From positions 1 through 64,000 of IMG/VR virus record IMGVR_UViG_3300048672_000219: a stretch of 64,000 nt of DNA. The stretch is one strand, 5' to 3'. A model generated the notes under the pieces. The model was not told the origin of the DNA, searched no databases, and saw only the letters and a list, made by a program, of their open reading frames with translations. The DNA is from a virus. Shown here in pieces: positions 1-64,000 of this stretch. Positions within the stretch are counted from its first letter, which is position 1. Each line of letters starts with the position of its first letter. The position numbers were made by a program, and so were the translations under genes.

Positions 1-1
1 C

Positions 2-37
2 ATCTTAACAAAGCTCGACTCCAAGCAAGACAAATAA
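2..37 (+). CDS. C-terminal tail of an upstream gene (partial)
   Basis: Frame 2 is open from the window edge and ends in TAA after a short, charged tail (ILTKLDSKQDK). Frame 1 is also open but belongs to the endolysin, which has its own ATG and ribosome binding site. The gene would continue outside the window; nothing about its function can be seen. Confidence 0.35.
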   Translation: MLTKLDSKQDK

Positions 38-96
38 TATGGAACAAGGACGACACAGAAGCGTCCCTTCATAATGATACAACGAAAGGAATAACA

Positions 97-741
97 ATGC
101 AAATTACAAAAGAACAACTCGTAAAGATTATGCCAAAGCTGGCTAATCATCCAACTCTTGATAGCAAGCTGATTGCCATTAACAACACAGTAGAGCGTTT
201 TGGTATTACATCGAAAGAGAACACAGCAGCATTTCTAGCCACTCTGGCTTTGGAGAGCAATCAACTCACTACGTATTCAGAAAACCTAAGCTATTCGGCA
301 GAACGATTGCTGGAAGTGTTCCCAAAGTATTTTAACAAAGACAATGTAGAAGAATACGCATTCAAGCCCAACAAGATTGCCTCTCGTGTGTATGGTAATC
401 GTATGGGGAATGGAGACGAACGTACCGGAGAAGGATACATCTTCTGTGGTGCTGGTGCAATTCAAATCACTGGAAAGAACAATCACATGGCTTGTGCCTC
501 CTACTTTGGCATTGCTCTGCATGATATTGGTGCATGGTTGCGAGTGGATAAGGGGGCTATTCTGTCTGCGGGCTACTTTTGGCAGACACATAAGATTGGT
601 GAGTATGCTGACAAAGAAGACTTGGATGGCGTGAGGGATTTGGTGAACATTGGACATAAAACTGGTGCTCAAGGTGATGCCATAGGATTCCGAGAGTTTA
701 AAACGTATTATAATGCCGCCAAAAAGGCGCTAGGAGCTTAA
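97..741 (+). CDS. GH19-type (chitinase-like) endolysin
   Basis: 214 aa. It should hydrolyse the glycan strands of host peptidoglycan at the end of infection. The GH19 pattern seen in many phage lysins is present: a first acidic residue in FLATLALES (Glu53), a second acidic cluster in NRMGNGDERTGEGY (residues 101-114), then GAGAIQITGKNNH (118-130), the counterpart of the usual GRGxxQLTGxxNY. The length fits single-domain GH19 endolysins. No signal peptide or SAR segment is apparent, so release should need a holin. Start ATG97 is preceded by GAAAGGAA; the frame is open upstream to the window edge, but the site and family length favour ATG97. The next gene begins three bases after the stop. Confidence 0.9.
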   Translation: MQITKEQLVKIMPKLANHPTLDSKLIAINNTVERFGITSKENTAAFLATLALESNQLTTYSENLSYSAERLLEVFPKYFNKDNVEEYAFKPNKIASRVYGNRMGNGDERTGEGYIFCGAGAIQITGKNNHMACASYFGIALHDIGAWLRVDKGAILSAGYFWQTHKIGEYADKEDLDGVRDLVNIGHKTGAQGDAIGFREFKTYYNAAKKALGA

Positions 742-744
742 ATT

Positions 745-939
745 ATGGGTAAGATGAGGGATTATGCCAACTACGTCGCTGACAGGCTCACAGAGCCTTC
801 TACGTGGCAAGGAATTGGCTTTGTTGTGGCTCTAACGGGCAGCAAAATTGGTATGGGAATGGATTGGGGGCAAGCTGCTGGACTTGGCGGTATTATCTCA
901 GCAGCAATTAAGATGATTCTCCCAGACAAGAAGGACTAG
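745..939 (+). CDS. holin-like small membrane protein
   Basis: 64 aa between endolysin and spanins, the usual place for a holin. Two hydrophobic stretches, about residues 20-35 (WQGIGFVVALTGSKIGMG) and 43-58 (AAGLGGIISAAIKMIL), with a charged C-terminus (PDKKD) are consistent with a small two-segment holin. Identification rests on position and topology, not on a recognised family motif; an antiholin or other lysis accessory protein is possible. Confidence 0.65.
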   Translation: MGKMRDYANYVADRLTEPSTWQGIGFVVALTGSKIGMGMDWGQAAGLGGIISAAIKMILPDKKD

Positions 940-940
940 C

Positions 941-1510
941 ATGTTCCCCTATTTGACATTGGCTAAATGGGGGTCTGCTCTAGCTTTGCTCATTGCCGCT
1001 TTCTTCTATGGTCATCACATTGGTGCTCAGAGTGTTCAGAGTGCTTGGGATCATAGTAAATTTGAAGAACAGCAATCAACAATCGGATTAGTTGTAGATA
1101 GAGCTAAAGCTATTGCAGATACAATTGTAGACAACAACATTAAGAATGTGGAGGTGAGCAATGCACATCAACAACAAGTGGATAAGCTTGGTAAGGACTT
1201 GGCTGACGCTAGGGCTACTATTAAGCGCAATGGCGGGTTGCAATACCGTGACAGTGAAGCCAACACCACTACCGGAGATTCCAAAGCCAGTGGCAACAGC
1301 GGATATGATGCAGACGCTGCCGGAACGAGGACACTTCCTGAAAGCATTACAGAACAGCTTCTCAACAACGCAGCAGAAGCAGACAGAGTTACAGAAGTAG
1401 CAAGGGCTTGTCAGAATTGGGTTGTTACACACGGATTCTATTCAAGCAATCAAGACACTGACAATAAAAAAGAAGAAGCCCCTGTTAAGGAAGCTTCCTC
1501 TGGAAATTGA
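941..1510 (+). CDS. Rz: i-spanin (Rz-like inner-membrane spanin)
   Basis: 189 aa. An N-terminal membrane anchor (about residues 8-25, WGSALALLIAAFFYGHHIGA) is followed by a long charged periplasmic region with coiled-coil character (residues 35-95). This is Rz architecture. The protein would pair with the lipoprotein encoded inside its own gene to bridge the inner and outer membranes and fuse them during lysis. The start follows the holin stop with one base between. A terminator lies about 140 bases beyond the stop. Confidence 0.85.
   Translation: MFPYLTLAKWGSALALLIAAFFYGHHIGAQSVQSAWDHSKFEEQQSTIGLVVDRAKAIADTIVDNNIKNVEVSNAHQQQVDKLGKDLADARATIKRNGGLQYRDSEANTTTGDSKASGNSGYDADAAGTRTLPESITEQLLNNAAEADRVTEVARACQNWVVTHGFYSSNQDTDNKKEEAPVKEASSGN
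1161..1400 (+). CDS. Rz1: o-spanin (Rz1-like lipoprotein), embedded in Rz
   Basis: 79 aa wholly inside the Rz gene in another frame. It starts at ATG1161 behind GAGGTGAGCA. The protein has a basic N-terminus, a hydrophobic stretch (TWLTLGLLLSAMAG) and a lipobox-like AMAGC, so the mature lipoprotein would begin at Cys27. A proline-rich segment follows (KPTPLPEIPKP), typical of Rz1. It would be exported, lipidated and anchored in the outer membrane. The embedded arrangement is the lambda-type one and implies an outer membrane, hence a Gram-negative host. Confidence 0.88.
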   Translation: MHINNKWISLVRTWLTLGLLLSAMAGCNTVTVKPTPLPEIPKPVATADMMQTLPERGHFLKALQNSFSTTQQKQTELQK

Positions 1511-1647
1511 CGTAGGGAAGTGCTCTTGCGGCATTTCCAGTCTTTGTTTAGGTTTGATTACATGTAATATACAATTCAGCCCTAAAGGGCTGTAGCCATC
1601 TTTAGATGACAATTTATTGTTGGAGGGAGCAATATAGGCTCTCTTTT

Positions 1648-1682
1648 AGCCCACTCTCCGAAAGGATTGTGGGCTTCTTTTT
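1648..1682 (+). terminator. rho-independent terminator after the lysis cassette
   Basis: AGCCCAC (1648-1654) pairs with GTGGGCT (1669-1675), followed by TCTTTTT. The T-run is only on the + side, so it terminates the rightward lysis transcript; the leftward gene at 1681 converges on it. A second hairpin, CAGCCC-TAAA-GGGCTG, lies at 1577-1592 without a T-run. Confidence 0.88.
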
Positions 1683-1863
1683 ATGCGAAAATAACAAGAA
1701 GAATACTCACGAGTGCAATCAAACCATGAATGTAAGACTTCAATGCATCACTCTGAATAGAGTGTTCTACAATCCTCGGATGTTGTCCGTAGATTGCTTT
1801 ATGCAGGTAGTCTAAAGCACTCGCCCCAAACACCACGAACAACATTGCGAGGAATATTTTCAT
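1681..1863 (-). CDS. small membrane protein
   Basis: 60 aa with an N-terminal hydrophobic segment (residues 3-18, signal-peptide-like) and a C-terminal one (residues 45-60). Start ATG1863 lies three bases after the stop of the preceding coiled-coil gene, implying translational coupling. No family recognised. Last gene of the leftward block. Confidence 0.65.
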   Translation of the reverse strand: MKIFLAMLFVVFGASALDYLHKAIYGQHPRIVEHSIQSDALKSYIHGLIALVSILLVIFA

Positions 1864-1866
1864 GGC

Positions 1867-2241
1867 TTAACTCAGTTCTTCTTCTAGGGCTTCAAACAGT
1901 TCGCCCTTGTCAATTACTTTCTTCACAGCTTCTTGTTCCTTATTGCGTGCTACAAAGAATGCTTTCAGTTCAGCAGGCTTATAGCCGGATGCTTTGGAGG
2001 CAGCTTTCAGAGCTTGCTTCAGTTCTTTCTCAAGCTCACTGATTTCTTCCAGCACAGCCTTCATGTCGTCATCTTGCTCGACATAGGATTTCAGTGCTTC
2101 CTGAGATTCCTTTACAGCAGCAGCCAGTTCTTGAGCTTTCTCATCGCTTTCTTTGAAGTCTGCAATGATGTCTTTCTTTGCTTTGATTTGTCGGATATAC
2201 GGGCTAATTTCTTGTGCATACGCGATTAGTGCTTGAGTCAT
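1867..2241 (-). CDS. coiled-coil protein of unknown function
   Basis: 124 aa, very rich in Glu, Lys and Ala with heptad-like spacing through residues 20-85 (for example ELAAAVKESQEALKSYVEQ), so largely helical. Strong site AAGGAGA before ATG2241. It follows the 49-aa membrane protein and is coupled to the 60-aa membrane protein downstream. No recognised family. Confidence 0.7.
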   Translation of the reverse strand: MTQALIAYAQEISPYIRQIKAKKDIIADFKESDEKAQELAAAVKESQEALKSYVEQDDDMKAVLEEISELEKELKQALKAASKASGYKPAELKAFFVARNKEQEAVKKVIDKGELFEALEEELS

Positions 2242-2250
2242 ATTTTCTCC

Positions 2251-2400
2251 TTAGTTAGTCATCAATTTCACAGTGGTTACAATAATCCATAGACAGCCGC
2301 TACAGAAGGCTAGAAGTGGTAACAGAATAACTCCTACACCAATTAGCCAGCCTACAGTGCCTAGAAGGCTCTGGCCTAGTTCTTTAAATAGTTGTTTCAT
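2251..2400 (-). CDS. small membrane protein (49 aa)
   Basis: 49 aa: MKQLFKELGQSLLGTVGWLI and onward, with one long hydrophobic stretch (residues 11-41) and a C-terminus with Lys and Thr. AAAGGAGAAAC directly precedes the ATG. It is the first gene behind the promoter at 2440-2468. Confidence 0.65.
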   Translation of the reverse strand: MKQLFKELGQSLLGTVGWLIGVGVILLPLLAFCSGCLWIIVTTVKLMTN

Positions 2401-2439
2401 GTTTCTCCTTTAAGTTCCCACAAACATATTGTAACGCTC

Positions 2440-2468
2440 ATTCTACGCTTGTGGGAATTGTTTGTCAA
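2440..2468 (-). promoter_or_regulatory. sigma70-type promoter within an inverted repeat
   Basis: Read leftward: TTGACA (2463-2468), 17-bp spacer, TAGAAT (2440-2445). A 9-bp inverted repeat TTCCCACAA / TTGTGGGAA (2416-2424 and 2450-2458, approximate) brackets the -10 region and could be an operator. The start of the transcript, AATGAGCGTTACA, is shared with the promoter at 14454-14483. Confidence 0.8.
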
Positions 2469-2471
2469 TGA

Positions 2472-2690
2472 TTATTTGAACATTTGTTGTAGGCCGGAGA
2501 ATCCGTTGCAGAACAGCTTGCCGTCTTTGTAGAACTGAGGGACAGCCTTGTGACCCTCGGCACGTACAAATGCCATAGCCTCTGCATCTTCATCCACCTT
2601 CACTACTTCGTATGCAACATTGTTCTTGTCTAGCAGAGCAAATGCTTTATTGCAATTCACACAGTTAGCTTTACTGTACACTAAAATCAT
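2472..2690 (-). CDS. NrdH/glutaredoxin-like redoxin
   Basis: 72 aa with the redox motif CVNC near the N-terminus, VPQF at the cis-proline position and GFSG near the C-terminus, as in NrdH-type redoxins. It should reduce ribonucleotide reductase, whose genes lie directly upstream. The reading frame opens with a TTG six bases earlier, but ATG2690 has better spacing to GTGAGG. The start lies within the end of nrdB (about 20 bases of overlap). Confidence 0.85.
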   Translation of the reverse strand: MILVYSKANCVNCNKAFALLDKNNVAYEVVKVDEDAEAMAFVRAEGHKAVPQFYKDGKLFCNGFSGLQQMFK

Positions 2691-3762
2691 ATTCAATTAC
2701 CTCACTTCCAATATCGTCAATAATAATATTCAATGCATAGTTTGCACTGTCAGCCTCTTGTTGAGCATTCTGATTCTTATTCAGATCAAGCCAGTTGTCC
2801 ATGTACTTCAAAGGATTCTTCTTAATCACAGTATGCTCAATACCAAACACACTATACACATCCTGAGCATTATAGTCAACCCATTCAATCAGAAGTTTTT
2901 CATTCAGCCCAACAACTTTACGACCTTCCGAGAACAGATATTTGCTCCACACATATTCAGCCTGTACGACAGAAACAATCAGTGCAGTGATATCTTGCTT
3001 GTTCTTTTCAAGCCATGCTTTACCACGTTCAGTGGATAGCTCAATCTCAAGAGCAAGTTTGCCAATTTCTGCATGAATGAATCGCTCATCTTGCATAATC
3101 TTTTGCACAAGCTTACCGATGGCTTGGAAGAATCCTTGCTCTACGACAGCAAAGGTTGCTGCAAACGAAGCCATAAATTGTAGACGTTCAAGACAATACA
3201 AAGCAGACACACCAAACATAATGGCACTGTATTGCTTATCTACGTCCGTACAACCTAGCATCTTTTCAGCACCTACACGCTTCAGGTTTGAGAAGATATT
3301 TGCAATAGGGGTGAGTCGTTCAAACATCTCATCATTACGCATAATCTTCTCAAACACTTCTTGTGGGTCTGGGATACATTGCCGAACAATCTCCGAGTAT
3401 GTTAGTGCATGAAGCACTTCAATCTCAGACACTTTCAGTACAGCAGCCCAATACTCACTGTTCGTGACGAATGGTGCAAACAAAGGTGCAATAGATCGGC
3501 TGGCTATAGAGTCAGCCTCCCATTGAAGGGAAAGATTCTCCACCATCAAGTCACGAGCTTCTTTAGGGCAAGTGAGCATGTCAATACGACTCTGTTCCAA
3601 ACTCAGTTCATCCTCGCTCCAATCAGCAGCTTTCTGATTCTTGTAAAGCTTGAACAGCTTTGGATGAACCGTATTGATACTGTCATACAGTGCAGGGTCT
3701 TGACCAAGAAACAAACTATAGTTGCCCTTTTTGTATTCGTCATTGTTTCGATTAAATACCAT
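2671..3762 (-). CDS. nrdB: class I ribonucleotide reductase small subunit (R2)
   Basis: 363 aa. It houses the di-iron centre and tyrosyl radical for NDP reduction by NrdA. The first ligand set can be read at positions equal to the E. coli numbering: Asp84, Glu115, His118 and the radical Tyr122 in EVLHALTY. The second set is Glu192 and, in DERFIH, Glu226 with His230. That last spacing is ExxxH rather than the usual ExxH, which is odd and may be a local insertion. ATG3762 has AAGGAGATGTA before it. The gene follows nrdA by nine bases and overlaps the redoxin gene, so the three form one operon. Confidence 0.93.
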   Translation of the reverse strand: MVFNRNNDEYKKGNYSLFLGQDPALYDSINTVHPKLFKLYKNQKAADWSEDELSLEQSRIDMLTCPKEARDLMVENLSLQWEADSIASRSIAPLFAPFVTNSEYWAAVLKVSEIEVLHALTYSEIVRQCIPDPQEVFEKIMRNDEMFERLTPIANIFSNLKRVGAEKMLGCTDVDKQYSAIMFGVSALYCLERLQFMASFAATFAVVEQGFFQAIGKLVQKIMQDERFIHAEIGKLALEIELSTERGKAWLEKNKQDITALIVSVVQAEYVWSKYLFSEGRKVVGLNEKLLIEWVDYNAQDVYSVFGIEHTVIKKNPLKYMDNWLDLNKNQNAQQEADSANYALNIIIDDIGSEVIEYDFSVQ

Positions 3763-3771
3763 TACATCTCC

Positions 3772-6700
3772 TTATAGTTTGCAGCTTTCACAATCATCTT
3801 CTACCTTCAAGCCAGCGGCAGTGTTTGTGTAATACTTTGTCTTCATGCCGCACTTAATACGATAGAACCAATTAGATAGCAACTCTTTCGCACTAATTTG
3901 CTTTGGCTTACCTTCTTCAAATTGACGGTAATCGTCTGCGCTGATAGCTTGCCCACAGAACTTTTGGAAAATCGCATACATCTCAATCAGGTCTTTAGTT
4001 GCCACATCGTAAGCAGACTGATAGAAGCCTTTGAGCTTCTCCAAATCTGGTGCCAAGAATACAGTTTTGTTTGTACCAGAAGTTTTTACCACAACAAGTT
4101 CACGCACAGGGTACAGTGAATTAGTAGTGTTACCAGCAATGCTGCTACTCTCAACCGGCATGAATGCTTCTAACACACTGTTACGCATACCGTACAACTT
4201 AATCTCTTCTCGCAACCCTTCCCAATCCAGCAGCAACGGTTGATCCATAATATTGTCCACATGTTTTGCATACGTGTCAATTGGCAACCAGCCTTCTGCA
4301 TACTTAGTTTTGTCAAACCATTCGCACTTACCGCGTTCCTTTGCCAAACGCACAGAGGCTTTATGAAGATAAAAACTGTGCATTTCTGCCAAGCGGTGCA
4401 TGTAAGCTTTACCTTCCGTACTGTCGTAAGTCAGCCCCTTAGTTGCCATGTCGTGAGCTAGGTTTGTGATACCAATACCAGCAGAGCGACGAGCTTGTGC
4501 AGTACGTTTAAGATGGTGGAACGGGTAATCCATAATACTAATTACATTGTCCACCATCTTCAGAGCCAGATAAGCCGTTTCTTCATAATCCTCTGGAGCC
4601 ACCTTACCGGCTACAATTGCTGCCAAATTGCAAAGACCAATTTCTCCAGTTGCTTCTTCTGAATATAAGTCTGTGACATTCTTATATTCATTTGTCGGTA
4701 GGCCGATTTCTTGGCATTGTCCTGTCAGAATACCATTGAACATTCCCAAGTGACGTTTATGCTCAGTAAAGCAGTACGTGTCGTCGTAACGACCTTCATC
4801 AATAACACTTTCAATCTTAATAAACTGAGAGCATTCTCGGTTAGGTCGATGGCTTGTCACAATCAGTCTACGAGTTTTAAGTCCCATATCTGCAAGTTTA
4901 CTCAATCCATCGTTGCCAATCAGAAGACGATAAGAAGTTTTGCATTGATACATTTTCTTTTGACCCGTCCCATCATTTGCGGGAAGTGGTCGCATAGCTG
5001 CTTTCGCATTCATGGTAACTTTAGAGCGAACACCTGTAGTTTGCAACATCATTTGCACTTCTTTTAAAAACTCTGGCTCAACGCTGCCAATTTGGTAAGA
5101 TTGAGTATTTCCATTTACAGAAACTGTTCCATCTGAATCCATCAAACCAGCCAGCCATTCAAGCCGAGATTTGATTGAGTACTGACAATCCGGTACAAAA
5201 AACTTTTCTTTCAATTTAGTCGTGTGAGCATAAATTCGATCTTGATTTGGTTGAACAATCTTATCTACAAATATGTCCTTCAACTCATCAAAAATGGCTT
5301 TCTTTTCGCCGTAAAAATACAGACGCTGTTTGTTCCCAACCACACAACCATCACCAGAGTAGAATCCGTTTGCATAAGCATGGTCTAGCTCAAGAGTTCC
5401 CTCGATGATGGGCAGATCAAACTTAATCAGTTTATCGCCTTTTTGCAAATCTTTTGCCCGTTTTTCAATTGTCCAAGTGGTTCCACCTGTATTTCTTACA
5501 GACAGATAAAACTTGTGATCTTCCGTGCATTCCAACTCAAAACCATCCTTTGTTACAACACGCAGAAGTTTCCGGTTCTCACCAGTCTTAACCACATCTA
5601 CCAAAGACCACTCTTTACCGTTCCAAATCTCTACTTTTTGATCGCGTAGGGATGAAATCTCTTTGTAACCATCTTTAGTAAGAATGCGAGTTTCTGGTGC
5701 CACACATAAATTGCTGCTCCAAATCGTGTCCTTAAATGGTGTATGTCGATTCATTTCATAAGTGTTGTGTTCATACATACGACCAGTCTCTTGTTGCATA
5801 CGCAGAAACTCAAGAGCCAGCTTACGAGCATTGATAAACTTCCGCTTACCAGTGGTAGCATACTTCTCATAAAGTTCTACAAAACCTTTGTAGTCGTCAG
5901 AGTACATTTTCTTGTACAGGTCTGGTGCAGCTTTAAAACTAATCAGCATCCACTTCTCATTCTTTGCAGCCTTCTCTGCAAAATACGGATGGTATCCAAA
6001 ACTATAGTCAATGCCGCCAATCTTTTGCTTTGCTACAGTGGTGGGATGACGCAAACGCAACAGAGTTTCCACTTCAGGGTCAAGGCAATTAAAATGCACA
6101 GTAGCAGCACCACCACGACCACCTTGTAGGTTAGCGTGTACAGCCGCCTCAGTGGCACGATAGTAGGGCAGTTTGCCAGAATGCTTGATCGTATTGTTTC
6201 GCACTCCATCACCTTTACTGCGAGTCTCAATGTAGCCACCAATACCAGCACTAGCACAAGTCATAGTGTAAGCAATGTGATCCCCCGCAGCCAAGCTACC
6301 AGCATCGTCACCGGACTTAAACACGCAGCAAGAAGCATAGCTTCGTTTCTCAGTGCCAAGATTTACAATGTTAGGCGTTGGTGCATTAATATTGCTTTCA
6401 CTAAACTTCTTGTAATACTTAATAACTTCTTCAACTCGCGTACCTACAGGCTCATCTTTGCATACACCCAAAGCCATGCGCATCCATACAAATGCAGGAG
6501 ACTCTAGTGCAATATTCTTTTCAATATCTCGCAGAGCATACTTAGTAGAGATTTGATGAATTACCGAATGCACACTGTTCAAGTCTTTATTATGGTCAAT
6601 TACACCTTGCAGAATATTCAGTTCGTAATCCGAGTAGCCCATGTTTTCCCACAGACCAGACACAACCATCTTATGATACATTTCTGGCATTGTTGGGATA

Positions 6701-6981
6701 TGATCGTGACCGCCAAAGGCTTGCTTATAAACATCGCCAATTAGAAGTCGTCCAGCCATCAGCATGTGCGGCGTGTCTTCCATATCCATACATGCTTGGA
6801 TCATTGCATTTTGCAGTTCTACAGTGGTGCATTCTTCTGGCAGCTTCTTATAAGTTTCTGCCACAATACCAAACCAGTCCGCACCAACTTCTCCTGCCCA
6901 TTTTGCCCAACGTGTAAGCTTCTCTGGGTCGAAAGCTTCTACGTCACCATTGCGTTTCTTAACCAGAATAGTTTTACTCAA
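3772..6981 (-). CDS. nrdA: class I ribonucleotide reductase large subunit with intein
   Basis: 1069 aa precursor, about 739 aa after splicing. N-terminal ATP-cone (ILVKKRNGDVEAFDPEKL), catalytic Cys in YASCCVF (218/219), EIGLCN after the intein for the partner Cys, and a C-terminal CESCKL tail that takes electrons from the redoxin. Residues 426-755 are an intein inserted exactly before the Cys of NL-CQEIGLP, the counterpart of the E. coli thiyl-radical Cys439. The start is TTG6981, overlapping the previous stop as TTGA, with GGAGAG eight bases upstream; no in-frame ATG is better placed. It reduces NDPs to dNDPs for phage replication. Confidence 0.95.
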   Translation of the reverse strand: MSKTILVKKRNGDVEAFDPEKLTRWAKWAGEVGADWFGIVAETYKKLPEECTTVELQNAMIQACMDMEDTPHMLMAGRLLIGDVYKQAFGGHDHIPTMPEMYHKMVVSGLWENMGYSDYELNILQGVIDHNKDLNSVHSVIHQISTKYALRDIEKNIALESPAFVWMRMALGVCKDEPVGTRVEEVIKYYKKFSESNINAPTPNIVNLGTEKRSYASCCVFKSGDDAGSLAAGDHIAYTMTCASAGIGGYIETRSKGDGVRNNTIKHSGKLPYYRATEAAVHANLQGGRGGAATVHFNCLDPEVETLLRLRHPTTVAKQKIGGIDYSFGYHPYFAEKAAKNEKWMLISFKAAPDLYKKMYSDDYKGFVELYEKYATTGKRKFINARKLALEFLRMQQETGRMYEHNTYEMNRHTPFKDTIWSSNLCVAPETRILTKDGYKEISSLRDQKVEIWNGKEWSLVDVVKTGENRKLLRVVTKDGFELECTEDHKFYLSVRNTGGTTWTIEKRAKDLQKGDKLIKFDLPIIEGTLELDHAYANGFYSGDGCVVGNKQRLYFYGEKKAIFDELKDIFVDKIVQPNQDRIYAHTTKLKEKFFVPDCQYSIKSRLEWLAGLMDSDGTVSVNGNTQSYQIGSVEPEFLKEVQMMLQTTGVRSKVTMNAKAAMRPLPANDGTGQKKMYQCKTSYRLLIGNDGLSKLADMGLKTRRLIVTSHRPNRECSQFIKIESVIDEGRYDDTYCFTEHKRHLGMFNGILTGQCQEIGLPTNEYKNVTDLYSEEATGEIGLCNLAAIVAGKVAPEDYEETAYLALKMVDNVISIMDYPFHHLKRTAQARRSAGIGITNLAHDMATKGLTYDSTEGKAYMHRLAEMHSFYLHKASVRLAKERGKCEWFDKTKYAEGWLPIDTYAKHVDNIMDQPLLLDWEGLREEIKLYGMRNSVLEAFMPVESSSIAGNTTNSLYPVRELVVVKTSGTNKTVFLAPDLEKLKGFYQSAYDVATKDLIEMYAIFQKFCGQAISADDYRQFEEGKPKQISAKELLSNWFYRIKCGMKTKYYTNTAAGLKVEDDCESCKL
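4717..5706 (-). mobile_element. intein in NrdA with LAGLIDADG endonuclease
   Basis: 330 aa, from Cys426 (CVAPETRILTKDGY, splicing block A) to Gln755 (MFNGILTGQ, block F), followed by extein Cys756. Two LAGLIDADG-like helices are visible: NGFYSGDGCV (538-547) and LAGLMDSDGTV (610-620). The C-terminal intein residue is Gln instead of the usual Asn, and there is no penultimate His (GQ). Gln-ending inteins are known as a minority class, so splicing is plausible, but here it is inferred. Confidence 0.93.
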
Positions 6982-7574
6982 TTATTCTCTCCATTCAATT
7001 TAAACTTACGTTGTTTCTTCTTACGAGGCTTTGAATGTTCCTCTTCCTTGTGGTAGTCTTCATGCATCTTATATGCACCACTCTTCAAGAACTGACTACC
7101 ACGTACATGATACAGAATATCATTTAATTGGTCAATCTCTTTTGTAATACGTTCAGATTCCTCTGGGTCACAGTAATGGTCAAGAATGTTCATAATCTCT
7201 CGTTGTTGCTTCTCATCGCTAGAATATAGAGTTTCATAACTCACTTGCACATTAGCTCGTTCTAGCAGGTCTTTGGCAAGCTCTCGGTCTGTGTAGCTTG
7301 CAGCAATTGCCCTATCCATTGCATCGTAATATACGCTGTTTACGTGTTTGCGCAGAAGTGAAATTTCACCCGACACAAGAAAGTTGATTACCACTTTACC
7401 TTGGAGATTGCGATGCTGACAAGCATCAATTTGAATGGGCTTGGAGATGTCAAAGCCTAACTCTTCAAGAACAGGTAAGAGCAAATAATCGTAGGCGGGG
7501 CTGACAATTTCTATATAGTTCAAGTGAGAGAGGCTTGAAACTAATTTGAGGTCAGTAACGCTGATAGTTCTCAA
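6978..7574 (-). CDS. protein of unknown function upstream of nrdA
   Basis: 198 aa. No family recognised. The N-terminal half has mixed alpha/beta character; residues 150-200 are strongly charged and basic (HSKPRKKKQRKFK), suggesting nucleic-acid contact. The frame has two nearby TTG codons; TTG7574 is preferred because GGAGGG lies seven bases upstream, whereas the one at 7580 abuts it. It is coupled to nrdA by the TTGA overlap. Confidence 0.65.
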   Translation of the reverse strand: MRTISVTDLKLVSSLSHLNYIEIVSPAYDYLLLPVLEELGFDISKPIQIDACQHRNLQGKVVINFLVSGEISLLRKHVNSVYYDAMDRAIAASYTDRELAKDLLERANVQVSYETLYSSDEKQQREIMNILDHYCDPEESERITKEIDQLNDILYHVRGSQFLKSGAYKMHEDYHKEEEHSKPRKKKQRKFKLNGENN

Positions 7575-7576
7575 GT

Positions 7577-8017
7577 TCAACCCTCCTTCGGAACAAACAT
7601 GGTCAGATCGACGCTTTCATAACTCTCTGGTTTTCTAATTTTGTTATTACCATCCTTCAGCACAAACACTTTATGTTTATTGTTCAGAGACACAGTGTAA
7701 CGTTCCTTATCAGCCTTGCTTACAGTAGATTTAAACTTGGACAGATTGTTCTCACACACTGCTGTCATGGCGTATTCTACGTTGTAGCCTTGCGCTTCCA
7801 GCATTTGAATCAGTCCATCTAACACTACACGAATGTCACAAGCGCCATCCAAAATACCAATCTTATTGCCTTGTTCAAATTCATCAATTAGCTCAGACAG
7901 TTCTTCAAAAATAAGGCTGATTTGATTATCAATTTTAGCATGTGTTACGTTGTCAAGATTCCCTGCAATTTCATTAAAGCGTTTCACGCTATTATATACT
8001 GCTTGATTATTCTTCAT
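7577..8017 (-). CDS. MazG-like / all-alpha NTP pyrophosphohydrolase
   Basis: 146 aa. The pattern IFEELSELIDEFE (Glu38, Glu39, Glu42, Glu46) followed by LDGACDIRVVLDG (Asp57, Asp61) is the metal-binding EExxE...DxxxD signature of the MazG/PRA-PH fold. Such phage enzymes hydrolyse (d)NTPs or related alarmones and often sit beside nucleotide-metabolism genes, as here. ATG8017 has AAAGGAAT before it. The C-terminal 50 residues are outside the usual core. Confidence 0.75.
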   Translation of the reverse strand: MKNNQAVYNSVKRFNEIAGNLDNVTHAKIDNQISLIFEELSELIDEFEQGNKIGILDGACDIRVVLDGLIQMLEAQGYNVEYAMTAVCENNLSKFKSTVSKADKERYTVSLNNKHKVFVLKDGNNKIRKPESYESVDLTMFVPKEG

Positions 8018-8058
8018 TTGATTCCTTTCAAAAGCTGTGAAACAATATTATAACATAT

Positions 8059-8445
8059 TTAGAATGTTTTGGAAATAGTCATCCAATGAGACATTTCACT
8101 ATTTATCAGTATCTTGTCCACATTCTGACAAGCCTTCATAACTTCTAATACCTGCTTTTCAAGTTCCTCGTACATTCCGTTAACCCAAGCACTCGGTGGA
8201 AATGTCATGAATTCTCTGTTGTTGTGGTTTTCAAAATAGTCCCACACAAATTCATCGGAGTATTCTTTCTTAGGGGTGTTTAGTAACTTTTGCAGCCATG
8301 TTCGTTGCTCAAGCTTTTGCCTTCCTTCAGATATTAACTCTACTTTCTTCGCTGCTCGTTTCTCTTCAATCCGTGCAAGAATTTCACTTCCGTGTTCCCA
8401 CACATATTCTTGAGACAGTTCTACGAAGCCGTTAATTTTTGCCAT
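8059..8445 (-). CDS. protein of unknown function
   Basis: 128 aa starting MAKINGFVELSQEYVWEHG. GGAGAGTG lies before ATG8445, inside the end of the phosphoesterase gene (14-base overlap). Mostly helical and charged, with a Trp/Phe-rich middle (YSDEFVWDYFENHNNREF). No recognised domain. Confidence 0.65.
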   Translation of the reverse strand: MAKINGFVELSQEYVWEHGSEILARIEEKRAAKKVELISEGRQKLEQRTWLQKLLNTPKKEYSDEFVWDYFENHNNREFMTFPPSAWVNGMYEELEKQVLEVMKACQNVDKILINSEMSHWMTISKTF

Positions 8446-9376
8446 ACTCACTCTCCAACCAATCCAAACTAATAAAGAGAGGGTCGTAGCTGCCATCCTT
8501 TACACGATGCTTCACAACAATACCCCTCCAGTGGTGGTTTCCTTGCTTGCCTTTGTAGTGTTCCTCATGCACATATCCGGCACCAACAACCAAGCCCCAT
8601 TGCTGTTGTCCACTGGCAGGAAGGAATCGCGTAGCCACATCCAAAGTTTGACGATGACCCATAGTGAAACTCTCGCCAATCGTTTTAAGCATGTTTTGTG
8701 CAGTGCCTGTCAGTGCTCGTCCCGTCATCACATTTGGGAAATAATGACAATAATTAATACCGTCAATATTGATCGGAGTGAGGAACGGAACAACTTCCCA
8801 ACCAAACTTTTCATATTGCAGAACAGACATGTCCAGAAAACCTTCCAGCTTTGGGTTGTTGTCTACATACCGAGTTAGACGGTCTTCGTGATTCCCCAAA
8901 GTAATTACCATGCGAGGATTATACACTTCCTCACCAGCTTCTTTCTGCATAGCTTGGAACTCTCGCAGAGGCTTCAGAAGAACTTCCATGCCCTTGACAG
9001 ACGCTTCAATGTCGGCAAGAACACGTTTACCCTCTGCTGATTTCTTGCCTTCATCCCACTGACTAAGGCTCTCAAAATCGCAGAAGTCACCCAAGTGGAC
9101 AATAACATCTGGTTGCTTACGAACGATGTATTCACCAATCCAGCGAAGATATTCCAAAGAGATATTTGGACTAACCTGACTGTCTGGAATAACCAAGTGA
9201 GTAATATCACCATCACTCGCAACGGCATTGTCTCGTTCAAATTTCTCATAAGCCCGAAGAAAATCTAGCACTGTCGTGCGAGGTTGACCTACCATCTCTG
9301 CAATCTGTCGGCGGCTCAGAGTGTTAGTGGAATACAGTGCCAAGGCTTGCTTGTGCCATTCTTTATGCTCTATCAA
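8432..9376 (-). CDS. metallophosphoesterase with N-terminal HTH
   Basis: 314 aa. Residues 18-42 (LSRRQIAEMVGQPRTTVLDFLRAY) look like a helix-turn-helix. A calcineurin-like phosphoesterase domain follows: IPDSQ in place of DxH, LGDFCD (GDxxD), TLGNHEDR (GNHE) and a later MGHRQT. The fusion suggests a nuclease or phosphatase brought to DNA; the exact substrate cannot be told. The frame extends to a TTG at 9412, but TTG9376, one base after the previous stop and six bases behind AAAGGAG, fits the coupling pattern of this genome. Confidence 0.8.
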   Translation of the reverse strand: MIEHKEWHKQALALYSTNTLSRRQIAEMVGQPRTTVLDFLRAYEKFERDNAVASDGDITHLVIPDSQVSPNISLEYLRWIGEYIVRKQPDVIVHLGDFCDFESLSQWDEGKKSAEGKRVLADIEASVKGMEVLLKPLREFQAMQKEAGEEVYNPRMVITLGNHEDRLTRYVDNNPKLEGFLDMSVLQYEKFGWEVVPFLTPINIDGINYCHYFPNVMTGRALTGTAQNMLKTIGESFTMGHRQTLDVATRFLPASGQQQWGLVVGAGYVHEEHYKGKQGNHHWRGIVVKHRVKDGSYDPLFISLDWLESEYGKN

Positions 9377-9377
9377 A

Positions 9378-9620
9378 TCACTCTCCTTTATCTTGAACAT
9401 CGCCAAAGACAATCTTCACATCACCATAAACAGTGTCATAAGTAATCGTCACACCGTCATTCACCAAATCACCATTGAAGTTTAGTACAGCTTGAACAAT
9501 ATAGCCTTCTTTCTCATCTGCCGTAAGAACCATCTTCTGTTCAATACCATTTAGAAGCACAGAAACATGCCGTGTATCTGCAACATAGCCAATGTCTTCA
9601 GGGTCTGCTGAAATTCTCAT
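9378..9620 (-). CDS. hypothetical protein
   Basis: 80 aa, beta-rich (VSVLLNGIEQKMVLTADEKE), no recognised family. AGGAGAGCAA precedes ATG9620. One base separates its stop from the phosphoesterase start. Confidence 0.6.
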   Translation of the reverse strand: MRISADPEDIGYVADTRHVSVLLNGIEQKMVLTADEKEGYIVQAVLNFNGDLVNDGVTITYDTVYGDVKIVFGDVQDKGE

Positions 9621-9628
9621 TTGCTCTC

Positions 9629-9877
9629 CTATTTAAATTTGTCAGGATGACTACCTTCACGAATTACTCGTGCCTTTGGTGGAGGTGGCGGTTCAACATC
9701 TTGCACAGAAATAGCTTGCTCATTAATGTTGTATCCTACAGTGTCAACTTTTAGCATCGGAAACCCAATAGGATTCACTTTAATACCATCTTGAATCAGA
9801 TTGCTAATTAGTCGCTGCAAGAATCTTACATCGTCTTGTAGAATTCTTAGCTCATACCGAATATCAATTTCACTCAT
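9629..9877 (-). CDS. hypothetical protein with proline-rich segment
   Basis: 82 aa from MSEIDIRYELRILQDD, where AAGGAGAAAGCAA precedes ATG9877. An N-terminal amphipathic helix is followed by a VEPPPPPKARV segment. Overlaps the stop of the preceding gene by eight bases. Function unknown. Confidence 0.6.
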   Translation of the reverse strand: MSEIDIRYELRILQDDVRFLQRLISNLIQDGIKVNPIGFPMLKVDTVGYNINEQAISVQDVEPPPPPKARVIREGSHPDKFK

Positions 9878-10103
9878 TTGCTTTCTCCTTAATCTTCTTA
9901 TCAACACATTTCATCATCAAGCCAAGAGCTTGCTTCAAGTCTTCAAGGCTTTCTGCACCAACGTCAAGAGCTACAGAAGAAGTTGCTACAGGCTCTCCAT
10001 TCCAGAATACAGTGGCTTCACAAATATAAGCCCGTCCGTCACGTTCCTCTACAACATATTTCCATTTATAGCTGCTAGGCCAATGCCATGTTAGTTGTTT
10101 CAT
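9870..10103 (-). CDS. hypothetical protein
   Basis: 77 aa. The first half is beta-like and Trp-rich (MKQLTWHWPSSYKWKYVVEE), the second helical and charged. ATGA overlap with the gene before it, AAGGAGGC before the start. No recognised domain. Confidence 0.6.
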   Translation of the reverse strand: MKQLTWHWPSSYKWKYVVEERDGRAYICEATVFWNGEPVATSSVALDVGAESLEDLKQALGLMMKCVDKKIKEKANE

Positions 10104-10288
10104 TTAGCCTCCTTGTATTTGTCATAGGCACGTTGTAGAGCGTCAATCAGATAAGGAATATCATCTGTGTAGATAAGGCCAACAGGGCTAGAATCTTCAT
10201 ACAAAATCTGTGTAAATTCTCCTGTGTTTTGTATGGAAACTATCTCGTCATCACCATCTTGGTTCTTGTAGCCAATTTCAATGTCCAT
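10100..10288 (-). CDS. hypothetical protein
   Basis: 62 aa, acidic (MDIEIGYKNQDGDDEIVSIQ...DDIPYLIDALQRAYDKY). AGGAGAAATA precedes ATG10288. Function unknown. Confidence 0.58.
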   Translation of the reverse strand: MDIEIGYKNQDGDDEIVSIQNTGEFTQILYEDSSPVGLIYTDDIPYLIDALQRAYDKYKEAK

Positions 10289-10296
10289 TATTTCTC

Positions 10297-10833
10297 CTAT
10301 TCTACACTCCTAAAAATAGCTTCCACGTTTTTTTTACGTTTCTTCTTGCTGCCATTGTCGAAGAATCCATAATCTTCGCAGAATGTAATTATATCATCAA
10401 CAGACTCTTCTTTGTCAATACGAATGACTTCTTTTAGCATTTGTGCTTCAGAGAAATCAATTGACATCTTCTCAGCGTAACTCTTAGTTTTATGGCAAGG
10501 CTTACAGGCCAGCACCCAATTGTTATTACAATCAAGAAGGTTCTTCAGAAACTGGTGAGACTCTTCCCATGTATTGCACGAACCAGCTCGTTGTACATGG
10601 TCTACTTCCAAATGACTTGCTGCAAAACTATTCTTGCAATAATGACAGATGCCAAGAGACTTTGCCCGTCCTGTGTAGCCTTTAGGGGGCTTTACAAGCT
10701 GTGCAGACTTCCACTTGAGCTTTGCAGGGTATCTTGACCAAAGCAAGCGCAGATGCCCTCGCAAATATGTAAAGAAGGCTGTTTGATTCTTCCAAATGTC
10801 GGGAAAGAGTTCCCAAGGTTCTTTACTCGCCAT
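10297..10833 (-). CDS. HNH endonuclease
   Basis: 178 aa. Zinc-finger HNH: CHYC (Cys63, Cys66), EVDHV (Asp78, His79), NNNWVLACKPCHKTKS (Cys110, Cys113, His114). The lysine-rich C-terminus (KKKRKKN) may bind DNA. AAAGG lies before ATG10833. It may be a free-standing homing endonuclease or a DNA-processing nuclease; packed within the operon and without its own promoter, it looks more integrated than the other HNH genes here. Confidence 0.82.
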   Translation of the reverse strand: MASKEPWELFPDIWKNQTAFFTYLRGHLRLLWSRYPAKLKWKSAQLVKPPKGYTGRAKSLGICHYCKNSFAASHLEVDHVQRAGSCNTWEESHQFLKNLLDCNNNWVLACKPCHKTKSYAEKMSIDFSEAQMLKEVIRIDKEESVDDIITFCEDYGFFDNGSKKKRKKNVEAIFRSVE

Positions 10834-10842
10834 ACTTAACCT

Positions 10843-11082
10843 TTAGCTTGCATAAGGGTACTCCCGATTATTAGGGCAGATAACTTTGTCGATAAAATCC
10901 TGCTCATTTTTCCACAACAATGCAAGCTCTGGTGAGGCAGTATTGGCTTTTACAATATCAATAGCTTTTTGGATACATGCCAGAATATCCCGATGGGTGT
11001 GCATAGGAATCTCTCCCTTGTACCAATCTGGAAAAACAACCAGCTTCTTTCTGGGAATGTGTTTCTTCTTCCGCATTTTCAT
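10843..11082 (-). CDS. hypothetical basic protein
   Basis: 79 aa with a strongly basic N-terminus (MKMRKKKHIPRKKLVVF) and an acidic/neutral remainder. Its ATG overlaps the stop of the preceding gene (ATGA) and follows AAGGAGGATTTTAA. No recognised family. Confidence 0.58.
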   Translation of the reverse strand: MKMRKKKHIPRKKLVVFPDWYKGEIPMHTHRDILACIQKAIDIVKANTASPELALLWKNEQDFIDKVICPNNREYPYAS

Positions 11083-11255
11083 TTAAAATCCTCCTTGACA
11101 ATTACATAGTCCCCTATTTCTACATAAAGATGAAAAGTTTTGTTATCAAGAAAATACCAATTATCAAATTGTGGGTGATAATACAAATTCTTGTCTTCAT
11201 CATATAGATAAATGTTGTGGTCAACTTCTCTGTCACACCACCGGAATTTAATCAT
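11079..11255 (-). CDS. small hypothetical protein (58 aa)
   Basis: 58 aa: MIKFRWCDREVDHNIYLYDE and onward, Tyr/Asp-rich, probably beta-stranded. GGAGGTGGA precedes ATG11255. ATGA overlaps link it to the genes on both sides, which is the main support that it is real. Confidence 0.6.
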   Translation of the reverse strand: MIKFRWCDREVDHNIYLYDEDKNLYYHPQFDNWYFLDNKTFHLYVEIGDYVIVKEDFK

Positions 11256-11731
11256 TCCACCTCCAAACTATCCAGATGGCTCAGAGCTTCCATAGTTTTG
11301 ACAAGGGCTTCATCATTATCACACTTGTATGCAAAGCATTCTCCTTTTGGGAACACACGATATTTACCATTGTGAATAGCAACTTCGTGCCCAGCTTGAG
11401 AGAATTGTTTGATTTGGTTGAGCAAATCTTCTGAAGCTATAATGGAAATAGAATAGATATCTCCATATTTATCACTCACTTTAACTAGAGTATCTTGCCA
11501 ATCTACTTTAGGGGTTTCTACGAGTTGCCAATCACCCATCTGAATGGTGCGAAGAGCATGTTCTTTTCGATACCAAGTACCATTCCCCGTAGAATCCTCA
11601 TCCCAGTTCACTTGAACACATCCTTCAAAATGAGGATGCTGGGTAGCCGTGTAAACTCGTTGCGCGCTTTCATGGATGTTTACAGTAAACTTAAAAGGGA
11701 ACGGCGGCAGTTCTTTAATTTTGTTGGTCAT
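11252..11731 (-). CDS. hypothetical protein
   Basis: 159 aa, no recognised domain. The N-terminus (PPFPFKFTVNIHESAQRVYTA) is beta-like with several Trp. Its start overlaps the end of the exonuclease gene by four bases. Confidence 0.6.
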   Translation of the reverse strand: MTNKIKELPPFPFKFTVNIHESAQRVYTATQHPHFEGCVQVNWDEDSTGNGTWYRKEHALRTIQMGDWQLVETPKVDWQDTLVKVSDKYGDIYSISIIASEDLLNQIKQFSQAGHEVAIHNGKYRVFPKGECFAYKCDNDEALVKTMEALSHLDSLEVE

Positions 11732-12750
11732 AGTTTTACTCCTAATTTATCCATCACAGACTTAACATCTGTGGGTTGTTCATCGACAGACCGGAGCATT
11801 TTAGCAAGATTAAAGTTTTCTTGCAATACATACAGCCAATCTACTTCAATATCATCCCCTCTCCAACCTTTGATGACTTTAGGTTGTGGATAAAGGGTCT
11901 TGTATCCAAGCACGAGTGCTTCAAGTGCTTCCTTATCTGTCTTGCAGTTTTTCAGTAACTCATAAGCCTTCTTCTCTCCCCACTTCATGTCACTGGCAGA
12001 ATTAGCTGCGTAGTTATCACTCCTGTCGGAATCCAATATTTGTTGATAAAGCCACATACGTCCTCGGCCTTTAATATCACCTTTGTCATTTGGTTTTAGC
12101 CAACCAAATCCATCATAAGAGCAAATAGGATCATGTGTGTTTGTGTTATATAAATGCCCTGCGCATTGTAGGTAGTCTTTATCCACAAATGCTAAAACAA
12201 ATTTATCTTTATCACTCTTTGTCTTTTTCCATTTTTGGTAGGCATTGTAACTATCAATACTACAAGCATCATCGGCTTCGATACGTGTTACAATCTCACA
12301 GTTATGATGCTTAGTCAAGTAATCTTTTAGCTCATCCAAATGAATAGGTCGAAGCAATCCATCACGATTTCCTTTGTACTTGAGTATCGTAGAAATGTCT
12401 TCTCTGAATACCTTACCCCTACCTGAATATCCGTAATACTTGTCCGTTCCAACAGCTTCACAAACAGACTTAATCATCTGCTTTACTGTGTGCAGACAGT
12501 TTTCAATAGGCTCTGGTTCTTGTACATCAATAACGTCAAACTCTTCTGGCAATCGAGGCGAGTCTGCACCTTTGTTGTACTCCGCTAACCAACCACCTGC
12601 TTTCTTTTTCCAGTGTCCCCAAAACAGTGTGCGAGTGTCAAATTCATACTCATCGCCGGAAGTCCTGTGAATAGCTTTGATAGATCGTTTTTCTCCTACG
12701 CTTCCGGCTGCGTATAGAATTGGGTCGTAGTCAAATAGTAGTGTTGTCAT
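11728..12750 (-). CDS. 5'-3' exonuclease (T7 gp6 / FEN-PIN type)
   Basis: 340 aa. Acidic metal-binding motifs in the PIN/FEN order: LLFDYDPILYAAG near the N-terminus, TRIEADDACSI, AFVDKDYLQCAGHLYN, then a helical arch/HhH-like C-terminal part (DNYAANSASDMKWGEKKAYELL). This matches the phage 5' exonuclease that removes RNA primers and resects ends in T7-type replication. Start ATG12750 with TAGGAGAGAT before it; the 16 extra codons upstream come from the terminator hairpin and are not used. Confidence 0.85.
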   Translation of the reverse strand: MTTLLFDYDPILYAAGSVGEKRSIKAIHRTSGDEYEFDTRTLFWGHWKKKAGGWLAEYNKGADSPRLPEEFDVIDVQEPEPIENCLHTVKQMIKSVCEAVGTDKYYGYSGRGKVFREDISTILKYKGNRDGLLRPIHLDELKDYLTKHHNCEIVTRIEADDACSIDSYNAYQKWKKTKSDKDKFVLAFVDKDYLQCAGHLYNTNTHDPICSYDGFGWLKPNDKGDIKGRGRMWLYQQILDSDRSDNYAANSASDMKWGEKKAYELLKNCKTDKEALEALVLGYKTLYPQPKVIKGWRGDDIEVDWLYVLQENFNLAKMLRSVDEQPTDVKSVMDKLGVKL

Positions 12751-12763
12751 ATCTCTCCTAAAC

Positions 12764-12796
12764 AAAAAGCCCGACTCCCGCAAAGGAAAGTCGGGC
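12764..12796 (-). terminator. rho-independent terminator after the SSB gene
   Basis: Leftward: GCCCGACT (12789-12796) pairs with AGTCGGGC (12769-12776), followed by five U (12764-12768). It separates SSB from the exonuclease. A perfect TATAAT (12800-12805) without a clear -35 lies just upstream, so downstream genes may be fed by read-through or a weak start. Confidence 0.85.
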
Positions 12797-12810
12797 AATA
12801 TTATACTACA

Positions 12811-13854
12811 TCAAAACGGCGCATCTTCGTTGTCGTCGCCCTGCCCATGTGCAGATGAAGGACGTTCAGGCTTCTTCGGCTTTGCAGCTTTAGGAGCTTC
12901 CTTCTGTTCCACAGGAGCTTCGCCATTAGTGGGTTGACCATTTGGATACAGCTTACGAATCTCAATCAAATCACGATCAGTTTCAATGATCTTCTCGTAG
13001 ATTTCTTTAGCTTTAGCCACTACTTCCGATTCATCAAAACGCTCACGAATAGCTGCTTGCATGTTAGAGCCTTCATAATCTTCTGCCAGAACAATCTTAC
13101 GAATGTCAGCAATACGCAGCAGATCAATCTTGGCAATACCGCCAAGCTCATCCTTAACTTCCAACAGGTCATCATCATTGAAGTTGACAGACACAGAAGC
13201 TTGCAGAGCATCAGGAACAGCCATTCCCTTCATCAGAGGCACAGGAGACTTGATTTTGGTATTAACAAACGTCTTACCGTCTTTCTCCGTCTTAGCTACT
13301 TCCACATTAGCCATGAAAGGCTTACCAAGCAGTAGCCCGATGTTGTTGTGGTCTTTGTTCTTGTAATCCGCTTCAAAGATTTTGTCTTGCTTCGTAGCAT
13401 CAGCAATCTTTTTCCATTGACTTGCTGGAGCCAGCGACCAAGGCTTACCTTTGATATAATTACCATCCGGATCACGAGGCGCAACAGTGGTGAAGTTCAG
13501 GCCATCGGTCATGCCACGGCTTACAGGGTGCAGAGGCAGACGAATGTTACGTACACCAATATCACCTTCATAGTCGTGTTGTTGTGTCAGCAGATCGATA
13601 TAGACAGCCACTTTCTGCTCAATACCTTTGTCACCATCTTTAGGCCAAATGATTTTGTCATTGCCATCTTCATCCTTGTCTCGCTTACCATTCGTGGTGG
13701 CAAACTTTGGAGTTTTGCGATGCTTGCCTAGATCGACCAGCATACCCACATGTACAACTTGCAGACCGTCTTCTGGAACAATAGGAACGAATTCTTTTTG
13801 TTCCGAATTTTCAGTACGTTGTGGTTGATTGCTACGGGGCTTAAAATTGCTCAT
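12811..13854 (-). CDS. single-stranded DNA-binding protein (acidic-tailed)
   Basis: 347 aa. The C-terminal region is Pro/Lys-rich, then ends HGQGDDNEDAPF: an acidic tail closing with Phe, as in T7 gp2.5 and bacterial SSBs, which recruits polymerase and helicase. The central region (residues 30-230) is beta-rich. ATG13854 is preceded by AAGGAAAATACT. Together with the T7-type polymerase, helicase and exonuclease it completes a replisome. The SSB call rests on the tail and context; the OB-fold was not verified. Confidence 0.75.
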   Translation of the reverse strand: MSNFKPRSNQPQRTENSEQKEFVPIVPEDGLQVVHVGMLVDLGKHRKTPKFATTNGKRDKDEDGNDKIIWPKDGDKGIEQKVAVYIDLLTQQHDYEGDIGVRNIRLPLHPVSRGMTDGLNFTTVAPRDPDGNYIKGKPWSLAPASQWKKIADATKQDKIFEADYKNKDHNNIGLLLGKPFMANVEVAKTEKDGKTFVNTKIKSPVPLMKGMAVPDALQASVSVNFNDDDLLEVKDELGGIAKIDLLRIADIRKIVLAEDYEGSNMQAAIRERFDESEVVAKAKEIYEKIIETDRDLIEIRKLYPNGQPTNGEAPVEQKEAPKAAKPKKPERPSSAHGQGDDNEDAPF

Positions 13855-13925
13855 AGTATTTTCCTTTATAGTAAATTGTGTGAAAGCCCACACAGGCGTT
13901 TGCCGAACACACGGCAATTCTTAAA

Positions 13926-14216
13926 TTAAATACAGCTATGTACAAGCCAGCCAATTGCCAAAACACCCAGTGGCTCTACAAGAGAATAAATAATACGTTC
14001 TTGATGATTTGGCTCAGGCTCTACAACCCACACTTTAACATGTGTGAAATATTTGATAGTTGCTACAAAACCAACAGCTTGCCAGAAGCCTAGCATTGGC
14101 ACAGAAACAATTGGCATAATAAACCAAGCCCAGAGTTGTTGTGCAGCGTAACCACCAAGTAGGAATGCGATAGTGCCAATGGTAATGTAGCCTAGAATTT
14201 TTACAAATGTGTTCAT
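13926..14216 (-). CDS. membrane protein of unknown function
   Basis: 96 aa with three hydrophobic segments (about residues 8-27, 30-53 and 78-95). AAAGGAGAATC precedes ATG14216. It lies between the tRNA-like elements and SSB in the transcript from the 14454-14483 promoter. In the 71-base gap after it there is a TTGCCG...CGGCAA hairpin (about 13902-13920) without a T-run. Confidence 0.65.
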   Translation of the reverse strand: MNTFVKILGYITIGTIAFLLGGYAAQQLWAWFIMPIVSVPMLGFWQAVGFVATIKYFTHVKVWVVEPEPNHQERIIYSLVEPLGVLAIGWLVHSCI

Positions 14217-14234
14217 GATTCTCCTTTAAATGTT

Positions 14235-14348
14235 TGGTCAGCCATTTGGAATCGAACCAAAATCAGTGACTCCTCCACAACCACTAAACATGAAACATCT
14301 CAATCATAGTGGTTGCTGTCACTAGCTTTGCCATTAAGCTATTAGCTG
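14235..14348 (-). ncRNA. tRNA-like element 2 (non-canonical, encoded CCA)
   Basis: Read leftward it has CAGCTA (14348-14343) pairing with TGGCTG before ACCA; a D-arm-like GCTT-AATGGCA-AAGC; and a perfect T-arm TTTGG-TTCGATT-CCAAA. Between AGTGA and TCACT, where a 7-base anticodon loop is expected, there are about 49 bases containing a 9-bp hairpin CAACCACTA / TAGTGGTTG. It is either a decayed or interrupted tRNA, or a tRNA-mimic RNA. Confidence 0.45.
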
Positions 14349-14354
14349 GTTGTT

Positions 14355-14441
14355 TGGTAGAACGTGGAGCATCGAAGCTCTCGACTTCCTTCTCACTGTT
14401 TAACGTCGGTGCTTTAGAAGAACACTGTGAGGACACGTCCC
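14355..14441 (-). ncRNA. tRNA-like element 1 (tRNA-Arg(TCT)-like anticodon arm)
   Basis: GGGACGT (5') can pair with ACGTTCT before ACCA. A well-formed anticodon arm GTGTT-CTTCTAA-AGCAC has exactly the loop of tRNA-Arg(UCU). The D-arm region is only about nine bases and the stretch between anticodon arm and T-arm is about 27 bases; the T-loop is TTCGAT in a GAGC/GCTC stem. So it keeps tRNA features but not a standard cloverleaf. It is followed within six bases by element 2 and is the first product of the promoter at 14454-14483. Confidence 0.4.
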
Positions 14442-14453
14442 AATGTAACGCTC

Positions 14454-14483
14454 ATTGTACAGCAATTTTAATGTGTATGTCAA
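14454..14483 (-). promoter_or_regulatory. sigma70-type promoter for tRNA-like RNAs and SSB
   Basis: TTGACA (14478-14483), 18-bp spacer, TACAAT (14454-14459). The sequence from the -10 onward, AATGAGCGTTACA, matches the promoter at 2440-2468. The likely start point near 14447 lies six bases before the 5' side of tRNA-like element 1. Confidence 0.7.
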
Positions 14484-14488
14484 GCTCT

Positions 14489-14701
14489 TTATAGAATCCT
14501 TTTGCTGAGAAAGCTTCCACTAATTGTCCAATGACTTCCAGCAAGAACAAGAGATGTTCCTAAATTGACAATAGGAATAATACTTATTAGTGTCAGAGGA
14601 ATCAGCCCACCAACAGTGACATAACCAAAGTCTTTCTTAGCTGCCCACAGGAGCAGAGGAAGAGAAATTAGAACACTAAGAATGTAAAGAAAGATAATCA
14701 T
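14489..14701 (-). CDS. membrane protein of unknown function
   Basis: 70 aa, two hydrophobic segments (residues 2-20 and 30-55). ATG14701 overlaps the preceding stop (ATGA). No recognised family. Confidence 0.62.
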   Translation of the reverse strand: MIIFLYILSVLISLPLLLWAAKKDFGYVTVGGLIPLTLISIIPIVNLGTSLVLAGSHWTISGSFLSKRIL

Positions 14702-14964
14702 TTGTCATTCTCCTGTCCATCAATCTTACTCAGCTTATAAACTCCATATTTGCAATCCTTGTTCTTGCTCTGAAGATGCTCAGAGACAGACTCAGCCTCT
14801 TCAATAGTGAAGAAAATATTCATACTGTATTCATCTTTCCAAGTAAATCCGTGATAAGGGTCTTCAATCATCACGCAAAACTTATCTTTTGTGGACTCTA
14901 CAAACTCTCGTTCTTTCAGAGGTAGAGCTTGCACCTGAGCTTTTATAATTTCATAGTCGTTCAT
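14698..14964 (-). CDS. hypothetical protein
   Basis: 88 aa from MNDYEIIKAQVQALPLKERE; AGAGGGCAACAA before ATG14964, which overlaps the stop upstream (ATGA). Contains FTWKDEYSMNIFFTIEEAESV; no family recognised. Confidence 0.6.
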   Translation of the reverse strand: MNDYEIIKAQVQALPLKEREFVESTKDKFCVMIEDPYHGFTWKDEYSMNIFFTIEEAESVSEHLQSKNKDCKYGVYKLSKIDGQENDK

Positions 14965-15482
14965 TTGTTGCCCTCTGGAGTATACCAATGCTTAAACTCA
15001 TCAGCAAAATATTTCACTTTGTTCATATCATAAGCAATGCTCACGCCATCCTTGCCACGACCTTGAGAGGCTTCATAAGCACGGCGGCAAGCCTTGACAA
15101 TATTGCACAGATCGTTGTCGTTTCCAAAAGCAGCACGAAGAATGTCCCCAAGTTCACATTCAAGCTGCTCACCTTTCTTGTTGACGATAGTGAGCTTGTA
15201 ATAGCTGCTGCTACCACCGTCAGATACTACTGGAGAGTTTTCCACAATTTCTACAGGTGTAGCAAAATTGAACTCTTTTAAGTGATGGTCTTCATAATAT
15301 TCACGATCATCACGATTACTGTAAGTAATCAAGCCATCTCCATAAGAATCAAAATAATAACCACCTTTATTGTACTCATCTACAGGTGGACTTCCCCACT
15401 TCCCACCCAAACTCTTCATATAATTTAGAATGCTCTCAGCTTCCTCATCCGTATTTGCCCACATTTTAAATGGCTTGTGCAT
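14961..15482 (-). CDS. hypothetical protein
   Basis: 173 aa. N-terminal part (WANTDEEAESILNYMKSLGG) helical, middle rich in Tyr/Gly/Asp, no recognised domain. AAGGAGAGTAAAG precedes ATG15482. Confidence 0.6.
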   Translation of the reverse strand: MHKPFKMWANTDEEAESILNYMKSLGGKWGSPPVDEYNKGGYYFDSYGDGLITYSNRDDREYYEDHHLKEFNFATPVEIVENSPVVSDGGSSSYYKLTIVNKKGEQLECELGDILRAAFGNDNDLCNIVKACRRAYEASQGRGKDGVSIAYDMNKVKYFADEFKHWYTPEGNK

Positions 15483-15500
15483 CTTTACTCTCCTTTAAAT

Positions 15501-15674
15501 TTATTCCTCATCATCTTCATCTTCGTCTTCTTGGCATTCTGGATAATCAGTACGGCACCAGTTGATGGTAATGCCATCAATTTCCAAACTTTCAAGGACA
15601 TCTGCAATGTGGAAAATATCTTCCTCATCTCCGTCGTAATTAATTTCAATAGTTCCAAAATATTCTTTAGCCAT
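15501..15674 (-). CDS. small acidic protein (57 aa)
   Basis: 57 aa from MAKEYFGTIEINYDGDEEDI, ending in a run of Asp/Glu (QEDEDEDDEE). Three ATG codons follow AAGGAG; the third (15674) has the best spacing. Overlaps the preceding gene by eight bases. The acidic tail is DNA-mimic-like, but function is unknown. Confidence 0.6.
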   Translation of the reverse strand: MAKEYFGTIEINYDGDEEDIFHIADVLESLEIDGITINWCRTDYPECQEDEDEDDEE

Positions 15675-16068
15675 CATCATTCTCCTTTTCAATTTGCTTC
15701 TCAGCATCAGCTAATTTTCTATCAATCTCTCCCTCCATCCTAGCAAGAGAGTGCGAAATTTCCATCACATCAAAATAATTGTGATTGGAATGTCCTTCAT
15801 TATACAGCCAATCCATCAGCTTGTCAGTTTTTATTTTGTATATGTCTCTTGTTGCGTCATAGCGTTTCCTTACGCCTTTGGGGAAGCTGTCAGCAAACTT
15901 TACAAAATATGGGAACAAAGCATATACATTCTTCTCTCGCTTGATTATTGCTGCTGTGGCAGCTTCTACAAGCTTTTGATAGGTTTCCTCGTCAGCTTTG
16001 TAAGTTCGGTCAACGAGGTGCGATGGTGGTCTGCCGTTTCTCTTGAGAGCTATGTCTTCCGAAGACAT
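15667..16068 (-). CDS. hypothetical protein
   Basis: 133 aa, basic and helical (EETYQKLVEAATAAIIKREKN), with RNGRPPSHLVDRTY near the N-terminus resembling an AT-hook-like basic turn. ATG16068 overlaps the stop of the 52-aa gene upstream (TAATG). Confidence 0.6.
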   Translation of the reverse strand: MSSEDIALKRNGRPPSHLVDRTYKADEETYQKLVEAATAAIIKREKNVYALFPYFVKFADSFPKGVRKRYDATRDIYKIKTDKLMDWLYNEGHSNHNYFDVMEISHSLARMEGEIDRKLADAEKQIEKENDDG

Positions 16069-16226
16069 TACAGCCGTTCCTCCAAATCCTCCATAAAAGC
16101 TTTCTTCTCAGCTTCCTCTTCTTGCTTTCGCTTTGCATTGAGGATGATAATTTGTCGAAGATAGTCTTCAAATTCAATGATGCCTTTGTTCCATGCTTCG
16201 TAGGTTTGTTCTAGGATTTTGTTCAT
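16068..16226 (-). CDS. small coiled-coil protein (52 aa)
   Basis: 52 aa: MNKILEQTYEAWNKGIIEFE and on, Glu/Lys-rich C-terminus. TTGGAGATCAA precedes ATG16226; overlaps at both ends (ATGA, TAATG) support translation as part of a coupled chain. Confidence 0.58.
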   Translation of the reverse strand: MNKILEQTYEAWNKGIIEFEDYLRQIIILNAKRKQEEEAEKKAFMEDLEERL

Positions 16227-16381
16227 TTGATCTCCAAGTCTACAATATAGGCGTCTTCACTCAGACGTTCCACAAGTTCATCAATGCTTTCCTGTACTGC
16301 AATCATTGTGTCCGAATGATAATCATCAGAAAGCAGTTCATTAGGTACTGCAATGGTTACATAAAATTTCAACTGTCGCAT
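16223..16381 (-). CDS. small hypothetical protein (52 aa)
   Basis: 52 aa: MRQLKFYVTIAVPNELLSDD and on, alpha/beta and acidic. GGAGAAGACTA before ATG16381. Start and stop both overlap neighbours. Confidence 0.58.
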   Translation of the reverse strand: MRQLKFYVTIAVPNELLSDDYHSDTMIAVQESIDELVERLSEDAYIVDLEIK

Positions 16382-16500
16382 TAGTCTTCTCCAAATTCTT
16401 CAAGAATCTCTTTCACATACTGACGGTATTGTTCGTATGAGATTTCTCCATTGCCATATTGATCTTCAACTTCTTCTAGGTACTTCTCCGTCTGTGTCAT
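16381..16500 (-). CDS. small acidic protein (39 aa)
   Basis: 39 aa: MTQTEKYLEEVEDQYGNGEI and on, ending EEFGED. AAGGAGAATTGA precedes ATG16500, which touches the preceding TGA. Function unknown. Confidence 0.55.
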   Translation of the reverse strand: MTQTEKYLEEVEDQYGNGEISYEQYRQYVKEILEEFGED

Positions 16501-16761
16501 TCAATTCTCCTTCGGTTTATAAATAGTGTTACGAGTTTCAATCACTCCTGTTTCCTTGTCATAGCTTACAACATACGATGTATGAATGCAAGGGAAATCG
16601 TTCAAATGTATTGCAGGATGGTCTACAACAGTGAGGACAGCACTGTATCCTTTCTCTGGAGTGTTCCAGAGAGTTGTGTAGTGGACGATTGGTTTATCGT
16701 AATCGGCAGGGCGATTGTAAATCACTTTGTCGAAATACTCTTGTTCGTTTTTGAATGTCAT
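16501..16761 (-). CDS. hypothetical protein
   Basis: 86 aa from MTFKNEQEYFDKVIYNRPAD; AGGAAGAGACTAAA before ATG16761. Beta-rich C-terminal half (HTSYVVSYDKETGVIETRN). No family recognised. Confidence 0.6.
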   Translation of the reverse strand: MTFKNEQEYFDKVIYNRPADYDKPIVHYTTLWNTPEKGYSAVLTVVDHPAIHLNDFPCIHTSYVVSYDKETGVIETRNTIYKPKEN

Positions 16762-16762
16762 T

Positions 16763-17029
16763 TTAGTCTCTTCCTGTAGTGTAGTGTGGATAACAGCATT
16801 TCCCATAGCCTTCGTTACGCATGTGGTAGGATAGCTCACTGCTTTTAGTTGTAGGAGGGTTCTGCTCAAAATAAGCGTATTGGAATCCTTTTCTCCAGTA
16901 ATGAGAAGCCCATTTAATTCTGCTATCCTTGTATGGATTAATACTTAATGAGTAATGGCACAAAAGCGTAAAATACGCTTTTTTTCCTTCGGAAAATATA
17001 GTTTCTAGTGGCTCTAGTGAGGTAATCAT
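16763..17029 (-). CDS. hypothetical protein
   Basis: 88 aa, rich in Tyr/His/Cys toward the C-terminus (GKCCYPHYTTGRD). CAGGAGAACGGCTAA precedes ATG17029; one base separates its stop from the next start. Coding status inferred from the coupled arrangement. Confidence 0.5.
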   Translation of the reverse strand: MITSLEPLETIFSEGKKAYFTLLCHYSLSINPYKDSRIKWASHYWRKGFQYAYFEQNPPTTKSSELSYHMRNEGYGKCCYPHYTTGRD

Positions 17030-17113
17030 TTAGCCGTTCTCCTGTTGTGTGAATGCTGAGATGGGGACAAAAACCCACCCGTCCAAATATGCGTAGTCTG
17101 GTTGTGTTTTCAT
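17030..17113 (-). CDS. very small ORF (27 aa)
   Basis: MKTQPDYAYLDGWVFVPISA and on. ATG17113 overlaps the methyltransferase stop (ATGA); its TAA directly precedes the next ATG. It fits exactly between two genes and is otherwise unsupported. Confidence 0.42.
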   Translation of the reverse strand: MKTQPDYAYLDGWVFVPISAFTQQENG

Positions 17114-17631
17114 TTCTTTGTAATTTCCTCAAAGACAATTTGCTTGGGAAGCAAGTTTGAACAAATATAAACACTGGAGAATGGAGGATTCAAAGAAGGT
17201 TTTTGTTCAGCAAAGTCTTTAAAATATGCCACTCGTCGGTTCATGTACATAATCTCAAACGTGTTATCTCGGAACATTTCAAATCGCTTTTGACTTTCAA
17301 AAATACCTACAACACCTAACAGCATTCCAAAAGGTTTACCTCGTTTAAATAACTCTTGTAACACTTCTGTTTTCAAGGAATACGGAGGATTACTTAAAAT
17401 CAAATCACAATCAGGAGTTGCAGTTGTGAAGAAGTCTTGTCCGTTCTCCAAGTGAGTGTTAATCACTTCACATCCATGAAGCCGCAAGAGCTTCACAAAG
17501 TTAGAACTATCGTTGTCAAATGGACACCACACCTTGCTTCCAGTTTTAATGTATTTCAAAATAGGATTAATTGCATAGTCTGGTGTGTAAAATTCGTCAT
17601 TACCACTGTTTGCTACTTGATCTAGTTTCAT
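17110..17631 (-). CDS. putative adenine-specific methyltransferase
   Basis: 173 aa. LILSNPPYSL (NPPY 81-84) is motif IV of N6-adenine methyltransferases. FYTPDYAINPILKYI resembles the start of such enzymes, and VWCPFDNDSSNFVK stands where motif I would be, but without a clear FxGxG. It is short for a full DNA methyltransferase, so it could be a reduced or RNA-modifying enzyme. AAGGAGCACAA precedes ATG17631. Confidence 0.65.
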   Translation of the reverse strand: MKLDQVANSGNDEFYTPDYAINPILKYIKTGSKVWCPFDNDSSNFVKLLRLHGCEVINTHLENGQDFFTTATPDCDLILSNPPYSLKTEVLQELFKRGKPFGMLLGVVGIFESQKRFEMFRDNTFEIMYMNRRVAYFKDFAEQKPSLNPPFSSVYICSNLLPKQIVFEEITKK

Positions 17632-17640
17632 TTGTGCTCC

Positions 17641-20076
17641 TTAGTGGCATTCTGCCCAATTACGGCCAAGAATGTAATCGGCAGATAAAGTTACATTCAA
17701 ATCATAGTATCTACTGGCCTCTTTCACAGATTCCTGAATCAATTCCCCTGCGCGGCAATATCCTACATAATACCCTTTATCTGAATGCCCAACTTCAGAC
17801 CAAGTAGGGTTTTGAGCACGGAATTCTTTAGCTTCTTTCTCTTCCGCAAACATCTTCCATTTTACCAAAGCTTTTTGCATCTCCATCTGTGCTTCGTCAT
17901 GGTACGCGATAAGCTGCTGAACAAACTTTTTAGATTTCCAGTCGTCCTTCCAGAAATTTACAATAAGCCCTTCAGCTTTCAATTTTCGATTGTGAATAAC
18001 CATGGCACGTTTAGCACAAATAACACCAGCAGATTGGAACAAGAAATTAATCAAGGCACTAGCAGAGCGTGTTGGAACTTTGCGCCCATCCAAACCAAGG
18101 ATAAAAGTTTTCTTGCCCGTGGTTTCCCAATACTGCTTTAGCTTCTCTGCAAGAGCTTTCAGAGGAAAAGCAGATTCCCAATAAGCCGTATGAATCTTTC
18201 TTCCGTCATCCAAATCACAACCTACTGTTTTTGCTACCCGTGCAGGTTGCCCACCGTACGCACAGCAGTATTTTACAGACTTTGCGGGCGTTCGTCCAAA
18301 CACTCTCCCTAGCACTTCTGAAATCTTACTTGCAGTTTTAGTATGCACATCGTTAGGTTTCTCTTGTGTCAGAGAATGGCAATACGCCTTATCCTCTGCA
18401 TCATAACGCCAGCAATAATGAGATTCAATCATTGCTTCGAGCGATGCGAAATCATAGCCAAGTTGGACAAAACCTTGTGCCACATCAGTCCCAAACAAGC
18501 TGCGCATATTCTCACCATACAGCGAAGTAACACGGGGGATGTTCGTGCAAACCCGATGCTTGAATCTAGAGCTAGCTGCCCCGCAAGTATCTGCTGGAGT
18601 TGGAATGCGATGATCTTGGTTTATTCGATCAACACTTAGCCAACCTTTTTCCATTTCATCTTCATCATCATCTGGATCAATACCACCACCCAAAATACTA
18701 TTCCTACGATGGCTGTAAGTCAGGTAATGTGAAACATCCTCTGCATGGTTGAACGTTTCTTTCATAGCCAGCAAAGCAGGGTCAATCTCTTTCTCAACAC
18801 CCACTGTCAAAGTTGGGTTAGTGTAAACCTTCATTGGACGCTTCATATGGTCATGCTTCAGAAGCTTATCCCGCAAACCCTTTTCGGAATACACTTCTAA
18901 ATGCTCCATCCTATCCTTCTTAAACGGACTTGCCATTGTCTGCTCTATGTAGCGTTCTACAGCATCGACATACTTCTCAAGAGACAGCTTCTGCTTGCGG
19001 CTATCTACTGTCAAATCTCGCTCTTTGTACTGACTAGCTTTCCAACCTTCTTCAACAAGCCAGCCCTTAATATGCGTTGTGTCTTTAATTGTGGCAGGAA
19101 CATGCGTGACAATTGGTTCTTGCGGAATAGGCAGCACATATTCTTTGTCAAAGATTTTTGCTCTGAACTGCAACTCATCGAGTATGTTTTCAATCGTACC
19201 ACCATGTTTTTCTACCCACTTGACAATGTTAGCACTTAAAGTTCCATCTTTTTTAAACTGATTTTTTGGAGGAATAAATTCTTTTGCTGCTGTCTTACCG
19301 ATAGGTTTGGGTGGGATAAGAGGTTCTACAATTGCCCGTAGATTCTCCATCTTTTCATCTAAGTCCTTGACAAGCTCAATTGCTTTCTCTTTGTCAAAAT
19401 AGAAGCCACGATGTTCTTGATGAGTAATAATCTCAGCAACTGCTTTCTCAAGTTGGTAAGCATCATTCCACTTCCAATCACCCCATTCATTGCACAGGTA
19501 TTTCCAAATTTTAATCCCTACATGGCAATCTCGTTTGCAATACACAAGCATCTCTGGATGATATTGCAAGAACTCTGCCCCTCGTGGGGCATTGCTTTCA
19601 ATTAAGCCAAGCTCAATTGCTTTAGCTCGCCACTCAATCTTTTCAATACCTAGCAGTCGTCCGAAATAATCGACACTATGCGCACTACGAGTTGGATTTA
19701 GCGTCTTAGACATCACTAAAGTATCAGTGATTGTCATAGGTTTGCCACAAACAGAATCAGTACCTACATTGTAAAATTTACTTTCAGACCCTTGGCTTAC
19801 ACCAATTTCAAAGTCTACATCGTAAGCAGCCATCATAACCATGTGGTCATACGAAATAGAATTGTGTGCAATAAGCTCCGTGCAATTTTCAGCAAGAAAA
19901 TCTTTCACCTTTGTAAGCTCATCTCCTACAAACTCATATTCTTCCATAGTATCCACATTGATAAATACTGCACAATGCACTTTGAAATCATCTTTGAGTT
20001 TGTACGGGGACTGAGTGTAGTCCACTGAATCTGAATTCAGTAAGTTTGTTGCCTCAATGTCCCAATACAATCGCAT
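17641..20076 (-). CDS. family A DNA polymerase (T7 gp5-like)
   Basis: 811 aa. Replicative polymerase with 3'-5' exonuclease: WDIEATN (Asp6, Glu8, Exo I), AHNSISYD (71-77, Exo II); polymerase motif A in GYDFASLEAMIESHY, motif B in GRTPAKSVKYCCAYGG, motif C in AYHDEAQME. It ends NWAECH; the C-terminal His is the position that contacts helicase in T7. It is about 100 residues longer than T7 gp5, with extra sequence between exonuclease and palm (DDDEDEMEKGW region). It lies downstream of the primase-helicase, separated by an HNH gene. A host thioredoxin-type processivity loop was not identified. Confidence 0.95.
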   Translation of the reverse strand: MRLYWDIEATNLLNSDSVDYTQSPYKLKDDFKVHCAVFINVDTMEEYEFVGDELTKVKDFLAENCTELIAHNSISYDHMVMMAAYDVDFEIGVSQGSESKFYNVGTDSVCGKPMTITDTLVMSKTLNPTRSAHSVDYFGRLLGIEKIEWRAKAIELGLIESNAPRGAEFLQYHPEMLVYCKRDCHVGIKIWKYLCNEWGDWKWNDAYQLEKAVAEIITHQEHRGFYFDKEKAIELVKDLDEKMENLRAIVEPLIPPKPIGKTAAKEFIPPKNQFKKDGTLSANIVKWVEKHGGTIENILDELQFRAKIFDKEYVLPIPQEPIVTHVPATIKDTTHIKGWLVEEGWKASQYKERDLTVDSRKQKLSLEKYVDAVERYIEQTMASPFKKDRMEHLEVYSEKGLRDKLLKHDHMKRPMKVYTNPTLTVGVEKEIDPALLAMKETFNHAEDVSHYLTYSHRRNSILGGGIDPDDDEDEMEKGWLSVDRINQDHRIPTPADTCGAASSRFKHRVCTNIPRVTSLYGENMRSLFGTDVAQGFVQLGYDFASLEAMIESHYCWRYDAEDKAYCHSLTQEKPNDVHTKTASKISEVLGRVFGRTPAKSVKYCCAYGGQPARVAKTVGCDLDDGRKIHTAYWESAFPLKALAEKLKQYWETTGKKTFILGLDGRKVPTRSASALINFLFQSAGVICAKRAMVIHNRKLKAEGLIVNFWKDDWKSKKFVQQLIAYHDEAQMEMQKALVKWKMFAEEKEAKEFRAQNPTWSEVGHSDKGYYVGYCRAGELIQESVKEASRYYDLNVTLSADYILGRNWAECH

Positions 20077-20085
20077 TACTTCTCC

Positions 20086-20682
20086 TTATTGTCCATGTGT
20101 TTCAGAATAATCTTTACCCTGCTCAATTAGCTCCGCAATCATTTTAGCACGATATTCACAGGCTAGTCTATATGCTTCCTCTTTACCTAGCTTACTTATA
20201 TTGAAGTGTTTGCCTCTCAGAACTCCATCTACATCGTACCATCTTGCTACATAATATTCGGTAACTTTATGGTCATTAGGAAATGGGTGTGATTTCTTAT
20301 TCAGGCAAACACCTGTAGTGTCATCCAATCTGTTTTTAAACTTTGGGCGATTCCGTTTATTAGTGTCTTGTGGTACTTTGCGCAGATTTTGCAAATCGTT
20401 ATTTAGCTTATTCTGATCTGCATGGTCAATCTCAAACTCTGGTGTCAAATCTCCATACTCCATTTGGTATAGTATCCTAGCTAGTGAATAACTCTGACGT
20501 TTTAAAACTACTCTATAATATCCACAGTCATCTATATAAGTATTCACACGTTTTCCTATACGCTCACTTTTTCTACCTTTACTCAGAGTGCCGGGGTCTT
20601 TCCAACAGACGAAATTATTAATAACGCAGTAGTGTTGATGCAACCATTCTTTACTTGGTAACTCTTTAATATATGTAGGCAT
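20086..20682 (-). CDS. HNH homing endonuclease with AP2-like C-terminus
   Basis: 198 aa. HNH_3-type core: FEIDHADQNKLNNDLQNLRKVPQDTNKRNR (His87, Asn94/95), followed by a C-terminal stretch (DDTTGVCLNKK...YYVARWYDVDGVLRGKHFNISKLGKEEAYRLACEYR) typical of AP2 DNA-binding domains in phage HNH genes. It is inserted between helicase and polymerase genes, with its own promoter and only a weak ribosome site, the usual profile of a free-standing homing gene. Confidence 0.88.
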   Translation of the reverse strand: MPTYIKELPSKEWLHQHYCVINNFVCWKDPGTLSKGRKSERIGKRVNTYIDDCGYYRVVLKRQSYSLARILYQMEYGDLTPEFEIDHADQNKLNNDLQNLRKVPQDTNKRNRPKFKNRLDDTTGVCLNKKSHPFPNDHKVTEYYVARWYDVDGVLRGKHFNISKLGKEEAYRLACEYRAKMIAELIEQGKDYSETHGQ

Positions 20683-20711
20683 TTTGAAGTCCAATAGTTA
20701 TTCAGACGATC

Positions 20712-20740
20712 ATTATACCAGAAAACATCACTGTTGTCAA
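20712..20740 (-). promoter_or_regulatory. sigma70-type promoter of the HNH gene
   Basis: TTGACA (20735-20740), 17-bp spacer, TATAAT (20712-20717), directly upstream of the HNH gene and just after the primase-helicase stop. Confidence 0.85.
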
Positions 20741-20743
20741 GTT

Positions 20744-22459
20744 CTAGTAGAATCCCTTGTTCTCAGCAGGTTGAAACTCAGAAATACGTTCAGCCGCACT
20801 CTCCAAGAAGCCTTCCGGTGGTTCCAAATACTCACCTGTATCTTGGTCGTAATACACTTTGAAATAACCGCTGCGCCCGTATTTACGATCTTCCAGCAGA
20901 ACAATAGTCGAAGTGTTACGCTCTTTGTTAGAGATGTCTGGGTCTTTGTTGCGTTCAATACCCCACATATAATATGTAGAGCGCATCATAGCTCGACTAC
21001 CTGTGAATTGGTGACTCTGTACCTTACCCCCTCGTTCATGTGGTGGGCCGCTTTCTGGAGCTTTTAAGTGGCAGAAACAGTAGTAAATAAAGCCTAAGTC
21101 TTTTGCCATCTTGGAAAGCTCATCTGCAAAACGTTCCAGCAGCGTATTAGCCTCTGCTGCACTGACACCTGCCACCATACGAGAGATTGGATCGAGGACA
21201 ACATCTGTTACACCTTCCACTAGCACTGCATGTCGAATAGCCCCTTTTACAACATCCCAAGAACAAGCACCATAGTTATTGTAGTAAATGACATTATCAC
21301 CCACTTCATTTACTGCGTCTGTCAGAGTCTTTTGGTCAAAATACCCACGCGTAATATCGTAGATTTCTTTTCCATAAATATCTGTCAGAACCCCATCCTC
21401 TTGGACAAAAATAACTTTCTCTGGATTAGTGAAGTCTTTGCCATAAATCTTACCAGCAACTTTCTTACACGTAACTTCAGGTTCTTCTTCGAACTTAAAG
21501 AGTGCAATACGCCCACCTTCAGTTTTAATGACAAACTCACTTAACTGATTGACAAATTCGCTCTTACCTATCTTCACCCCTGCGCCAATATAGTGTCCCT
21601 CACCCAAACGTCGTCCAAGACTTAGTTTGGTCATGGAAGGCCAAGGCCAAGGCTTGCCTAGTTTTGGAAGCTCACAAGCTTTCTCTTTAAATGTCTCATA
21701 CTTGATAAACCCATCTGGTGTGTATTGCACTGGCTTCATACAAGCCCAATACAACTGATCTGCCATACCCTCCCGAATCATGTCCACAGGATCGTATTCA
21801 TCCGGCAGTGCAGCAACTTGAATCTCAGGCATTAGACTATACACTGCTGCAACAGCATCTTTGCCTTTCATAATCTTCTGCTTCTCACGTTCTTCTTGAG
21901 TTGCTTTATCTGCATCAAATACTAGAACACATTCTGCGAACTTTTTAATAAAAGCTTGATTTTGTTTTTGACCAAGATTTTGTACTGCATTGGCTGTACC
22001 ACTTGAAATGCTCACTACATTAGGATTACCTTGGGGGTATTTCTCTTTTAAGACACTCCAAGTTGCTGCACAATCGTACTCCCCCTCCGTAATGAACAGC
22101 TTCTTGCCGCCCGTCTTATTGGCTGCTACCATGCCGAACACATCGCATTTAGCACTTTGAAATGCAATGGTAGTGAAATGGAATGGTGCAACTTTGGGAA
22201 TGCACAAATCCCTCTTTTTAAATCCTACAATTTCCCCGTCAATTGTGTATGGGAAATAATGGGCAATCGGCGTTTTACCATCCTTCGGACTTAGTGCTGT
22301 GCGAATCTGGAAATGCTCTGCTGCTGCTTTGGAGATAAACCTTTCTGGAATAGCTAGAATAGGATACTTTAGTACATCCTCGATAGTCTCTTGCTCATAT
22401 TTGTTATTACTACTTTGTTTTGTCGCTGCCAAGTTTTTCTCTCCCTTAAAATACCCCAT
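20744..22459 (-). CDS. DNA primase-helicase (T7 gp4-like)
   Basis: 571 aa. Toprim motifs ITEGEYD (123-129) and VFDAD (180-184); a RecA-type helicase with Walker A GAGVKIGKS (292-300) and Walker B DVVLDPI. It should unwind DNA at the fork and prime lagging-strand synthesis. No N-terminal Cys4 zinc finger is visible, so priming specificity may differ, or this is a 4B-like form. ATG22459 follows GGGAGGGGTG and overlaps the previous stop (TGATG); 15 in-frame bases upstream from a TTG are less likely. Confidence 0.93.
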   Translation of the reverse strand: MGYFKGEKNLAATKQSSNNKYEQETIEDVLKYPILAIPERFISKAAAEHFQIRTALSPKDGKTPIAHYFPYTIDGEIVGFKKRDLCIPKVAPFHFTTIAFQSAKCDVFGMVAANKTGGKKLFITEGEYDCAATWSVLKEKYPQGNPNVVSISSGTANAVQNLGQKQNQAFIKKFAECVLVFDADKATQEEREKQKIMKGKDAVAAVYSLMPEIQVAALPDEYDPVDMIREGMADQLYWACMKPVQYTPDGFIKYETFKEKACELPKLGKPWPWPSMTKLSLGRRLGEGHYIGAGVKIGKSEFVNQLSEFVIKTEGGRIALFKFEEEPEVTCKKVAGKIYGKDFTNPEKVIFVQEDGVLTDIYGKEIYDITRGYFDQKTLTDAVNEVGDNVIYYNNYGACSWDVVKGAIRHAVLVEGVTDVVLDPISRMVAGVSAAEANTLLERFADELSKMAKDLGFIYYCFCHLKAPESGPPHERGGKVQSHQFTGSRAMMRSTYYMWGIERNKDPDISNKERNTSTIVLLEDRKYGRSGYFKVYYDQDTGEYLEPPEGFLESAAERISEFQPAENKGFY

Positions 22460-22641
22460 CACCCCTCCCGCCAAATATCGCCAACCTTCTCCATCAGTCT
22501 ATCATATTTATCCTTCAGCGTATCATACTCGCCACAGAGAATGTCATAGTCTTCAAATGTGACGTATTTACCCCACTTGTATTCCTTCATTTCCCAAATA
22601 TCCAATTTGACACAATGTAAGTCATATCGTTTAACAGTCAT
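22459..22641 (-). CDS. hypothetical protein (60 aa)
   Basis: 60 aa from MTVKRYDLHCVKLDIWEMKE; TTGGAGGGGTG before ATG22641. Charged, Tyr/Asp-rich (FEDYDILCGEYDTLKDKYDR), probably helical. Coupled to the helicase gene. Confidence 0.6.
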   Translation of the reverse strand: MTVKRYDLHCVKLDIWEMKEYKWGKYVTFEDYDILCGEYDTLKDKYDRLMEKVGDIWREG

Positions 22642-22736
22642 CACCCCTCCAAACACAATATCAAAAATCCAATCACAAATACCCACCAAGGAGCGCTGTA
22701 AGCTAGACAAACAATCAGGGCGAATATGGCAACCAT
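22641..22736 (-). CDS. membrane peptide (31 aa)
   Basis: MVAIFALIVCLAYSAPWWVF and on: one membrane segment covering almost the whole peptide. Its ATG overlaps the previous stop (TGATG) and its stop overlaps the next start, with AAGGA nine bases upstream. Confidence 0.5.
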   Translation of the reverse strand: MVAIFALIVCLAYSAPWWVFVIGFLILCLEG

Positions 22737-22942
22737 CACGTCCAGTCCTTCACAAATTCAAGTGCTGTATAAAGATCGTCCGTCTCAAATGTCTGCACGT
22801 CTTTGTCGCAAATTTTCTCAGTGACAATAAACATACCACCCTCTTGCACAATAACAAATTGTCCATCATAAGCATCCATAATCTGTGCTGTACGATTTTC
22901 GTCATTGAAGACAATTAGTAAATTTCTGTAAGTAATAGCCAT
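22736..22942 (-). CDS. hypothetical protein (68 aa)
   Basis: 68 aa from MAITYRNLLIVFNDENRTAQ, beta-rich then acidic helix. GGGAGAGTGTG before ATG22942; TGATG overlap with the gene upstream. Confidence 0.6.
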   Translation of the reverse strand: MAITYRNLLIVFNDENRTAQIMDAYDGQFVIVQEGGMFIVTEKICDKDVQTFETDDLYTALEFVKDWT

Positions 22943-23193
22943 CACACTCTCCCATTCAAAACAATAAACTCATCCAGCCATTCTTTAGGAATCTTCTGAC
23001 CATCTGCCAAATATCTCCCAATGGCTTCGTGAATTTCCTGCAAGCGAAGCACTCGCACAACTTCCATAGGACGTAAGCCGATTGGTGGCTTATGTGCAGT
23101 TGTTGAAACACAATCACTAGGAATCCATTTTGAATGACAATTACATTCTTCCAAAGGACTTGCACCACAATGTCTGCAATCGTAATGTGCCAT
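22942..23193 (-). CDS. small Cys-rich, possibly zinc-binding protein
   Basis: 83 aa from MAHYDCRHCGASPLEECNCH: CRHC and ECNCH could bind one zinc. The rest is helical. GGAGCGAGTA before ATG23193, overlapping the preceding TAA. No family recognised. Confidence 0.6.
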   Translation of the reverse strand: MAHYDCRHCGASPLEECNCHSKWIPSDCVSTTAHKPPIGLRPMEVVRVLRLQEIHEAIGRYLADGQKIPKEWLDEFIVLNGRV

Positions 23194-23528
23194 TACTCGC
23201 TCCAAAATTCAATATATTCTACAGGCTGCATTTCATGGACAGCCTTGAACCGATTCTCAGCAGTTTCTTGTGAGTCTCGCCATTGGATAAACTCTTCATA
23301 CTCAGGAGAGTCCCAGAACACTGTGTTGGGTTTCTCTTTTTCATAATCAACTCCAACTCGCTCACACGCTTTTTTCTTGTAGGCTTCATAGACATCATTC
23401 TCCATCTCGTCCAAAAATTGCTTGAACTTTTCCCAATCCTTCAAAGTGACAGGATGATCTGTTTTGTACAAACCACTCACTTTGTACTCTTCGTATGTGC
23501 CTGAAGCAAATGTAAAGAAGTAATTCAT
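23193..23528 (-). CDS. hypothetical protein (111 aa)
   Basis: 111 aa from MNYFFTFASGTYEEYKVSGL, rich in Tyr, Glu and Lys (WEKFKQFLDEMENDVYEAYKKK). GGAGGGTGAGTG before ATG23528. The N-terminal fold resembles small phage proteins of unknown role; no motif identified. Confidence 0.6.
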   Translation of the reverse strand: MNYFFTFASGTYEEYKVSGLYKTDHPVTLKDWEKFKQFLDEMENDVYEAYKKKACERVGVDYEKEKPNTVFWDSPEYEEFIQWRDSQETAENRFKAVHEMQPVEYIEFWSE

Positions 23529-23782
23529 CACTCACCCTCCAGCCGAGCAATAGCATGTTCCATAGCCAGAGCCTTCTTCAGATATTTCTGATAGCTCACA
23601 AGCTTTGCGAGTTGTTTGCGATATTTTTGTAGATAGGCATGGCAATCATATTCCTCTTCCAAATCCCCTTCCTCATCGGCCTCTTTCTTCCAATTTTTAA
23701 AGTCTTGAATCAGACGTTCCGTGAAAGAAATCTCTTCACGAGTTTTAGAAATCATCGACTGGATGGTGCTTGCATAATTCAT
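23528..23782 (-). CDS. coiled-coil protein (84 aa)
   Basis: 84 aa, almost entirely helical with heptads (ISKTREEISFTERLIQDFKN). AAGGAGAACACAA before ATG23782. Function unknown. Confidence 0.6.
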   Translation of the reverse strand: MNYASTIQSMISKTREEISFTERLIQDFKNWKKEADEEGDLEEEYDCHAYLQKYRKQLAKLVSYQKYLKKALAMEHAIARLEGE

Positions 23783-23793
23783 TTGTGTTCTCC

Positions 23794-24105
23794 TTATCGT
23801 TTAGCATCAATGAAAGTGTTATCCAAAGCCTGAACTACAACAGGGTCAGTGATGAACACACAATGATTGATATTGATACCAGCCCATTCATTACTCACCA
23901 GCGGATAATAGTAATTCTCTTCATCACCTACTCGTGCTTGATAGATAACCTTATAGACATCTCCCACTTTATACCAATTATAATCCTTTGCTTCCTTCAC
24001 AACAACATAAACTTGCTCAGGCTGGTGCAAGTCTTCCATTTCCTTTTGAATCTCTTCCAGTTGCTTCTGTAGAGCTTTCAGCTTTTGTTCTTTAGTTGTG
24101 TTCAC
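23794..24105 (-). CDS. coiled-coil plus beta domain protein (103 aa)
   Basis: 103 aa. N-terminal coiled coil (KLKALQKQLEEIQKEMEDL), then a beta-rich segment (VYVVVKEAKDYNWYKVGDVY). GTG start at 24105, seven bases after AAGGAG. No recognised family. Confidence 0.6.
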   Translation of the reverse strand: MNTTKEQKLKALQKQLEEIQKEMEDLHQPEQVYVVVKEAKDYNWYKVGDVYKVIYQARVGDEENYYYPLVSNEWAGININHCVFITDPVVVQALDNTFIDAKR

Positions 24106-24114
24106 TTGTTCTCC

Positions 24115-24687
24115 TTATTTATAAACTGCAATCAACAGTTCTCCCAGATTATCATAATACTGAAAATCTTCAAATTTGTCCAACACTTTCTTGAGATAAG
24201 CATTACCTTGTGCGTACAAAGTATTTGTCTTAAATATCGAGTTGTGTTTCACAGTGATGTTAAAGTCTTTGTCAGTTTTAATTTGACCATTCTTGTACCA
24301 AGCCTTGCAAATACTCAGCGGAAATTGATTCTCAACTTTGAAAGGACTGTCCTTGACAAGAATAAGCTGCACGTCAACATCATCAATCTGAGCGTTAAAC
24401 ACAGCACGAATATTTGGATTATGGTTGTACCAGTTTGGCAAATCGTCAGCAGCCTTGGACGAATCTACTTCAAATCCAGCAATCTTCAACATCTTATTGA
24501 TAATACCAATTTGCACATGATCTTTCACAGAGAAGAACAAGTCAATGTCTTTTGCTGGCTTGTTGAAATACCAGTCTCGCGGAGCGCCACCCGCAACAAT
24601 TGCAAATGGGTCAATAAGATAACTCATTGCCAAAGCACGATCTGCAACTGCTTGTTGCTTCTTGATTAGATTTTCATTTTCCGTCAC
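24115..24687 (-). CDS. nucleotidyltransferase (class II CCA-adding-like core)
   Basis: 190 aa. VAGGAPRDWYFNKPAKDIDLFF gives GG (33-34), RD (37-38) and DID (47-49), the signature of class II tRNA nucleotidyltransferases and related polymerase-beta folds. It has less than half the length of a CCA enzyme, so the RNA-binding body is missing. Possible roles are tRNA end repair or nucleotidylation of another target. GTG24687 follows CAGGAGAACAAA. An inverted repeat CGTCA-TTT-TGACG lies between its promoter and start (about 24708-24720). Confidence 0.75.
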   Translation of the reverse strand: MTENENLIKKQQAVADRALAMSYLIDPFAIVAGGAPRDWYFNKPAKDIDLFFSVKDHVQIGIINKMLKIAGFEVDSSKAADDLPNWYNHNPNIRAVFNAQIDDVDVQLILVKDSPFKVENQFPLSICKAWYKNGQIKTDKDFNITVKHNSIFKTNTLYAQGNAYLKKVLDKFEDFQYYDNLGELLIAVYK

Positions 24688-24729
24688 TTTGTTCTCCTGT
24701 TATAAACGTCATTTTGACGCGATGTGTGT

Positions 24730-24758
24730 ATGATAGACTAAATTTTACGGGTTGTCAA
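24730..24758 (-). promoter_or_regulatory. sigma70-type promoter of the nucleotidyltransferase operon
   Basis: TTGACA (24753-24758), 17-bp spacer, TATCAT (24730-24735). The -35 lies in the last codons of thyX. Confidence 0.78.
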
Positions 24759-25423
24759 GTGGCTTTCCACGTTTCTTCTACAACAGGAAATGCTTGATTA
24801 ACAGCTTCAGCAATCAAACGTGCCAGCATGACATGTTCCTCTTGTGTAACACCTTTCTCTAGTCGCACTTGCAGATAATGCACCCAAGAACGAATCGTAC
24901 CATTCACATAAGCACGAGACATTGTTAGCCCTTCCGGCAGCAAAGTTCTGGCAACCTCTTTAGCAATGCCTTTCTCAATTGCTTGAGTGTAATAATGCTT
25001 AACACTGTCAAGAAGATACTTCTGAGACTGTAACCACCACTCAGCAAGCTCTTTGTCATTCGTTTCAATACTATTCTGACGATTCTTATTATCTTGCAGG
25101 CGAACATCCCGATAACAGAAGGCATCACCCAAAGAAGTTACATCAGCATAACGCTGAGAGAACTCTTGGAAACTGAAGCTGCGATGACGCAGAAGTTGAC
25201 GCATAATATCGCGGGGCGCTTCCACTTCTACAACGGCATTAGCCATCTCAAGAGGACTCCAATGGTTATGCTTGACAAGGTACGCAAGCAGCTTGTCAGC
25301 AGTGTCCATATTCATTTGATTGTTTGGATTACTCACTCGTGCGCAGAACGCAATCAGTTCTTTGGCATTGTCAATACCTTCTACAACAGGTTTAGTTACT
25401 GCGATTAGTTTTGCATTCAGCAT
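24755..25423 (-). CDS. thyX: flavin-dependent thymidylate synthase
   Basis: 222 aa. The ThyX motif RHRxxSxQxxSxRY is RHRSFSFQEFSQRY (79-92). It makes dTMP from dUMP using methylene-tetrahydrofolate and FAD/NADPH. Residue count and the EVARTLLPEG..SRAYVNGTIRSW block fit the family. ATG25423 overlaps the upstream TAA (TAATG) behind GGAGAGAAG. Confidence 0.95.
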   Translation of the reverse strand: MLNAKLIAVTKPVVEGIDNAKELIAFCARVSNPNNQMNMDTADKLLAYLVKHNHWSPLEMANAVVEVEAPRDIMRQLLRHRSFSFQEFSQRYADVTSLGDAFCYRDVRLQDNKNRQNSIETNDKELAEWWLQSQKYLLDSVKHYYTQAIEKGIAKEVARTLLPEGLTMSRAYVNGTIRSWVHYLQVRLEKGVTQEEHVMLARLIAEAVNQAFPVVEETWKAT

Positions 25424-25611
25424 TAATTCTTCTCTCCTTGTTCAATTCCCTTAAACCAACCATCTGCATATTCCACCATCCCAAACAGCCAAGCACAAGC
25501 CCATGCACCAATTGACTGCCAAGAAAACCCATCCTTGAGTATGTACATGCAAACGGCAAACTGTAGTGCAGAACTTACCCACCACAAGGGTTGCTTATAG
25601 AATGGCTTCAT
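25423..25611 (-). CDS. small membrane protein (62 aa)
   Basis: 62 aa with two hydrophobic segments (WWVSSALQFAVCMYILKDG and SIGAWACAWLFGMVEYADGW). Trp-rich; unknown function. Coupled to thyX. Confidence 0.6.
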   Translation of the reverse strand: MKPFYKQPLWWVSSALQFAVCMYILKDGFSWQSIGAWACAWLFGMVEYADGWFKGIEQGEKN

Positions 25612-25838
25612 TTCTCAAGTCCTTCCACACGATAATAAACATCCGTCAAATTAACAAGCTCGTAAGTGTCTTGCTCATCAAATTTAATCGCCACATACCC
25701 TACATTATTAACCCACACTTTATTTCGCTGTGCAAAAGCATTCTTGGCATTGCCAGCCTTAGTCCAAGCACAACGAGAGTTGTATGCTTGAAACTCTCCC
25801 GTTTCCTTATTTCGGATTGCAAATATTTGTGTGCTCAT
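25608..25838 (-). CDS. hypothetical protein (76 aa)
   Basis: 76 aa from MSTQIFAIRNKETGEFQAYN, beta-rich, no recognised domain. The ATG overlaps the preceding stop (ATGA); the ribosome site is weak, so translation probably depends on coupling. Confidence 0.58.
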   Translation of the reverse strand: MSTQIFAIRNKETGEFQAYNSRCAWTKAGNAKNAFAQRNKVWVNNVGYVAIKFDEQDTYELVNLTDVYYRVEGLEK

Positions 25839-25996
25839 TTGTCTAGCCAATCTTCGATAATTTCATCAACATTATCCCACAAAATCATTCCACCCTCAAA
25901 CCATTGGTAGAAGAATTTGCACACAAACCCTGCCAGCGTGAGAGGCCAGAGGATTGCAAATAGGCTCCATCTGATAATTAGTCGTTTCTTATTCAT
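25835..25996 (-). CDS. small membrane-associated protein (53 aa)
   Basis: 53 aa: MNKKRLIIRWSLFAILWPLT and on; an N-terminal basic-hydrophobic segment then an acidic C-terminus (WDNVDEIIEDWLDK). AAGGGG precedes two adjacent ATGs; the second (25996) overlaps the previous stop. Confidence 0.55.
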   Translation of the reverse strand: MNKKRLIIRWSLFAILWPLTLAGFVCKFFYQWFEGGMILWDNVDEIIEDWLDK

Positions 25997-26430
25997 CATT
26001 TCCCCTTATAAAGATTTTGCACAGCTTCAATAATTAATTCTTGCATATTCTCTTTCAGTTCAGCAATTGTAGCTTCTTGCACATTAGCTTCCACAATCTC
26101 TGCAATCAATGGCTTCTGTTCGTCAAGACACTTCTGCAAATATCTCCACATTTCATTGCTTCCATCATCCCACATGTCAGGAGCTTTGAACACAGTGTAG
26201 CTTGACAGTTCTTTCACAACACGAGTGGCATTCTGCTTGATAAGCTCTGCCATGTCAATGTTTAGCGTATCGTCACAAGCCTTACTAACAGCTTGATAGG
26301 CTGTATTGGAAAGGAACCGTTGCAAGTCTTGTTCTGTGTTGAGCTTACGCTGAATAAACTTACGAAATTCTTGTTCAGCAATTTCCTGCATTGTGTCTTG
26401 TGAGAGATGATCTTCTAGGTTGATTTCCAT
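25996..26430 (-). CDS. hypothetical helical protein (144 aa)
   Basis: 144 aa, helical and acidic throughout (MEINLEDHLSQDTMQEIAEQ). AAGGAAGAATAG precedes ATG26430. No recognised family. Confidence 0.6.
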   Translation of the reverse strand: MEINLEDHLSQDTMQEIAEQEFRKFIQRKLNTEQDLQRFLSNTAYQAVSKACDDTLNIDMAELIKQNATRVVKELSSYTVFKAPDMWDDGSNEMWRYLQKCLDEQKPLIAEIVEANVQEATIAELKENMQELIIEAVQNLYKGK

Positions 26431-26625
26431 CTATTCTTCCTTATCAAAAGTTTTAGGTACTACTCGACATTCATATGTGTCTGCACAATTATTGCAAATT
26501 GCCGCCCAATCTCCAAGGCGAGATAAGCCTGTTGCTGGAAATTCCGCAAAGTCATAATCCAAATTTGCGTCGTAGAATGTCTTACAACCACATACATCAC
26601 ATAGTCGATAATCAGAAGCTGCCAT
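26431..26625 (-). CDS. small zinc-ribbon-like protein (64 aa)
   Basis: 64 aa with CDVCGC near residue 9 and CNNC near residue 44, a pattern for one zinc ribbon. TAATG overlap with the gene upstream. Confidence 0.6.
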   Translation of the reverse strand: MAASDYRLCDVCGCKTFYDANLDYDFAEFPATGLSRLGDWAAICNNCADTYECRVVPKTFDKEE

Positions 26626-26918
26626 TATGCACCCACATAAACAGTAATGGTTTTCTCAACAGGCTTCACCTTACGGAAAGTAGGATCATAACGCTCACCA
26701 TATCCCCAATAACCGCAGTTATCTCGAACTGTGGCCACTTCAAAGTATTCATCCGTAGGAACATCATTCAAAATAAGCTGAAACACTTCCGTAACTGTGA
26801 CAGTTTTGTGTTCTGCTTCTTCCTCAAAGAACACACGTTTAAACTCCACACCATCTACCTCAGAATACACTTCACCATCTTCGTAATGGTTGTCGATAAA
26901 TTCTTGCAGATTCATCAT
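26625..26918 (-). CDS. hypothetical protein (97 aa)
   Basis: 97 aa, acidic first half (FIDNHYEDGEVYSEVDGVEF), beta-like second half ending ITVYVGA. Two adjacent ATGs (26918, 26915) behind GGGGGAAGA; both overlap the stop of the 55-aa gene. Confidence 0.6.
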   Translation of the reverse strand: MMNLQEFIDNHYEDGEVYSEVDGVEFKRVFFEEEAEHKTVTVTEVFQLILNDVPTDEYFEVATVRDNCGYWGYGERYDPTFRKVKPVEKTITVYVGA

Positions 26919-27082
26919 TCTTCCCCCTTATATTGTTCAAGCACATCGTCAAGATTAGGTACTAAGTCCATCAGAAAATCCAGTTTGTTTGCCAAGTCAT
27001 TGTACAACTCTTCATAATACTCTGCTTTAGCTTTGTACAAATCTTCTTTCGTTGCATACATACTCATTGAGAATTCTTGCAT
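26915..27082 (-). CDS. small hypothetical protein (55 aa)
   Basis: 55 aa: MQEFSMSMYATKEDLYKAKA and on, helical and acidic. GGGGAACATA before ATG27082. Overlaps the next gene. Confidence 0.52.
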   Translation of the reverse strand: MQEFSMSMYATKEDLYKAKAEYYEELYNDLANKLDFLMDLVPNLDDVLEQYKGEE

Positions 27083-27091
27083 TATGTTCCC

Positions 27092-27274
27092 CTATTTCTT
27101 CTGCACACAAACAAATTTATATTCTTTGCTAGTTTCCTTCACAAAGCCCTTAGCAGCCTCTCCAGCTTGTTGACATGCTACTTGGCTAGAGAAGCCTTCA
27201 ATCGAATGCAGAGCTACAGAATCACCCTTAGCCCATACGCCAGCATAAATATACATCACGAGTACCCACGTCAT
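27092..27274 (-). CDS. small exported protein (60 aa)
   Basis: 60 aa with a hydrophobic N-terminus (MTWVLVMYIYAGVWA) that may be a signal peptide; two Cys remain (VACQQAG, FVCVQKK). AAAGGAGAAAACAA precedes ATG27274. Function unknown. Confidence 0.58.
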   Translation of the reverse strand: MTWVLVMYIYAGVWAKGDSVALHSIEGFSSQVACQQAGEAAKGFVKETSKEYKFVCVQKK

Positions 27275-27286
27275 TTGTTTTCTCCT

Positions 27287-27502
27287 TTAACGGCTGATAA
27301 TTATTTCATGTCCAAGATGATTGATAATATCTTTCAGGACATTTTTTAGTTCATGATTGGTTCCATCATAACAGTGAGCAATCGCCGGATAGTCTCCAAA
27401 TGGCTCTCCATCAATTGTTACATTAAAGCCATTCGACCAACTGCTGCCGCAGTCTTCACAGTCGTACTCATCGAATGTGTGTTCAATTCTAATTAGTGAC
27501 AT
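27287..27502 (-). CDS. hypothetical protein (71 aa)
   Basis: 71 aa with CEDCG near the N-terminus and a His-rich C-terminus. AAGGAGAAAAC precedes ATG27502. No family recognised. Confidence 0.58.
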   Translation of the reverse strand: MSLIRIEHTFDEYDCEDCGSSWSNGFNVTIDGEPFGDYPAIAHCYDGTNHELKNVLKDIINHLGHEIIISR

Positions 27503-27511
27503 GTTTTCTCC

Positions 27512-27922
27512 TTATTTACTGTAATAAAAATGACCATCCACTTTAAGAAGTAGCTTGCCATATCCTTTGGGAAAGCGTTTCGTATTAAAATACCAGCCAG
27601 CTTTCCCTACAACTGGTGGATATTGTAGCACATCAAAATACCTTTGCAACTCTTTTTCAGTGAAATGCCAATCTTTCTGTGCAGCTGCCCAAGGCCATTG
27701 TCCTTTAGCCATTACAACTTGGCAATAGCTCTTGTGCTCCACTCTGGAACGATTCTGAAGCGTCTCCAGCACAGCCTTAGCGCCTTTCAGAGAACAACCT
27801 GCGCATTCCTTCACAAGGGTACGGACAGCACACTGTAAGTTGCTAGGAGGCTTCCTCACGCCTTTCCCATGTGCCACAGAGCAAGCTAACACTAAGAGAA
27901 CGGCTGTGAGGAACTTAGTCAT
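27512..27922 (-). CDS. SleB-like cell-wall hydrolase, exported
   Basis: 136 aa. Residues 1-19 form a signal peptide (MTKFLTAVLLVLACSVAHG). The remainder follows the SleB/CwlJ order: VLETLQNRSR, CQVVMAKGQWPWA, then GWYFNTKR and VDGHFYYSK at the C-terminus. It would cut peptidoglycan in the periplasm without needing the holin. It sits in a metabolic block, far from the lysis cassette, so a role in lysis timing, entry or wall remodelling is possible. Confidence 0.75.
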   Translation of the reverse strand: MTKFLTAVLLVLACSVAHGKGVRKPPSNLQCAVRTLVKECAGCSLKGAKAVLETLQNRSRVEHKSYCQVVMAKGQWPWAAAQKDWHFTEKELQRYFDVLQYPPVVGKAGWYFNTKRFPKGYGKLLLKVDGHFYYSK

Positions 27923-28092
27923 TCGTCTCGATCCGTCCAGTAACGCATATAGCCTTCACCAATCAGAAAGTCTTGAAACACATCACAATCGTAATGATCG
28001 TTCAGCAGCCCAAACAAATCATCAGCAAGAGCTTGTCGTTGTGCGACAGGGATATAGTGGTGGATCATTATGTTGTTCAATCGCTCATTCAT
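27919..28092 (-). CDS. small hypothetical protein (57 aa)
   Basis: 57 aa: MNERLNNIMIHHYIPVAQRQ and on. AAAGGAAATGATA precedes ATG28092. Overlaps the neighbours by eight and four bases. No recognised domain. Confidence 0.55.
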   Translation of the reverse strand: MNERLNNIMIHHYIPVAQRQALADDLFGLLNDHYDCDVFQDFLIGEGYMRYWTDRDE

Positions 28093-28288
28093 TATCATTT
28101 CCTTTCAAATCAGCATACAATGCTTCGTCTAAATATGTCAAATATTCTTCTGGAAGGATTTGCACAAAATCCATGTCTCCGATTTTGAAGCTATCCACTT
28201 GGAACAGATCATAATCTCCGTCACTATTGGAAGCAGCTTCAAATGTGTATGTTACATCGCATAGGATTTTTGTTTTATAGTTTTTCAT
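28085..28288 (-). CDS. hypothetical acidic protein (67 aa)
   Basis: 67 aa, beta-like N-terminus (MKNYKTKILCDVTYTFEAAS) and acidic C-terminus. The start lies 14 bases inside the end of the GIY-YIG gene, suggesting the latter was inserted just upstream. Confidence 0.58.
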   Translation of the reverse strand: MKNYKTKILCDVTYTFEAASNSDGDYDLFQVDSFKIGDMDFVQILPEEYLTYLDEALYADLKGNDNE

Positions 28289-29297
28289 TCATTTCCTCTA
28301 AAATAAGTTGTTTCTCAATAAATTCTATCACATCTAAGTAGTTATGGTAGTACGTCGCCTCTGTTTTAAATCCAGATATTTTCTGAGGGTGTAAAACAAA
28401 AGTTTTCTTGAGTTTCCTTTCTATTTCAAAAGCAGTATTACCACCCATTTCAAAAGTTATAAGTTCATCTACAATACAGCCAACGTCTTTTAAATTTTTT
28501 CTGTGTTCTGCTAGTCTCTGGATGAATTTGTTGGATATACCATACCCTGTAAATTCAAAACTTCCGACTATTTTCAAAACATACACCACGGCAGATTTTT
28601 CTCTGTGAAATCCTGCTGGGCTAGGGCATCTGCAAGGTTTTCGACCTTTTCTTAGATTTGAAGTAGTGGATTTAAAAATTCCAGAGCATTTTCCAGATGT
28701 GACTAACTCATCACAACTACAGATCGGGCAAATTACATCCCAAAGACATCTTCCTGAAACATTATAAGTTTCCTCTCGGCGTTTGAATTTCCAACCGTCT
28801 GAGAACAAACCTTTAGATAGGAGTTTATTTGTAAAATCTTCATCACTCATTCTCCACGAATTAGCTTTTATTGCAATTTTACATTTAGGGCAACCATTTT
28901 TATTTTTGATAAAGCACGTGACACTAGTAGAGTCCCAGACATGACCATCTTTTAAGCATTTCAAAATTATTTTGTCTTTGGCTCTTACTTTAACATCATT
29001 GTTTTTGTATCCAATGAAGTCATAATTCTTTTCTTCACATAATCTTTTTATTACAATACTGCATTGTTCTTTTGTTTTGCTATATGTATTTGAGCAGGCG
29101 CAAGGGATATGTCCAGATTTCAAAGACGATGCCGCTATTTCAAACTCACCATTTCCGTATAGCTCTTGATCTTTGCAGCAGATGTGACACTTCACTATGC
29201 AGTATTTTGTTGATTTGTTTTTTAAGAAGATATTTAAAACTTCTAAGTGATTCATTTCACCAAATGAATCTCCAATTTCTACAGAACTTTTCTTCAC
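28275..29297 (-). CDS. GIY-YIG homing endonuclease with zinc-ribbon N-terminus
   Basis: 340 aa. The N-terminal 230 residues carry repeated Cys pairs (CHICC, CACS, CPKC, CPICSC, CRCP) that look like zinc ribbons for DNA recognition. The C-terminal domain starts VVYVLKIVGSFEFTGYGIS, a GIY-YIG variant, then FIQRLAEHRKNL and the metal-binding Glu in AFEIERKLK. GTG29297 directly follows the TAA of the small gene 29298-29483 and has GGAG nine bases upstream. Confidence 0.85.
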   Translation of the reverse strand: MKKSSVEIGDSFGEMNHLEVLNIFLKNKSTKYCIVKCHICCKDQELYGNGEFEIAASSLKSGHIPCACSNTYSKTKEQCSIVIKRLCEEKNYDFIGYKNNDVKVRAKDKIILKCLKDGHVWDSTSVTCFIKNKNGCPKCKIAIKANSWRMSDEDFTNKLLSKGLFSDGWKFKRREETYNVSGRCLWDVICPICSCDELVTSGKCSGIFKSTTSNLRKGRKPCRCPSPAGFHREKSAVVYVLKIVGSFEFTGYGISNKFIQRLAEHRKNLKDVGCIVDELITFEMGGNTAFEIERKLKKTFVLHPQKISGFKTEATYYHNYLDVIEFIEKQLILEEMNEKL

Positions 29298-29483
29298 TTA
29301 CAAAGTCTCCAGCAATCTCACCAGTTTACGTTTACGCACAACAGCCCGTGCGTCCTTAATCTTCTGCACAATATCATCATGACCCTTTTTACGATGATAT
29401 ATAAGCTGTTGTGTGATACGTTGAGCACTAGAAATTTCAATGTAATCTGCCAGTTCTTCTACAGTTGCCAATTTATAATCCAT
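29298..29483 (-). CDS. small putative DNA-binding protein paired with GIY-YIG gene (copy A)
   Basis: 61 aa: MDYKLATVEELADYIEISSA and on, ending RKLVRLLETL. The pattern (Y/F)xxxTVxxLAxxI, then a basic middle and an RKLxxxL-like end, recurs in the proteins at 37979-38161 and 47383-47595. The first 35 residues suit a helix-turn-helix. It is the first gene behind a strong promoter and abuts the GIY-YIG gene. Regulation of the endonuclease is inferred. Confidence 0.65.
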   Translation of the reverse strand: MDYKLATVEELADYIEISSAQRITQQLIYHRKKGHDDIVQKIKDARAVVRKRKLVRLLETL

Positions 29484-29506
29484 AATACCTCCAAGGTTAA
29501 AAAGGT

Positions 29507-29535
29507 ATTATAGCATAACATTTAGTAAATGTCAA
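29507..29535 (-). promoter_or_regulatory. sigma70-type promoter of the small-protein/GIY-YIG module A
   Basis: TTGACA (29530-29535), 17-bp spacer, TATAAT (29507-29512): a perfect consensus, 24 bases from the ATG. Confidence 0.9.
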
Positions 29536-29559
29536 GGGAGTGCCTTACAACTTGTGGGG

Positions 29560-30924
29560 TTATCCGGTAGTTATACCTTTTGCCGCAGACAGAATTGCAA
29601 CACACTCATCGTAGCTGTTTGCTTCAGTTTTGTCAAGGCGTTCTTCTACAAACACTGGAAGGAAACAACTGAATGTATCGCTTCCGCGCTTGCTGATAAT
29701 GTCGTTGGCTTTGATAGTGACGATCTTACCAATCATGTCGTGCTTGTGCATCCAGAACACTTTACGCATATCGTCTGTCATGCCAGTTCCAACATCCGTT
29801 ACAAGCTTCCCACAGGAACTGGTGAGTTGCAAAGCACCACACATTCCAGCAGCTTTACCAGAGCCTTCAACAACACCTGTGATTTTCAGGTCAATCTCAA
29901 ACTCTACTTTCATCTTCACACAATCTTTGCTTGTGCCATCTTTCCAGAGGAAGTCTGTAGTTTTCAGTACAGCGCCTTCTTTACCTTGTGCAGTGAATTC
30001 AGAGTAGATTTTAAAAGCTTCTTCCATGGAGTGTACCTCAAAGGTTTCCACAGATTGAATACTCTCTACGACACTGCTTTTACTCAAAACATCTAATGCA
30101 GCAAGACGTTGTGAATATTTACGAACACTTTTTCCTGATTTAAATTCTTCCATGCTCAGAATATCCCAAGCATACATCCTATAGATATAGTTACTATTTA
30201 CTTCACCACCTTTAAGGATGCTGTTAAGAATACCATTACCTGTTTTGCGGTCAAGAAGCTGCATCTCCCCGTTGTAAATCGGGTTTGTGAACACGACAAT
30301 CTCACCAGCTAGCACAATATCATTTGGCAAACCTTTTGCGATTTGCGCAGAGAATTCCTTTGGATATATGCTTCCTGCGCGAGTAATTACTTGAGGTTCC
30401 GCATCTACTCCTTTTGCTACATAGGCGAATGCCCCATCAAATTTCTCTTGAATCAAGTAAGAATTCAGTTTGCTAAACTTCTCCTTAGCTTTCTTATCTA
30501 GCAAACTGCAACGCTGATAAGGCACTGAGAAGTACAAATTCGGCCACGTTTTTAATACCATAGTGTCGCCCACGCCAGCACCAATGGAGCGATTCATCAT
30601 TAACTGAATGAGTGTTCGTCCTTCATCGTTTAGTGCCGACACATGCCCGTTCAAGCTGGCTTCTGCTGCAAGTCCTGTCACTTTACGACCTGCAATTTCA
30701 TTCAGCATAAAATGAATGTCAATGGAATCAAACTCTTGAGTCCCTGACCAAGTTTTCAGGTCTGAATGTTGCAGCTTCTTTTGCCAGAAATTAATGGCAG
30801 GGTCGTAAGTCACTCGCATGTATTCTTTCAGCAGAGCATTGTCCTTATGCTGCATCAGAATAGCTTGCTTTGCATTGCTTCCTTGAGCTTCTTGCAAGCT
30901 CTTGATAATTTCGTACAGTGTCAT
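29560..30924 (-). CDS. ATP-dependent DNA ligase
   Basis: 454 aa. Adenylation motif KFDG (Lys161) in LIQEKFDGAFAYV, then RAGS, GEIVVF, YAWDIL, KEGAVLKT and VKMKVEFEIDL, in the order of nucleotidyltransferase motifs I, III, IV and V, with an OB-like C-terminus. It joins nicks during replication. Length and N-terminal helical region resemble T4/T5-type rather than the shorter T7 ligase. ATG30924 overlaps the previous stop. Confidence 0.93.
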   Translation of the reverse strand: MTLYEIIKSLQEAQGSNAKQAILMQHKDNALLKEYMRVTYDPAINFWQKKLQHSDLKTWSGTQEFDSIDIHFMLNEIAGRKVTGLAAEASLNGHVSALNDEGRTLIQLMMNRSIGAGVGDTMVLKTWPNLYFSVPYQRCSLLDKKAKEKFSKLNSYLIQEKFDGAFAYVAKGVDAEPQVITRAGSIYPKEFSAQIAKGLPNDIVLAGEIVVFTNPIYNGEMQLLDRKTGNGILNSILKGGEVNSNYIYRMYAWDILSMEEFKSGKSVRKYSQRLAALDVLSKSSVVESIQSVETFEVHSMEEAFKIYSEFTAQGKEGAVLKTTDFLWKDGTSKDCVKMKVEFEIDLKITGVVEGSGKAAGMCGALQLTSSCGKLVTDVGTGMTDDMRKVFWMHKHDMIGKIVTIKANDIISKRGSDTFSCFLPVFVEERLDKTEANSYDECVAILSAAKGITTG

Positions 30925-31130
30925 TCCATCTCCTTAAAGTATTCCTTCATCACATCATAATTTATTACAACACCCATCAAATTACCCTGCGTATCTTCTA
31001 CAACAGTGTGGGCATCCTCAATATAGTATTCACTATGACTAGTACCATAAGCCACATAACCTTTAGCCATAGCACCCTTCAACTCTTCCAATTCTTTCTC
31101 CAACTCTGCAATACGTGCTGCAATGCTCAT
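30921..31130 (-). CDS. hypothetical protein (69 aa)
   Basis: 69 aa from MSIAARIAELEKELEELKGA: short coiled coil, then a beta segment (YVAYGTSHSEYYIEDAHTVV). AAGGAGAAATGAG precedes ATG31130. Confidence 0.58.
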   Translation of the reverse strand: MSIAARIAELEKELEELKGAMAKGYVAYGTSHSEYYIEDAHTVVEDTQGNLMGVVINYDVMKEYFKEME

Positions 31131-31131
31131 C

Positions 31132-31341
31132 TCATTTCTCCTTAATTTCATCATTAAAAATTGGCTCAAACACAACTGGTGAATACTCACACAGACGCTC
31201 CACTATAGCATGTTGTACAAGCTCTCGCAAGTCTTTTAGTTCACCTAGAGTGAAGTTTCCAATATAAGAAAACCTATCGTCAGAGTTGACTATCATTTTG
31301 CTTTGAAGCCACAACTCTAACTTCTCATTAGCATTGTCCAT
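31132..31341 (-). CDS. hypothetical protein (69 aa)
   Basis: 69 aa from MDNANEKLELWLQSKMIVNS. GGAGAGTTGTG before ATG31341. First gene behind the ligase-operon promoter. No recognised family. Confidence 0.58.
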   Translation of the reverse strand: MDNANEKLELWLQSKMIVNSDDRFSYIGNFTLGELKDLRELVQHAIVERLCEYSPVVFEPIFNDEIKEK

Positions 31342-31371
31342 CACAACTCTCCTTATGAATTTGTATAAGCC

Positions 31372-31400
31372 ATTTTAGAGTATATTTTGGAGCATGTCAA
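31372..31400 (-). promoter_or_regulatory. sigma70-type promoter of the ligase operon
   Basis: TTGACA (31395-31400), 17-bp spacer, TAAAAT (31372-31377). Confidence 0.8.
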
Positions 31401-31444
31401 GTGAATCCTTCACTAATTTCAAGTGTTATGAAATGTATAGGCGA

Positions 31445-31480
31445 AGAAAAGCCCACCCGACCTGTTAGGGAGGGGTGGGC
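31445..31480 (-). terminator. rho-independent terminator after the tailspike operon
   Basis: Leftward: GCCCACCC (31473-31480) pairs with GGGTGGGC (31451-31458), then TTTTC. It closes the unit 34529-31492 just before the ligase-operon promoter. Confidence 0.88.
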
Positions 31481-31491
31481 CAACTCTTAGT

Positions 31492-31719
31492 TTACAGATT
31501 TTTTAGTATCTTATTCAAGTCTTCTTCAGATAGAATTACTACTACGTCATCAAGTAGCGGATGTTTTATGTTGCCGCCATACTCATTAAACGCCGCAACA
31601 GAATACACTCCTTCTTCAAAAACATCAATCTGAAGTGTTCCTTGATCTACTGCAACATTTGCTTGTTTGTGCATCGCACAACAGTCTTTGTTGCTCCATA
31701 CTAAGTCTTTTACGTTCAT
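31492..31719 (-). CDS. hypothetical protein downstream of the tailspike (75 aa)
   Basis: 75 aa (MNVKDLVWSNKDCCAMHKQA and on). TAATG overlap with the tailspike gene. Small proteins in this position are sometimes tailspike chaperones or modification partners; nothing in the sequence proves that. Confidence 0.6.
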   Translation of the reverse strand: MNVKDLVWSNKDCCAMHKQANVAVDQGTLQIDVFEEGVYSVAAFNEYGGNIKHPLLDDVVVILSEEDLNKILKNL

Positions 31720-34529
31720 TACACATTTTCCTTTACTTCTTTAATGTAAACATTGCTCAGTTTAATAGTACCTTGTGCTGCAACTGCAACCGTAAGCTGA
31801 TAAGGGAAATCAACCGCTGACGCACGTTTAATATTTGGAGAATAAGCTTTATTATTATTTGATCCAAATATGGCAGTTTGTGCATCGGCTGTACCCGCTG
31901 TCACTTGCACTGCAAATACTGTGTCAACTGTACGCCGATAAGGGCTGGTAATTACCACTTTACCAGCAACAGCCGATGCAGCGTTCCAAAACTCTGCTGG
32001 ATAGGTCCCACTTGCCTTAATCGCTGCGTTGATGGCAGCAGCAACTTCAGCAGCAGTGACAGCAGTGTTAGAAACCGCCCCAGATGAACAGTCAATGTTT
32101 GAAATCACACCAACATTATCAATATTCAAGCTGATTTGTTTATTAGTAGACAAGTTAAATGGCTCGGCCACATTTCCAATAATCTGACCTAGTGGGTTCG
32201 CGTTGTCGTCATCAATAAAGAATCGCTGTACAACAGTTTGATTTCCATATACTGCATGAGATAGGAATCCTTCTGTGCCAGCAGTTTCTCTTGGCGAATT
32301 TAACGGTAGCAGTTTTCTAGATTTTACAATTTGCAGCCTCAAATACCCGCCAGAGGATACACCCACCATTTCAACATCCATACCCATTTCGTACTCTTTG
32401 CCACGTTCTAGGGTAATGTACTGTGTCACAGGATTGATAGATGCATTACTTGTTGTAGTGATTGTAAGAACACCATCTTGAGCAGTCATGGAGGCAATAT
32501 TTGATGACGCCCCAGAAGTAACCCAGCCCGGAATCCTTGCACCTGCCCCACTAGGAACCCTAGTTTGATTACTTTCATCCACTAGCAAAGTTTCCCCTGA
32601 ACTGACAAAGTGGGGGTTGAATACATAATTATCGGGGGCTGGAGCGCTTTGACGAGCCAAAGCAAATTCGTAAGGCGTCACTTGCTGAATTTTTCCTGCC
32701 TGTACTAATTTTTGTATGTAAGACAGAGCACCATTAAATGTGTATTCTGAACAGTCACCATACTCTGGGGCAATTGCTCCTGCTGTCAATCCCGTAAATT
32801 TACTGCTTCCGTCTGCATAAATACTGTGAATTAGTCGATTGATATAAAAACCTTTAGAATCTACCAAAGCGTCTAGTGCAGCACGTTCCCGCTGAAGTCC
32901 AACAACACTTGCTGAAATCGGTGCTCCATTGTAGCCTATTGTATTCTTTGCATTGTACGGCGATGCGCCTCGGAACAGCACGCTGCTAGAGTCGTGATTG
33001 GGTGAAGCTTGGGTGGACAGTCCAAATGCTGTGGCCGACCAACCAGAAACTGCTGAAACAGCATCAATAACCTGCTTGATAGTGGCATAAGCAGGCTGCT
33101 TCAAGTCAAACGAGAAGCTGTTAGGTGCTCCTGTCACAACACCATTCAAGAACCCTTTAGCATCTAATTCAATTGTCGCTGTACCAACACCAGAATAGTA
33201 GCACAAAATTCTAGGGCTATTAATGTTCTGATGAATGTGCGCATTTGGCTGCTTGGATGTGCGAGAAATCCCCATCACAGGGCCAACTGATATGAGATTT
33301 GGACTACAACGATGGCTAATAAATTTAGATGCCCCCGGAATTGTCCATGGGAAGTAGTTTGATCCAGATTGTATAAACCCTTTTAACTCAACACCGTTAG
33401 ACGCTGCTGTGGCAGCACATGTCTCTTGTTGATTTTGAATCACTTTACTCCGAGACATGTAGCAACTGTCCAAAGAAACAGTGCGTTGTCCTAACTCTAA
33501 ATTTTCAAAGAATTTGAGGCATAGTGTGGACTCATTACCTGTCAGAGAGTTATAAGAACGAGAAGTCCAGTTAGACAAGTTTCCATTAGTGCAAAGATTG
33601 GCTGTCAAGCCACTTACACCCAAAGAGTTAATGGCAGATACCAGCGAAGATAAAGTTGTCTGAGTCAGCGCATTCCAGTTGGCCAGTTGCACCCCATCAC
33701 CATACAAAGTGATGTTATTACTATTATAAGGGCGAGAAATAACCATGCGCTTGTAGGCTGTACCCTCGTATCGCAGAAGAATTGCACCACCACCCACTGA
33801 AAAACCGACAGCAGTAAATGGTAATTTTGTCAAAGTTATTGGAGAAACATGACCTAAAAGGTATGCCGATGGTGTTCCAGCAGGAAGCGATGTATCCACT
33901 TCACAACCCCACTTGCCAGTGGCATTAATAGCTGCTGCCAACAATTCTAACGTTGGATACGATGCCACTGGCAATGTTATGTTATCATTATTAGATGATG
34001 ATACTAGCTGAACATTTGCTGGAACAGGTTGTGCTCCTACATTGGTATAAGTAACTTGACCTGTTGCAGATGAATCATTTCCTGTATACCAAACAGCAAT
34101 CCCCGTCGAAATTTGCTCCCAAATTGCCGGATGTTTTACGCCATGTGCGTGAATCTCTGCGCCTGCATTTTTAATTTGTAGCAATTGCTGCCAACTTAGG
34201 CACCCATCGCCTGTTGGTGCTGCACCAGTTAATGGGTCTGTGCAAATTGCAATATATGGCTTAATACCATAATTTTGATATGCTGCCATCATTCCGTCAT
34301 CGCCTTTATTTCCGTACCATGCTCTGTACGCATGATCCCCACCAATCATGACCATGGGCAGTGATCCGGTTGGTTTGTTTCTCATTACTGCTGCGACTTT
34401 ACCACTTGTTGTGGTGGGGACAAAACCATCTGAAACAAATCCGGTTACGTAATTACTACCTTGACCTTCATCAAATACAATCTCACCAAGCTCATTGACA
34501 GGCCATACTGTACTAGGCGTATTTGCCAT
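31719..34529 (-). CDS. tailspike/tail fibre with NodB-like deacetylase motifs
   Basis: 936 aa. Residues 55-135 resemble a polysaccharide deacetylase: IGGDHAYRAW (Asp65 at the catalytic acid position) and AEIHAHGVKH (HxxxH, His129 and His133). The domain seems interrupted by inserted beta modules that each contain a helix like TLELLAAAINATGKWG (about residues 200-330 and again near 470 and 850). A second deacetylase-like part is near 540-640 and a carbohydrate-binding-like segment near 660-770. It probably binds and deacetylates host surface polysaccharide. It has its own promoter inside the leftward block, away from head genes. Confidence 0.72.
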   Translation of the reverse strand: MANTPSTVWPVNELGEIVFDEGQGSNYVTGFVSDGFVPTTTSGKVAAVMRNKPTGSLPMVMIGGDHAYRAWYGNKGDDGMMAAYQNYGIKPYIAICTDPLTGAAPTGDGCLSWQQLLQIKNAGAEIHAHGVKHPAIWEQISTGIAVWYTGNDSSATGQVTYTNVGAQPVPANVQLVSSSNNDNITLPVASYPTLELLAAAINATGKWGCEVDTSLPAGTPSAYLLGHVSPITLTKLPFTAVGFSVGGGAILLRYEGTAYKRMVISRPYNSNNITLYGDGVQLANWNALTQTTLSSLVSAINSLGVSGLTANLCTNGNLSNWTSRSYNSLTGNESTLCLKFFENLELGQRTVSLDSCYMSRSKVIQNQQETCAATAASNGVELKGFIQSGSNYFPWTIPGASKFISHRCSPNLISVGPVMGISRTSKQPNAHIHQNINSPRILCYYSGVGTATIELDAKGFLNGVVTGAPNSFSFDLKQPAYATIKQVIDAVSAVSGWSATAFGLSTQASPNHDSSSVLFRGASPYNAKNTIGYNGAPISASVVGLQRERAALDALVDSKGFYINRLIHSIYADGSSKFTGLTAGAIAPEYGDCSEYTFNGALSYIQKLVQAGKIQQVTPYEFALARQSAPAPDNYVFNPHFVSSGETLLVDESNQTRVPSGAGARIPGWVTSGASSNIASMTAQDGVLTITTTSNASINPVTQYITLERGKEYEMGMDVEMVGVSSGGYLRLQIVKSRKLLPLNSPRETAGTEGFLSHAVYGNQTVVQRFFIDDDNANPLGQIIGNVAEPFNLSTNKQISLNIDNVGVISNIDCSSGAVSNTAVTAAEVAAAINAAIKASGTYPAEFWNAASAVAGKVVITSPYRRTVDTVFAVQVTAGTADAQTAIFGSNNNKAYSPNIKRASAVDFPYQLTVAVAAQGTIKLSNVYIKEVKENV

Positions 34530-34631
34530 ACTAAATCCTCTCTATAAACGCCAAAAGCCCTCATACGAGAGCCATTAGCTTTTGTTTCCTTTGCGCAAAG
34601 GGGCTTACACACAATATGCAAGCCAGAGAGG
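34530..34631 (-). promoter_or_regulatory. structured 5' leader of the tailspike mRNA
   Basis: About 100 bases between promoter and start. Leftward it contains AAGCCCC, the palindrome TTTGCGCAAA, CTC-ATAC-GAG and then GGGCTTTTGG; AGCCC can pair with GGGCT followed by four T, so an attenuator is possible. AGAGAGGATTTAGT precedes the ATG. Confidence 0.45.
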
Positions 34632-34660
34632 ATTATAACAGAGGAAGCTCTATTTGTCAA
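34632..34660 (-). promoter_or_regulatory. sigma70-type promoter of the tailspike gene
   Basis: TTGACA (34655-34660), 17-bp spacer, TATAAT (34632-34637). Confidence 0.88.
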
Positions 34661-34673
34661 TATGCAACAAATT

Positions 34674-34775
34674 CTAGCCTCGCAGCAAACAATACAACAC
34701 AAATCCCCACAATGCAATATTAAACAGCATTGAAATAATGAATTCAATGTTTAGTGATTTTAGGAAAGCTTTCAT
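34674..34775 (-). CDS. membrane peptide (33 aa)
   Basis: MKAFLKSLNIEFIISMLFNI and on: one transmembrane segment. ATG34775 overlaps the stop of the 81-aa gene (ATGA), with AAAGGAC seven bases upstream. Confidence 0.52.
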   Translation of the reverse strand: MKAFLKSLNIEFIISMLFNIALWGFVLYCLLRG

Positions 34776-35017
34776 ACAAAGTCCTTTGCATCAAAATTAA
34801 TCATCCCACCTTCAAAGACACTCTCGTAGCCTAGAATCATGGATTCTCCAAATATACGAAATAAATGCCACAGTTGTTCTCGCAGAACAGTTCCTTCTTC
34901 CATCGTAGTGAGTTTGTAATACTCTGGAATTTTTCTATTCTGCTGGTACTCATTATAAATCTGTGCTCCACGCTTTGTCAATACCACTTCTACGTAATTA
35001 TTGAAGTTGAATTTCAT
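34772..35017 (-). CDS. hypothetical protein (81 aa)
   Basis: 81 aa (MKFNFNNYVEVVLTKRGAQI and on), with a helix-rich C-terminal half. AGGGAGAGATT before ATG35017. A winged-helix-like pattern (VLTKRGAQIYNEY) is faintly suggested; no firm family. Confidence 0.58.
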   Translation of the reverse strand: MKFNFNNYVEVVLTKRGAQIYNEYQQNRKIPEYYKLTTMEEGTVLREQLWHLFRIFGESMILGYESVFEGGMINFDAKDFV

Positions 35018-35334
35018 AATCTCTCCCTAGTTCTCAAATGTTGTTTCAATTCATAAGGAATACTGTCTTGTTCATCAAATATAACTTTGTGAACCTCTAT
35101 ACCCATGATTCTTTGTGGCGCTGATACAAAAATGCTGCTGCCGTTATTGAACAGTATTTCTCCAGTTTTGTCTTTTATGAGAACATCTTCCCATATAACT
35201 TCTGAGTTGTCAACATAAGAAAGAACATCCTTAACAGATTGTTGAGAGCTACAGAAGAATGCCACTTTTGTATTAGGATTTGTAAAGCAAACCCTTGCGG
35301 CTTGCAGGAGCTTAGATCGGTTTTCTGAGTTCAT
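35014..35334 (-). CDS. small terminase/helicase-ATPase-like fragment
   Basis: 106 aa. TKVAFFCSSQQSVKDVL resembles a motif-Ia strand-helix, and ILFNNGSSIFVSAPQRIMGIEVHKVIFDEQD resembles the strand before, and the Walker B of, large terminases (DEQD where DEA/DEAD is usual). There is no Walker A, so it cannot be a complete ATPase. It may be a regulatory relic or a recognition protein. GAGGGATAAT precedes ATG35334. Confidence 0.5.
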   Translation of the reverse strand: MNSENRSKLLQAARVCFTNPNTKVAFFCSSQQSVKDVLSYVDNSEVIWEDVLIKDKTGEILFNNGSSIFVSAPQRIMGIEVHKVIFDEQDSIPYELKQHLRTRERL

Positions 35335-35335
35335 A

Positions 35336-35728
35336 TTATCCCTCAATCAAATGTCCAAATACATCACTGCCAATATCCCTAGCATCACGTTTCTTGCCAG
35401 TGTAAGGATTGTACAGCCAAGCCACTTTGCCATGCCATTGGCGATATTGTTCTGCTTCACTAGGAAAGACATCCTTCTTCTCGCCTGTCACTGGATCGTA
35501 TTGCATTAGTCCTTTTACAATAGGAGTTGGGCAGTACGGATTGCATTCTTCCATGTCAATATCAAACTCAACACCAATAGGAGCTCCGCGTGGCATCCAA
35601 GAAGTAATTGAAACATTTCTGATGTAGAATTTAGTACCAAGAAATTCTACAGGAGTTCTCGATTCTCCTGCATCGGAGAGTTTCTCGTGAAAGTTATTCA
35701 CATCGTCTTTAGTTACGAGTACTTTCAT
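35336..35728 (-). CDS. hypothetical protein (130 aa)
   Basis: 130 aa; contains LMQYDPVTGEKKDVFPSEAE and LYNPYTGKKRDARDIGSD, an internal echo of (Q/N)YxPxTGxKxDxxxS that may be a duplicated motif. AGGAGAATAAA precedes ATG35728. No family recognised. Confidence 0.6.
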   Translation of the reverse strand: MKVLVTKDDVNNFHEKLSDAGESRTPVEFLGTKFYIRNVSITSWMPRGAPIGVEFDIDMEECNPYCPTPIVKGLMQYDPVTGEKKDVFPSEAEQYRQWHGKVAWLYNPYTGKKRDARDIGSDVFGHLIEG

Positions 35729-35729
35729 T

Positions 35730-36089
35730 TTATTCTCCTAGAAATTCCTTAATATTCTTCATGTGCTGAATACTGTCAGCGGTGTGATACGACACACGAA
35801 GTAGTTCTTTAGCTTGCTTCAGGGCTTGCTGGAGTGAAGCAATTTGATCTTTGGCTAAAGCTAGCTCAGTTTCGTTGTCGGCTCTTGTCTGATGACTTGC
35901 CCATTCTTCAAACAATTCAAAACGAGACTCCATCCAACTAAGCTTTCCACCGTCGATGTAGTATTCTGGTTCGGGATGACTATAGGGAACAATACCAGTA
36001 ATCTCGTAAGTTTCTCCAATTTGCAATTCATACTCGGCAAAATCAACATTTTTGCAAACCACTTTGTCACCGATTTTGTATTTAGTCAT
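35730..36089 (-). CDS. hypothetical protein with SH3-like N-terminus (119 aa)
   Basis: 119 aa from MTKYKIGDKVVCKNVDFAEY. KYKIGDKVVCK...LQIGETYEITGIV is typical of a small KOW/SH3-like barrel; the C-terminal 45 residues form a helix or coiled coil. GGAGGATGGGG before ATG36089. Confidence 0.6.
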   Translation of the reverse strand: MTKYKIGDKVVCKNVDFAEYELQIGETYEITGIVPYSHPEPEYYIDGGKLSWMESRFELFEEWASHQTRADNETELALAKDQIASLQQALKQAKELLRVSYHTADSIQHMKNIKEFLGE

Positions 36090-36249
36090 CCCCATCCTCC
36101 ATTTCAGCAATCTTCAATGCTATATGCCCCATTAACATGCCTCCGAGAAAGCCAACCAAATTGTTAAATACTGTGCTTTCCATATTGTAGGTAATTATAC
36201 CAAAAATGTAGAAAGAAGCAACAATTGCCATCCATTTAATACGTATCAT
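36082..36249 (-). CDS. small membrane protein (55 aa)
   Basis: 55 aa: MIRIKWMAIVASFYIFGIIT and on; two membrane segments and an acidic end (AEMEDGDD). ATG36249 is one base after the previous stop; overlaps the next gene by eight bases. Confidence 0.55.
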   Translation of the reverse strand: MIRIKWMAIVASFYIFGIITYNMESTVFNNLVGFLGGMLMGHIALKIAEMEDGDD

Positions 36250-36250
36250 T

Positions 36251-36547
36251 TCAATGCCCTTTCACCAATTGTGCTGCATATTCAATCAAATACATCTTAG
36301 GAGCAATTAGAATTTTTAGCCATTCTTCGAGGAAATCTACTTCTGTCACTTGACTGGCTGGCGCGGCCTGCGCGGTTTCTCCACTTCGTGTCGTTGTGGG
36401 CTGGGTGGCAAGAATTTGACCTAGTGCCCAATCTAAATTTTGAGCAATCGCACCAAAGTCTGCCGATTCAGGAATACGTGCAACAGCAAACGAATTCATT
36501 GCCAAATCACGAGCATCTTTCAAAGCACGAATTACGTCTTTGTCCAT
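36251..36547 (-). CDS. hypothetical protein (98 aa)
   Basis: 98 aa from MDKDVIRALKDARDLAMNSF; helical with a low-complexity Thr/Ala/Pro middle (QPTTTRSGETAQAAPASQ). AAGGGGAGTGAG before ATG36547. Unknown function. Confidence 0.58.
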   Translation of the reverse strand: MDKDVIRALKDARDLAMNSFAVARIPESADFGAIAQNLDWALGQILATQPTTTRSGETAQAAPASQVTEVDFLEEWLKILIAPKMYLIEYAAQLVKGH

Positions 36548-36548
36548 C

Positions 36549-36674
36549 TCACTCCCCTTTATTAAAATCACGTTTGTCTTTAGCAGGACGCTGCCATTCA
36601 TGTTTCTCTCGTTTCATTTTCACATTCTCTTTAGGCTTCTTTACAAGTTTTACGAACGTCGAATTAGATTGCAT
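36549..36674 (-). CDS. small very basic protein (41 aa)
   Basis: 41 aa: MQSNSTFVKLVKKPKENVKM and on, about one third Lys/Arg. AGAAAGACACAAA precedes ATG36674. First gene after its promoter. Possibly nucleic-acid binding. Confidence 0.5.
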   Translation of the reverse strand: MQSNSTFVKLVKKPKENVKMKREKHEWQRPAKDKRDFNKGE

Positions 36675-36707
36675 TTTGTGTCTTTCTAAATTGTTTATCG
36701 TGAACAT

Positions 36708-36736
36708 ATTGTGACAGGGATTTTTGAGGCTGTCAA
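36708..36736 (-). promoter_or_regulatory. sigma70-type promoter
   Basis: TTGACA (36731-36736), 17-bp spacer, CACAAT (36708-36713). The -10 is imperfect. Confidence 0.6.
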
Positions 36737-36743
36737 CAGAAAT

Positions 36744-37073
36744 TTATATATTGTGTTTAACAGCGTCTGGAAACATCCACAAAGGCTTTGTCAAGTCAGC
36801 TATCTTCTGGTTGAGCCACATTTCCTCTGCTAGAGGGTATTGCTTGATTGTGAAACAATTACGTTCAAATCCTTTACGCTTTCCATCCTCAATAATGTTT
36901 GTAGGATAGACAACAAAACTCTTTCCGTCCTTATCCTTTGCCATGCAAGGCTCTGCTACAACACACATGTCGTGGTTGTTGTAGGATTTGTCAGCAGCAT
37001 TATGAATTGTGCATATAGTGCCAACAGGGACGTATGTGAAGCTCCCGTATGTGTAATTATCGTAGAGGGACAT
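36744..37073 (-). CDS. hypothetical protein (109 aa)
   Basis: 109 aa (MSLYDNYTYGSFTYVPVGTI and on), beta-rich N-terminal half. Overlaps the preceding TAA (TAATG). No recognised family. Confidence 0.6.
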   Translation of the reverse strand: MSLYDNYTYGSFTYVPVGTICTIHNAADKSYNNHDMCVVAEPCMAKDKDGKSFVVYPTNIIEDGKRKGFERNCFTIKQYPLAEEMWLNQKIADLTKPLWMFPDAVKHNI

Positions 37074-37261
37074 TATGTTCCTACCTTTTCTTTATCAATC
37101 AAATTCCAAACAGAACCGTGAATTGGTGGATAGAATTCACTCATGGCAAACTTACTCCATCGTCTGTGGCGTCGTTTCTGCTTGTGTTCAAAATCATCAC
37201 ATGGTCGGTAATATCCTGCATAGTAACCCTCTCGTTTGTTACGCGATTGTATAACTTTCAT
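37073..37261 (-). CDS. small basic protein (62 aa)
   Basis: 62 aa with a basic centre (FEHKQKRRHRRWSKF). AGGAGAGAACCAA before ATG37261. Function unknown. Confidence 0.58.
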   Translation of the reverse strand: MKVIQSRNKREGYYAGYYRPCDDFEHKQKRRHRRWSKFAMSEFYPPIHGSVWNLIDKEKVGT

Positions 37262-37272
37262 TTGGTTCTCTC

Positions 37273-37650
37273 CTAAGAAAAGAGGAATGCAACAAGTATA
37301 ATAAGCATATCGATAGTTATGCCCACCAATCCCCCTATAAACAAACCGTCGAAAATGGCCTCATCATATCCACGAATGGCTCCACGGATGCCGCCTACAG
37401 CAGTAGACAACAATAGCACAATAACTAAAGCCTTAACGGCCAAAATATCATTACTGTGTTCTTTTGGATGCAGATATTGCACACATTCAGCATAGCTTTG
37501 CATAGCTTCCGTAGAAGCATTCTTGCTGTCATATTTATCAATCACTAGCTGGCATTGTTCCGCATGTGATTGTGCTGCCATATTAGCGTTAATTGCTGCT
37601 ATGTTTGCATTTGTTGCTGCTGTGGTTGCTACAATTAATGCTGTGCTCAT
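37273..37650 (-). CDS. membrane protein (125 aa)
   Basis: 125 aa. N-terminal Ala/Asn/Thr-rich helix (TTAATNANIAAINANMAAQ) followed by two or three membrane segments (about 70-85 and 98-123). AAGGAGAAAACAA before ATG37650. Confidence 0.62.
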   Translation of the reverse strand: MSTALIVATTAATNANIAAINANMAAQSHAEQCQLVIDKYDSKNASTEAMQSYAECVQYLHPKEHSNDILAVKALVIVLLLSTAVGGIRGAIRGYDEAIFDGLFIGGLVGITIDMLIILVAFLFS

Positions 37651-37665
37651 TTGTTTTCTCCTTAA

Positions 37666-37854
37666 TTAAGTAGAGCTAATCAGTTCATCTTCAAGCCACA
37701 ATTCAATGCTCTGAACATCTTCATACATTGGATCGCCGCCAGTATAGACGGAGTTTGTAACAGTTTTGATCTGTAAGTTTTCTCGTAGGTAGTCTTTCAC
37801 ATCCTCAAGGAATGCTTCTTTACGAGCTTTGCTGGTCATTTCTTCCATTGTCAT
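37666..37854 (-). CDS. hypothetical protein (62 aa)
   Basis: 62 aa from MTMEEMTSKARKEAFLEDVK; acidic, helical N-terminal half. AGGAGAGAACAAA before ATG37854. Confidence 0.58.
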   Translation of the reverse strand: MTMEEMTSKARKEAFLEDVKDYLRENLQIKTVTNSVYTGGDPMYEDVQSIELWLEDELISST

Positions 37855-37903
37855 TTTGTTCTCTCCTATAAATTCCCACAAGCCCTATGCTCATGTGATG
37901 TGT

Positions 37904-37932
37904 ATTGTTGCATGGATTTGATTGTGTGTCAA
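37904..37932 (-). promoter_or_regulatory. sigma70-type promoter
   Basis: TTGACA (37927-37932), 17-bp spacer, AACAAT (37904-37909). The leader before the ribosome site contains TTGTGGGAA and TTTATAGGAGA, closely resembling the leader behind the 2440-2468 promoter. Confidence 0.65.
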
Positions 37933-37947
37933 GCTTGTCTCCACAAA

Positions 37948-37973
37948 TAATAAAGCCTCCCCAAAAGGGAGGC
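37948..37973 (-). terminator. rho-independent terminator after small gene copy B
   Basis: Leftward: GCCTCCC (37967-37973) pairs with GGGAGGC (37955-37961), followed by TTTATTA. It isolates the small gene 37979-38161 as its own transcription unit. Confidence 0.85.
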
Positions 37974-37978
37974 CATTG

Positions 37979-38161
37979 TCATTGAAGCTGTGCTTCCAGT
38001 TTACGTTGCTGCATGAGAACAAAAGCGAGTTCAAGCTTTTCGCCCAGAGGTTTGCCGCGATGACGCTTACGAATAGAGTGTACAGCTTGAGCACTAGCAC
38101 GTTGGAAGTGCGTTGCAATCTGTTCCACAGTGGCGAGTTCGTAGTTGAAATGAGTTGCCAT
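37979..38161 (-). CDS. small putative DNA-binding protein beside GIY-YIG gene (copy B)
   Basis: 60 aa: MATHFNYELATVEQIATHFQ and on, ending QQRKLEAQLQ; same pattern as copies A and C. Residues 8-30 suit a helix-turn-helix, and the middle is basic (SIRKRHRGK). It is divergent from the GIY-YIG gene 38306-39361, with its own promoter and terminator. The divergent layout is that of a repressor and its target, but this is inference. Confidence 0.65.
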   Translation of the reverse strand: MATHFNYELATVEQIATHFQRASAQAVHSIRKRHRGKPLGEKLELAFVLMQQRKLEAQLQ

Positions 38162-38190
38162 GAAATTTCCTTAGAGGTTAATGATACGAC

Positions 38191-38219
38191 ATTATAACAG
38201 ACCAGTTTAGAAAAGTCAA
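38191..38219 (-). promoter_or_regulatory. sigma70-type promoter of small gene copy B
   Basis: TTGACT (38214-38219), 17-bp spacer, TATAAT (38191-38196); transcribes leftward, 17 bases from the opposite promoter. Confidence 0.82.
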
Positions 38220-38235
38220 TACAAAATGCTAAAAC

Positions 38236-38264
38236 TTGACAAAAGTTTACAATCATGTTATAAT
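38236..38264 (+). promoter_or_regulatory. sigma70-type promoter of the GIY-YIG gene
   Basis: TTGACA (38236-38241), 17-bp spacer, TATAAT (38259-38264), then TCTGTTAGGTGA. Nearly the same bases follow the -10 of module C (47344). Confidence 0.88.
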
Positions 38265-38305
38265 TCTGTTAGGTGATATTGCCGTATTGACATAGAGGAT
38301 TTAGG

Positions 38306-39361
38306 ATGAAAGAGGATAAGAAAATTGCCAGAGTTGGTGATAAGTATATGCTGAAATGTGGAGTAGAAGTTGAAATTGTTGAAATAATTTCAAACAAAGA
38401 TGTATTAGTTACTGACGGAAAAGCTTTTAAGAATTGTCGGTTTTACAATTTAGTAAAAGGAGGTGTCGCATGGATCGTTGACGGTATTTTACGCACTGCG
38501 TACTACACTGGAAATGTAAAGAAATGTGAGCCGCCGGTTAAAGTTGGTGAGATTTTCAAATTAAATTGTGGAGTGTCTGTCTCAATTAAAGAGTATTTAG
38601 GGAGCGACAGAGTTTTAGTAGAGGATGAGCATCAAAATTTAAAAAACGTATCTCTTAGTTCACTGAGAAAAGGTCATGTTTCGTGGCTTGGAAAAACTAA
38701 AACAGAGGTGAATAGACCACCAGTTGAGATAAACATAGGAGATGTGTTTTCAAGTAAAAGATTCGGTGAGTTTGAGATAATAGGGTACTCTTTCCATAAG
38801 AAAAACTTATTTAATGTCAGATTTAAAAATTCTGGCGGTGCTATGTGGAATGTATCTGCTGTATCCATCTTAAAAGGTACACTTTCCGACAGAAGTAAAG
38901 AGCATGTGTTCAGAAATAAACCCTATAGGCTAGGTGGTAGATTTTATTCAACGGTTTCTGGGTGGTGTACAGTAATTGACTTAGAGTCAAGTACGAACAT
39001 TACTGTACAATGGGATCACACAGGAAACATTCAAAAGACATCATATAGAACTCTAAAGAAAACTACATTCTGTGAAAATGTTAAGGAAAGTCCTTTGTTT
39101 GAGCCAAAAGGACATTACGTTTACATCGCTAAAACTGGTGGGGAGATTGTTTATATCGGTTCTGGAAAAGAACAAAGGTACATGCATTGTATAGACGGAA
39201 GATCGAGTAACTACGACCTTAATAGATTGCATTTCAGTAAATACAAAGTTGAAGTCGAGATTTTCAAAGAGGGTCTTACTAAAAGAGAAGCCCTTGATCT
39301 TGAACTATCTTTAATTAGAAAACATAATCCAATTTGTAATATATCTGGTAAATCTGATTAA
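38306..39361 (+). CDS. GIY-YIG homing endonuclease with repeated beta-domain N-terminus
   Basis: 351 aa. Four N-terminal units of about 60 residues look like repeats (GDKYMLKCGVEVEIVEI, GEIFKLNCGVSVSIKEY, GDVFSSKRFGEFEIIGY, GGRFYSTVSGWCTVIDL), probably small SH3-like DNA-binding barrels. The C-terminal domain HYVYIAKTGGEIVYIGSGKE is a classic GIY-YIG, continuing to the Glu in LDLELSLIRKH. It is closely similar to the C-terminus of 48411-49112. GAGGATTTAGG precedes ATG38306. Confidence 0.87.
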   Translation: MKEDKKIARVGDKYMLKCGVEVEIVEIISNKDVLVTDGKAFKNCRFYNLVKGGVAWIVDGILRTAYYTGNVKKCEPPVKVGEIFKLNCGVSVSIKEYLGSDRVLVEDEHQNLKNVSLSSLRKGHVSWLGKTKTEVNRPPVEINIGDVFSSKRFGEFEIIGYSFHKKNLFNVRFKNSGGAMWNVSAVSILKGTLSDRSKEHVFRNKPYRLGGRFYSTVSGWCTVIDLESSTNITVQWDHTGNIQKTSYRTLKKTTFCENVKESPLFEPKGHYVYIAKTGGEIVYIGSGKEQRYMHCIDGRSSNYDLNRLHFSKYKVEVEIFKEGLTKREALDLELSLIRKHNPICNISGKSD

Positions 39362-40055
39362 ATCGTTAAAACTTTTCTAAGTGGTGGATTTTCAAAAAGT
39401 ACTCGACTCGTTCAAGTGTCGTGAAAAAATGATCCACCGCATTTTCCAGAAACTTTCATTTTGGAATTTGAATTTTCATTTTGGAATTAATTTCGTCAAA
39501 ACTCCCTGAAAAATTTTAGCCCTTATTAGAGAAAATTTAGATAGTGCGCTACATAAATTGATGACATAATTACAATATTGTCAGATTGTCTTGCCAGAGT
39601 GTCAATTTCTCAACAGCAATGTTGCTATTATGCAAGACGAGCGATGCCATTGTCGCTTTTATGCAACATTCTGAAATTAAAAAGCAAACGCGCAGGAGTG
39701 ACGCTGCGTCGCCAACGCATAATTGAATTCTACTCTTCTCACAGGAAAACGCAAGCGGAATTTAAATTTATTTTGGGAATTTGCAACATGAAAATATGAC
39801 GAGCAGGAGTGACTTAGACGATCGGTGCTTTCATGTCGCAGCAAAGCATCACCGTTAGACATATAGTATTACAAATTCCTGAATCGTGCAAAGCTTATTT
39901 GCATTTGTCGCATAAATGTTACGTTATGCCCTGTAATGTCTTTTCTATGCATCATATGCACAAAAAGCTTGCCATGCTGGAGAATGCTGTATATTATGGC
40001 TACATGTCCTGTAGCACAGGGCTACATGTTCAACGCAATACACGAAAGGCAAGCC
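39362..40055 (+). other. AT-rich gene-free region with hairpin and repeats
   Basis: No convincing gene in nearly 700 bases. It holds a long hairpin, GGTGGAT (39383-39389) / ATCCACC (39432-39438), with inner TTTTCA/TGAAAA and CGAC/GTCG stems; two copies of TTTCATTTTGGAATT (39454-39468, 39474-39488); and two copies of TGCAACAT followed by GCAGGAGTGAC (39692-39702, 39803-39813). A 73-codon ORF inside lacks a ribosome site. It could be an origin or a recombination scar next to the homing gene. Confidence 0.5.
39969..39997 (+). promoter_or_regulatory. early-type sigma70 promoter
   Basis: TTGCCA (39969-39974), 17-bp spacer, TATTAT (39992-39997). First of a series in this region whose -35 boxes read TTGC or TTGACA. 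Confidence 0.6.
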
Positions 40056-40226
40056 ATGAATAACTACTCGCAAAAGACCATCGCCGAACTACTGTATATC
40101 CAACAGGATGCATACGAGGCCGCACAATGCGCTAAAAGCTTAGGCAACAAAGAAGCGGAAGCCAAATATCTGGATCAGGTGAACGACGCCTCCAGCGAAC
40201 TGCATAAACGTCAGAAAGGGAATTAA
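40056..40226 (+). CDS. small early protein (56 aa)
   Basis: 56 aa from MNNYSQKTIAELLYIQQDAY; helical and charged. AAAGGCAAGCC precedes ATG40056. The longer in-frame form lacks a ribosome site. Unknown function. Confidence 0.6.
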   Translation: MNNYSQKTIAELLYIQQDAYEAAQCAKSLGNKEAEAKYLDQVNDASSELHKRQKGN

Positions 40227-40228
40227 TT

Positions 40229-40534
40229 ATGGTAACGATCAATAAACAGGTGGAAGCTGTCAAGCTTGTACAGTACATTAATAATGACGTGCGAATGGGG
40301 TTTAGTGCCACCTCGCATTACGATACCGTATTATTATCTTTTACAGGATACGGTGAAGAGTTTGAAATTTCCCTAGAATTTTCCCATGAATACAAAGTAT
40401 GGATGCTAGATTTTTGCCAGTATTCTGTAAAAGGGCGATTACCTAACTTTGCTAGTCATAAGTCACAGCTAGGCTTTATCACACTGGCGATTGCTAAGTA
40501 CAATGTCGCATTAGAAAAACGCCTATCAAAATAA
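40229..40534 (+). CDS. hypothetical early protein (101 aa)
   Basis: 101 aa (MVTINKQVEAVKLVQYINND and on); beta-rich middle (YDTVLLSFTGYGEEFEISLE). AAAGGGAATTAATT before ATG40229. No family recognised. Confidence 0.62.
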   Translation: MVTINKQVEAVKLVQYINNDVRMGFSATSHYDTVLLSFTGYGEEFEISLEFSHEYKVWMLDFCQYSVKGRLPNFASHKSQLGFITLAIAKYNVALEKRLSK

Positions 40535-40538
40535 ACTC

Positions 40539-40566
40539 TTGCAATAGCTCTAAAGCGTGATATACT
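40539..40566 (+). promoter_or_regulatory. early-type promoter
   Basis: TTGCAA (40539-40544), 16-bp spacer, TATACT (40561-40566). Confidence 0.6.
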
Positions 40567-40595
40567 AGAGCCAATTCAACGCACAAAGGAATATC

Positions 40596-40808
40596 ATGTC
40601 AGATAGTAAAGCTAAACATACAGCATGGCGTTATTTCAACGGCAAACAAATTGGTTATGTAGAATCATTTGATTGGTCGCCATTCCGCAAAGGCGATCCA
40701 TACAGCTACACTAACGATCATGCCAAAGCCTTACAAATGACTGAATCGCAATGCCGTAAATTTTGCAAGTATATGTCGGATTGCGGTACTATTGGATTCT
40801 GGAGCTAA
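40596..40808 (+). CDS. hypothetical early protein (70 aa)
   Basis: 70 aa (MSDSKAKHTAWRYFNGKQIG and on), aromatic-rich. AAAGGAATATC before ATG40596. Its paired Cys (QCRKFCKYMSDCG) could be redox or metal linked; unknown. Confidence 0.6.
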   Translation: MSDSKAKHTAWRYFNGKQIGYVESFDWSPFRKGDPYSYTNDHAKALQMTESQCRKFCKYMSDCGTIGFWS

Positions 40809-40812
40809 TATC

Positions 40813-41016
40813 ATGTCAGACAATATCGCAATTCTTGACGGCTACACAGAGCCATACATGGCATATAGCAGTAATGGTGAATACGAGATACCTATTCTCG
40901 TCAAGTCTGACACAGATTTTGATAGTTGTTTTAAAGCATGGGACAGTGACGAGCAAAAATATATCTCAATCTTAGGCTGGCTATGGGATTGCGAACCTGT
41001 TACAGAGGATAACTGA
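40813..41016 (+). CDS. small acidic early protein (67 aa)
   Basis: 67 aa from MSDNIAILDGYTEPYMAYSS, strongly acidic (SDTDFDSCFKAWDSDEQ). GGAGCTAATATC precedes ATG40813. Acidic early proteins are often host-factor inhibitors or DNA mimics; here only the charge is seen. Confidence 0.58.
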   Translation: MSDNIAILDGYTEPYMAYSSNGEYEIPILVKSDTDFDSCFKAWDSDEQKYISILGWLWDCEPVTEDN

Positions 41017-41017
41017 C

Positions 41018-41233
41018 ATGACTAAGCTAATGAGCATACAGGCCGCGTTTAACGGCGGTCTAGCAGCCTTTTACCGGCACTGCCTTCGCTACGGAACAGT
41101 GACACAATACCGTGATTATCTGGATGAATCTGGCGCGGAATGCCGTGATGTTTCTGTTATCATCCAAGGGCATTTTGCTGTGATAACTAAGCGGCGTGGT
41201 GAAGTGGTAGCAGCGCAATATTATTCTAACTGA
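41018..41233 (+). CDS. hypothetical early protein (71 aa)
   Basis: 71 aa (MTKLMSIQAAFNGGLAAFYR and on), helix then beta hairpin. GAGGATAACTGAC before ATG41018. Confidence 0.58.
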   Translation: MTKLMSIQAAFNGGLAAFYRHCLRYGTVTQYRDYLDESGAECRDVSVIIQGHFAVITKRRGEVVAAQYYSN

Positions 41234-41242
41234 AGGCATATT

Positions 41243-41593
41243 ATGAAAATCGAATCAAGCAATATGACACATGAAGAGTATTTCCGTTTAAACGGCATAC
41301 TGTCCATAGAACGCACTGAGCAAGTATTACAGGCGCTACAAGAGGCGCAAGCATTGGACGTGCGAGAATTTGCCGCCTATGCTCAAGAGGCGCGCTCAGG
41401 CTTTGCCAGTGAAGATTTTCTAGTGCCAGAAGTGATATTGTTGCGCCAGCTAGCAAAGCGCTTGAGAGGCGACAATAAGCAAGATTTGCTAGTCATCATC
41501 GAAGTGATCGAAAACGAATTGCAACAATTACAAAGTAGTGCGGAATATGCAAACGATCAATTGTCTAACATTGTGCGCACTGTTACAAAATAA
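41243..41593 (+). CDS. hypothetical helical early protein (116 aa)
   Basis: 116 aa, helical (ILSIERTEQVLQALQEAQAL, LLVIIEVIENELQQLQSSAE). GAAGGCATATT before ATG41243. No recognised family. Confidence 0.6.
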   Translation: MKIESSNMTHEEYFRLNGILSIERTEQVLQALQEAQALDVREFAAYAQEARSGFASEDFLVPEVILLRQLAKRLRGDNKQDLLVIIEVIENELQQLQSSAEYANDQLSNIVRTVTK

Positions 41594-41596
41594 CGA

Positions 41597-41625
41597 TTGA
41601 CAGGCTGAAATATGCCTGTTATTCT
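41597..41625 (+). promoter_or_regulatory. sigma70-type promoter
   Basis: TTGACA (41597-41602), 17-bp spacer, TATTCT (41620-41625). Confidence 0.78.
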
Positions 41626-41660
41626 AAGCACATATAGACAAATTCCTGAAAGGCTGCAAA

Positions 41661-41870
41661 ATGAAAAACTACAATCTCCCTAAAGCCAAAGCGCAACAGG
41701 CTATTAAATCAGCCGATGACGCATTGTATAGCCAACACTACAAAGGTATTTTTGATGAGTCTGACCCTAATCATCCAAAATATAATAACGGCTACAATTA
41801 CGCTACAGGTCAATTTGTAAGCCTGTTCGGATATTCTGAAAATGAATTGCTTGCTAAACAACACAAATAA
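41661..41870 (+). CDS. hypothetical early protein (69 aa)
   Basis: 69 aa (MKNYNLPKAKAQQAIKSADD and on), Asn/Tyr-rich middle. AAAGGCTGCAAA before ATG41661. Confidence 0.58.
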   Translation: MKNYNLPKAKAQQAIKSADDALYSQHYKGIFDESDPNHPKYNNGYNYATGQFVSLFGYSENELLAKQHK

Positions 41871-41880
41871 GGGCTACAAA

Positions 41881-42117
41881 ATGAAAGCACGTTTCCCTAT
41901 TGGCTTAGTGTTCCAGCGTAAGCGGTTTCATAAAGCCAAAGAATTAACAGAGTACACAATCAAAGATATTTACAAGACATTCAACAATGCCGGTGAATGT
42001 GTCAAGCTGGAGTATCTTGTTACACATGAATTCTTTGGGCAAGAAATAGGCGAAATGATGGTTGATACAACAATCGCCCGAAGCTTGACGAATGCGCAAT
42101 TAGCAGAATTTTTGTAA
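41881..42117 (+). CDS. hypothetical early protein (78 aa)
   Basis: 78 aa from MKARFPIGLVFQRKRFHKAK; AAGGGCTACAAA before ATG41881. Basic N-terminus, beta-like centre. The upstream in-frame ATG lies in the previous gene. Confidence 0.58.
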   Translation: MKARFPIGLVFQRKRFHKAKELTEYTIKDIYKTFNNAGECVKLEYLVTHEFFGQEIGEMMVDTTIARSLTNAQLAEFL

Positions 42118-42124
42118 ATAATTC

Positions 42125-42153
42125 TTGCAAAGCCTGAAATTGTATGTAATAAT
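42125..42153 (+). promoter_or_regulatory. early-type promoter
   Basis: TTGCAA (42125-42130), 17-bp spacer, AATAAT (42148-42153). Confidence 0.55.
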
Positions 42154-42187
42154 GGTTTCAGGCTAACAAAACAGAGGAAATACCATC

Positions 42188-42361
42188 ATGTACACTCACA
42201 AAATCAGCTACACTAAACAATTTCTTTCCGGTAATCTGGCAGGTTTTAAAGTGGAAGAGAATTTTCGCACTACCTCCGATGCACTACAATTGCATATTGC
42301 AAAATTTACCAAAGTAAATAAGAAATTTATTGTAAGTAATGTTACTGTGGAGAAAATTTAA
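42188..42361 (+). CDS. small early protein (57 aa)
   Basis: 57 aa: MYTHKISYTKQFLSGNLAGF and on. AGAGGAAATACCATC before ATG42188. Overlaps the next gene (TAATG). Confidence 0.55.
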   Translation: MYTHKISYTKQFLSGNLAGFKVEENFRTTSDALQLHIAKFTKVNKKFIVSNVTVEKI

Positions 42362-42513
42362 TGAAACTACAAAGATGGTATGAAGTGATCGAAGGAATAG
42401 CTTATATCTACGATTCAGGACATAAGAGATATTCCCTCAGTGTTTCTATCGTACCGGTTGCGGATTTGCAATATTACAAAAACAATTTTATACTTCGGAA
42501 AATTTGGAGCTAA
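42361..42513 (+). CDS. small early protein (50 aa)
   Basis: 50 aa: MKLQRWYEVIEGIAYIYDSG and on. Coupled to the preceding gene; followed within six bases by a terminator. Confidence 0.55.
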   Translation: MKLQRWYEVIEGIAYIYDSGHKRYSLSVSIVPVADLQYYKNNFILRKIWS

Positions 42514-42518
42514 TTCTT

Positions 42519-42543
42519 GCCGCCTTCGGGCGGCTTTATTTTA
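42519..42543 (+). terminator. rho-independent terminator
   Basis: GCCGCC-TTCG-GGCGGC (42519-42534) followed by TTTATTTTA. Confidence 0.9.
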
Positions 42544-42708
42544 TCTATTGCATTATAAATACAACGCCCGCTCTCGCCTTAGAGCTGCTCCTAAGTGGAC
42601 ACGCTATGAATTAATTATAATCCCACTTCCTGAATCCAGCAAGCCCTATTTTGCTCATGCCACAAATAAACAACAAAATAAATTTTGTGGCGAATATGCA
42701 CAAAACGC

Positions 42709-42736
42709 TTGCTTAATTTTCTGAAGGGGCTATAAT
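42709..42736 (+). promoter_or_regulatory. early-type promoter
   Basis: TTGCTT (42709-42714), 16-bp spacer, TATAAT (42731-42736). The 170 bases before it hold no gene, only an imperfect inverted repeat GCCACAAA / TTTTGTGGC (about 42659-42692). Confidence 0.65.
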
Positions 42737-42770
42737 TACTTACATCAACAACGCAACCGGAGAAAATCAA

Positions 42771-42941
42771 ATGTCCAATCTTACTAAAGCCGCTTACCTG
42801 AAAGCACGTCGTTGCGTGCTGCTGTCGAGCATCGCTGACCGTATCTGTGACGATCTGCCATACGGCAACCAAATGCAAGAGTTAGACAAAGTGGAAATGG
42901 CTATCAAGGCGCTCGGCTTTGATCCTCTCAAACCTCTGTAA
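42771..42941 (+). CDS. small early protein (56 aa)
   Basis: 56 aa: MSNLTKAAYLKARRCVLLSS and on, helical. CGGAGAAAATCAA before ATG42771. Confidence 0.58.
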   Translation: MSNLTKAAYLKARRCVLLSSIADRICDDLPYGNQMQELDKVEMAIKALGFDPLKPL

Positions 42942-42952
42942 TAGGCGACAAA

Positions 42953-43204
42953 ATGAAACTCAACAGTGAACAATATAAAACCATGTGCGCAGAATTCCGC
43001 AAGACATGCGGATATGCAAACAATCTGATACAGGCCACACAATACGCCTTCGGCAGTGTCGATAACGTGTTGGCCTACTACCCAAAAGGGCTGGTTATCT
43101 TTGCTAACGGAGAGCGCTGGATACACAATCTTAACTGGAATCATGGCCGATTCTATCGTGTAGATATTCGCTCGGATGAATTCAAGAAATCAACGGAGAA
43201 ATAA
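42953..43204 (+). CDS. hypothetical early protein (83 aa)
   Basis: 83 aa (MKLNSEQYKTMCAEFRKTCG and on), with a Gly/aromatic-rich C-terminal half. Start ATG42953; unknown family. Confidence 0.58.
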   Translation: MKLNSEQYKTMCAEFRKTCGYANNLIQATQYAFGSVDNVLAYYPKGLVIFANGERWIHNLNWNHGRFYRVDIRSDEFKKSTEK

Positions 43205-43206
43205 TT

Positions 43207-43463
43207 ATGGACATCACACAAACCAAAGCATACAAGGCAGGCTGGCAAGACTTTATGACAGGCCAACAATTGTCCCGCAAGGGGACTAGCAGCTCTACGC
43301 TGCAATTCGCCAATCGTTACATGTGGGCAGCGAATGCACATGATTTTAACAATTGTAGCCGTAAGGCTACTAATTCGCTTTAGCGAATAATTGGCTTGAT
43401 GGCTGGACGGCAGCGGCTAATGTTGGCAAGCAAGAAGCCGATATTATTAATGTTAAACTGTGA
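43207..43463 (+). pseudogene. RMF-like small gene interrupted by a 38-bp double hairpin
   Basis: ATG43207 opens MDITQTKAYKAGWQDFMTGQ, ending at TAG43381 after 58 codons. The last ten codons come from a 38-bp insert (43356-43393) of two perfect tetraloop hairpins, GTAGCC-GTAA-GGCTAC and ATTCGC-TTTA-GCGAAT, bounded by AATTG on both sides. Without it the frame continues after HDFNN as WLDGWTAAANVGKQEADI and on to TGA43463, nine bases before the next start. The restored protein shows the GWxxFxxG...WLxGWxxA pattern of ribosome modulation factor. It is either a truncated pseudogene or read by ribosomal bypassing between matching AAT codons. Confidence 0.6.
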
Positions 43464-43472
43464 GGGAATGAT

Positions 43473-43610
43473 ATGAGCGTAAAGAAACACTCTAGCGGCC
43501 TATGGACTGTGCAACAATCTAACGGGCTTGTAATGTTTAAGAGCTTGTCGCGTAAGACGTGCAGCGAGTGGCTACGGCGCTATAATGGGGAAGATGAAGA
43601 AATTTATTAA
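43473..43610 (+). CDS. small early protein (45 aa)
   Basis: 45 aa: MSVKKHSSGLWTVQQSNGLV and on, basic with acidic end. GAGGGAATGAT before ATG43473. Confidence 0.55.
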   Translation: MSVKKHSSGLWTVQQSNGLVMFKSLSRKTCSEWLRRYNGEDEEIY

Positions 43611-43618
43611 ATAAACGC

Positions 43619-43647
43619 TTGACAAGCCACACAGAAACGATTATTCT
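43619..43647 (+). promoter_or_regulatory. sigma70-type promoter
   Basis: TTGACA (43619-43624), 17-bp spacer, TATTCT (43642-43647). Same -10 as the 41597 promoter. Confidence 0.8.
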
Positions 43648-43701
43648 ACATACATGGGCTGACGCAACAGTGCAAAGCCAAAACAAAACGGAGCTTTCCA
43701 A

Positions 43702-44076
43702 ATGAACATGACCAAAACTCAAGCAAACAAAATCGTTCAAGACCTGTTTAACAAAATTCCTAACATCTATCACGGCTACCGCTACATTGCCGACAAAATG
43801 TATGACATGGAATTGAAAGCAGAAAAAGAGCATCGCAAGAGTCGTGATTCTGTAAAGGGTTTTAGTGTTGGACAAGCTGCAAAGTATTTCACTGTCAAAC
43901 ATTTGATTGAAGGCAAAACTTCGGCATACAATGTAGAAGCAATTCTAGACATTCGCCATGAATGCCTGATTGCTCAAGCATACGCCACCCGATATGCTGC
44001 CGAATTGGCTGATTGGTTTGCGCTGGTAGAATCCAGTGAGTTTAACAAGATTGATTATTCCGATATGATGGAATAA
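43702..44076 (+). CDS. hypothetical early protein (124 aa)
   Basis: 124 aa, helical and charged (MNMTKTQANKIVQDLFNKIP and on). CGGAGCTTTCCAA before ATG43702. After it, a hairpin AGCATC / GATGCT (about 44090-44114) without a T-run. Unknown function. Confidence 0.62.
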   Translation: MNMTKTQANKIVQDLFNKIPNIYHGYRYIADKMYDMELKAEKEHRKSRDSVKGFSVGQAAKYFTVKHLIEGKTSAYNVEAILDIRHECLIAQAYATRYAAELADWFALVESSEFNKIDYSDMME

Positions 44077-44154
44077 TTATTTTCTGGAGCATCTTTACTT
44101 TCTGTAGGATGCTCTGTAAAATAATCAACGAAGCACATTAAAGGAAACTTTAAA

Positions 44155-44475
44155 ATGAAACGTCCTGTCACTCACTCGCGTTCGCCAGAGCGCATCACTG
44201 TTAATCGCTGGTTCCAGAAAACCTATGGCAATACGTATTTTAGCGCCTATGTAGAATTTGATGATGGCTCTAGCGAATGCCTGATTAAATTTGAATACGG
44301 ATACGGCGATCATGGCTTATATCAAGCACTGAAGGCATTGGACAAACAAGGGTATATTACTTTGCCAAATCGCCATTCTAACGGCATGGAAAGCTATAAT
44401 GCAACAATTTACTTGCGTGAAGTGATGAAATGCGAGTACACTATCAATGACGTGCAACGTAAAAAGGATATGTAA
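44155..44475 (+). CDS. hypothetical early protein (106 aa)
   Basis: 106 aa (MKRPVTHSRSPERITVNRWF and on), basic N-terminus, then FEYGYGDHGLYQALKALDKQ. AAAGGAAACTTTAAA before ATG44155. Confidence 0.6.
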   Translation: MKRPVTHSRSPERITVNRWFQKTYGNTYFSAYVEFDDGSSECLIKFEYGYGDHGLYQALKALDKQGYITLPNRHSNGMESYNATIYLREVMKCEYTINDVQRKKDM

Positions 44476-44634
44476 ATGAAATTCTTTAAGCGGTTGTTTT
44501 CCCGCCACAAACACGAATTCTCTAATTGGCAATTCGTCAAAGCGATGTATAATGACATTGGGCAAGTGAAATATGTACAGATGAGAGCTTGCAAAACTTG
44601 CAAATTTGTCGAGATTCACATACAGGAGAAATAA
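44476..44634 (+). CDS. small basic early protein (52 aa)
   Basis: 52 aa: MKFFKRLFSRHKHEFSNWQF and on, with CKTC near the C-terminus. Starts at the base after the preceding stop. Confidence 0.55.
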   Translation: MKFFKRLFSRHKHEFSNWQFVKAMYNDIGQVKYVQMRACKTCKFVEIHIQEK

Positions 44635-44637
44635 GTC

Positions 44638-44838
44638 ATGAAACAGTCAATTATCGGAATTCCTGCTACAATCACTATAGAGCCGACTGTCTACGGCGAG
44701 GAATTCGTTTATTGGAAGCTGGAAGATAGTGAGATGATTGCATGTCATGCTTTAATAGGCTATTATGCCAGCAAAGAAGAAGCAACGAAGGCGGCAAGAG
44801 AGTATTACAATGTATTCGGTGCATTAAAAGGAATGTAA
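44638..44838 (+). CDS. small early protein (66 aa)
   Basis: 66 aa ending in ASKEEATKAAREYYNVFGA. The next gene ends in a similar KEEAERAAYEHYN motif, so the pair may be tandem paralogues. ACAGGAGAAATAAGTC before ATG44638. Confidence 0.6.
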   Translation: MKQSIIGIPATITIEPTVYGEEFVYWKLEDSEMIACHALIGYYASKEEATKAAREYYNVFGALKGM

Positions 44839-44839
44839 C

Positions 44840-45019
44840 ATGAGATATAATATTACACGGGTCAGGCCAGAAGTCTATTCCATTGCTTACTATGACTGGT
44901 GCGGCGGGTGGGTTTTGTATATCGGGGATTTGCCAAATATAGACAAACCTATCTACAACACGAAAGAGGAAGCAGAACGGGCAGCTTATGAGCATTACAA
45001 CAATTCTCTGGAGAAATGA
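44840..45019 (+). CDS. small early protein (59 aa)
   Basis: 59 aa: MRYNITRVRPEVYSIAYYDW and on; C-terminal NTKEEAERAAYEHYN resembles the preceding gene. Start ATG44840. Confidence 0.58.
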   Translation: MRYNITRVRPEVYSIAYYDWCGGWVLYIGDLPNIDKPIYNTKEEAERAAYEHYNNSLEK

Positions 45020-45021
45020 TT

Positions 45022-45375
45022 ATGTCTTGGAAAGTAATACATTGCGACGATCGCCCATTCAGAATTAAAATTGCAGATGAGAAAGATAACTCCATTCTCG
45101 TTTTAGATATGCCTGCCTATTCCTCAACTAGCAATAGTGTATTTGATGTGATGAACGGGAAAGGATTTAAAGGAGAAGAAAAAGAGAAAGCAAAAGAGCT
45201 TAATAAGAAACAGATTGAATTGGCTTGTTTGCTAGCTGCTGCACCTGAACTGCTGGCAACTTTACAGGAAATAGCCGACGGTGTATTTTGTGACTTGCGA
45301 AGTGTGGAAGAATACGCAGCCCGATCACTTCAGAAAGTAACTGATTCTATTGCAAAAGCTAAAGGAGATTGCTAG
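45022..45375 (+). CDS. hypothetical early protein (117 aa)
   Basis: 117 aa from MSWKVIHCDDRPFRIKIADE: a beta-rich N-terminus and a helical C-terminus (LACLLAAAPELLATLQEIAD), a common layout of small phage proteins. GGAGAAATGATT before ATG45022; an earlier ATG six bases upstream is less well spaced. Confidence 0.6.
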   Translation: MSWKVIHCDDRPFRIKIADEKDNSILVLDMPAYSSTSNSVFDVMNGKGFKGEEKEKAKELNKKQIELACLLAAAPELLATLQEIADGVFCDLRSVEEYAARSLQKVTDSIAKAKGDC

Positions 45376-45376
45376 A

Positions 45377-45499
45377 ATGAGCCAACAAGAACATAAGGCA
45401 TGGTATGAGCAACATATCGCATGGCTAAAGGCTTTTCGGGAATATAAGGAAAGCTTATTTAAGGCAAATTCACAGGATGGGCAAAAGGAGAGTAAATAA
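45377..45499 (+). CDS. small early protein (40 aa)
   Basis: 40 aa: MSQQEHKAWYEQHIAWLKAF and on, helical. AAAGGAGATTGCTAGA before ATG45377; overlaps the next start (TAATG). Confidence 0.52.
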   Translation: MSQQEHKAWYEQHIAWLKAFREYKESLFKANSQDGQKESK

Positions 45500-45753
45500 T
45501 GGAAATTTCAAAGTATTTTGACAAAAACGGCTCTTGCCCTAGTTTAGGTGATCCGTACCGAGAGCAAACAGAAACAGCTAAACTGATTTTTGATGAGGAC
45601 GGAGACGTTAGATATAATGTCTATTTTGACTTAGTAACATTCTGTCAAAACAACCCTGTAAAGCCATTTTCCGATGCTGTGCGCATTGTCATGGCGCAAG
45701 AGATGGGAGGAAATACAAAAGGAAGTTATCCTGCCATTTACATGTGGCGATGA
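45499..45753 (+). CDS. hypothetical early protein (84 aa)
   Basis: 84 aa (MEISKYFDKNGSCPSLGDPY and on), no recognised family. AAAGGAGAGTAAATA before ATG45499. Confidence 0.58.
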   Translation: MEISKYFDKNGSCPSLGDPYREQTETAKLIFDEDGDVRYNVYFDLVTFCQNNPVKPFSDAVRIVMAQEMGGNTKGSYPAIYMWR

Positions 45754-45756
45754 CAT

Positions 45757-45895
45757 AGCGCCTAGAAAGCCTTTAAACGGGTTTCTCGCTAACGCTCGCC
45801 CTAACGGGTTTTCTAGGCGTTTGGCTACGGTGCCTCATAATTTCTACGTTATGAGCTTGTAGGGTGCTTAAAATCGTTCCTAGCCACGTTTAAAG
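45757..45895 (+). repeat. nested inverted repeats after the 84-aa gene
   Basis: CGCCTAGAAA (from about 45759) pairs with TTTCTAGGCG (to about 45819). CTCATAA / TTATGAG (about 45834-45855) follows inside CTAC/GTAG. CTTTAAACG (about 45770) is matched by CGTTTAAAG (about 45887). No gene fits in 45754-46022. Confidence 0.55.
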
Positions 45896-45956
45896 CGAAA
45901 TAATCGGGTAGACATAGCAGGCCAGCAAAGAAACAACACAAATTTACACAAAAGCC

Positions 45957-45985
45957 TTGCAATTTCCCGAAGAGGCGGGTATATT
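45957..45985 (+). promoter_or_regulatory. early-type promoter
   Basis: TTGCAA (45957-45962), 17-bp spacer, TATATT (45980-45985). Confidence 0.65.
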
Positions 45986-46022
45986 GGACACATTGTCACT
46001 GTTTAGAACAAAGGAGAAAATT

Positions 46023-46235
46023 ATGTCAAAATATAAGGTAGAAAAACTCGATACCCAAGCAACGGAAAGCGGGTATTGGTGGGTGATTTGGTTCCACAAT
46101 CATGATGTTGTATTTTGGTCAGAAGATGCGGCAAATGAAGCTTGCGAGGCTTTGAATGCTTATGCTAACATCAAGAAATTGAAGCGTAAAGCAAAAGACT
46201 TGGCAGCATCTCTAGAAGTATTTAACGAAGAGTAA
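46023..46235 (+). CDS. hypothetical early protein (70 aa)
   Basis: 70 aa from MSKYKVEKLDTQATESGYWW; C-terminal amphipathic helices. AAAGGAGAAAATT before ATG46023. Confidence 0.6.
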   Translation: MSKYKVEKLDTQATESGYWWVIWFHNHDVVFWSEDAANEACEALNAYANIKKLKRKAKDLAASLEVFNEE

Positions 46236-46255
46236 TTTCTAAGGAGAAACACAAA

Positions 46256-46487
46256 ATGAAAGCCACTGTAAAACGTAATGACGAGCAAAGCAACATTTTC
46301 AAACAGGCTGAAATTGGTGATTCATAAATCCGGCTATCTAGTTTTAGTGACTAAGGATGCACAGGAGCATGAATCTATCTTTGAGGGTGTGCAAATTGAT
46401 GGTGCTTATGACAATGGGACATTTATGCCAGATTGGTACAAAGCAAATTTCTCCCTGTTTAGTGATAGTGTTTTGCTGGAGCAATAG
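46256..46487 (+). pseudogene. early gene with an apparent +1 frameshift
   Basis: ATG46256, behind AAGGAGAAACACAAA, encodes MKATVKRNDEQSNIFKQAEI and stops at TAA46327. The next frame continues at once as HKSGYLVLVTKDAQEHESIF and on to TAG46487, four bases before the next ATG. Skipping one base near GAT-TCA-TAA would give one protein of about 76 residues. The second frame has only a poorly placed ATG of its own. Either a one-base insertion inactivated it or frameshifting is programmed. Confidence 0.55.
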
Positions 46488-46490
46488 GGT

Positions 46491-46712
46491 ATGAATCATA
46501 GATTTGCCAATCTCCCACAACAAGACGTAATAGCACATCTCAAGAAAACTATTGCTGGTCTTGAGAGTGGGTTGTTTACAATGTATTATTGTGGAATAGA
46601 AATTGATGAGGAAAAGCCCCGTATGCTCGGGCCTGATGCAAGATATGGATATGCTAAGGCTGACAGTAGGGCAGTTAAATGGGAATTGTGTATTGTTGAG
46701 AGGATGGAATAA
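46491..46712 (+). CDS. hypothetical early protein (73 aa)
   Basis: 73 aa (MNHRFANLPQQDVIAHLKKT and on). GGAGCAATAGGGT before ATG46491. No family recognised. A 33-codon Arg-rich ORF follows with TAATG overlap (46712-46813) but runs through hairpin sequence. Confidence 0.58.
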   Translation: MNHRFANLPQQDVIAHLKKTIAGLESGLFTMYYCGIEIDEEKPRMLGPDARYGYAKADSRAVKWELCIVERME

Positions 46713-47320
46713 TGACAACGATTAGGATTCGCTTACGCTTATCCTACGCTCTGGGGCCGCGTAGGCCCTTCTTTCGTAGCCTTCGGCTTCGTTGCACACA
46801 AATAACTATGTAAGGCGCTAAAGGCTTTGCACACAAACAAGAAGATACAGTTATACTATATGGGATCGTGTGGCGCTTGCGTAGCAAGATCTCACACAGG
46901 GTTATATGTTTCATTCAGTGCGGGACATTGCCGCGTAAGCCACTCGAAGCACGCTAGTGCTGAGAGTGAGGCAATAGATTATTGGTTGCACCAACAAGCT
47001 GCAAGGTTGTATATTCGACCGATAGGGAGAATAAAATCATTACATTGTATAGGTCTTGTTTAGTGGCTAGCGTTAGCAAGACACACAAACAGTTTCTATA
47101 CAATCGCTAGCTGTTTACTTTAGTTGCTTAAAGTCAAAACCTTGCTACGTTTGTTGGTTAATAAGTAATTAAATAAAGGCTAGTCATAAGGCTGGTGGTT
47201 TTCTTAGTTCTACTGCATTCGCACTAACGTGCTCACAAAAGCTGTAAGGCATTTAGTTGTCTTATAGCTTTTATCTATTAGTTCTATTGTTTTAATAGTT
47301 ATAATTATTGCCTTAAACTA
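46713..47320 (+). repeat. gene-poor region of nested hairpins
   Basis: Perfect or near-perfect inverted repeats follow each other: GGGCC-GCGTA-GGCCC inside CTACG/CGTAG (about 46752-46785); CTTGC-GTA-GCAAG (about 46876-46888); ATTGCC ... CACTC-GA-AGCAC-GCTA-GTGCT-GA-GAGTG ... GGCAAT (about 46927-46974); ATTGTATAG / CTATACAAT (about 47044 and 47095) enclosing GTCTTG / CAAGAC; and AAAGCTGTAAGGCA / TGTCTTATAGCTTT (about 47238-47271). No ORF has a ribosome site. This may be a structured RNA or a cluster of inserted hairpin units. Confidence 0.5.
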
Positions 47321-47349
47321 TTGACAATACTACACTATCGTGCTATAAT
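47321..47349 (+). promoter_or_regulatory. sigma70-type promoter of the small-protein/GIY-YIG module C
   Basis: TTGACA (47321-47326), 17-bp spacer, TATAAT (47344-47349), then TCTGTTACGTGA, almost as at the 38236-38264 promoter. Confidence 0.9.
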
Positions 47350-47382
47350 TCTGTTACGTGAAACCACTATAAGAGGTAATTA

Positions 47383-47595
47383 ATGACTAAATTTAACTGG
47401 CAAATGTCTACTGTACAATCTCTAGCAGAACACATTTTCAATAGTCCGAAGGAATCTATACGGCAACAGGAAAACTACTATAAAGCATCCGGTAATGATG
47501 TTATGCTTGATAGGATCACTAAGGCTAAAAAGCTTGTTTTGCTGTGGAACTTGGAGAAGCAGCTAGAAACACTTAGAAAGGAAATGTATGAGTGA
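47383..47595 (+). CDS. small putative DNA-binding protein paired with GIY-YIG gene (copy C)
   Basis: 70 aa: MTKFNWQMSTVQSLAEHIFN and on, with WNLEKQLETLRKEMYE at the end. Same pattern as copies A and B (TVxxLAxxI followed by a helical, basic second half). AAGAGGTAATTA before ATG47383. It overlaps the next gene by eight bases. Confidence 0.65.
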   Translation: MTKFNWQMSTVQSLAEHIFNSPKESIRQQENYYKASGNDVMLDRITKAKKLVLLWNLEKQLETLRKEMYE

Positions 47596-48283
47596 AGATG
47601 ACGTAACGGCTTCAGATACAATTTGTTTTATGCTGCTTGATGGAGAAGTAACTAAGTGTAAATTAGATTTAGATACAGGTGAATGGGTAAAAGTAAGACC
47701 ATATCACAAAAAGAAATACAAGATTAAAGCTAAACAAGATGATGGTACAGAGACTATCTATAGCTGGAGTGTTGACCCTATAGACATAGAGCAAGCATCA
47801 AGAGATGAAGAGATTAGAGACTTAAATATATCTACTGAAACTAGAGGGAGAAAACCAAAGGTGTACGATAATTCTTATGTGAAAAGTATGTTATCCCCTT
47901 GTCAAACTTATGATAGTGCAAATAAGACATTTCCTTTCTTTGATGAAATTTTAGTTTCTGTTGCTAACTTGCATGATGGTAACAAGCCTTTAAGTGTTGG
48001 TCTATTGTTTAAGCTTTTAGTGTTACTTGATAATGTTAGCACTGATACTGTGCAACGTGTATCTAATAAGTCCGAGAGATACAGCCGTACTCTTTCTACT
48101 GCTGTACAGATTGCCTCTAGGCAGCTTTCAAAGAAGCTTGAGGGCTTTGTATTTGAGTACGCCGATGGAGAGTTGCCCACTATTGACAAAGAGCAATTGT
48201 TGATAGATAGAAAAGAATATATTGGTTGGTTCAAAGGTCAACAGGCAAAGGGTATGTACGAGGGCTTTTCTGTACCTAAGTAA
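47588..48283 (+). CDS. unknown protein in GIY-YIG module C (231 aa)
   Basis: 231 aa. No recognised family. The N-terminal 85 residues are beta-rich and charged (VTKCKLDLDTGEWVKVRPYH), followed by TRGRKPKVYD, an AT-hook-like basic turn, then a helical C-terminal part. AAAGGAAATGT before ATG47588. Its position between the small protein and the endonuclease suggests cargo or a partner of the mobile module. Confidence 0.6.
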   Translation: MSEDDVTASDTICFMLLDGEVTKCKLDLDTGEWVKVRPYHKKKYKIKAKQDDGTETIYSWSVDPIDIEQASRDEEIRDLNISTETRGRKPKVYDNSYVKSMLSPCQTYDSANKTFPFFDEILVSVANLHDGNKPLSVGLLFKLLVLLDNVSTDTVQRVSNKSERYSRTLSTAVQIASRQLSKKLEGFVFEYADGELPTIDKEQLLIDRKEYIGWFKGQQAKGMYEGFSVPK

Positions 48284-48295
48284 TATTCTCTACTA

Positions 48296-48364
48296 ATAGA
48301 AGCCGAAATAAATTGTTGTTTATGTGCAACGTTTAAATTGTCTTTATATAGAAGCCGAAATAAA
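48296..48364 (+). repeat. 17-bp direct repeats before the GIY-YIG gene
   Basis: ATAGAAGCCGAAATAAA occurs at 48296-48312 and again at 48348-48364. The segment up to ATG48411 has no ribosome-linked gene. The duplication may mark an insertion boundary of the endonuclease gene. Confidence 0.65.
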
Positions 48365-48410
48365 CAACCGTCCTAGAGGCGGTTTGTGCATTGTGAAAGG
48401 ATTGTGTTGT

Positions 48411-49112
48411 ATGAATGAGCATTATGTGTATATGGTAAAACTCGGTGATGAGGTTGTGTACGTCGGAAGTGGAAAAGGTGATAGGTACAAGCATGTAACC
48501 AGCGGTAGAAGTCACAACGAATCTTTGAACTTATTACATAGGCAAGGTATTGCTGTTGTGCAAGAGTTTGAATATGAGGGCTTAACTGAGATGACAGCTA
48601 GAGTGCTAGAGCAAGAGTTAATCGACAAGTACAAACCTCTGTACAATAAAGGTAAGGCAGCGAACGAGGAAAAGAAAGCTTTACACAAAGAACTTAGTGA
48701 CGAACTTAAAAGAATCCGTGAGAGTGCCCAGCCTACGGAGTATGCCAGATACATGGCTAAAGCTTTGTTTGCATTGTGGAAAGCTACCGGAAACTATCAT
48801 ATCTTGCAAGCATCTTTCGCAGTATCAAGAGCTAACCCAGATTCTAAGATAGTGATTACCCAGAATGAGCTATCAGAGTTTGTCAGCAAGTATCAAAATC
48901 AATTCAAAGACAAGATGTTCTTTATGCAATGTAAATCCTCTGTCGGTCAAGAAGTTTCTTATATAACAAGTGTGGATGAAATCTTAGATGAGATCAATAG
49001 AGAAGAATCAGCGCAAATAAACTTTATGCACAGACAAGCAAAGAATTTTAACGATTTTGTGCGGTTACAAAATAAAGCTTTGTCTTTGCGCGGGCAGGGT
49101 GTACTATTCTAA
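48411..49112 (+). CDS. GIY-YIG homing endonuclease
   Basis: 233 aa from MNEHYVYMVKLGDEVVYVGS. GIY-YIG domain at the N-terminus (YVYM...VVYVGSGKGDRYKHV, metal-binding Glu in VLEQELIDKYKPLYNKG), C-terminal 140 residues probably for DNA recognition. Its catalytic domain closely matches the C-terminus of 38306-39361, with the domain order inverted. GAAAGGATTGTGTTGT before ATG48411; in-frame sequence upstream lies in the repeats. Confidence 0.85.
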   Translation: MNEHYVYMVKLGDEVVYVGSGKGDRYKHVTSGRSHNESLNLLHRQGIAVVQEFEYEGLTEMTARVLEQELIDKYKPLYNKGKAANEEKKALHKELSDELKRIRESAQPTEYARYMAKALFALWKATGNYHILQASFAVSRANPDSKIVITQNELSEFVSKYQNQFKDKMFFMQCKSSVGQEVSYITSVDEILDEINREESAQINFMHRQAKNFNDFVRLQNKALSLRGQGVLF

Positions 49113-49141
49113 GTATGCTTAACTTTTAAAGGAGAAACACA

Positions 49142-49321
49142 ATGCAAATAATGCTAAATGACGAGCAAGCCGACCAGTTCATGGCTCAAATGCTAATGAA
49201 TGATTACCAGTCAATCAAGAATGGCGAGTGGTCGGAAGATTGCAAGCGCTTCCTACCAGCATACGAACTGTTGTTCGAGTCCTATCTAACTCAAAAGCAG
49301 ATATGGGAAATTAAACAATGA
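49142..49321 (+). CDS. small acidic early protein (59 aa)
   Basis: 59 aa: MQIMLNDEQADQFMAQMLMN and on. AAAGGAGAAACACA before ATG49142. ATGA overlap with the next gene. Confidence 0.58.
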   Translation: MQIMLNDEQADQFMAQMLMNDYQSIKNGEWSEDCKRFLPAYELLFESYLTQKQIWEIKQ

Positions 49322-49491
49322 TTATCGGCAAAACAGATCAACAGATACACGAAGCCCGTCAGAAACGATTAGAGCGCTTATACAAGCAAGATAAGCGGGT
49401 GTTCCTATGGTGGCCTAGAAAGCTAATAGACGGGCGTATAGCGTGGCTAGAATGGGCTGAGAAAGACTACATGGTGATTGAAAATGCCTAG
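49318..49491 (+). CDS. small basic early protein (57 aa)
   Basis: 57 aa: MIIGKTDQQIHEARQKRLER and on, basic, several Trp. Coupled to the preceding gene. Its stop is followed at once by a perfect hairpin ATTAGCT-GTGC-AGCTAAT (49492-49509). Confidence 0.58.
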   Translation: MIIGKTDQQIHEARQKRLERLYKQDKRVFLWWPRKLIDGRIAWLEWAEKDYMVIENA

Positions 49492-49585
49492 ATTAGCTGT
49501 GCAGCTAATAAGCCCATAATAGCTAATGCACGCTGTTGCTAAAATGAGACAGACAACTAATTTGTATGTTTTGTGCAAATAGGGC

Positions 49586-49613
49586 TTGCATTCTGCTCTG
49601 ATCGGTGTAGAAT
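49586..49613 (+). promoter_or_regulatory. early-type promoter
   Basis: TTGCAT (49586-49591), 16-bp spacer, TAGAAT (49608-49613). Confidence 0.58.
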
Positions 49614-49647
49614 AGAACTTATTCGATAACGCAACGGAGCAAATATT

Positions 49648-49800
49648 ATGAGTGCATGGAATTTGGGTTACAAGGAAGCAATGAATGATTGTGGATCAAT
49701 CTACAACAATCCTTTCAAGTACGGTGAAAGTGGCTATGCTGATTGGATAGCAGGCTATGAAGCACGAATTATTGAAGAAACCGAACGGATGGGTGCATAA
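49648..49800 (+). CDS. RMF-like small early protein (50 aa)
   Basis: 50 aa: MSAWNLGYKEAMNDCGSIYN, then NPFKYGESGYADWIAGYEAR. The G(Y/W)xxA...NPF...DWxxGYxxA pattern resembles ribosome modulation factor and its phage relatives and the interrupted gene at 43207. If so it could act on host ribosomes. Start ATG49648 (CGGAGCAAATATT). Confidence 0.6.
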   Translation: MSAWNLGYKEAMNDCGSIYNNPFKYGESGYADWIAGYEARIIEETERMGA

Positions 49801-49802
49801 TT

Positions 49803-49949
49803 ATGAAAACCTTCTCTTTCGATACCTTCGCAGCTAACGGCAAATTCCTGAAAGTGGTTCGCGTAGAAGCCGCTCTCCGTTCGGAAGCTAAAGCAATTGC
49901 AGGGGCAATGGACGGTGTTGCTAAGGCTGTATGCACTAGCGTTGCTTAA
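49803..49949 (+). CDS. small early protein (48 aa)
   Basis: 48 aa: MKTFSFDTFAANGKFLKVVR and on, Ala-rich C-terminal helix. Two bases after the RMF-like gene; followed by a terminator. Confidence 0.55.
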   Translation: MKTFSFDTFAANGKFLKVVRVEAALRSEAKAIAGAMDGVAKAVCTSVA

Positions 49950-49980
49950 TGAGTTACAGGCCACAAGCGGGACATGTGAC

Positions 49981-50006
49981 GCCACCTTCGGGTGGCTTTG
50001 TTGTTT
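49981..50006 (+). terminator. rho-independent terminator
   Basis: GCCACC-TTCG-GGTGGC (49981-49996) followed by TTTGTTGTTT. Ends the early transcript. Confidence 0.9.
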
Positions 50007-50022
50007 GTGCGGTATGTATCTA

Positions 50023-50113
50023 AATAAGAACTATTCTCATCTACTATCAGTATTCTATATGAGAATCATTCTCAATACGCTGCTGTAATCCTTAATAAGA
50101 ACTATTCTCAATT
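50023..50113 (+). promoter_or_regulatory. three Fur-box-like palindromes
   Basis: TGAGAATCATTCTCA (50060-50074) is a perfect 7-1-7 palindrome of Fur-box type. TAAGAACTATTCTCA occurs on both sides (50025-50039 and 50096-50110), 13 of 15 bases identical to it. All three lie after a terminator with no gene start near. The sequence match is direct; Fur binding is inferred. Confidence 0.65.
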
Positions 50114-50495
50114 GGCAGTCTGTTACACATCCACTCGCCTCCCTTCTTACCTTCCCCGATCTGTCCTCCAAAAGTCATCTCGACAATGCCTCTTCGCCAG
50201 TGCCAGAATCCTTATTTAGAATGAACGTTCAGTCTTAGTAGACCAGTCGTCTACAACAAGCCAGCAATTATCCGCAGCGAACATACGAGCATAGCGAGTA
50301 GACCCTTGCCAATGACAGATTTCCAGCAGCATGGGAACGTGGATAGGAAGCGAATACAAGCCGCTGGTGAGGATTTTGCAGAGGTGGCAATGGGGGTGGT
50401 AGCGTGGAGGGTGGATAGGGGCTGTAACGGCTCATTTTCAGGAAGCCGAGATATCATGCTGGTGAATGGGGAATTGAGTGTAAAAAGGCGCTAAA
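50114..50495 (+). other. gene-free stretch with TetR-operator-like palindromes
   Basis: TGAACGTTCA (50222-50231) in GAATGAACGTTCAGTC and GTAGAC-CAGTC-GTCTAC (50238-50254) look like TetR-family operators. No gene is supported: a 62-codon ORF at 50306-50494 has no ribosome site. Together with the Fur-like sites this makes about 250 bases of regulatory-looking DNA without a regulated gene. Confidence 0.5.
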
Positions 50496-50699
50496 GTGAA
50501 AATCCTTATCAACGATTGGCCTTTAGATGTAGCGGGTTTGCGACAGAAATACCCTATCAAAAGTGATTTTGAGGGCAATATCAAATATTTTGTTGACAGA
50601 GTGATCGGGATGTGGTATGATAGGGGCGTGGTTACACAACACTCGCGTTACTGGCTCATTAGATATTCTTATCAAACATACAATAAATATTTGCCATAA
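50496..50699 (+). CDS. hypothetical protein (67 aa)
   Basis: 67 aa with a GTG start behind AAAAAGGCGCTAAA: MKILINDWPLDVAGLRQKYP and on, Tyr/Trp-rich C-terminus. Unknown function. Confidence 0.5.
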   Translation: MKILINDWPLDVAGLRQKYPIKSDFEGNIKYFVDRVIGMWYDRGVVTQHSRYWLIRYSYQTYNKYLP

Positions 50700-50755
50700 A
50701 GTGACTTCCAGAAAAAATTATTTTTAAAAATTTGAGAAAATATTTTAGAAAACTC

Positions 50756-50784
50756 TTGCGCATAAAATAGCAGTGATATATAAT
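50756..50784 (+). promoter_or_regulatory. promoter of the serine recombinase
   Basis: TTGCGC (50756-50761), 17-bp spacer, TATAAT (50779-50784). Confidence 0.68.
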
Positions 50785-50824
50785 GTCTATATTAGTTGGA
50801 AATTATTCTGCAAAGGAGGATGAA

Positions 50825-51484
50825 ATGAAGAAACTTATAGGCTACTGTAGGGTCTCCACGGAACGTCAATCGAACGTCCGAAACGGTCTTTTAGCGCAGC
50901 GAGAAGAGATTTTAAGGTTCGCAAAGACGCACGGATACGAGGTCATAAGTATCGTTGAAGAGTCAATTTCGGGTAAATATGGTCTGGAATACCGCCCTAT
51001 TTTGTCCGAAGCAATTGAACAAGCAAACAAGATTGGAGCAACAATTGTTGTCTCAAAACTTGATCGTTTTAGCCGTGATGCTTTGTTCGTAATGCAGCTT
51101 ATGAAAACGAAATTGAAGTTTGTTGTGGCAGAGTTGGGAGAGGAAATCACGCCGTTCATGTTGCATATTTATTGTGTCTGTGCAGAACAAGAACGGGTGG
51201 TTATTGGCAAACGTACAAAAGCCGGACTTGAGCAAGTAAAAGCCAAGGGTGTGGTTCTGGGCAATAAAAAGAATCTCGATGTTGCTGGAAAGAAAGGCGC
51301 AGTGGCTACAGCGGTGATGGCAGACAAGTTTGCAGACATTATGAAACCAATTGCAAAGCCTATGTTGGAGTCTGGTATGTCCCTTCGTGCTGTAGCAAAA
51401 GCACTAAATGATAAGGAAGTTAAAACTGCACGTGGTGGGGTGTGGACTGCTCAGACTGTAGCCAACATCCGGTCTCGGTGGTAA
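50825..51484 (+). CDS. serine recombinase (resolvase/invertase family)
   Basis: 219 aa. Catalytic YCRVSTERQ (Ser11), VVSKLDRFSRD and AEQERVVIGKRTKAGLEQVKAKG are the resolvase-domain landmarks. The C-terminal HTH part is short (SLRAVAKALNDKEVKTARGG and WTAQTVANIRSR), so it is a small serine recombinase, not a large integrase. It could resolve multimers or invert DNA, or be cargo. The strong site AAAGGAGGATGAA fixes ATG50825; 14 codons upstream overlap the promoter. No paired inverted sites were spotted. Confidence 0.92.
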   Translation: MKKLIGYCRVSTERQSNVRNGLLAQREEILRFAKTHGYEVISIVEESISGKYGLEYRPILSEAIEQANKIGATIVVSKLDRFSRDALFVMQLMKTKLKFVVAELGEEITPFMLHIYCVCAEQERVVIGKRTKAGLEQVKAKGVVLGNKKNLDVAGKKGAVATAVMADKFADIMKPIAKPMLESGMSLRAVAKALNDKEVKTARGGVWTAQTVANIRSRW

Positions 51485-51490
51485 TCAAGA

Positions 51491-51530
51491 AGCTACTCAA
51501 ATCTATTCGGTTTGGGTGGCTTTAATTTTA
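51491..51530 (+). terminator. terminator after the serine recombinase
   Basis: Imperfect hairpin AGCTACTCAAAT ... GTTTGGGTGGCT followed by TTTAATTTT, between convergent genes. Confidence 0.65.
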
Positions 51531-51539
51531 ACCAGACTA

Positions 51540-52001
51540 TTAACTATTTAACAGTATGTCATCAATAGTCTTCAATGTATTTGAAACAGACTTAGCATAC
51601 CATTTCTTACCTCTGGCTGTTTTCACTTCCATCTCATTTAGGTAATCAGCTATTTCTCTATAGACCAAACCCATTTCACGCATTGGTATAAGATATAGTG
51701 ATACACTTTTTGCAAAATCTACTTTCTCTTTCTGTATCTGAGCATTTGCCAATTCTCTAGCTTTTTCTCCATGCAGAGAAATTTTAGGATTCGCCATACC
51801 GTGAAGTTTTCCTTGAGACTTAGCTCTTGCAAACCCTTCTTTAGTCAATTGCGCATGGTTGTCTCTTCGTTTCCATCCACCATCATGTACTTTGTTATGG
51901 CACTCACCACACAGAGGTATCGTCCTAGTCCCTCCCATACTTTTAGGAATTACATGGTGGTCTTCTGTAGCAGGTTTATCACATTCAAAACAATAGTTCA
52001 T
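51540..52001 (-). CDS. HNH endonuclease with recombinase-type C-terminus
   Basis: 153 aa. HNH motif: CFEC (Cys4, Cys7), EDHHVIPKSMGG, LCGECHNKVHDG (Cys31, Cys34, His35). The C-terminal 40 residues, REIADYLNEMEVKTARGKKW then YAKSVSNTL, match the HTH end of the adjacent serine recombinase. AGGGAAAT before ATG52001. Probably a mobile endonuclease that borrowed a recombinase DNA-binding domain. Confidence 0.85.
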   Translation of the reverse strand: MNYCFECDKPATEDHHVIPKSMGGTRTIPLCGECHNKVHDGGWKRRDNHAQLTKEGFARAKSQGKLHGMANPKISLHGEKARELANAQIQKEKVDFAKSVSLYLIPMREMGLVYREIADYLNEMEVKTARGKKWYAKSVSNTLKTIDDILLNS

Positions 52002-52013
52002 ATTTCCCTTCCC

Positions 52014-52041
52014 ATAAAAGAAAGGGAGCACAAAGGCTCCC
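52014..52041 (-). terminator. rho-independent terminator between HTH and HNH genes
   Basis: Leftward: GGGAGCC (52035-52041) pairs with GCTCCC (52024-52029), followed by TTTCTTTTAT. Confidence 0.8.
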
Positions 52042-52047
52042 TGTTGA

Positions 52048-52275
52048 TTACATTTTTCTTACTTTAGAAATCAAGTCTTGCAACTGAGCAATTACTTCTT
52101 TCTTGAATTCCACTTTAAACTCATCTCGTTTAATACTTCCTTTCTCTACATTCCGAAGCTCCTTAGAACACCATGCAACACTACAACCTAGTTGTTGGGA
52201 TATTTCTGCAAAGGACATGCCCTCTTGTCGCATTCGTTTTGCTTCCTCAATATCAAATTTTCGTACATTAGTCAT
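52048..52275 (-). CDS. HTH protein (75 aa)
   Basis: 75 aa. DIEEAKRMRQEGMSFAEISQQLGCSVAWCSKEL is a clear helix-turn-helix of the resolvase/transposase type; the C-terminal 25 residues form a charged helix. AAAGGAGTAAT before ATG52275. With its own promoter and terminator it may be a regulator of the neighbouring HNH gene. Confidence 0.78.
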   Translation of the reverse strand: MTNVRKFDIEEAKRMRQEGMSFAEISQQLGCSVAWCSKELRNVEKGSIKRDEFKVEFKKEVIAQLQDLISKVRKM

Positions 52276-52302
52276 ATTACTCCTTTCGTGTAATTAACAG
52301 AT

Positions 52303-52331
52303 ATTATAGCACAAGAGTTCAGTTTTGTCAA
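52303..52331 (-). promoter_or_regulatory. sigma70-type promoter of the HTH gene
   Basis: TTGACA (52326-52331), 17-bp spacer, TATAAT (52303-52308), followed by ATCTGTTA, close to the TCTGTTA after the -10 of the GIY-YIG promoters at 38259 and 47344. Confidence 0.9.
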
Positions 52332-52627
52332 ATCTCCTCTACATATGTATCATCATTCTTTAGGATTCCTTTTGGATTATTATCAATCCAGATAATACCA
52401 TTCTTCCTATACCCATGCATCTTCAAGAATTTCTTCTTAGCCATACCAGAAGTGTAATAAACAAGGTTGTTAGGAAACTGGCGAACAACCACTTCAGCTT
52501 CATCCCCATGACGTGCTGTAACAACAATCAATGGTTGATCGTTCTCATTAGCAATCCTCACCACTTGCTCCCAGAATATAGGATTGTCCGTGTAAGTACC
52601 ATCATAGTCTAGTGCGATTGTTTTCAT
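52328..52627 (-). CDS. HAD-family phosphatase-like protein (99 aa)
   Basis: 99 aa. ALDYDGT (Asp7, Asp9) is HAD motif I, VVTARH fits motif II and WIDNNPKG the final acidic motif; small phage HAD proteins often act on nucleotides or polynucleotide ends. AAAGGAGAAACAACG before ATG52627. Confidence 0.82.
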   Translation of the reverse strand: MKTIALDYDGTYTDNPIFWEQVVRIANENDQPLIVVTARHGDEAEVVVRQFPNNLVYYTSGMAKKKFLKMHGYRKNGIIWIDNNPKGILKNDDTYVEEI

Positions 52628-52779
52628 CGTTGTTTCTCCTTTAATTGAAAATCGGCCACTTCTTTTAGTTGTCCCAACATCCTACTCATTTCAGCAGGAG
52701 TAGTGTTATGAATCCCCTCCAGCATAAGCTGCAATTTCTTCTTAAAGTAGTCGGCATCTAGCCCATACTCATTGTTCAT
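52624..52779 (-). CDS. small hypothetical protein (51 aa)
   Basis: 51 aa: MNNEYGLDADYFKKKLQLML and on, helical. AAGGAGAAGAA before ATG52779; ATGA overlaps on both sides. Confidence 0.56.
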   Translation of the reverse strand: MNNEYGLDADYFKKKLQLMLEGIHNTTPAEMSRMLGQLKEVADFQLKEKQR

Positions 52780-53321
52780 TTCTTCTCCTTTGTCAATTCA
52801 TAATAACGCTTCAAGAATTTCTTATATGCCATCTTACTACTCCAAGGTTTAATCACCTCATCCAGAGGCTTTACGTTGCGGTACATGCGATCAAGTTTGG
52901 TCGTAGGAGACAAATCCCTACGCTCTGTAACAAATGCAATAGTGTCTGCCAGCTTGATTTCCTTATCAAATGGAAACTGAATACCAAAACGCTTTGCCAT
53001 GTCTGCTTCTAGCTTGTGTTCGATTTCACTATAAGCTGGAATCATAACTTTCAAGGGTTTATTAATGTCCTTCATAAAACCCTCTACGGCATCATGCAGC
53101 AAACCATCCAATGCTAGGTGCTCTGGTACAATATAACTTACGAGAACGCAATGCTGTGCAACACTCATAAATTCAGACGTATGCCCATTACTTCGGCTTT
53201 CACGAGACAAGCCTAGAGCAATGTCTTCAATATCATACACAGAGTTCTCAGGATTGGCAAAGTCAATGAAATGCCCATTCATAAGCTGCATAACAGGTTT
53301 TAGTTTGTTTGTGTCAACCAA
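52776..53321 (-). CDS. HD-domain 5'-nucleotidase-like phosphohydrolase
   Basis: 181 aa. SVAQHCVLVS (His57), LLHDAVEGFMKDI (His76, Asp77) and KLADTIAF form an HD active site as in YfbR-type dNMP nucleotidases. It may dephosphorylate host or unwanted dNMPs. The start is TTG53321, seven bases behind AAGGAG; the frame extends upstream through hydrophobic codons without a ribosome site. Confidence 0.8.
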   Translation of the reverse strand: MVDTNKLKPVMQLMNGHFIDFANPENSVYDIEDIALGLSRESRSNGHTSEFMSVAQHCVLVSYIVPEHLALDGLLHDAVEGFMKDINKPLKVMIPAYSEIEHKLEADMAKRFGIQFPFDKEIKLADTIAFVTERRDLSPTTKLDRMYRNVKPLDEVIKPWSSKMAYKKFLKRYYELTKEKK

Positions 53322-53365
53322 CAGTGTTCTCCTTAAAATTAACAATACAAACATTATCACACATA

Positions 53366-53404
53366 AAAGAAAAACCTGCAAGTCCCCTTTTGAGACTCAC
53401 AGGC
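53366..53404 (-). terminator. rho-independent terminator after the ClpP-like gene
   Basis: Leftward: CCTGTGAGTC pairs with GGACTTGCAGG (one bulge), followed by TTTTTCTTTT. Confidence 0.78.
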
Positions 53405-53412
53405 TAAATTAT

Positions 53413-54093
53413 CTACGCTTCTTTAGATTTTGGAGTGCGCTTAGGCTTTGCTACAGGTTGTGGTGTTTCTGCAACAGGCTGTTCCTTGAACACATTCTCT
53501 GGCAGTTCAGCGGCAGCACGTTTGTCTTCTCGTGCGTCAAAGCGACGATGACATTCATCACTATCAAAGTAAAGTTCTTTGCCATCCAGCAAACGGAGCA
53601 TCTCTGCTTCAGTAACAAAATCAGTGTAAATGTCTCGTACAAATTTCTCAATAGCTTTTGTGCTATGGGTCACATGAGCATCCATGTTGCCAGAATGTCC
53701 ATAGAAGCCGTAGCTTGCTGTGTGGAGCATTACTGTGCTGTACGGATTTACATAGCAAGAATCTGCCAACATCATAATCACAGTACCTGCACTAGCCGTA
53801 TCACTCTCTACATGAACATGCACATAAGCATCTGTGTTCTGCATAGCATTAATAAGAGGAATAATTGCATGTAGAGCACCACCATCAGTAGACAGGCGAA
53901 TCTGTACGCAATCACCTTCATTTGCACTGTCAAGAATATCCACCAGTTGTGCAAATTGTTGTACATCAACAAAATCATCATTGATAGTTACTCGGTGAAT
54001 CATGTTCAGTGGTTGAGAAATCACTTCAAACTTGTCTAGTTCTGGTTGAATCAGTTTGAGCAAGTCAACGTTTTGTCGGATTGGTTGTTTCAT
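53413..54093 (-). CDS. ClpP-like serine protease
   Basis: 226 aa. STDGGALHAIIPLINAMQ, DTASAGTVIMMLAD (Ser101) and YSTVMLHTASYG (His124) are the ClpP landmarks. A Pro/Lys-rich basic tail (QPVAKPKRTPKSKEA) is added. It lies beside phoH, away from the head genes, so it is more likely to act in host takeover or protein turnover than in capsid maturation. AAGGAGAACAA before ATG54093. Confidence 0.85.
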   Translation of the reverse strand: MKQPIRQNVDLLKLIQPELDKFEVISQPLNMIHRVTINDDFVDVQQFAQLVDILDSANEGDCVQIRLSTDGGALHAIIPLINAMQNTDAYVHVHVESDTASAGTVIMMLADSCYVNPYSTVMLHTASYGFYGHSGNMDAHVTHSTKAIEKFVRDIYTDFVTEAEMLRLLDGKELYFDSDECHRRFDAREDKRAAAELPENVFKEQPVAETPQPVAKPKRTPKSKEA

Positions 54094-54107
54094 TTGTTCT
54101 CCTTAAA

Positions 54108-54854
54108 TTAATATCCTGCTTTATCAAAAGCCATAATTGCGTCTTTGCAAAGCTTGCTTCGTACAATGTGTTCATGCTTGTCGAATTCAATCAGGGCAGC
54201 ACTCTCTTGCAGTCGTGGGGAGCCATCAAGAATATTGGCAAAGATAGCCAGTCCAGACTTGTCTTTCAGTGCTGACTGAAGAATATCTCCACACAGAATC
54301 ATCTTGCAACCAGCACTACGAGTAACAATGCTTTTGATTTCTTCGATTGTGCAATCCTCCACTTCGTCTGCAATCACCCAAACATTTTTGCCAAAGGACA
54401 TACCTTTGATTGTCTCCAATGGTTGCAGAAGAATGTTTCCTTCTTCAATAGCGAGGTCTACAACAGGTCGTCCTAGACGTTCATACAAGACAGAAAGCAT
54501 TGGCATGAGCCAGTTAAAAAGCTTTTGATTTACATCTCCGCTAAAAAACCCCAAGCTACGCGAATTACTCACCGCTGGTCGTGCAAGAACAATCTGTTTG
54601 GCTTCTCCTTTGTAGAATGCATCAGCAGCAAGGCATGTGGCTACATAAGTTTTGGACGTACCGGCATAGCCAAGAGCTACTACTAAATCTTTATTGTGAA
54701 TTGCTTCAAAATACTCCGCTTGCCTCTCATTCATTGGATAGATAGGCTTACTGGCAAGCTTTTCTGCGCGTTGATCCTTAAATTTATCTTTAATGACTCG
54801 TTCTTCCTTAACAACAGCTTGTTGTGCAGAACGACCTCGGTGTGTTTTGCGCAT
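54108..54854 (-). CDS. phoH: PhoH-like ATPase
   Basis: 248 aa. Walker A GYAGTSKT (62-69, Ser where Gly is usual), ARPAVSNSRSLGFFSGD, Walker B VWVIADEVEDC. PhoH proteins are common in lytic phages; an RNA-remodelling role is proposed for the family. AAAGGGTGATT before ATG54854; 20 in-frame codons upstream overlap the leader. Confidence 0.9.
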   Translation of the reverse strand: MRKTHRGRSAQQAVVKEERVIKDKFKDQRAEKLASKPIYPMNERQAEYFEAIHNKDLVVALGYAGTSKTYVATCLAADAFYKGEAKQIVLARPAVSNSRSLGFFSGDVNQKLFNWLMPMLSVLYERLGRPVVDLAIEEGNILLQPLETIKGMSFGKNVWVIADEVEDCTIEEIKSIVTRSAGCKMILCGDILQSALKDKSGLAIFANILDGSPRLQESAALIEFDKHEHIVRSKLCKDAIMAFDKAGY

Positions 54855-54904
54855 AATCACCCTTTCATGCAATGTTATATACAGAGATATTGCTGTACTG
54901 TTAA

Positions 54905-54933
54905 ATAATACCACAATATCCCTGTTACGTCAA
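54905..54933 (-). promoter_or_regulatory. sigma70-type promoter of phoH
   Basis: TTGACG (54928-54933), 17-bp spacer, TATTAT (54905-54910). Confidence 0.75.
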
Positions 54934-54952
54934 AATTTGCTACAAAGCAACA

Positions 54953-55150
54953 TTAGTGAGGTTCTATCCAGAAAAGTTCGTCTGCATCAACTCTCATAGA
55001 AGTCTGCAATGATATGTCATCATTTATATTTAGAACGTCATTTGATGAAAAGCCACAAACATGATAATACTGGCCTTCCCAAATTACAACAGTACCAGCC
55101 TTCACTTTCCAAACATCCACTTCTGTATTTGCAAATTTGATTTTATTCAC
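54953..55150 (-). CDS. hypothetical protein (65 aa)
   Basis: 65 aa, beta-rich (VWKVKAGTVVIWEGQYYHVC), possibly an SH3/KOW-like barrel. GTG start at 55150, eight bases behind AAGGA and overlapping the previous stop (GTGA). Confidence 0.58.
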   Translation of the reverse strand: MNKIKFANTEVDVWKVKAGTVVIWEGQYYHVCGFSSNDVLNINDDISLQTSMRVDADELFWIEPH

Positions 55151-55374
55151 AGAACATATCCTTTCTCGCTATCAGACTGATTGCGCTCAATAATCTTGTG
55201 CAGACCATTCTTTAGTTGATGATAAGTGATTGCCAACATTTGCTGACGCACATCTGCGTTCTCTGGCAGCATTCCTGTTGAAGCAGCACGAATACATTGT
55301 TCAAGATAGACAATGTGCTGTTCAGCTTTGCACAATTGTTGGTACAACTCTTCATATGTCATTGGTTCGTCCAT
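55147..55374 (-). CDS. hypothetical helical protein (75 aa)
   Basis: 75 aa, helical (MTYEELYQQLCKAEQHIVYL). AAGGAGAAGTAAT before ATG55374. No family recognised. Confidence 0.58.
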   Translation of the reverse strand: MDEPMTYEELYQQLCKAEQHIVYLEQCIRAASTGMLPENADVRQQMLAITYHQLKNGLHKIIERNQSDSEKGYVL

Positions 55375-55375
55375 A

Positions 55376-56107
55376 TTACTTCTCCTTTAAATTTTGTGCG
55401 TCTTCAATTCGTTTCTTAGCAATATTAAAATAATTTTCATCCATTTCAATACCGATGAAGTTTCTGCTCAAATTGGCACAGGCTACACCTGTTGTTCCAC
55501 TACCCATTGTGAAGTCTAATACAGTTTCACTTTCATTGGTGTAAGTTTTGATTAAATATTTCATCAAAGCTACAGGTTTCTGTGTAGGGTGTAGCCTTCC
55601 TCGTTGATCCGCATTACTAACTTCTAAAATAGACTTAGGATGCTTGTGCGTATAACTACGAATCTTTCCATCATCTTTTTGCAAGTGAGTGGAGTCACCC
55701 TTTGAGAAAGTTGTACGTACTTTAACAGTGTCTCGTTCGGTCATTACCGGATAGTAGTTATGTGTATCAAAAGAAAATACACAAACATCTTCATGGACTT
55801 TCATAGGTTGATATTTAGCTAACTGAAAGTTTGCAGATTTCTTTTTATCCCATACCCAGTTATATTTAAAAGCTTTTATGTTAGAGTTGATTAGAATTGT
55901 GGTAAACGGCTGTGATGCTGTCATCACAATAGCTCCGTTAGGTTTGATAATACGTTTCAATTGTTCCCACATCTTCTCAAGATCAATAACACTATCCCAC
56001 TTACAAGCTGTCGTTCCATAGGGAGGGTCAGCTAAAATCATATCCACACTACTGTCAGGAATTTCCTTCATCTTTTCTAAACAATCACCGAGCATCAAAT
56101 TCACCAT
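55376..56107 (-). CDS. DNA methyltransferase (beta-type, DPPY)
   Basis: 243 aa. DMILADPPYGT (DPPY 27-30) precedes HPTQKPVALMKYLI and VLDFTMGSGTTGVA (motif I), the permuted order of beta-class N6-adenine/N4-cytosine methyltransferases. It probably protects phage DNA against host restriction; no partner endonuclease is present. GGAGAAGTG before ATG56107. Confidence 0.9.
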   Translation of the reverse strand: MVNLMLGDCLEKMKEIPDSSVDMILADPPYGTTACKWDSVIDLEKMWEQLKRIIKPNGAIVMTASQPFTTILINSNIKAFKYNWVWDKKKSANFQLAKYQPMKVHEDVCVFSFDTHNYYPVMTERDTVKVRTTFSKGDSTHLQKDDGKIRSYTHKHPKSILEVSNADQRGRLHPTQKPVALMKYLIKTYTNESETVLDFTMGSGTTGVACANLSRNFIGIEMDENYFNIAKKRIEDAQNLKEK

Positions 56108-56340
56108 CACTTCTCCTTTGCAAGACGAGGCTTACGTGCTACAGGCTCTACTTTCGTATGTTCTGCTTTTGATACTTCAGGTTCATCAGGAATCTCACGC
56201 TCTAGGAAAGCCTCGTAATTAAACAAGTTATTGACTGGAAAGTCAGTAGTGGACAGGCTGTAGCCTTGCTTAATCTTTTCTTCCAGTTCATAAACGAATG
56301 CTGTAAACGAATTCACTACTACGATTTTTTCAATTGCCAT
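56107..56340 (-). CDS. hypothetical protein (77 aa)
   Basis: 77 aa (MAIEKIVVVNSFTAFVYELE and on) with an acidic middle and basic C-terminus (VEPVARKPRLAKEK). AAGGAGAACCAA before ATG56340; overlaps the methyltransferase start. Confidence 0.6.
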   Translation of the reverse strand: MAIEKIVVVNSFTAFVYELEEKIKQGYSLSTTDFPVNNLFNYEAFLEREIPDEPEVSKAEHTKVEPVARKPRLAKEK

Positions 56341-56351
56341 TTGGTTCTCCT

Positions 56352-56444
56352 TTAAAAATTGTCATCATCTAAGTCTTGCATATTTTCTTCATGCTGCTCG
56401 TACTCTTCAATCATTTTATCTAAATCAAAATATTCTTCAGACAT
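56352..56444 (-). CDS. small acidic peptide (30 aa)
   Basis: 30 aa: MSEEYFDLDKMIEEYEQHEE and on, about half Asp/Glu. AAGGAGGATTG before ATG56444 supports translation. Confidence 0.52.
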   Translation of the reverse strand: MSEEYFDLDKMIEEYEQHEENMQDLDDDNF

Positions 56445-56453
56445 CAATCCTCC

Positions 56454-56630
56454 TTATTTAATAGATATGAGTACAGCTTCTTTGTAAGGAAGCGAGTTCT
56501 TCATCAGTGAATCTTTAACGGCTTTGATAGCACCGTTTATGCTTCTATAGAACGTGGCATCTGTTCTATGGAGTTTTCCGTTTTCTTTATAGTAGCAACG
56601 ATATACTTTTGGATGCGGTGTGAATGCCAT
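56454..56630 (-). CDS. hypothetical protein (58 aa)
   Basis: 58 aa from MAFTPHPKVYRCYYKENGKL; beta hairpin then helix, basic. AAGGAGAGAAC before ATG56630. First gene of the leftward unit from the divergent promoter. Confidence 0.6.
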   Translation of the reverse strand: MAFTPHPKVYRCYYKENGKLHRTDATFYRSINGAIKAVKDSLMKNSLPYKEAVLISIK

Positions 56631-56660
56631 GTTCTCTCCTTGTTGTTTGTGATGTTGTGA

Positions 56661-56688
56661 ATTATACGTCATATATTTTCTTTGTCAA
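56661..56688 (-). promoter_or_regulatory. sigma70-type promoter (leftward)
   Basis: TTGACA (56683-56688), 16-bp spacer, TATAAT (56661-56666); divergent from the promoter at 56703. Confidence 0.85.
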
Positions 56689-56702
56689 GACTAATTTGCA
56701 TA

Positions 56703-56731
56703 TTGACAAAAACAGATTGCCATGATACAAT
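56703..56731 (+). promoter_or_regulatory. sigma70-type promoter (rightward)
   Basis: TTGACA (56703-56708), 17-bp spacer, TACAAT (56726-56731), upstream of the first gene of the packaging side. Confidence 0.85.
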
Positions 56732-56759
56732 TCTGGGATTAAGAATTCAGGAGAATGTT

Positions 56760-57128
56760 ATGGCAAGGGTAAAGGCAAGGCAACGAGAAGTTGCCATTAA
56801 GGAGCACGGTAGTGAAAAAGCTCTAAGGGAGATGAAGCAAAAGAAGCTCTCTAGCAAGGCTTTGGCTGTATTAGAAGCAGGACTGACAAGTGAGGATAAA
56901 GACTATGCTTTCAAATGTGCTAAGATGATTTTGGAGCATGAGCGTAATCTTGAGAAAGATATTGACAGCAGCGAGATTTCACGTATAATTCTATCCATGA
57001 AGGCTGGAACGGATTTGACTACAGTACCTCAACAGAGTAATGTAGTGTTGAATTTTAATGAAATTAATCCAGATTTTCGTGATATTGAAGCAACAGATTT
57101 TAGTGAAGTGAAAGCTGTTGGCGAATAA
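56760..57128 (+). CDS. helical protein at the small-terminase position
   Basis: 122 aa from MARVKARQREVAIKEHGSEK, with a basic N-terminus, helical centre (LAVLEAGLTSEDKDYAFKCA) and acidic C-terminus. Position, size and layout would suit a small terminase subunit, which brings DNA to TerL, but no family motif is recognised and the tRNAs separate it from terL. CAGGAGAATGTT before ATG56760. Confidence 0.5.
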   Translation: MARVKARQREVAIKEHGSEKALREMKQKKLSSKALAVLEAGLTSEDKDYAFKCAKMILEHERNLEKDIDSSEISRIILSMKAGTDLTTVPQQSNVVLNFNEINPDFRDIEATDFSEVKAVGE

Positions 57129-57129
57129 T

Positions 57130-57158
57130 TTGACAAAAACTTCATGTTGTTGTATAAT
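57130..57158 (+). promoter_or_regulatory. sigma70-type promoter of the tRNA cluster
   Basis: TTGACA (57130-57135), 17-bp spacer, TATAAT (57153-57158), starting at the stop of the preceding gene. Confidence 0.9.
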
Positions 57159-57189
57159 TTCGTTCGTTAAGGAATGACACGCCTTTTCA

Positions 57190-57300
57190 GAAAGTGTCTA
57201 GTGGCTTCTTACGAGGCCACAAAAGAGAGTGTTCCTCTGCCTGCTACGCAATTCTCCGGCTATAGGGTGGGAATGTGAGTTGAACACTCCCTTTTGTTAT
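57190..57300 (+). terminator. structured leader with possible terminator
   Basis: GTGGC ... GCCAC hairpin (57201-57220), then GAGTGTTC (57227-57234) pairing with GAACACTC (57282-57289) around an internal 47-base loop, followed by CCTTTTGTTATTT. It could attenuate transcription into the tRNAs. Confidence 0.45.
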
Positions 57301-57341
57301 TTCAAGCTAAGGTACAAGTGGCTTAAAAATAAATTAACAAC

Positions 57342-57416
57342 TCCCCGTTAGTTTAACATGGTAAAATCTCGCCTTGTACGCGAGCATAGCGGTTTCGAGC
57401 ACTGCACGGGGAACCA
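57342..57416 (+). tRNA. tRNA-Thr(TGT)
   Basis: 75 bases. Acceptor TCCCCGT/ACGGGGA, discriminator A and encoded CCA; anticodon arm CTCGC-CTTGTAC-GCGAG with anticodon TGT (57375-57377); T-arm GCGGT-TTCGAGC-ACTGC. Reads ACA. Confidence 0.9.
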
Positions 57417-57422
57417 AACAAT

Positions 57423-57496
57423 GCAGCCAATCTAAAGGTTAGACGCCAGTGCTCCACACTGCACAGGGAAGATTTCGATTATCTCTGGCTGCTCCA
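57423..57496 (+). tRNA. probable tRNA-Gly(TCC), atypical
   Basis: 74 bases. Acceptor GCAGCCA/TGGCTGC, discriminator T and encoded CCA; T-loop TTCGATT. The best anticodon arm is CCAGT-GCTCCAC-ACTGC (one mismatch), giving TCC at 57453-57455 but with C instead of U at position 33. The D-loop is unusually short. U73 suits glycine. Functional status uncertain. Confidence 0.6.
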
Positions 57497-57604
57497 TTTT
57501 CTTCTACCTTAGAAGACTGTTAGCCTTACGGCTATCGAGGCTTGGAGAACAAGCTAATGAGTGAGGTGGAATTCCTTGCCGAATATTAACACAAAGGAGA
57601 GAAT

Positions 57605-57835
57605 ATGACATACCATGAGAACGCAGGTAAGGGTTCGTTTCGCCGTGAGCGAGATAAAAGTGTAACCACTAAAGAACAATTTGAAAGTAATTGGGATCGT
57701 ATCTTTGGCAAAAAGACAGTCAAGGTCGATCCAGAGCAAGCCGAAGCTAAAGGGTTTGTTTGCAAGGCTTGTCAAGGCAAAGGTGGTTGCATGGATGCTG
57801 GCTGGTATTACGAATGTCCTGAATGTGGTAAATAA
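57605..57835 (+). CDS. zinc-ribbon protein between tRNAs (76 aa)
   Basis: 76 aa. C-terminal VCKACQGKGGCMDAGWYYEC, then PECG, is a four-Cys zinc ribbon of DnaJ-finger type. The N-terminal part is basic. AAAGGAGAGAAT before ATG57605. The tRNA-Ser begins three bases after its stop. Confidence 0.68.
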   Translation: MTYHENAGKGSFRRERDKSVTTKEQFESNWDRIFGKKTVKVDPEQAEAKGFVCKACQGKGGCMDAGWYYECPECGK

Positions 57836-57838
57836 CAA

Positions 57839-57928
57839 GGAAGATTGGCTGAGAGGTTTAAGGCAGCACTCTTGAAAAGTGTCGAACTTTAAAAGGTTCC
57901 GTCCGTTCAAATCGGACATCTTCCGCCA
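57839..57928 (+). tRNA. tRNA-Ser(TGA)
   Basis: 90 bases with a long variable arm. Acceptor GGAAGAT/ATCTTCC, discriminator G and encoded CCA; anticodon arm GCACT-CTTGAAA-AGTGT with anticodon TGA (57873-57875); T-arm GTCCG-TTCAAAT-CGGAC. Reads UCA. Confidence 0.95.
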
Positions 57929-58144
57929 GAATTTGGTTGCAGTACCTTCGTCGTAAAATGGAATGCCAACGAGAGCATAGCACATTCTTGCTTCTTCTCG
58001 TAATAAATTTTCGCTCAATAGGGACTTCCAGATGGTATCCTGCTAGAGTGAAAGCACAGCCGAGAGGCTGTTAGGTGCAGGGCAGAAATATGTTCTGCTA
58101 GGGTATATGGCATGGTTGTGTGGCGCTATACCATTGTTGTAAGG
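57929..58144 (+). ncRNA. candidate structured RNA after tRNA-Ser
   Basis: About 215 bases without a supported gene, holding CAGCC-GAGA-GGCTG, GCAGAA-ATATG-TTCTGC and a GGTATA / TATACC stem (about 58059-58130), ending in a terminator. The opposite-strand ORF here overlaps the tRNA and is not believed. Confidence 0.42.
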
Positions 58145-58180
58145 AGCCGCTATTCCGCAAGGTTTAGCGGCTTTTGTTTT
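58145..58180 (+). terminator. rho-independent terminator of the tRNA unit
   Basis: AGCCGCT (58145-58151) pairs with AGCGGCT (58166-58172), followed by TTTGTTTT. Just after it GTGGC ... GTTCAGG-CTCTACT-CCTGAAC ... GCCAC (58182-58232) forms another two-level hairpin before the endonuclease gene. Confidence 0.88.
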
Positions 58181-58260
58181 CGTGGCGAACGGATTGATCC
58201 TCCTGTTCAGGCTCTACTCCTGAACTAGCCACACTGATTAACCTAGTAGAGAGGAAACAA

Positions 58261-59217
58261 ATGGGTAAAGACAATATAAAGCGTACAAATGAGTACATTA
58301 TTGACAAGTCAAAAGAGTTACATGGAGAGCATACTTACGGGTATGATAAACTTGAGTACATCAACACTAAGAGTAATATAATATTGCTGTGCAATAAATG
58401 CAATGATTATTTCAGCGTCACGGCAGGAGCACACGTTGGAAGCAGAAGAGTAGGCTGTCAAAGATGTAGTGCAGAACGTAGAACCAAAGCTCAGACAGGA
58501 AGTAAAGAGCAAATGATTGCAAAAGCATTGTTAAATCACCCTCACGGAGCTTTCAATTATGATCGAGTAGAGTACAAAACGGCGAGGATTAAAGTTGAAA
58601 TAGGCTGCAATACATGCGGGGTGTGGTTTTGGCAAGAGCCACATCAACATACAATAGGTGTTGGTTGCAAGAATTGCAGAAACATTAAATTGGCAAAAGA
58701 CAGAAGTCATTCCAAAGAACAATTTATAGAGGAAGCTATCAAGATCACCGGAGATAAGTATGATTATAGCTTAGTAGAGTACAAGAATGCAAGAACATAT
58801 GCAGAGATAATCTGCAACGACTGTGGATCACATTTCAAGAAGAAGCCTACTGAGATATTGAATGGTCAGGGCTGCAAATGCCACAACAAAGGTGGATATG
58901 GATATGATCCAAAACAAGCTGGAATTCTTTATGTGCTAGAATGCGGAGACATAACTAAAATCGGTATTACAAATAAAAGATTGTCAAGTAGAATAAAAGC
59001 GGTAAGTTCTTCGTTTGGTGCAAAATTTAAAGAAATTAAAACTTATAATCTTGAAGGTCAATTCTGCACCGACTTAGAGACACAGTTGCTAATTGAATTA
59101 CGAAGTAAATATAGAAATCCTATTCAAAAGTTTGATGGGTACACAGAATGTTTTTACTATGTAGATAGAGCAAAATTACTGAATAGAATTGAAGAATTGA
59201 TTAAGGAGAATAAATGA
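58261..59217 (+). CDS. homing endonuclease with zinc-ribbon repeats (T5orf172/GIY-YIG-like)
   Basis: 318 aa. Three N-terminal repeats of about 70 residues share HG-YDYSLVEYKNA...CxxC...GxGCxxC with paired Cys, as in zinc-ribbon DNA-binding repeats of phage homing nucleases. The C-terminal domain AGILYVLECGDITKIGITNK is of the T5orf172/Mug113 GIY-YIG branch. AGAGAGGAAACAA precedes ATG58261. Its stop overlaps the terL start (ATGA), so it sits directly upstream of a gene split by a group I intron. Confidence 0.83.
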   Translation: MGKDNIKRTNEYIIDKSKELHGEHTYGYDKLEYINTKSNIILLCNKCNDYFSVTAGAHVGSRRVGCQRCSAERRTKAQTGSKEQMIAKALLNHPHGAFNYDRVEYKTARIKVEIGCNTCGVWFWQEPHQHTIGVGCKNCRNIKLAKDRSHSKEQFIEEAIKITGDKYDYSLVEYKNARTYAEIICNDCGSHFKKKPTEILNGQGCKCHNKGGYGYDPKQAGILYVLECGDITKIGITNKRLSSRIKAVSSSFGAKFKEIKTYNLEGQFCTDLETQLLIELRSKYRNPIQKFDGYTECFYYVDRAKLLNRIEELIKENK

Positions 59218-59306
59218 CTGAAAAAATTGTGTATGGCCCCGACAGTTTTGTACAGAAAACTTTCTTAGATTGTAAGTCGGGGTTGATTATCTACGGTGGT
59301 GGGGCT
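59214..59306 (+). CDS. terL: large terminase subunit, exon 1
   Basis: 31 codons: MTEKIVYGPDSFVQKTFLDC, then KSGLIIYGGGA, the first part of a Walker A loop. Unspliced translation would run seven more codons to TAA59330. AAGGAG precedes ATG59214. Joined to exon 2 it gives GGGAGCGKSHQALLL, a complete P-loop. Confidence 0.88.
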
Positions 59307-59581
59307 GAAGTTCATCCGGCCCATGTGTAAGTAATTATACATGCAAACTCTTTTAATTCGGTAGAATCCTAACGTAAAGGCGAGGGCTATACCGAGCTAG
59401 GCTAAGGCCGAGTGTAACGACTATCGAAACCACGCTATGCGGAAGGGAGTAGAGTAGTTCCAAGTGGAACGAAACTGAGAGCATCCTTCTAGGATGATGA
59501 GCTAGTCTGCTCTTTATGGAAACATAAAGCGATGCACGTAATGGTGCGGGGAGAACGTAACGAATTCTCTTGAACAACTGA
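59307..59581 (+). mobile_element. group I intron in terL (no ORF, about 275 bases)
   Basis: Exon 1 end GGGCU can pair with GGCCC (59318-59322), forming P1 with a U-G pair at the splice point. The preceding CAUCC (59313-59317) matches exon 2 GGAUG (59582-59586), a P10. The core (TAACGACTATC, GGGAGTAG, CAAGTGGAACGAAAC, CTAGTCTGCTCT) looks like the T4 td type (IA2), and the end GAACAACTG resembles td. Boundaries may be off by one base, since a terminal G would place them at 59306-59580; both versions encode the same protein. The window has no ORF inside the intron. Confidence 0.87.
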
Positions 59582-60922
59582 GGATGTGGTAAATCGCACC
59601 AAGCATTACTGCTCGTGCTTAAATATTGTCAAGACCCTAATTTCAGGGCAGTTTTCATTCGTGAAACTAACGGGCAGCTTTCTCAAAGTGGTGGACTTTT
59701 TGAGGAAGCAAGGGTAATGTGGGAGAAACACTTTGGGGCTAAATTCAAAACTCACCCAAGTATGATGGCAACCTTCCCATCTGGCGCAACCGTCCAGTTC
59801 AAGGTATGCGGTTCAGACAGGGACGTTTCAAACTATGACGGTGGTCAATACTCACTTGTTGTGTTTGACGAAGCTCAAAATCATACAGAAGTTCAAATCC
59901 GTTATTTGGAGTCGCGTATTCGCTCTAGGGCAAAAGGCCCACACCAACTTATACTTACATGTAACCCAAAATACGATCACGATTATTTGCTTAAATTTGT
60001 CACCCCGTATCTTGACCCTGAAACCGGCATACCGCGTAAAGAGATGTTTGCTAGGGAAATGTATTATGGGGCATATAATGGGCAAGTTGTTGTAGGCACT
60101 TCACAAGCTGAGTTGGAAGAGAAGTACCCCGGAATTTCGTGCCAAACATATACATTTATAGCCGCTACCGTGTACGACAACCCTCGCATGAGGAAAATCA
60201 ATCCTACATACGTTACTCGTCTTGAGAATCTAAAACGAGTTGAACGTGAGCGTCTTCTGTTAGGAAGTTGGACAGCTAAACCACAGAACCAAGGGTTGTT
60301 TAAGCGGGAGTGGTGCAATATGATTGATGAAGTTCCTAATGATGTGGTTGACCGTGTTAGGGGTTATGACCTTGCTGCAACTTTGCCATCAGAAACTTAC
60401 CCTGATCCAGATTGGACTGCCTGTGTGCGTATGTCAAAAACTAAATCAGGTCGTTATGTAGTAGAACATGCTTGTAGAACTAGGCAACTTGCTCACGGGG
60501 TTCTTGATTACATTGAAAAGAATTATTTCGATGATCTCAATGATGGTGTTGCGGCTACTGTATGGCTTGAGGTTGACCCCGGAAGCTCTGGTAAACATGC
60601 TGCCGGATTTATGGTTCAGTATCTTGTGGAGCATGGCGTAGATGTTCGTAAACAGGATGTTAATCCTTCCAATGGTAAATTAGCAAGATGCAGACCGTTC
60701 CTTTCTCTGTGCGAGGCTGGCAGCGTTGATGTTGTAAAAGGCGATTGGAATGAAATGTGGTTCAATGAAATGGAAGATTTTATTGAGGGTAATAGGCGTC
60801 AAAAGGACGATTTATTCGACTCGACGGCTAGTTCTTGCAAAGCTTTGATGAAAAATAGAACAATCCCCACCTTCTCAATCCCCATTTCAACTCAACCTTC
60901 AGTAATACCAACATTGTCTTGA
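59582..60922 (+). CDS. terL: large terminase subunit, exon 2
   Basis: 446 codons starting GCGKSHQALLLVLKYC; about 477 aa in total with exon 1. Walker B is SLVVFDEAQNH, then LILTCNP (coupling motif). The C-terminal nuclease has Asp in VRGYDLAAT, EVDPGSSGK and DDLFDST. It translocates DNA into proheads and cuts it. Without splicing, the longest ORF would begin at GTG59615 without a P-loop. Confidence 0.93.
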   Translation, partial: GCGKSHQALLLVLKYCQDPNFRAVFIRETNGQLSQSGGLFEEARVMWEKHFGAKFKTHPSMMATFPSGATVQFKVCGSDRDVSNYDGGQYSLVVFDEAQNHTEVQIRYLESRIRSRAKGPHQLILTCNPKYDHDYLLKFVTPYLDPETGIPRKEMFAREMYYGAYNGQVVVGTSQAELEEKYPGISCQTYTFIAATVYDNPRMRKINPTYVTRLENLKRVERERLLLGSWTAKPQNQGLFKREWCNMIDEVPNDVVDRVRGYDLAATLPSETYPDPDWTACVRMSKTKSGRYVVEHACRTRQLAHGVLDYIEKNYFDDLNDGVAATVWLEVDPGSSGKHAAGFMVQYLVEHGVDVRKQDVNPSNGKLARCRPFLSLCEAGSVDVVKGDWNEMWFNEMEDFIEGNRRQKDDLFDSTASSCKALMKNRTIPTFSIPISTQPSVIPTLS

Positions 60923-60932
60923 CGTAACAAAT

Positions 60933-60961
60933 TTGACAAAAACGCATTCCTATGTTATACT
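60933..60961 (+). promoter_or_regulatory. promoter of the portal gene with overlapping inverted repeat
   Basis: TTGACA (60933-60938), 17-bp spacer, TATACT (60956-60961). CTATGTTATAC (60950-60960), which covers the -10, is repeated inverted as GTATAACATAG (60999-61009). Inside are GAAATTA (60975-60981) and, beyond, TAATTTC (61016-61022). An operator or RNA hairpin is likely. Confidence 0.75.
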
Positions 60962-61045
60962 TTTGCCTAATTGTGAAATTAAGGCTTCCCACTATATTGT
61001 ATAACATAGGGTTTCTAATTTCAAGTGTTATTTTAAGGAGAATTT

Positions 61046-62548
61046 ATGGCCGCTAAAAAGAAGCCTCCGCAGGATAAAACGGCTGCATTAGCGGCTGATG
61101 AGGGTGCGGTGATTCCACGGATTAGCTTAGGCGAGAGTGGTTTTACAGGTTTACGCACCATTTGGGGAAAAGTAATTGATGATCCCCAACGAGCTTTCCG
61201 GCATCCTTATTTCTTGCGTACATGCCAAGAAATGCGTAATGATGCTGTAATTGCTTCAGTATTTAATACATATCGAATGTTCTTGTCACGAGTTGACTGG
61301 AATGTTGTGGCTCCAATTGGTGCTACAGAAGAACAAAAAGAACGAGCTAAGTTTGTAGAGTCCTTGATGGATGATATGGAAATTAGTTGGGCAGCGTTTA
61401 TCTCTGACGTTCTTGAGTATCTTCCTTATGGTTTTTCCGTACAAGAAAAAGTGTTCCGTCGTCGTCTGCACAAGAATGGTAGTCGATATAATGATGGTAA
61501 GATTGGACTGCGTAAGCTTTCCCCACGATCCCAAGACAGCATTCTTCGCTGGACATTCTCAGAAGATGGGCGAGAACTTCTAGGTTGCGAACAATCAATT
61601 TATCAAATGGAGCATGGTGCTCTGTTTATGGATCAAGCGAATGAACGTGGATTGATTCCAATTAAGCGTGAAAAATTCCTGCTGTTTACAGCAGACGCTA
61701 CAAAAGGTAATCCCACAGGTAACTCAATTCTAAAGGGCGTATATTTAGCCTATAAAGAAATGACGTTGCTGAAAGAACAAGAAATGGTAGGAATTGCGAA
61801 GGAAGCTGCTGGCCTTCCCCTTCTGCGCCTCCCTCCAGAGTTTATGGCAGATGACGCTTCGGATGATAAGAAAGCTGTCTACAATGCTTGCAAAACTCTG
61901 CTTGACACAATGCAAGCTGGCACTAATAAGGGTATCATCTTCCCTACTAAAACTGACCCTGACTCTAAGAAGGATATGTTTGACATTAGCCTTCTGGAAA
62001 AGAAAGGTGTGCAGGGTGCAAATATTGACGCTGTTATTAAACGATATACAGACAATATCCTAAGTGCTCTGAGTGTTGACGTTTTAAAAAGCGGTAACAA
62101 TCAGCAAAGTTTCTCGTTGAATGATGGTGACACCTCTGTGTTGGCTATTGCGCTAAGTCATCGTACAAATGAGATTGCTGACGTACTGAATAAAGATTTG
62201 ATTCCTCAGATTTTTGCCTTGAATGGTTGGACTGATGAAGTTCTTCCTAAATTCGTTCCGGGCGATATTTCTGCGCAGAGTCTTGAAGAATTGTCGAAAT
62301 TCTTGCAGCGTACTGCTTCTGTAGGATTGCTGACCAAAGACTTACCTGTTCTGAATAAGATTCGTACTGCTATGGGTGTTCAAGAGTTTCCTGATGACAC
62401 TAAAGTAGAGGATTTGAATTTCACTATGGACAGCAGTAAATCAAGTGCAGGAATGCAAGTTGGTAAATCTGGAAATGGAACAGCCAACATTGGTGGTGAT
62501 AGTTCAAATCAAGATACTTCGGTTAACAACTCAGATAACAAAGCTTAA
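61046..62548 (+). CDS. portal protein
   Basis: 500 aa. Position after terL, size and features (GLRTIWGKVIDDPQRAFRHP, SVFNTYRMFLSRVDWNVVAP, then KGNPTGNSILKGVYLAYKEM and VIKRYTDNILSALSVDVLKS) fit a dodecameric portal of the DUF935/Mu gp29-like group, with a low-complexity Ser/Gly/Asn C-terminus. It forms the DNA channel at one prohead vertex. AAGGAGAATTT before ATG61046. Confidence 0.83.
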   Translation: MAAKKKPPQDKTAALAADEGAVIPRISLGESGFTGLRTIWGKVIDDPQRAFRHPYFLRTCQEMRNDAVIASVFNTYRMFLSRVDWNVVAPIGATEEQKERAKFVESLMDDMEISWAAFISDVLEYLPYGFSVQEKVFRRRLHKNGSRYNDGKIGLRKLSPRSQDSILRWTFSEDGRELLGCEQSIYQMEHGALFMDQANERGLIPIKREKFLLFTADATKGNPTGNSILKGVYLAYKEMTLLKEQEMVGIAKEAAGLPLLRLPPEFMADDASDDKKAVYNACKTLLDTMQAGTNKGIIFPTKTDPDSKKDMFDISLLEKKGVQGANIDAVIKRYTDNILSALSVDVLKSGNNQQSFSLNDGDTSVLAIALSHRTNEIADVLNKDLIPQIFALNGWTDEVLPKFVPGDISAQSLEELSKFLQRTASVGLLTKDLPVLNKIRTAMGVQEFPDDTKVEDLNFTMDSSKSSAGMQVGKSGNGTANIGGDSSNQDTSVNNSDNKA

Positions 62549-62556
62549 GGAGGAAA

Positions 62557-63639
62557 ATGGCATTTGTATATCACATCCATCTCCCAGAACAGTCGGGGGA
62601 ATATGATAAGGGTTATATTGGGTTTACTGCAACAACTGTATCTGAAAGATTTAAAGAGCACGTTGCTCTGGCAGCCATTGCGGAAAATACCTACACATTA
62701 CATAATGCGATTCGTAAACACGGTGATGCTCTTGTCGTGACCACTTTGGTAGAAGGCAGCAGCGAATATTGTCTAGATATAGAGTATAGGTTGCGACCAT
62801 ATCCAAATATCGGATGGAACATTGCCTGTGGTGGTTCTGCACCCATGTTAGGTAGAAAACATAGTGATGCAACACGTACCAAGATAAAAGCTATATTTAC
62901 TCCAGAGCATATTAAGAAGATTTCTGATAGGCAAAAAGCTATACCTACTTGGTGCCGAGGTTCATCCGATAAAGCAGTATGGGCAACCGCTTCTGAAATT
63001 TTCAAATGCTACAACGCTAATAAGGATGTAGGTGCTGTTGTGATTGGAAGGGCGTTTGGTCTTTCAGAAAAGAAATTGGAAGCAATGCTAAAGAAATTTA
63101 AATCTGGGTGGGTTCCAGATAATGATGAGGATTGGAAGATTTGGTCTGAGGATAAACCGAAACTAGAAAAAATTTGGGATGATTCTCAAGGAAAACTTCA
63201 AGCTAAAGCTGCTGAAATTACACCAGAATTAAGGGCAGCGCGGTCAAAGGGAGCGTCAGGGCGAGTCTGGACTGAAGAGATGAAGGATGCTCTTATTTTA
63301 CGAAATAAAGGTAAACGGCACACCGAAGAATCCAAGTTAAAAATTTCCAAATCAAAAATAGGTAAAAAACATACTGAAGAACAGATTCAAGCTAGGAAAG
63401 ATCGACTAGCCAAGCAACCTTGGACTAATGCGGCTAAACCCTACTTTTGGACAAAAGCTGAAGACATACGACAATTCTTGTTAGCTGGAAAAACGCAAGC
63501 AGATATATTGAGGTTCTTTGGTCTAGACAGAAAGAGTGGTTCACTTGCTGTGATAATTAAGAAAATAAAGTTTGGTTGGAATCCATCCGAGGATGAAGAT
63601 TGGATTTCCTTCAAAGAAAATTATGCAAAGGAATCATAA
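62557..63639 (+). CDS. GIY-YIG homing endonuclease with NUMOD3 repeats
   Basis: 360 aa. GIY-YIG core FVYHIHLP...KGYIGFTATTVSERFKEHV, then NUMOD3-like units (GRKHSDATRTKI, GKRHTEESKLKISKSKIGKK, HTEEQIQARK) and two similar C-terminal modules (AVVIGRAFGL...KFKSGWVPDNDEDWKIW and DILRFFGLD...KIKFGWNPSEDEDWISF). Inserted between portal and protease genes; AAGGAGGAAA before ATG62557. Confidence 0.9.
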   Translation: MAFVYHIHLPEQSGEYDKGYIGFTATTVSERFKEHVALAAIAENTYTLHNAIRKHGDALVVTTLVEGSSEYCLDIEYRLRPYPNIGWNIACGGSAPMLGRKHSDATRTKIKAIFTPEHIKKISDRQKAIPTWCRGSSDKAVWATASEIFKCYNANKDVGAVVIGRAFGLSEKKLEAMLKKFKSGWVPDNDEDWKIWSEDKPKLEKIWDDSQGKLQAKAAEITPELRAARSKGASGRVWTEEMKDALILRNKGKRHTEESKLKISKSKIGKKHTEEQIQARKDRLAKQPWTNAAKPYFWTKAEDIRQFLLAGKTQADILRFFGLDRKSGSLAVIIKKIKFGWNPSEDEDWISFKENYAKES

Positions 63640-64000
63640 TGGCAAATCACAGTCTTTTACGACTTACCTCTAAAATATACAACACTCCACATCTAATTAC
63701 AACCGATTCTTTCAATGTAATTTTGGATTACTTGGATAAACGTAATTCTGCAACCTTTGAGATGCCAGATGAACCTGTAGAACTCCCTGAACAAGAAACT
63801 CCTTATAAAGACGGATTGGGTGTTTTGCAAGTATCTGGTAGTCTTACTTATCGCCCTGTTTACGGACTTTGCGGTGAAGTTGGCACGAGCTACACTTCTC
63901 TTGTTGAGCAAGTTGAATGTATGGTTGAAGCTGGTGTGAAAACTATCGTAATGTCCGTTGACTCTGGGGGTGGTGAGGCAGCACACGTTTTCGAGACAGC
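63639..64000 (+). CDS. S49-type prohead protease, N-terminal part
   Basis: The frame runs off the window after 120 codons. LGVLQVSGSLTYRPVYGLCG, then VEAGVKTIVMSVDSGGGEAA match the start of phage S49/SppA-like peptidases that process the capsid or scaffold; the catalytic Ser would be outside. ATG63639 overlaps the stop of the GIY-YIG gene (TAATG). Confidence 0.83.
   Translation, partial: MANHSLLRLTSKIYNTPHLITTDSFNVILDYLDKRNSATFEMPDEPVELPEQETPYKDGLGVLQVSGSLTYRPVYGLCGEVGTSYTSLVEQVECMVEAGVKTIVMSVDSGGGEAAHVFET

Follow-up and report, generated by a model that had tools for sequence, protein, structure and literature searches.

A gene-free stretch in the phage genome analysed here is very probably a direct terminal repeat, to judge from an end motif shared with mapped relatives, and its left part contains a cluster of sites resembling the operators of the bacterial iron regulator Fur. 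The assignment of these sequences as host-type Fur sites, enriched likewise in independent relatives whose known hosts are gammaproteobacteria that have Fur, is well supported by sequence comparison. The array is likely to be bound by host Fur, and the overall explanation, that of a terminal repeat whose Fur array titrates host Fur, is given about even chances.

Terminal repeats are usually regarded as packaging and replication ends only. In the open full texts covered by the literature search, with subscription papers lying outside it, no report was found of Fur boxes in phage genomes, as decoys or in terminal repeats. If host regulators are also bound to such repeats, a phage could change the iron metabolism of its host or control packaging with no need to encode a protein for it, and many sequenced phages could have their genome ends searched for regulator sites.

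The Phage and Its Gene-Free Region

The window, that is, the whole stretch of 64,000 nucleotides that was analysed, comprises positions 1-64,000 of an 83,454-base IMG/VR contig. The ends of this contig share an overlap of 126 bases, from which it follows that the physical ends of the phage genome lie inside the contig, with the assembly collapsing the proposed repeat to a single copy. The terminase and polymerase match the KPP10/PAK_P3 group at 39% and 46%, respectively, and the closest polymerase matches, at 54%, are found in Aeromonas and Pseudaeromonas phages; the phage is best explained as a lytic, myovirus-like, distant relative of PAK_P3 and KPP10. Both ribonucleotide reductase subunits, large and small, are encoded, the large one at 3772-6981 of the window, where a LAGLIDADG-domain intein interrupts it. 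Genes for tRNA-Thr and tRNA-Ser are located at 57342-57928.

Gene calling identified 49950-50824 as the largest gap without genes in the 83-kb genome. No credible gene was called between these positions, and a 67-aa GTG open frame at 50496-50699 has no Pfam match and is unproven as a gene. The preliminary description of this DNA had mentioned a terminator ahead of the sites and an absence of genes after them, both of which are borne out, the terminator being intrinsic. The features of the region are as follows, with a slash marking a cut.

49950-50824, no strand: gene-free gap (gene calling) and terminal region, corresponding to the gap at the genome terminus in PAK_P3
49950-50633, plus strand: proposed direct terminal repeat of about 684 bases; left end uncertain, candidate TTA/A after 49949
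49981-49996, plus strand: intrinsic terminator of the upstream small gene
50025-50039, plus strand: Fur-like site 1, TAAGAACTATTCTCA, 12/14
50060-50074, plus strand: Fur-like site 2, TGAGAATCATTCTCA, perfect 7-1-7 palindrome, 14/14
50096-50110, plus strand: Fur-like site 3, TAAGAACTATTCTCA, 12/14
50220-50231, plus strand: palindrome AATGAACGTTCA, TetR-operator-like, also in the terminal region of the relative G002
50238-50254, plus strand: inverted repeat GTAGAC-N5-GTCTAC, GTAGACCAGTCGTCTAC
50333-50532, plus strand: strongly G-skewed stretch; skew is also typical of the terminal regions of relatives
50497-50511, plus strand: Fur-like site 4, weak, TGAAAATCCTTATCA, 12/14, absent from the preliminary description
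50585-50633, plus strand: end motif of the proposed terminal repeat, ATATTTT ... GTGGTT, with a predicted cut after 50633
50593-50621, plus strand: strong sigma-70 promoter-like sequence TTGACA-17-TATGAT, directed towards the recombinase gene, between the end motif and the predicted cut
50825-51484, plus strand: serine recombinase (resolvase) gene, the first gene past the terminal region and a neighbour conserved in relatives

The serine recombinase (50825-51484) and a convergently encoded HNH protein (51540-52031) have a Recombinase-type C-terminal domain in common, and the order and direction of this gene pair differ between relatives.

Probable Terminal Repeat and Its End Motif

In this phage group, the motif ATATTT, followed after about 50 nt by TT/A, marks where mapped terminal repeats end on the right. 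In Nankokuvirus repeats it takes the form GATATTT, about 50 nt and then GTT/AAA; several Nankokuvirus records begin with the stretch that corresponds to the gap of PAK_P3 described below, and this stretch, of 756 or 771 bases, is present at both of their ends. The corresponding sequence in the window, AATATTTT...GTGGTT/ACACAACAC, lies in non-coding DNA. According to an end-motif matrix trained on nine relatives with the window excluded, position 50633 holds rank 2 among 166,876 positions, rank 1 falling inside an open reading frame. For two phages outside the motif training, Ges254 (Pseudomonas phage 254) and B9 of Acinetobacter, the motif-based pattern leads to positions 628 and 4915, respectively, and their records have end repeats of their own of exactly 628 and 4915 bases. 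The left ends of mapped repeats (Ges254, B9, G1 and Ab03) exhibit a weak pattern, TTA/A or TCA/A. Known repeat lengths in the group range from 628 to 4915 bases, all exceeding the 609 bases needed to cover the three strong Fur-like sites.

Relatives located through their recombinase and PhoH genes contain a gene-free, strand-skewed counterpart region with the same order of small motifs, an order also observed in the gap that separates genes 112 and 114 of Pseudomonas phage PAK_P3. A transcriptome study of PAK_P3 describes this gap as the predicted genome terminus and gp113, the gene within it, as the sole untranscribed gene of that phage (PMC4933390). A replication origin with DnaA boxes was set aside given the mapped terminal repeats in PAK_P3-type records, a dual role being possible. 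The end motif also allows the terminal repeats of this phage group to be located in collapsed metagenome assemblies.

Fur-Like Array in the Window

Sites were scored by their matches to TGAKAATNATTMTCA, a general consensus with 14 informative positions after the 7-1-7 Fur model. Three 20-base direct repeats start at 50020, 50055 and 50091 (spacing 35 and 36 bases), each containing one Fur-box-like 15-mer; the three 15-mers of the preliminary description, one of them perfect, were all recovered. At a threshold of at least 12/14, the whole 83-kb genome contains only four sites (one at 14/14 and three at 12/14), all within 50025-50511. Scoring against shuffled phage sequence, a check proposed in the same description, places the cluster above background: none of 300 dinucleotide shuffles had three sites within 100 bases, and only one had a perfect 14/14 site. 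A plain mismatch count of the 13-mer over the whole window gives 27 against 25.3 expected, which is not above chance; what is unusual is the clustering of the Fur-like sites, not their total.

No promoter-like sequence was found over the three strong sites on either strand. The Fur family (PF01475) has no match in five phages, the window phage included, in a search whose control was positive in 13 of 14 genomes, and the phage encodes no TetR gene either, so the candidate binder would be a protein of the host. Sites 1 and 3 in their 20-mer form also occur upstream of feoB in Methylophilus. A single-stranded DNA hairpin was rejected because shuffled sequence folds as well as the Fur-like array (z -1.0), and a non-coding RNA because no Rfam match reached gathering level.

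The two palindromes that follow the array had been read as TetR-like operators. They are present, but this reading is weak: within the first, TGAACGTTCA (50222-50231) recurs in one relative, GTAGAC-N5-GTCTAC does not recur in the same slot of relatives, and there is no TetR gene in the phage. The enrichment of TetR and other regulator motifs is partly post hoc, and among motifs not inspected beforehand, a weak excess was observed for LexA only. A res site of the adjacent serine recombinase was considered for the repeats and rejected, as relatives with a recombinase 44-61% identical lack them.

Fur-Like Sites and Other Motifs in Related Phages

The preliminary description had proposed looking for conservation in related phages, and Fur-like sites are indeed enriched in their terminal regions. 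Among 12 phages whose terminal region could be located, the terminal DNA (12.4 kb) contains 6 sites of at least 13/14, as against 3 in the remaining intergenic DNA (115 kb) and 3 in the coding DNA (774 kb); terminal against other intergenic, p=5e-5. When the letters of the motif arm were permuted (400 of 420 arrangements sampled, Fur among them), the Fur arm ranked first, with a permutation mean of 0.08 terminal sites. Perfect Fur matches in 20 related phages (1.65 Mb) amount to five, all terminal and spread over four phages; without the window, the terminal enrichment of perfect matches has p=2e-7 by a binomial calculation that assumes independent sites and is indicative only.

A denser picture is provided by eight terminal regions from Aeromonas and Pseudaeromonas phages, a set comprising phages related to phiA047 (blastn 73-82%) plus KLEP7. 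These regions contain 29 sites, 2-5 per isolate, against 1.2 (maximum 5) in shuffles, and at 13/14 they contain 14 sites against 0.12. At aligned positions in several of the Aeromonas phages, letters change yet the sites remain Fur-like; mean column identity is 0.89-0.91 for the best sites versus 0.82-0.86 for flanks, and other Fur-like sites in these terminal regions are gained or lost. Some sites are situated close to the DNA end: KLEP7 has a perfect Fur box at 57138-57152, between the ATATTT motif and the predicted cut at 57171, the nearest site of PAc starts 26 bases before the cut, and those of 2L372D and phiA009 start 105 and 119 bases before it. Dickeya phage Bobbio (MN812694), in whose genome the end motif was not found, has two 13/14 Fur-like sites at 43417 and 43486, 69 bases apart, in a gene-poor stretch.

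Other lineages hold different motifs. DnaA-box-like TGTGGATAA arrays occur in the terminal regions of L055 (reverse complement, 5415-5500) and L022 (reverse complement, 4752-4790), and DnaA-like sites in those of G007 and G011. One perfect CRP-like palindrome, TGTGA-N6-TCACA, is present per terminal region in G003 and G009 (L039, L179), and TTAATAGGGACAGAGTG is a short repeat in the corresponding slot of G005 and G009. The terminal repeats of the Pseudomonas phages PAK_P3 (62833-63364) and Ges254 (1-628) contain the short repeat ATTGTGTAA(C); the terminal repeats of both phages are without Fur sites and have short repeats such as ATTGTGTAAC instead.

Proposed Function and Alternative Explanations

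In the proposed mechanism, the left part of the repeat would supply an operator-site array for the host iron regulator, to which host Fur loaded with iron would bind. With the repeat expected twice per genome and the phage multiplying, many copies of the sites would accumulate in each cell and might, less surely, draw Fur off chromosomal promoters, derepressing iron uptake. Class I type ribonucleotide reductase normally uses iron, and such derepression would suit a phage that encodes this type of enzyme, a plausible iron consumer. In FURTA (PMC3145626), Fur is titrated by a Fur box cloned in a high-copy plasmid, and a Fur-controlled reporter is derepressed, which is the reason for supposing that a phage whose repeat has several boxes could titrate Fur as it replicates. 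Since no promoter is found at the three sites and the gene in the PAK_P3 counterpart is untranscribed, ordinary operator control is unlikely, and a decoy function is plausible, being consistent with an array that is gene-free, promoter-free and, as proposed, present twice per genome. That titration is the function for which the sites were selected is, by analogy with such plasmids, a tentative reading held with somewhat less than even confidence.

Until the phage replicates, a few sites per genome are too few to titrate Fur molecules that number in the thousands, and the DnaA-like, CRP-like or ATTGTGTAAC sites of other lineages count against a pure decoy, so that the region may in general serve another purpose. 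Together with the KLEP7 box between motif and cut, these different sites fit bound host proteins at the DNA end. On such grounds host Fur might bind and act in cis, with titration a by-product, either by coating or blocking the end against exonucleases or by making terminase cutting and packaging depend on iron status. This is a rather unlikely account in either variant; the positions of the nearest sites in KLEP7, PAc, 2L372D and phiA009 favour it, as does the presence, in this slot of other relatives, of sites for DnaA and CRP, which are likewise abundant DNA-binding proteins of the host, whereas the three good sites of the window lie 520-610 bases from the predicted cut. On a broader view, possible but unlikely, a lineage of lytic phages would use its terminal repeats as a natural DNA sponge, or as a docking platform, to which global regulators of the host bind, the regulator differing by lineage: Fur in the Aeromonas-type and window phages, and CRP- or DnaA-like sites in others.

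The remaining accounts depart further from Fur titration. It is improbable that the sites serve another binder, such as a phage initiator, terminase or recombinase or a Fur relative of the host (Zur or PerR, for example), with the Fur likeness partly accidental: slot repeats are lineage-specific (ATTGTGTAAC in PAK_P3, TTAATAGGGACAGAGTG in G005 and G009, the Fur-like array in the window) and the recombinase gene adjoins the array, but no sampled permutation of the arm is more enriched than Fur, Fur-like character is kept at aligned positions in the Aeromonas phages, and for the recombinase in particular, relatives with a 44-61% identical enzyme are without the sites. Still less probable are operators of a phage promoter through which host Fur would place left-end phage genes under iron control; the strong promoter-like sequence at 50593-50621 faces the recombinase gene and the weak site at 50497 lies about 82 bases upstream of its -35 element, yet the three strong sites have no such sequence over them, and gp113, the only gene in the PAK_P3 counterpart, is silent. 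Isolated Fur-like 15-mers are common among viral contigs, which would allow a chance cluster, and captured chromosomal promoter DNA had been offered as an alternative to a decoy; the shuffles and the recurrence of sites in relatives make both very improbable. The exact tandem pattern was found in 0 of 84,980 genomes, no similar DNA was found in plasmids or phages, and the region occupies the genome-terminus place; as far as these comparisons reach, the capture account is not supported.

Comparison with Known Systems

Bacterial Fur boxes of the 7-1-7 type share the TGAKAATNATTMTCA core with the window, which has one perfect and two 12/14 sites, but the array of the window is not placed over a promoter. 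In FURTA, synthetic transcription-factor decoys and DNA sponges, multicopy DNA with operator sites for Fur or other regulators pulls the regulator from the chromosome, as the array is proposed to do; these systems are engineered plasmids, whereas the array of the window is a natural phage element.

The terminal repeats of Nankokuvirus and Pakpunavirus (PAK_P3, KPP10, Ab03 and K8) occupy the same relative place, are gene-poor and have the same right-end motif, and they resemble the window in how AT-rich elements, internal short repeats and palindromes follow one another. Their ends are mapped, whereas those of the window's repeat are inferred, and PAK_P3 differs in that it is without Fur-like sites, has its own repeat ATTGTGTAAC and is C-rich, with a skew opposite to that of the window. 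The terminal regions of Plateaulakevirus (phiA047, 2L372D, phiA009, TS9 and PAc, the end motif not being found in TS9) and of the Pseudaeromonas phage KLEP7 are longer (1.2-1.8 kb), AT-rich and richer in sites and do not align with the window in sequence, but they are likewise gene-free and display several Fur-like boxes before the end motif.
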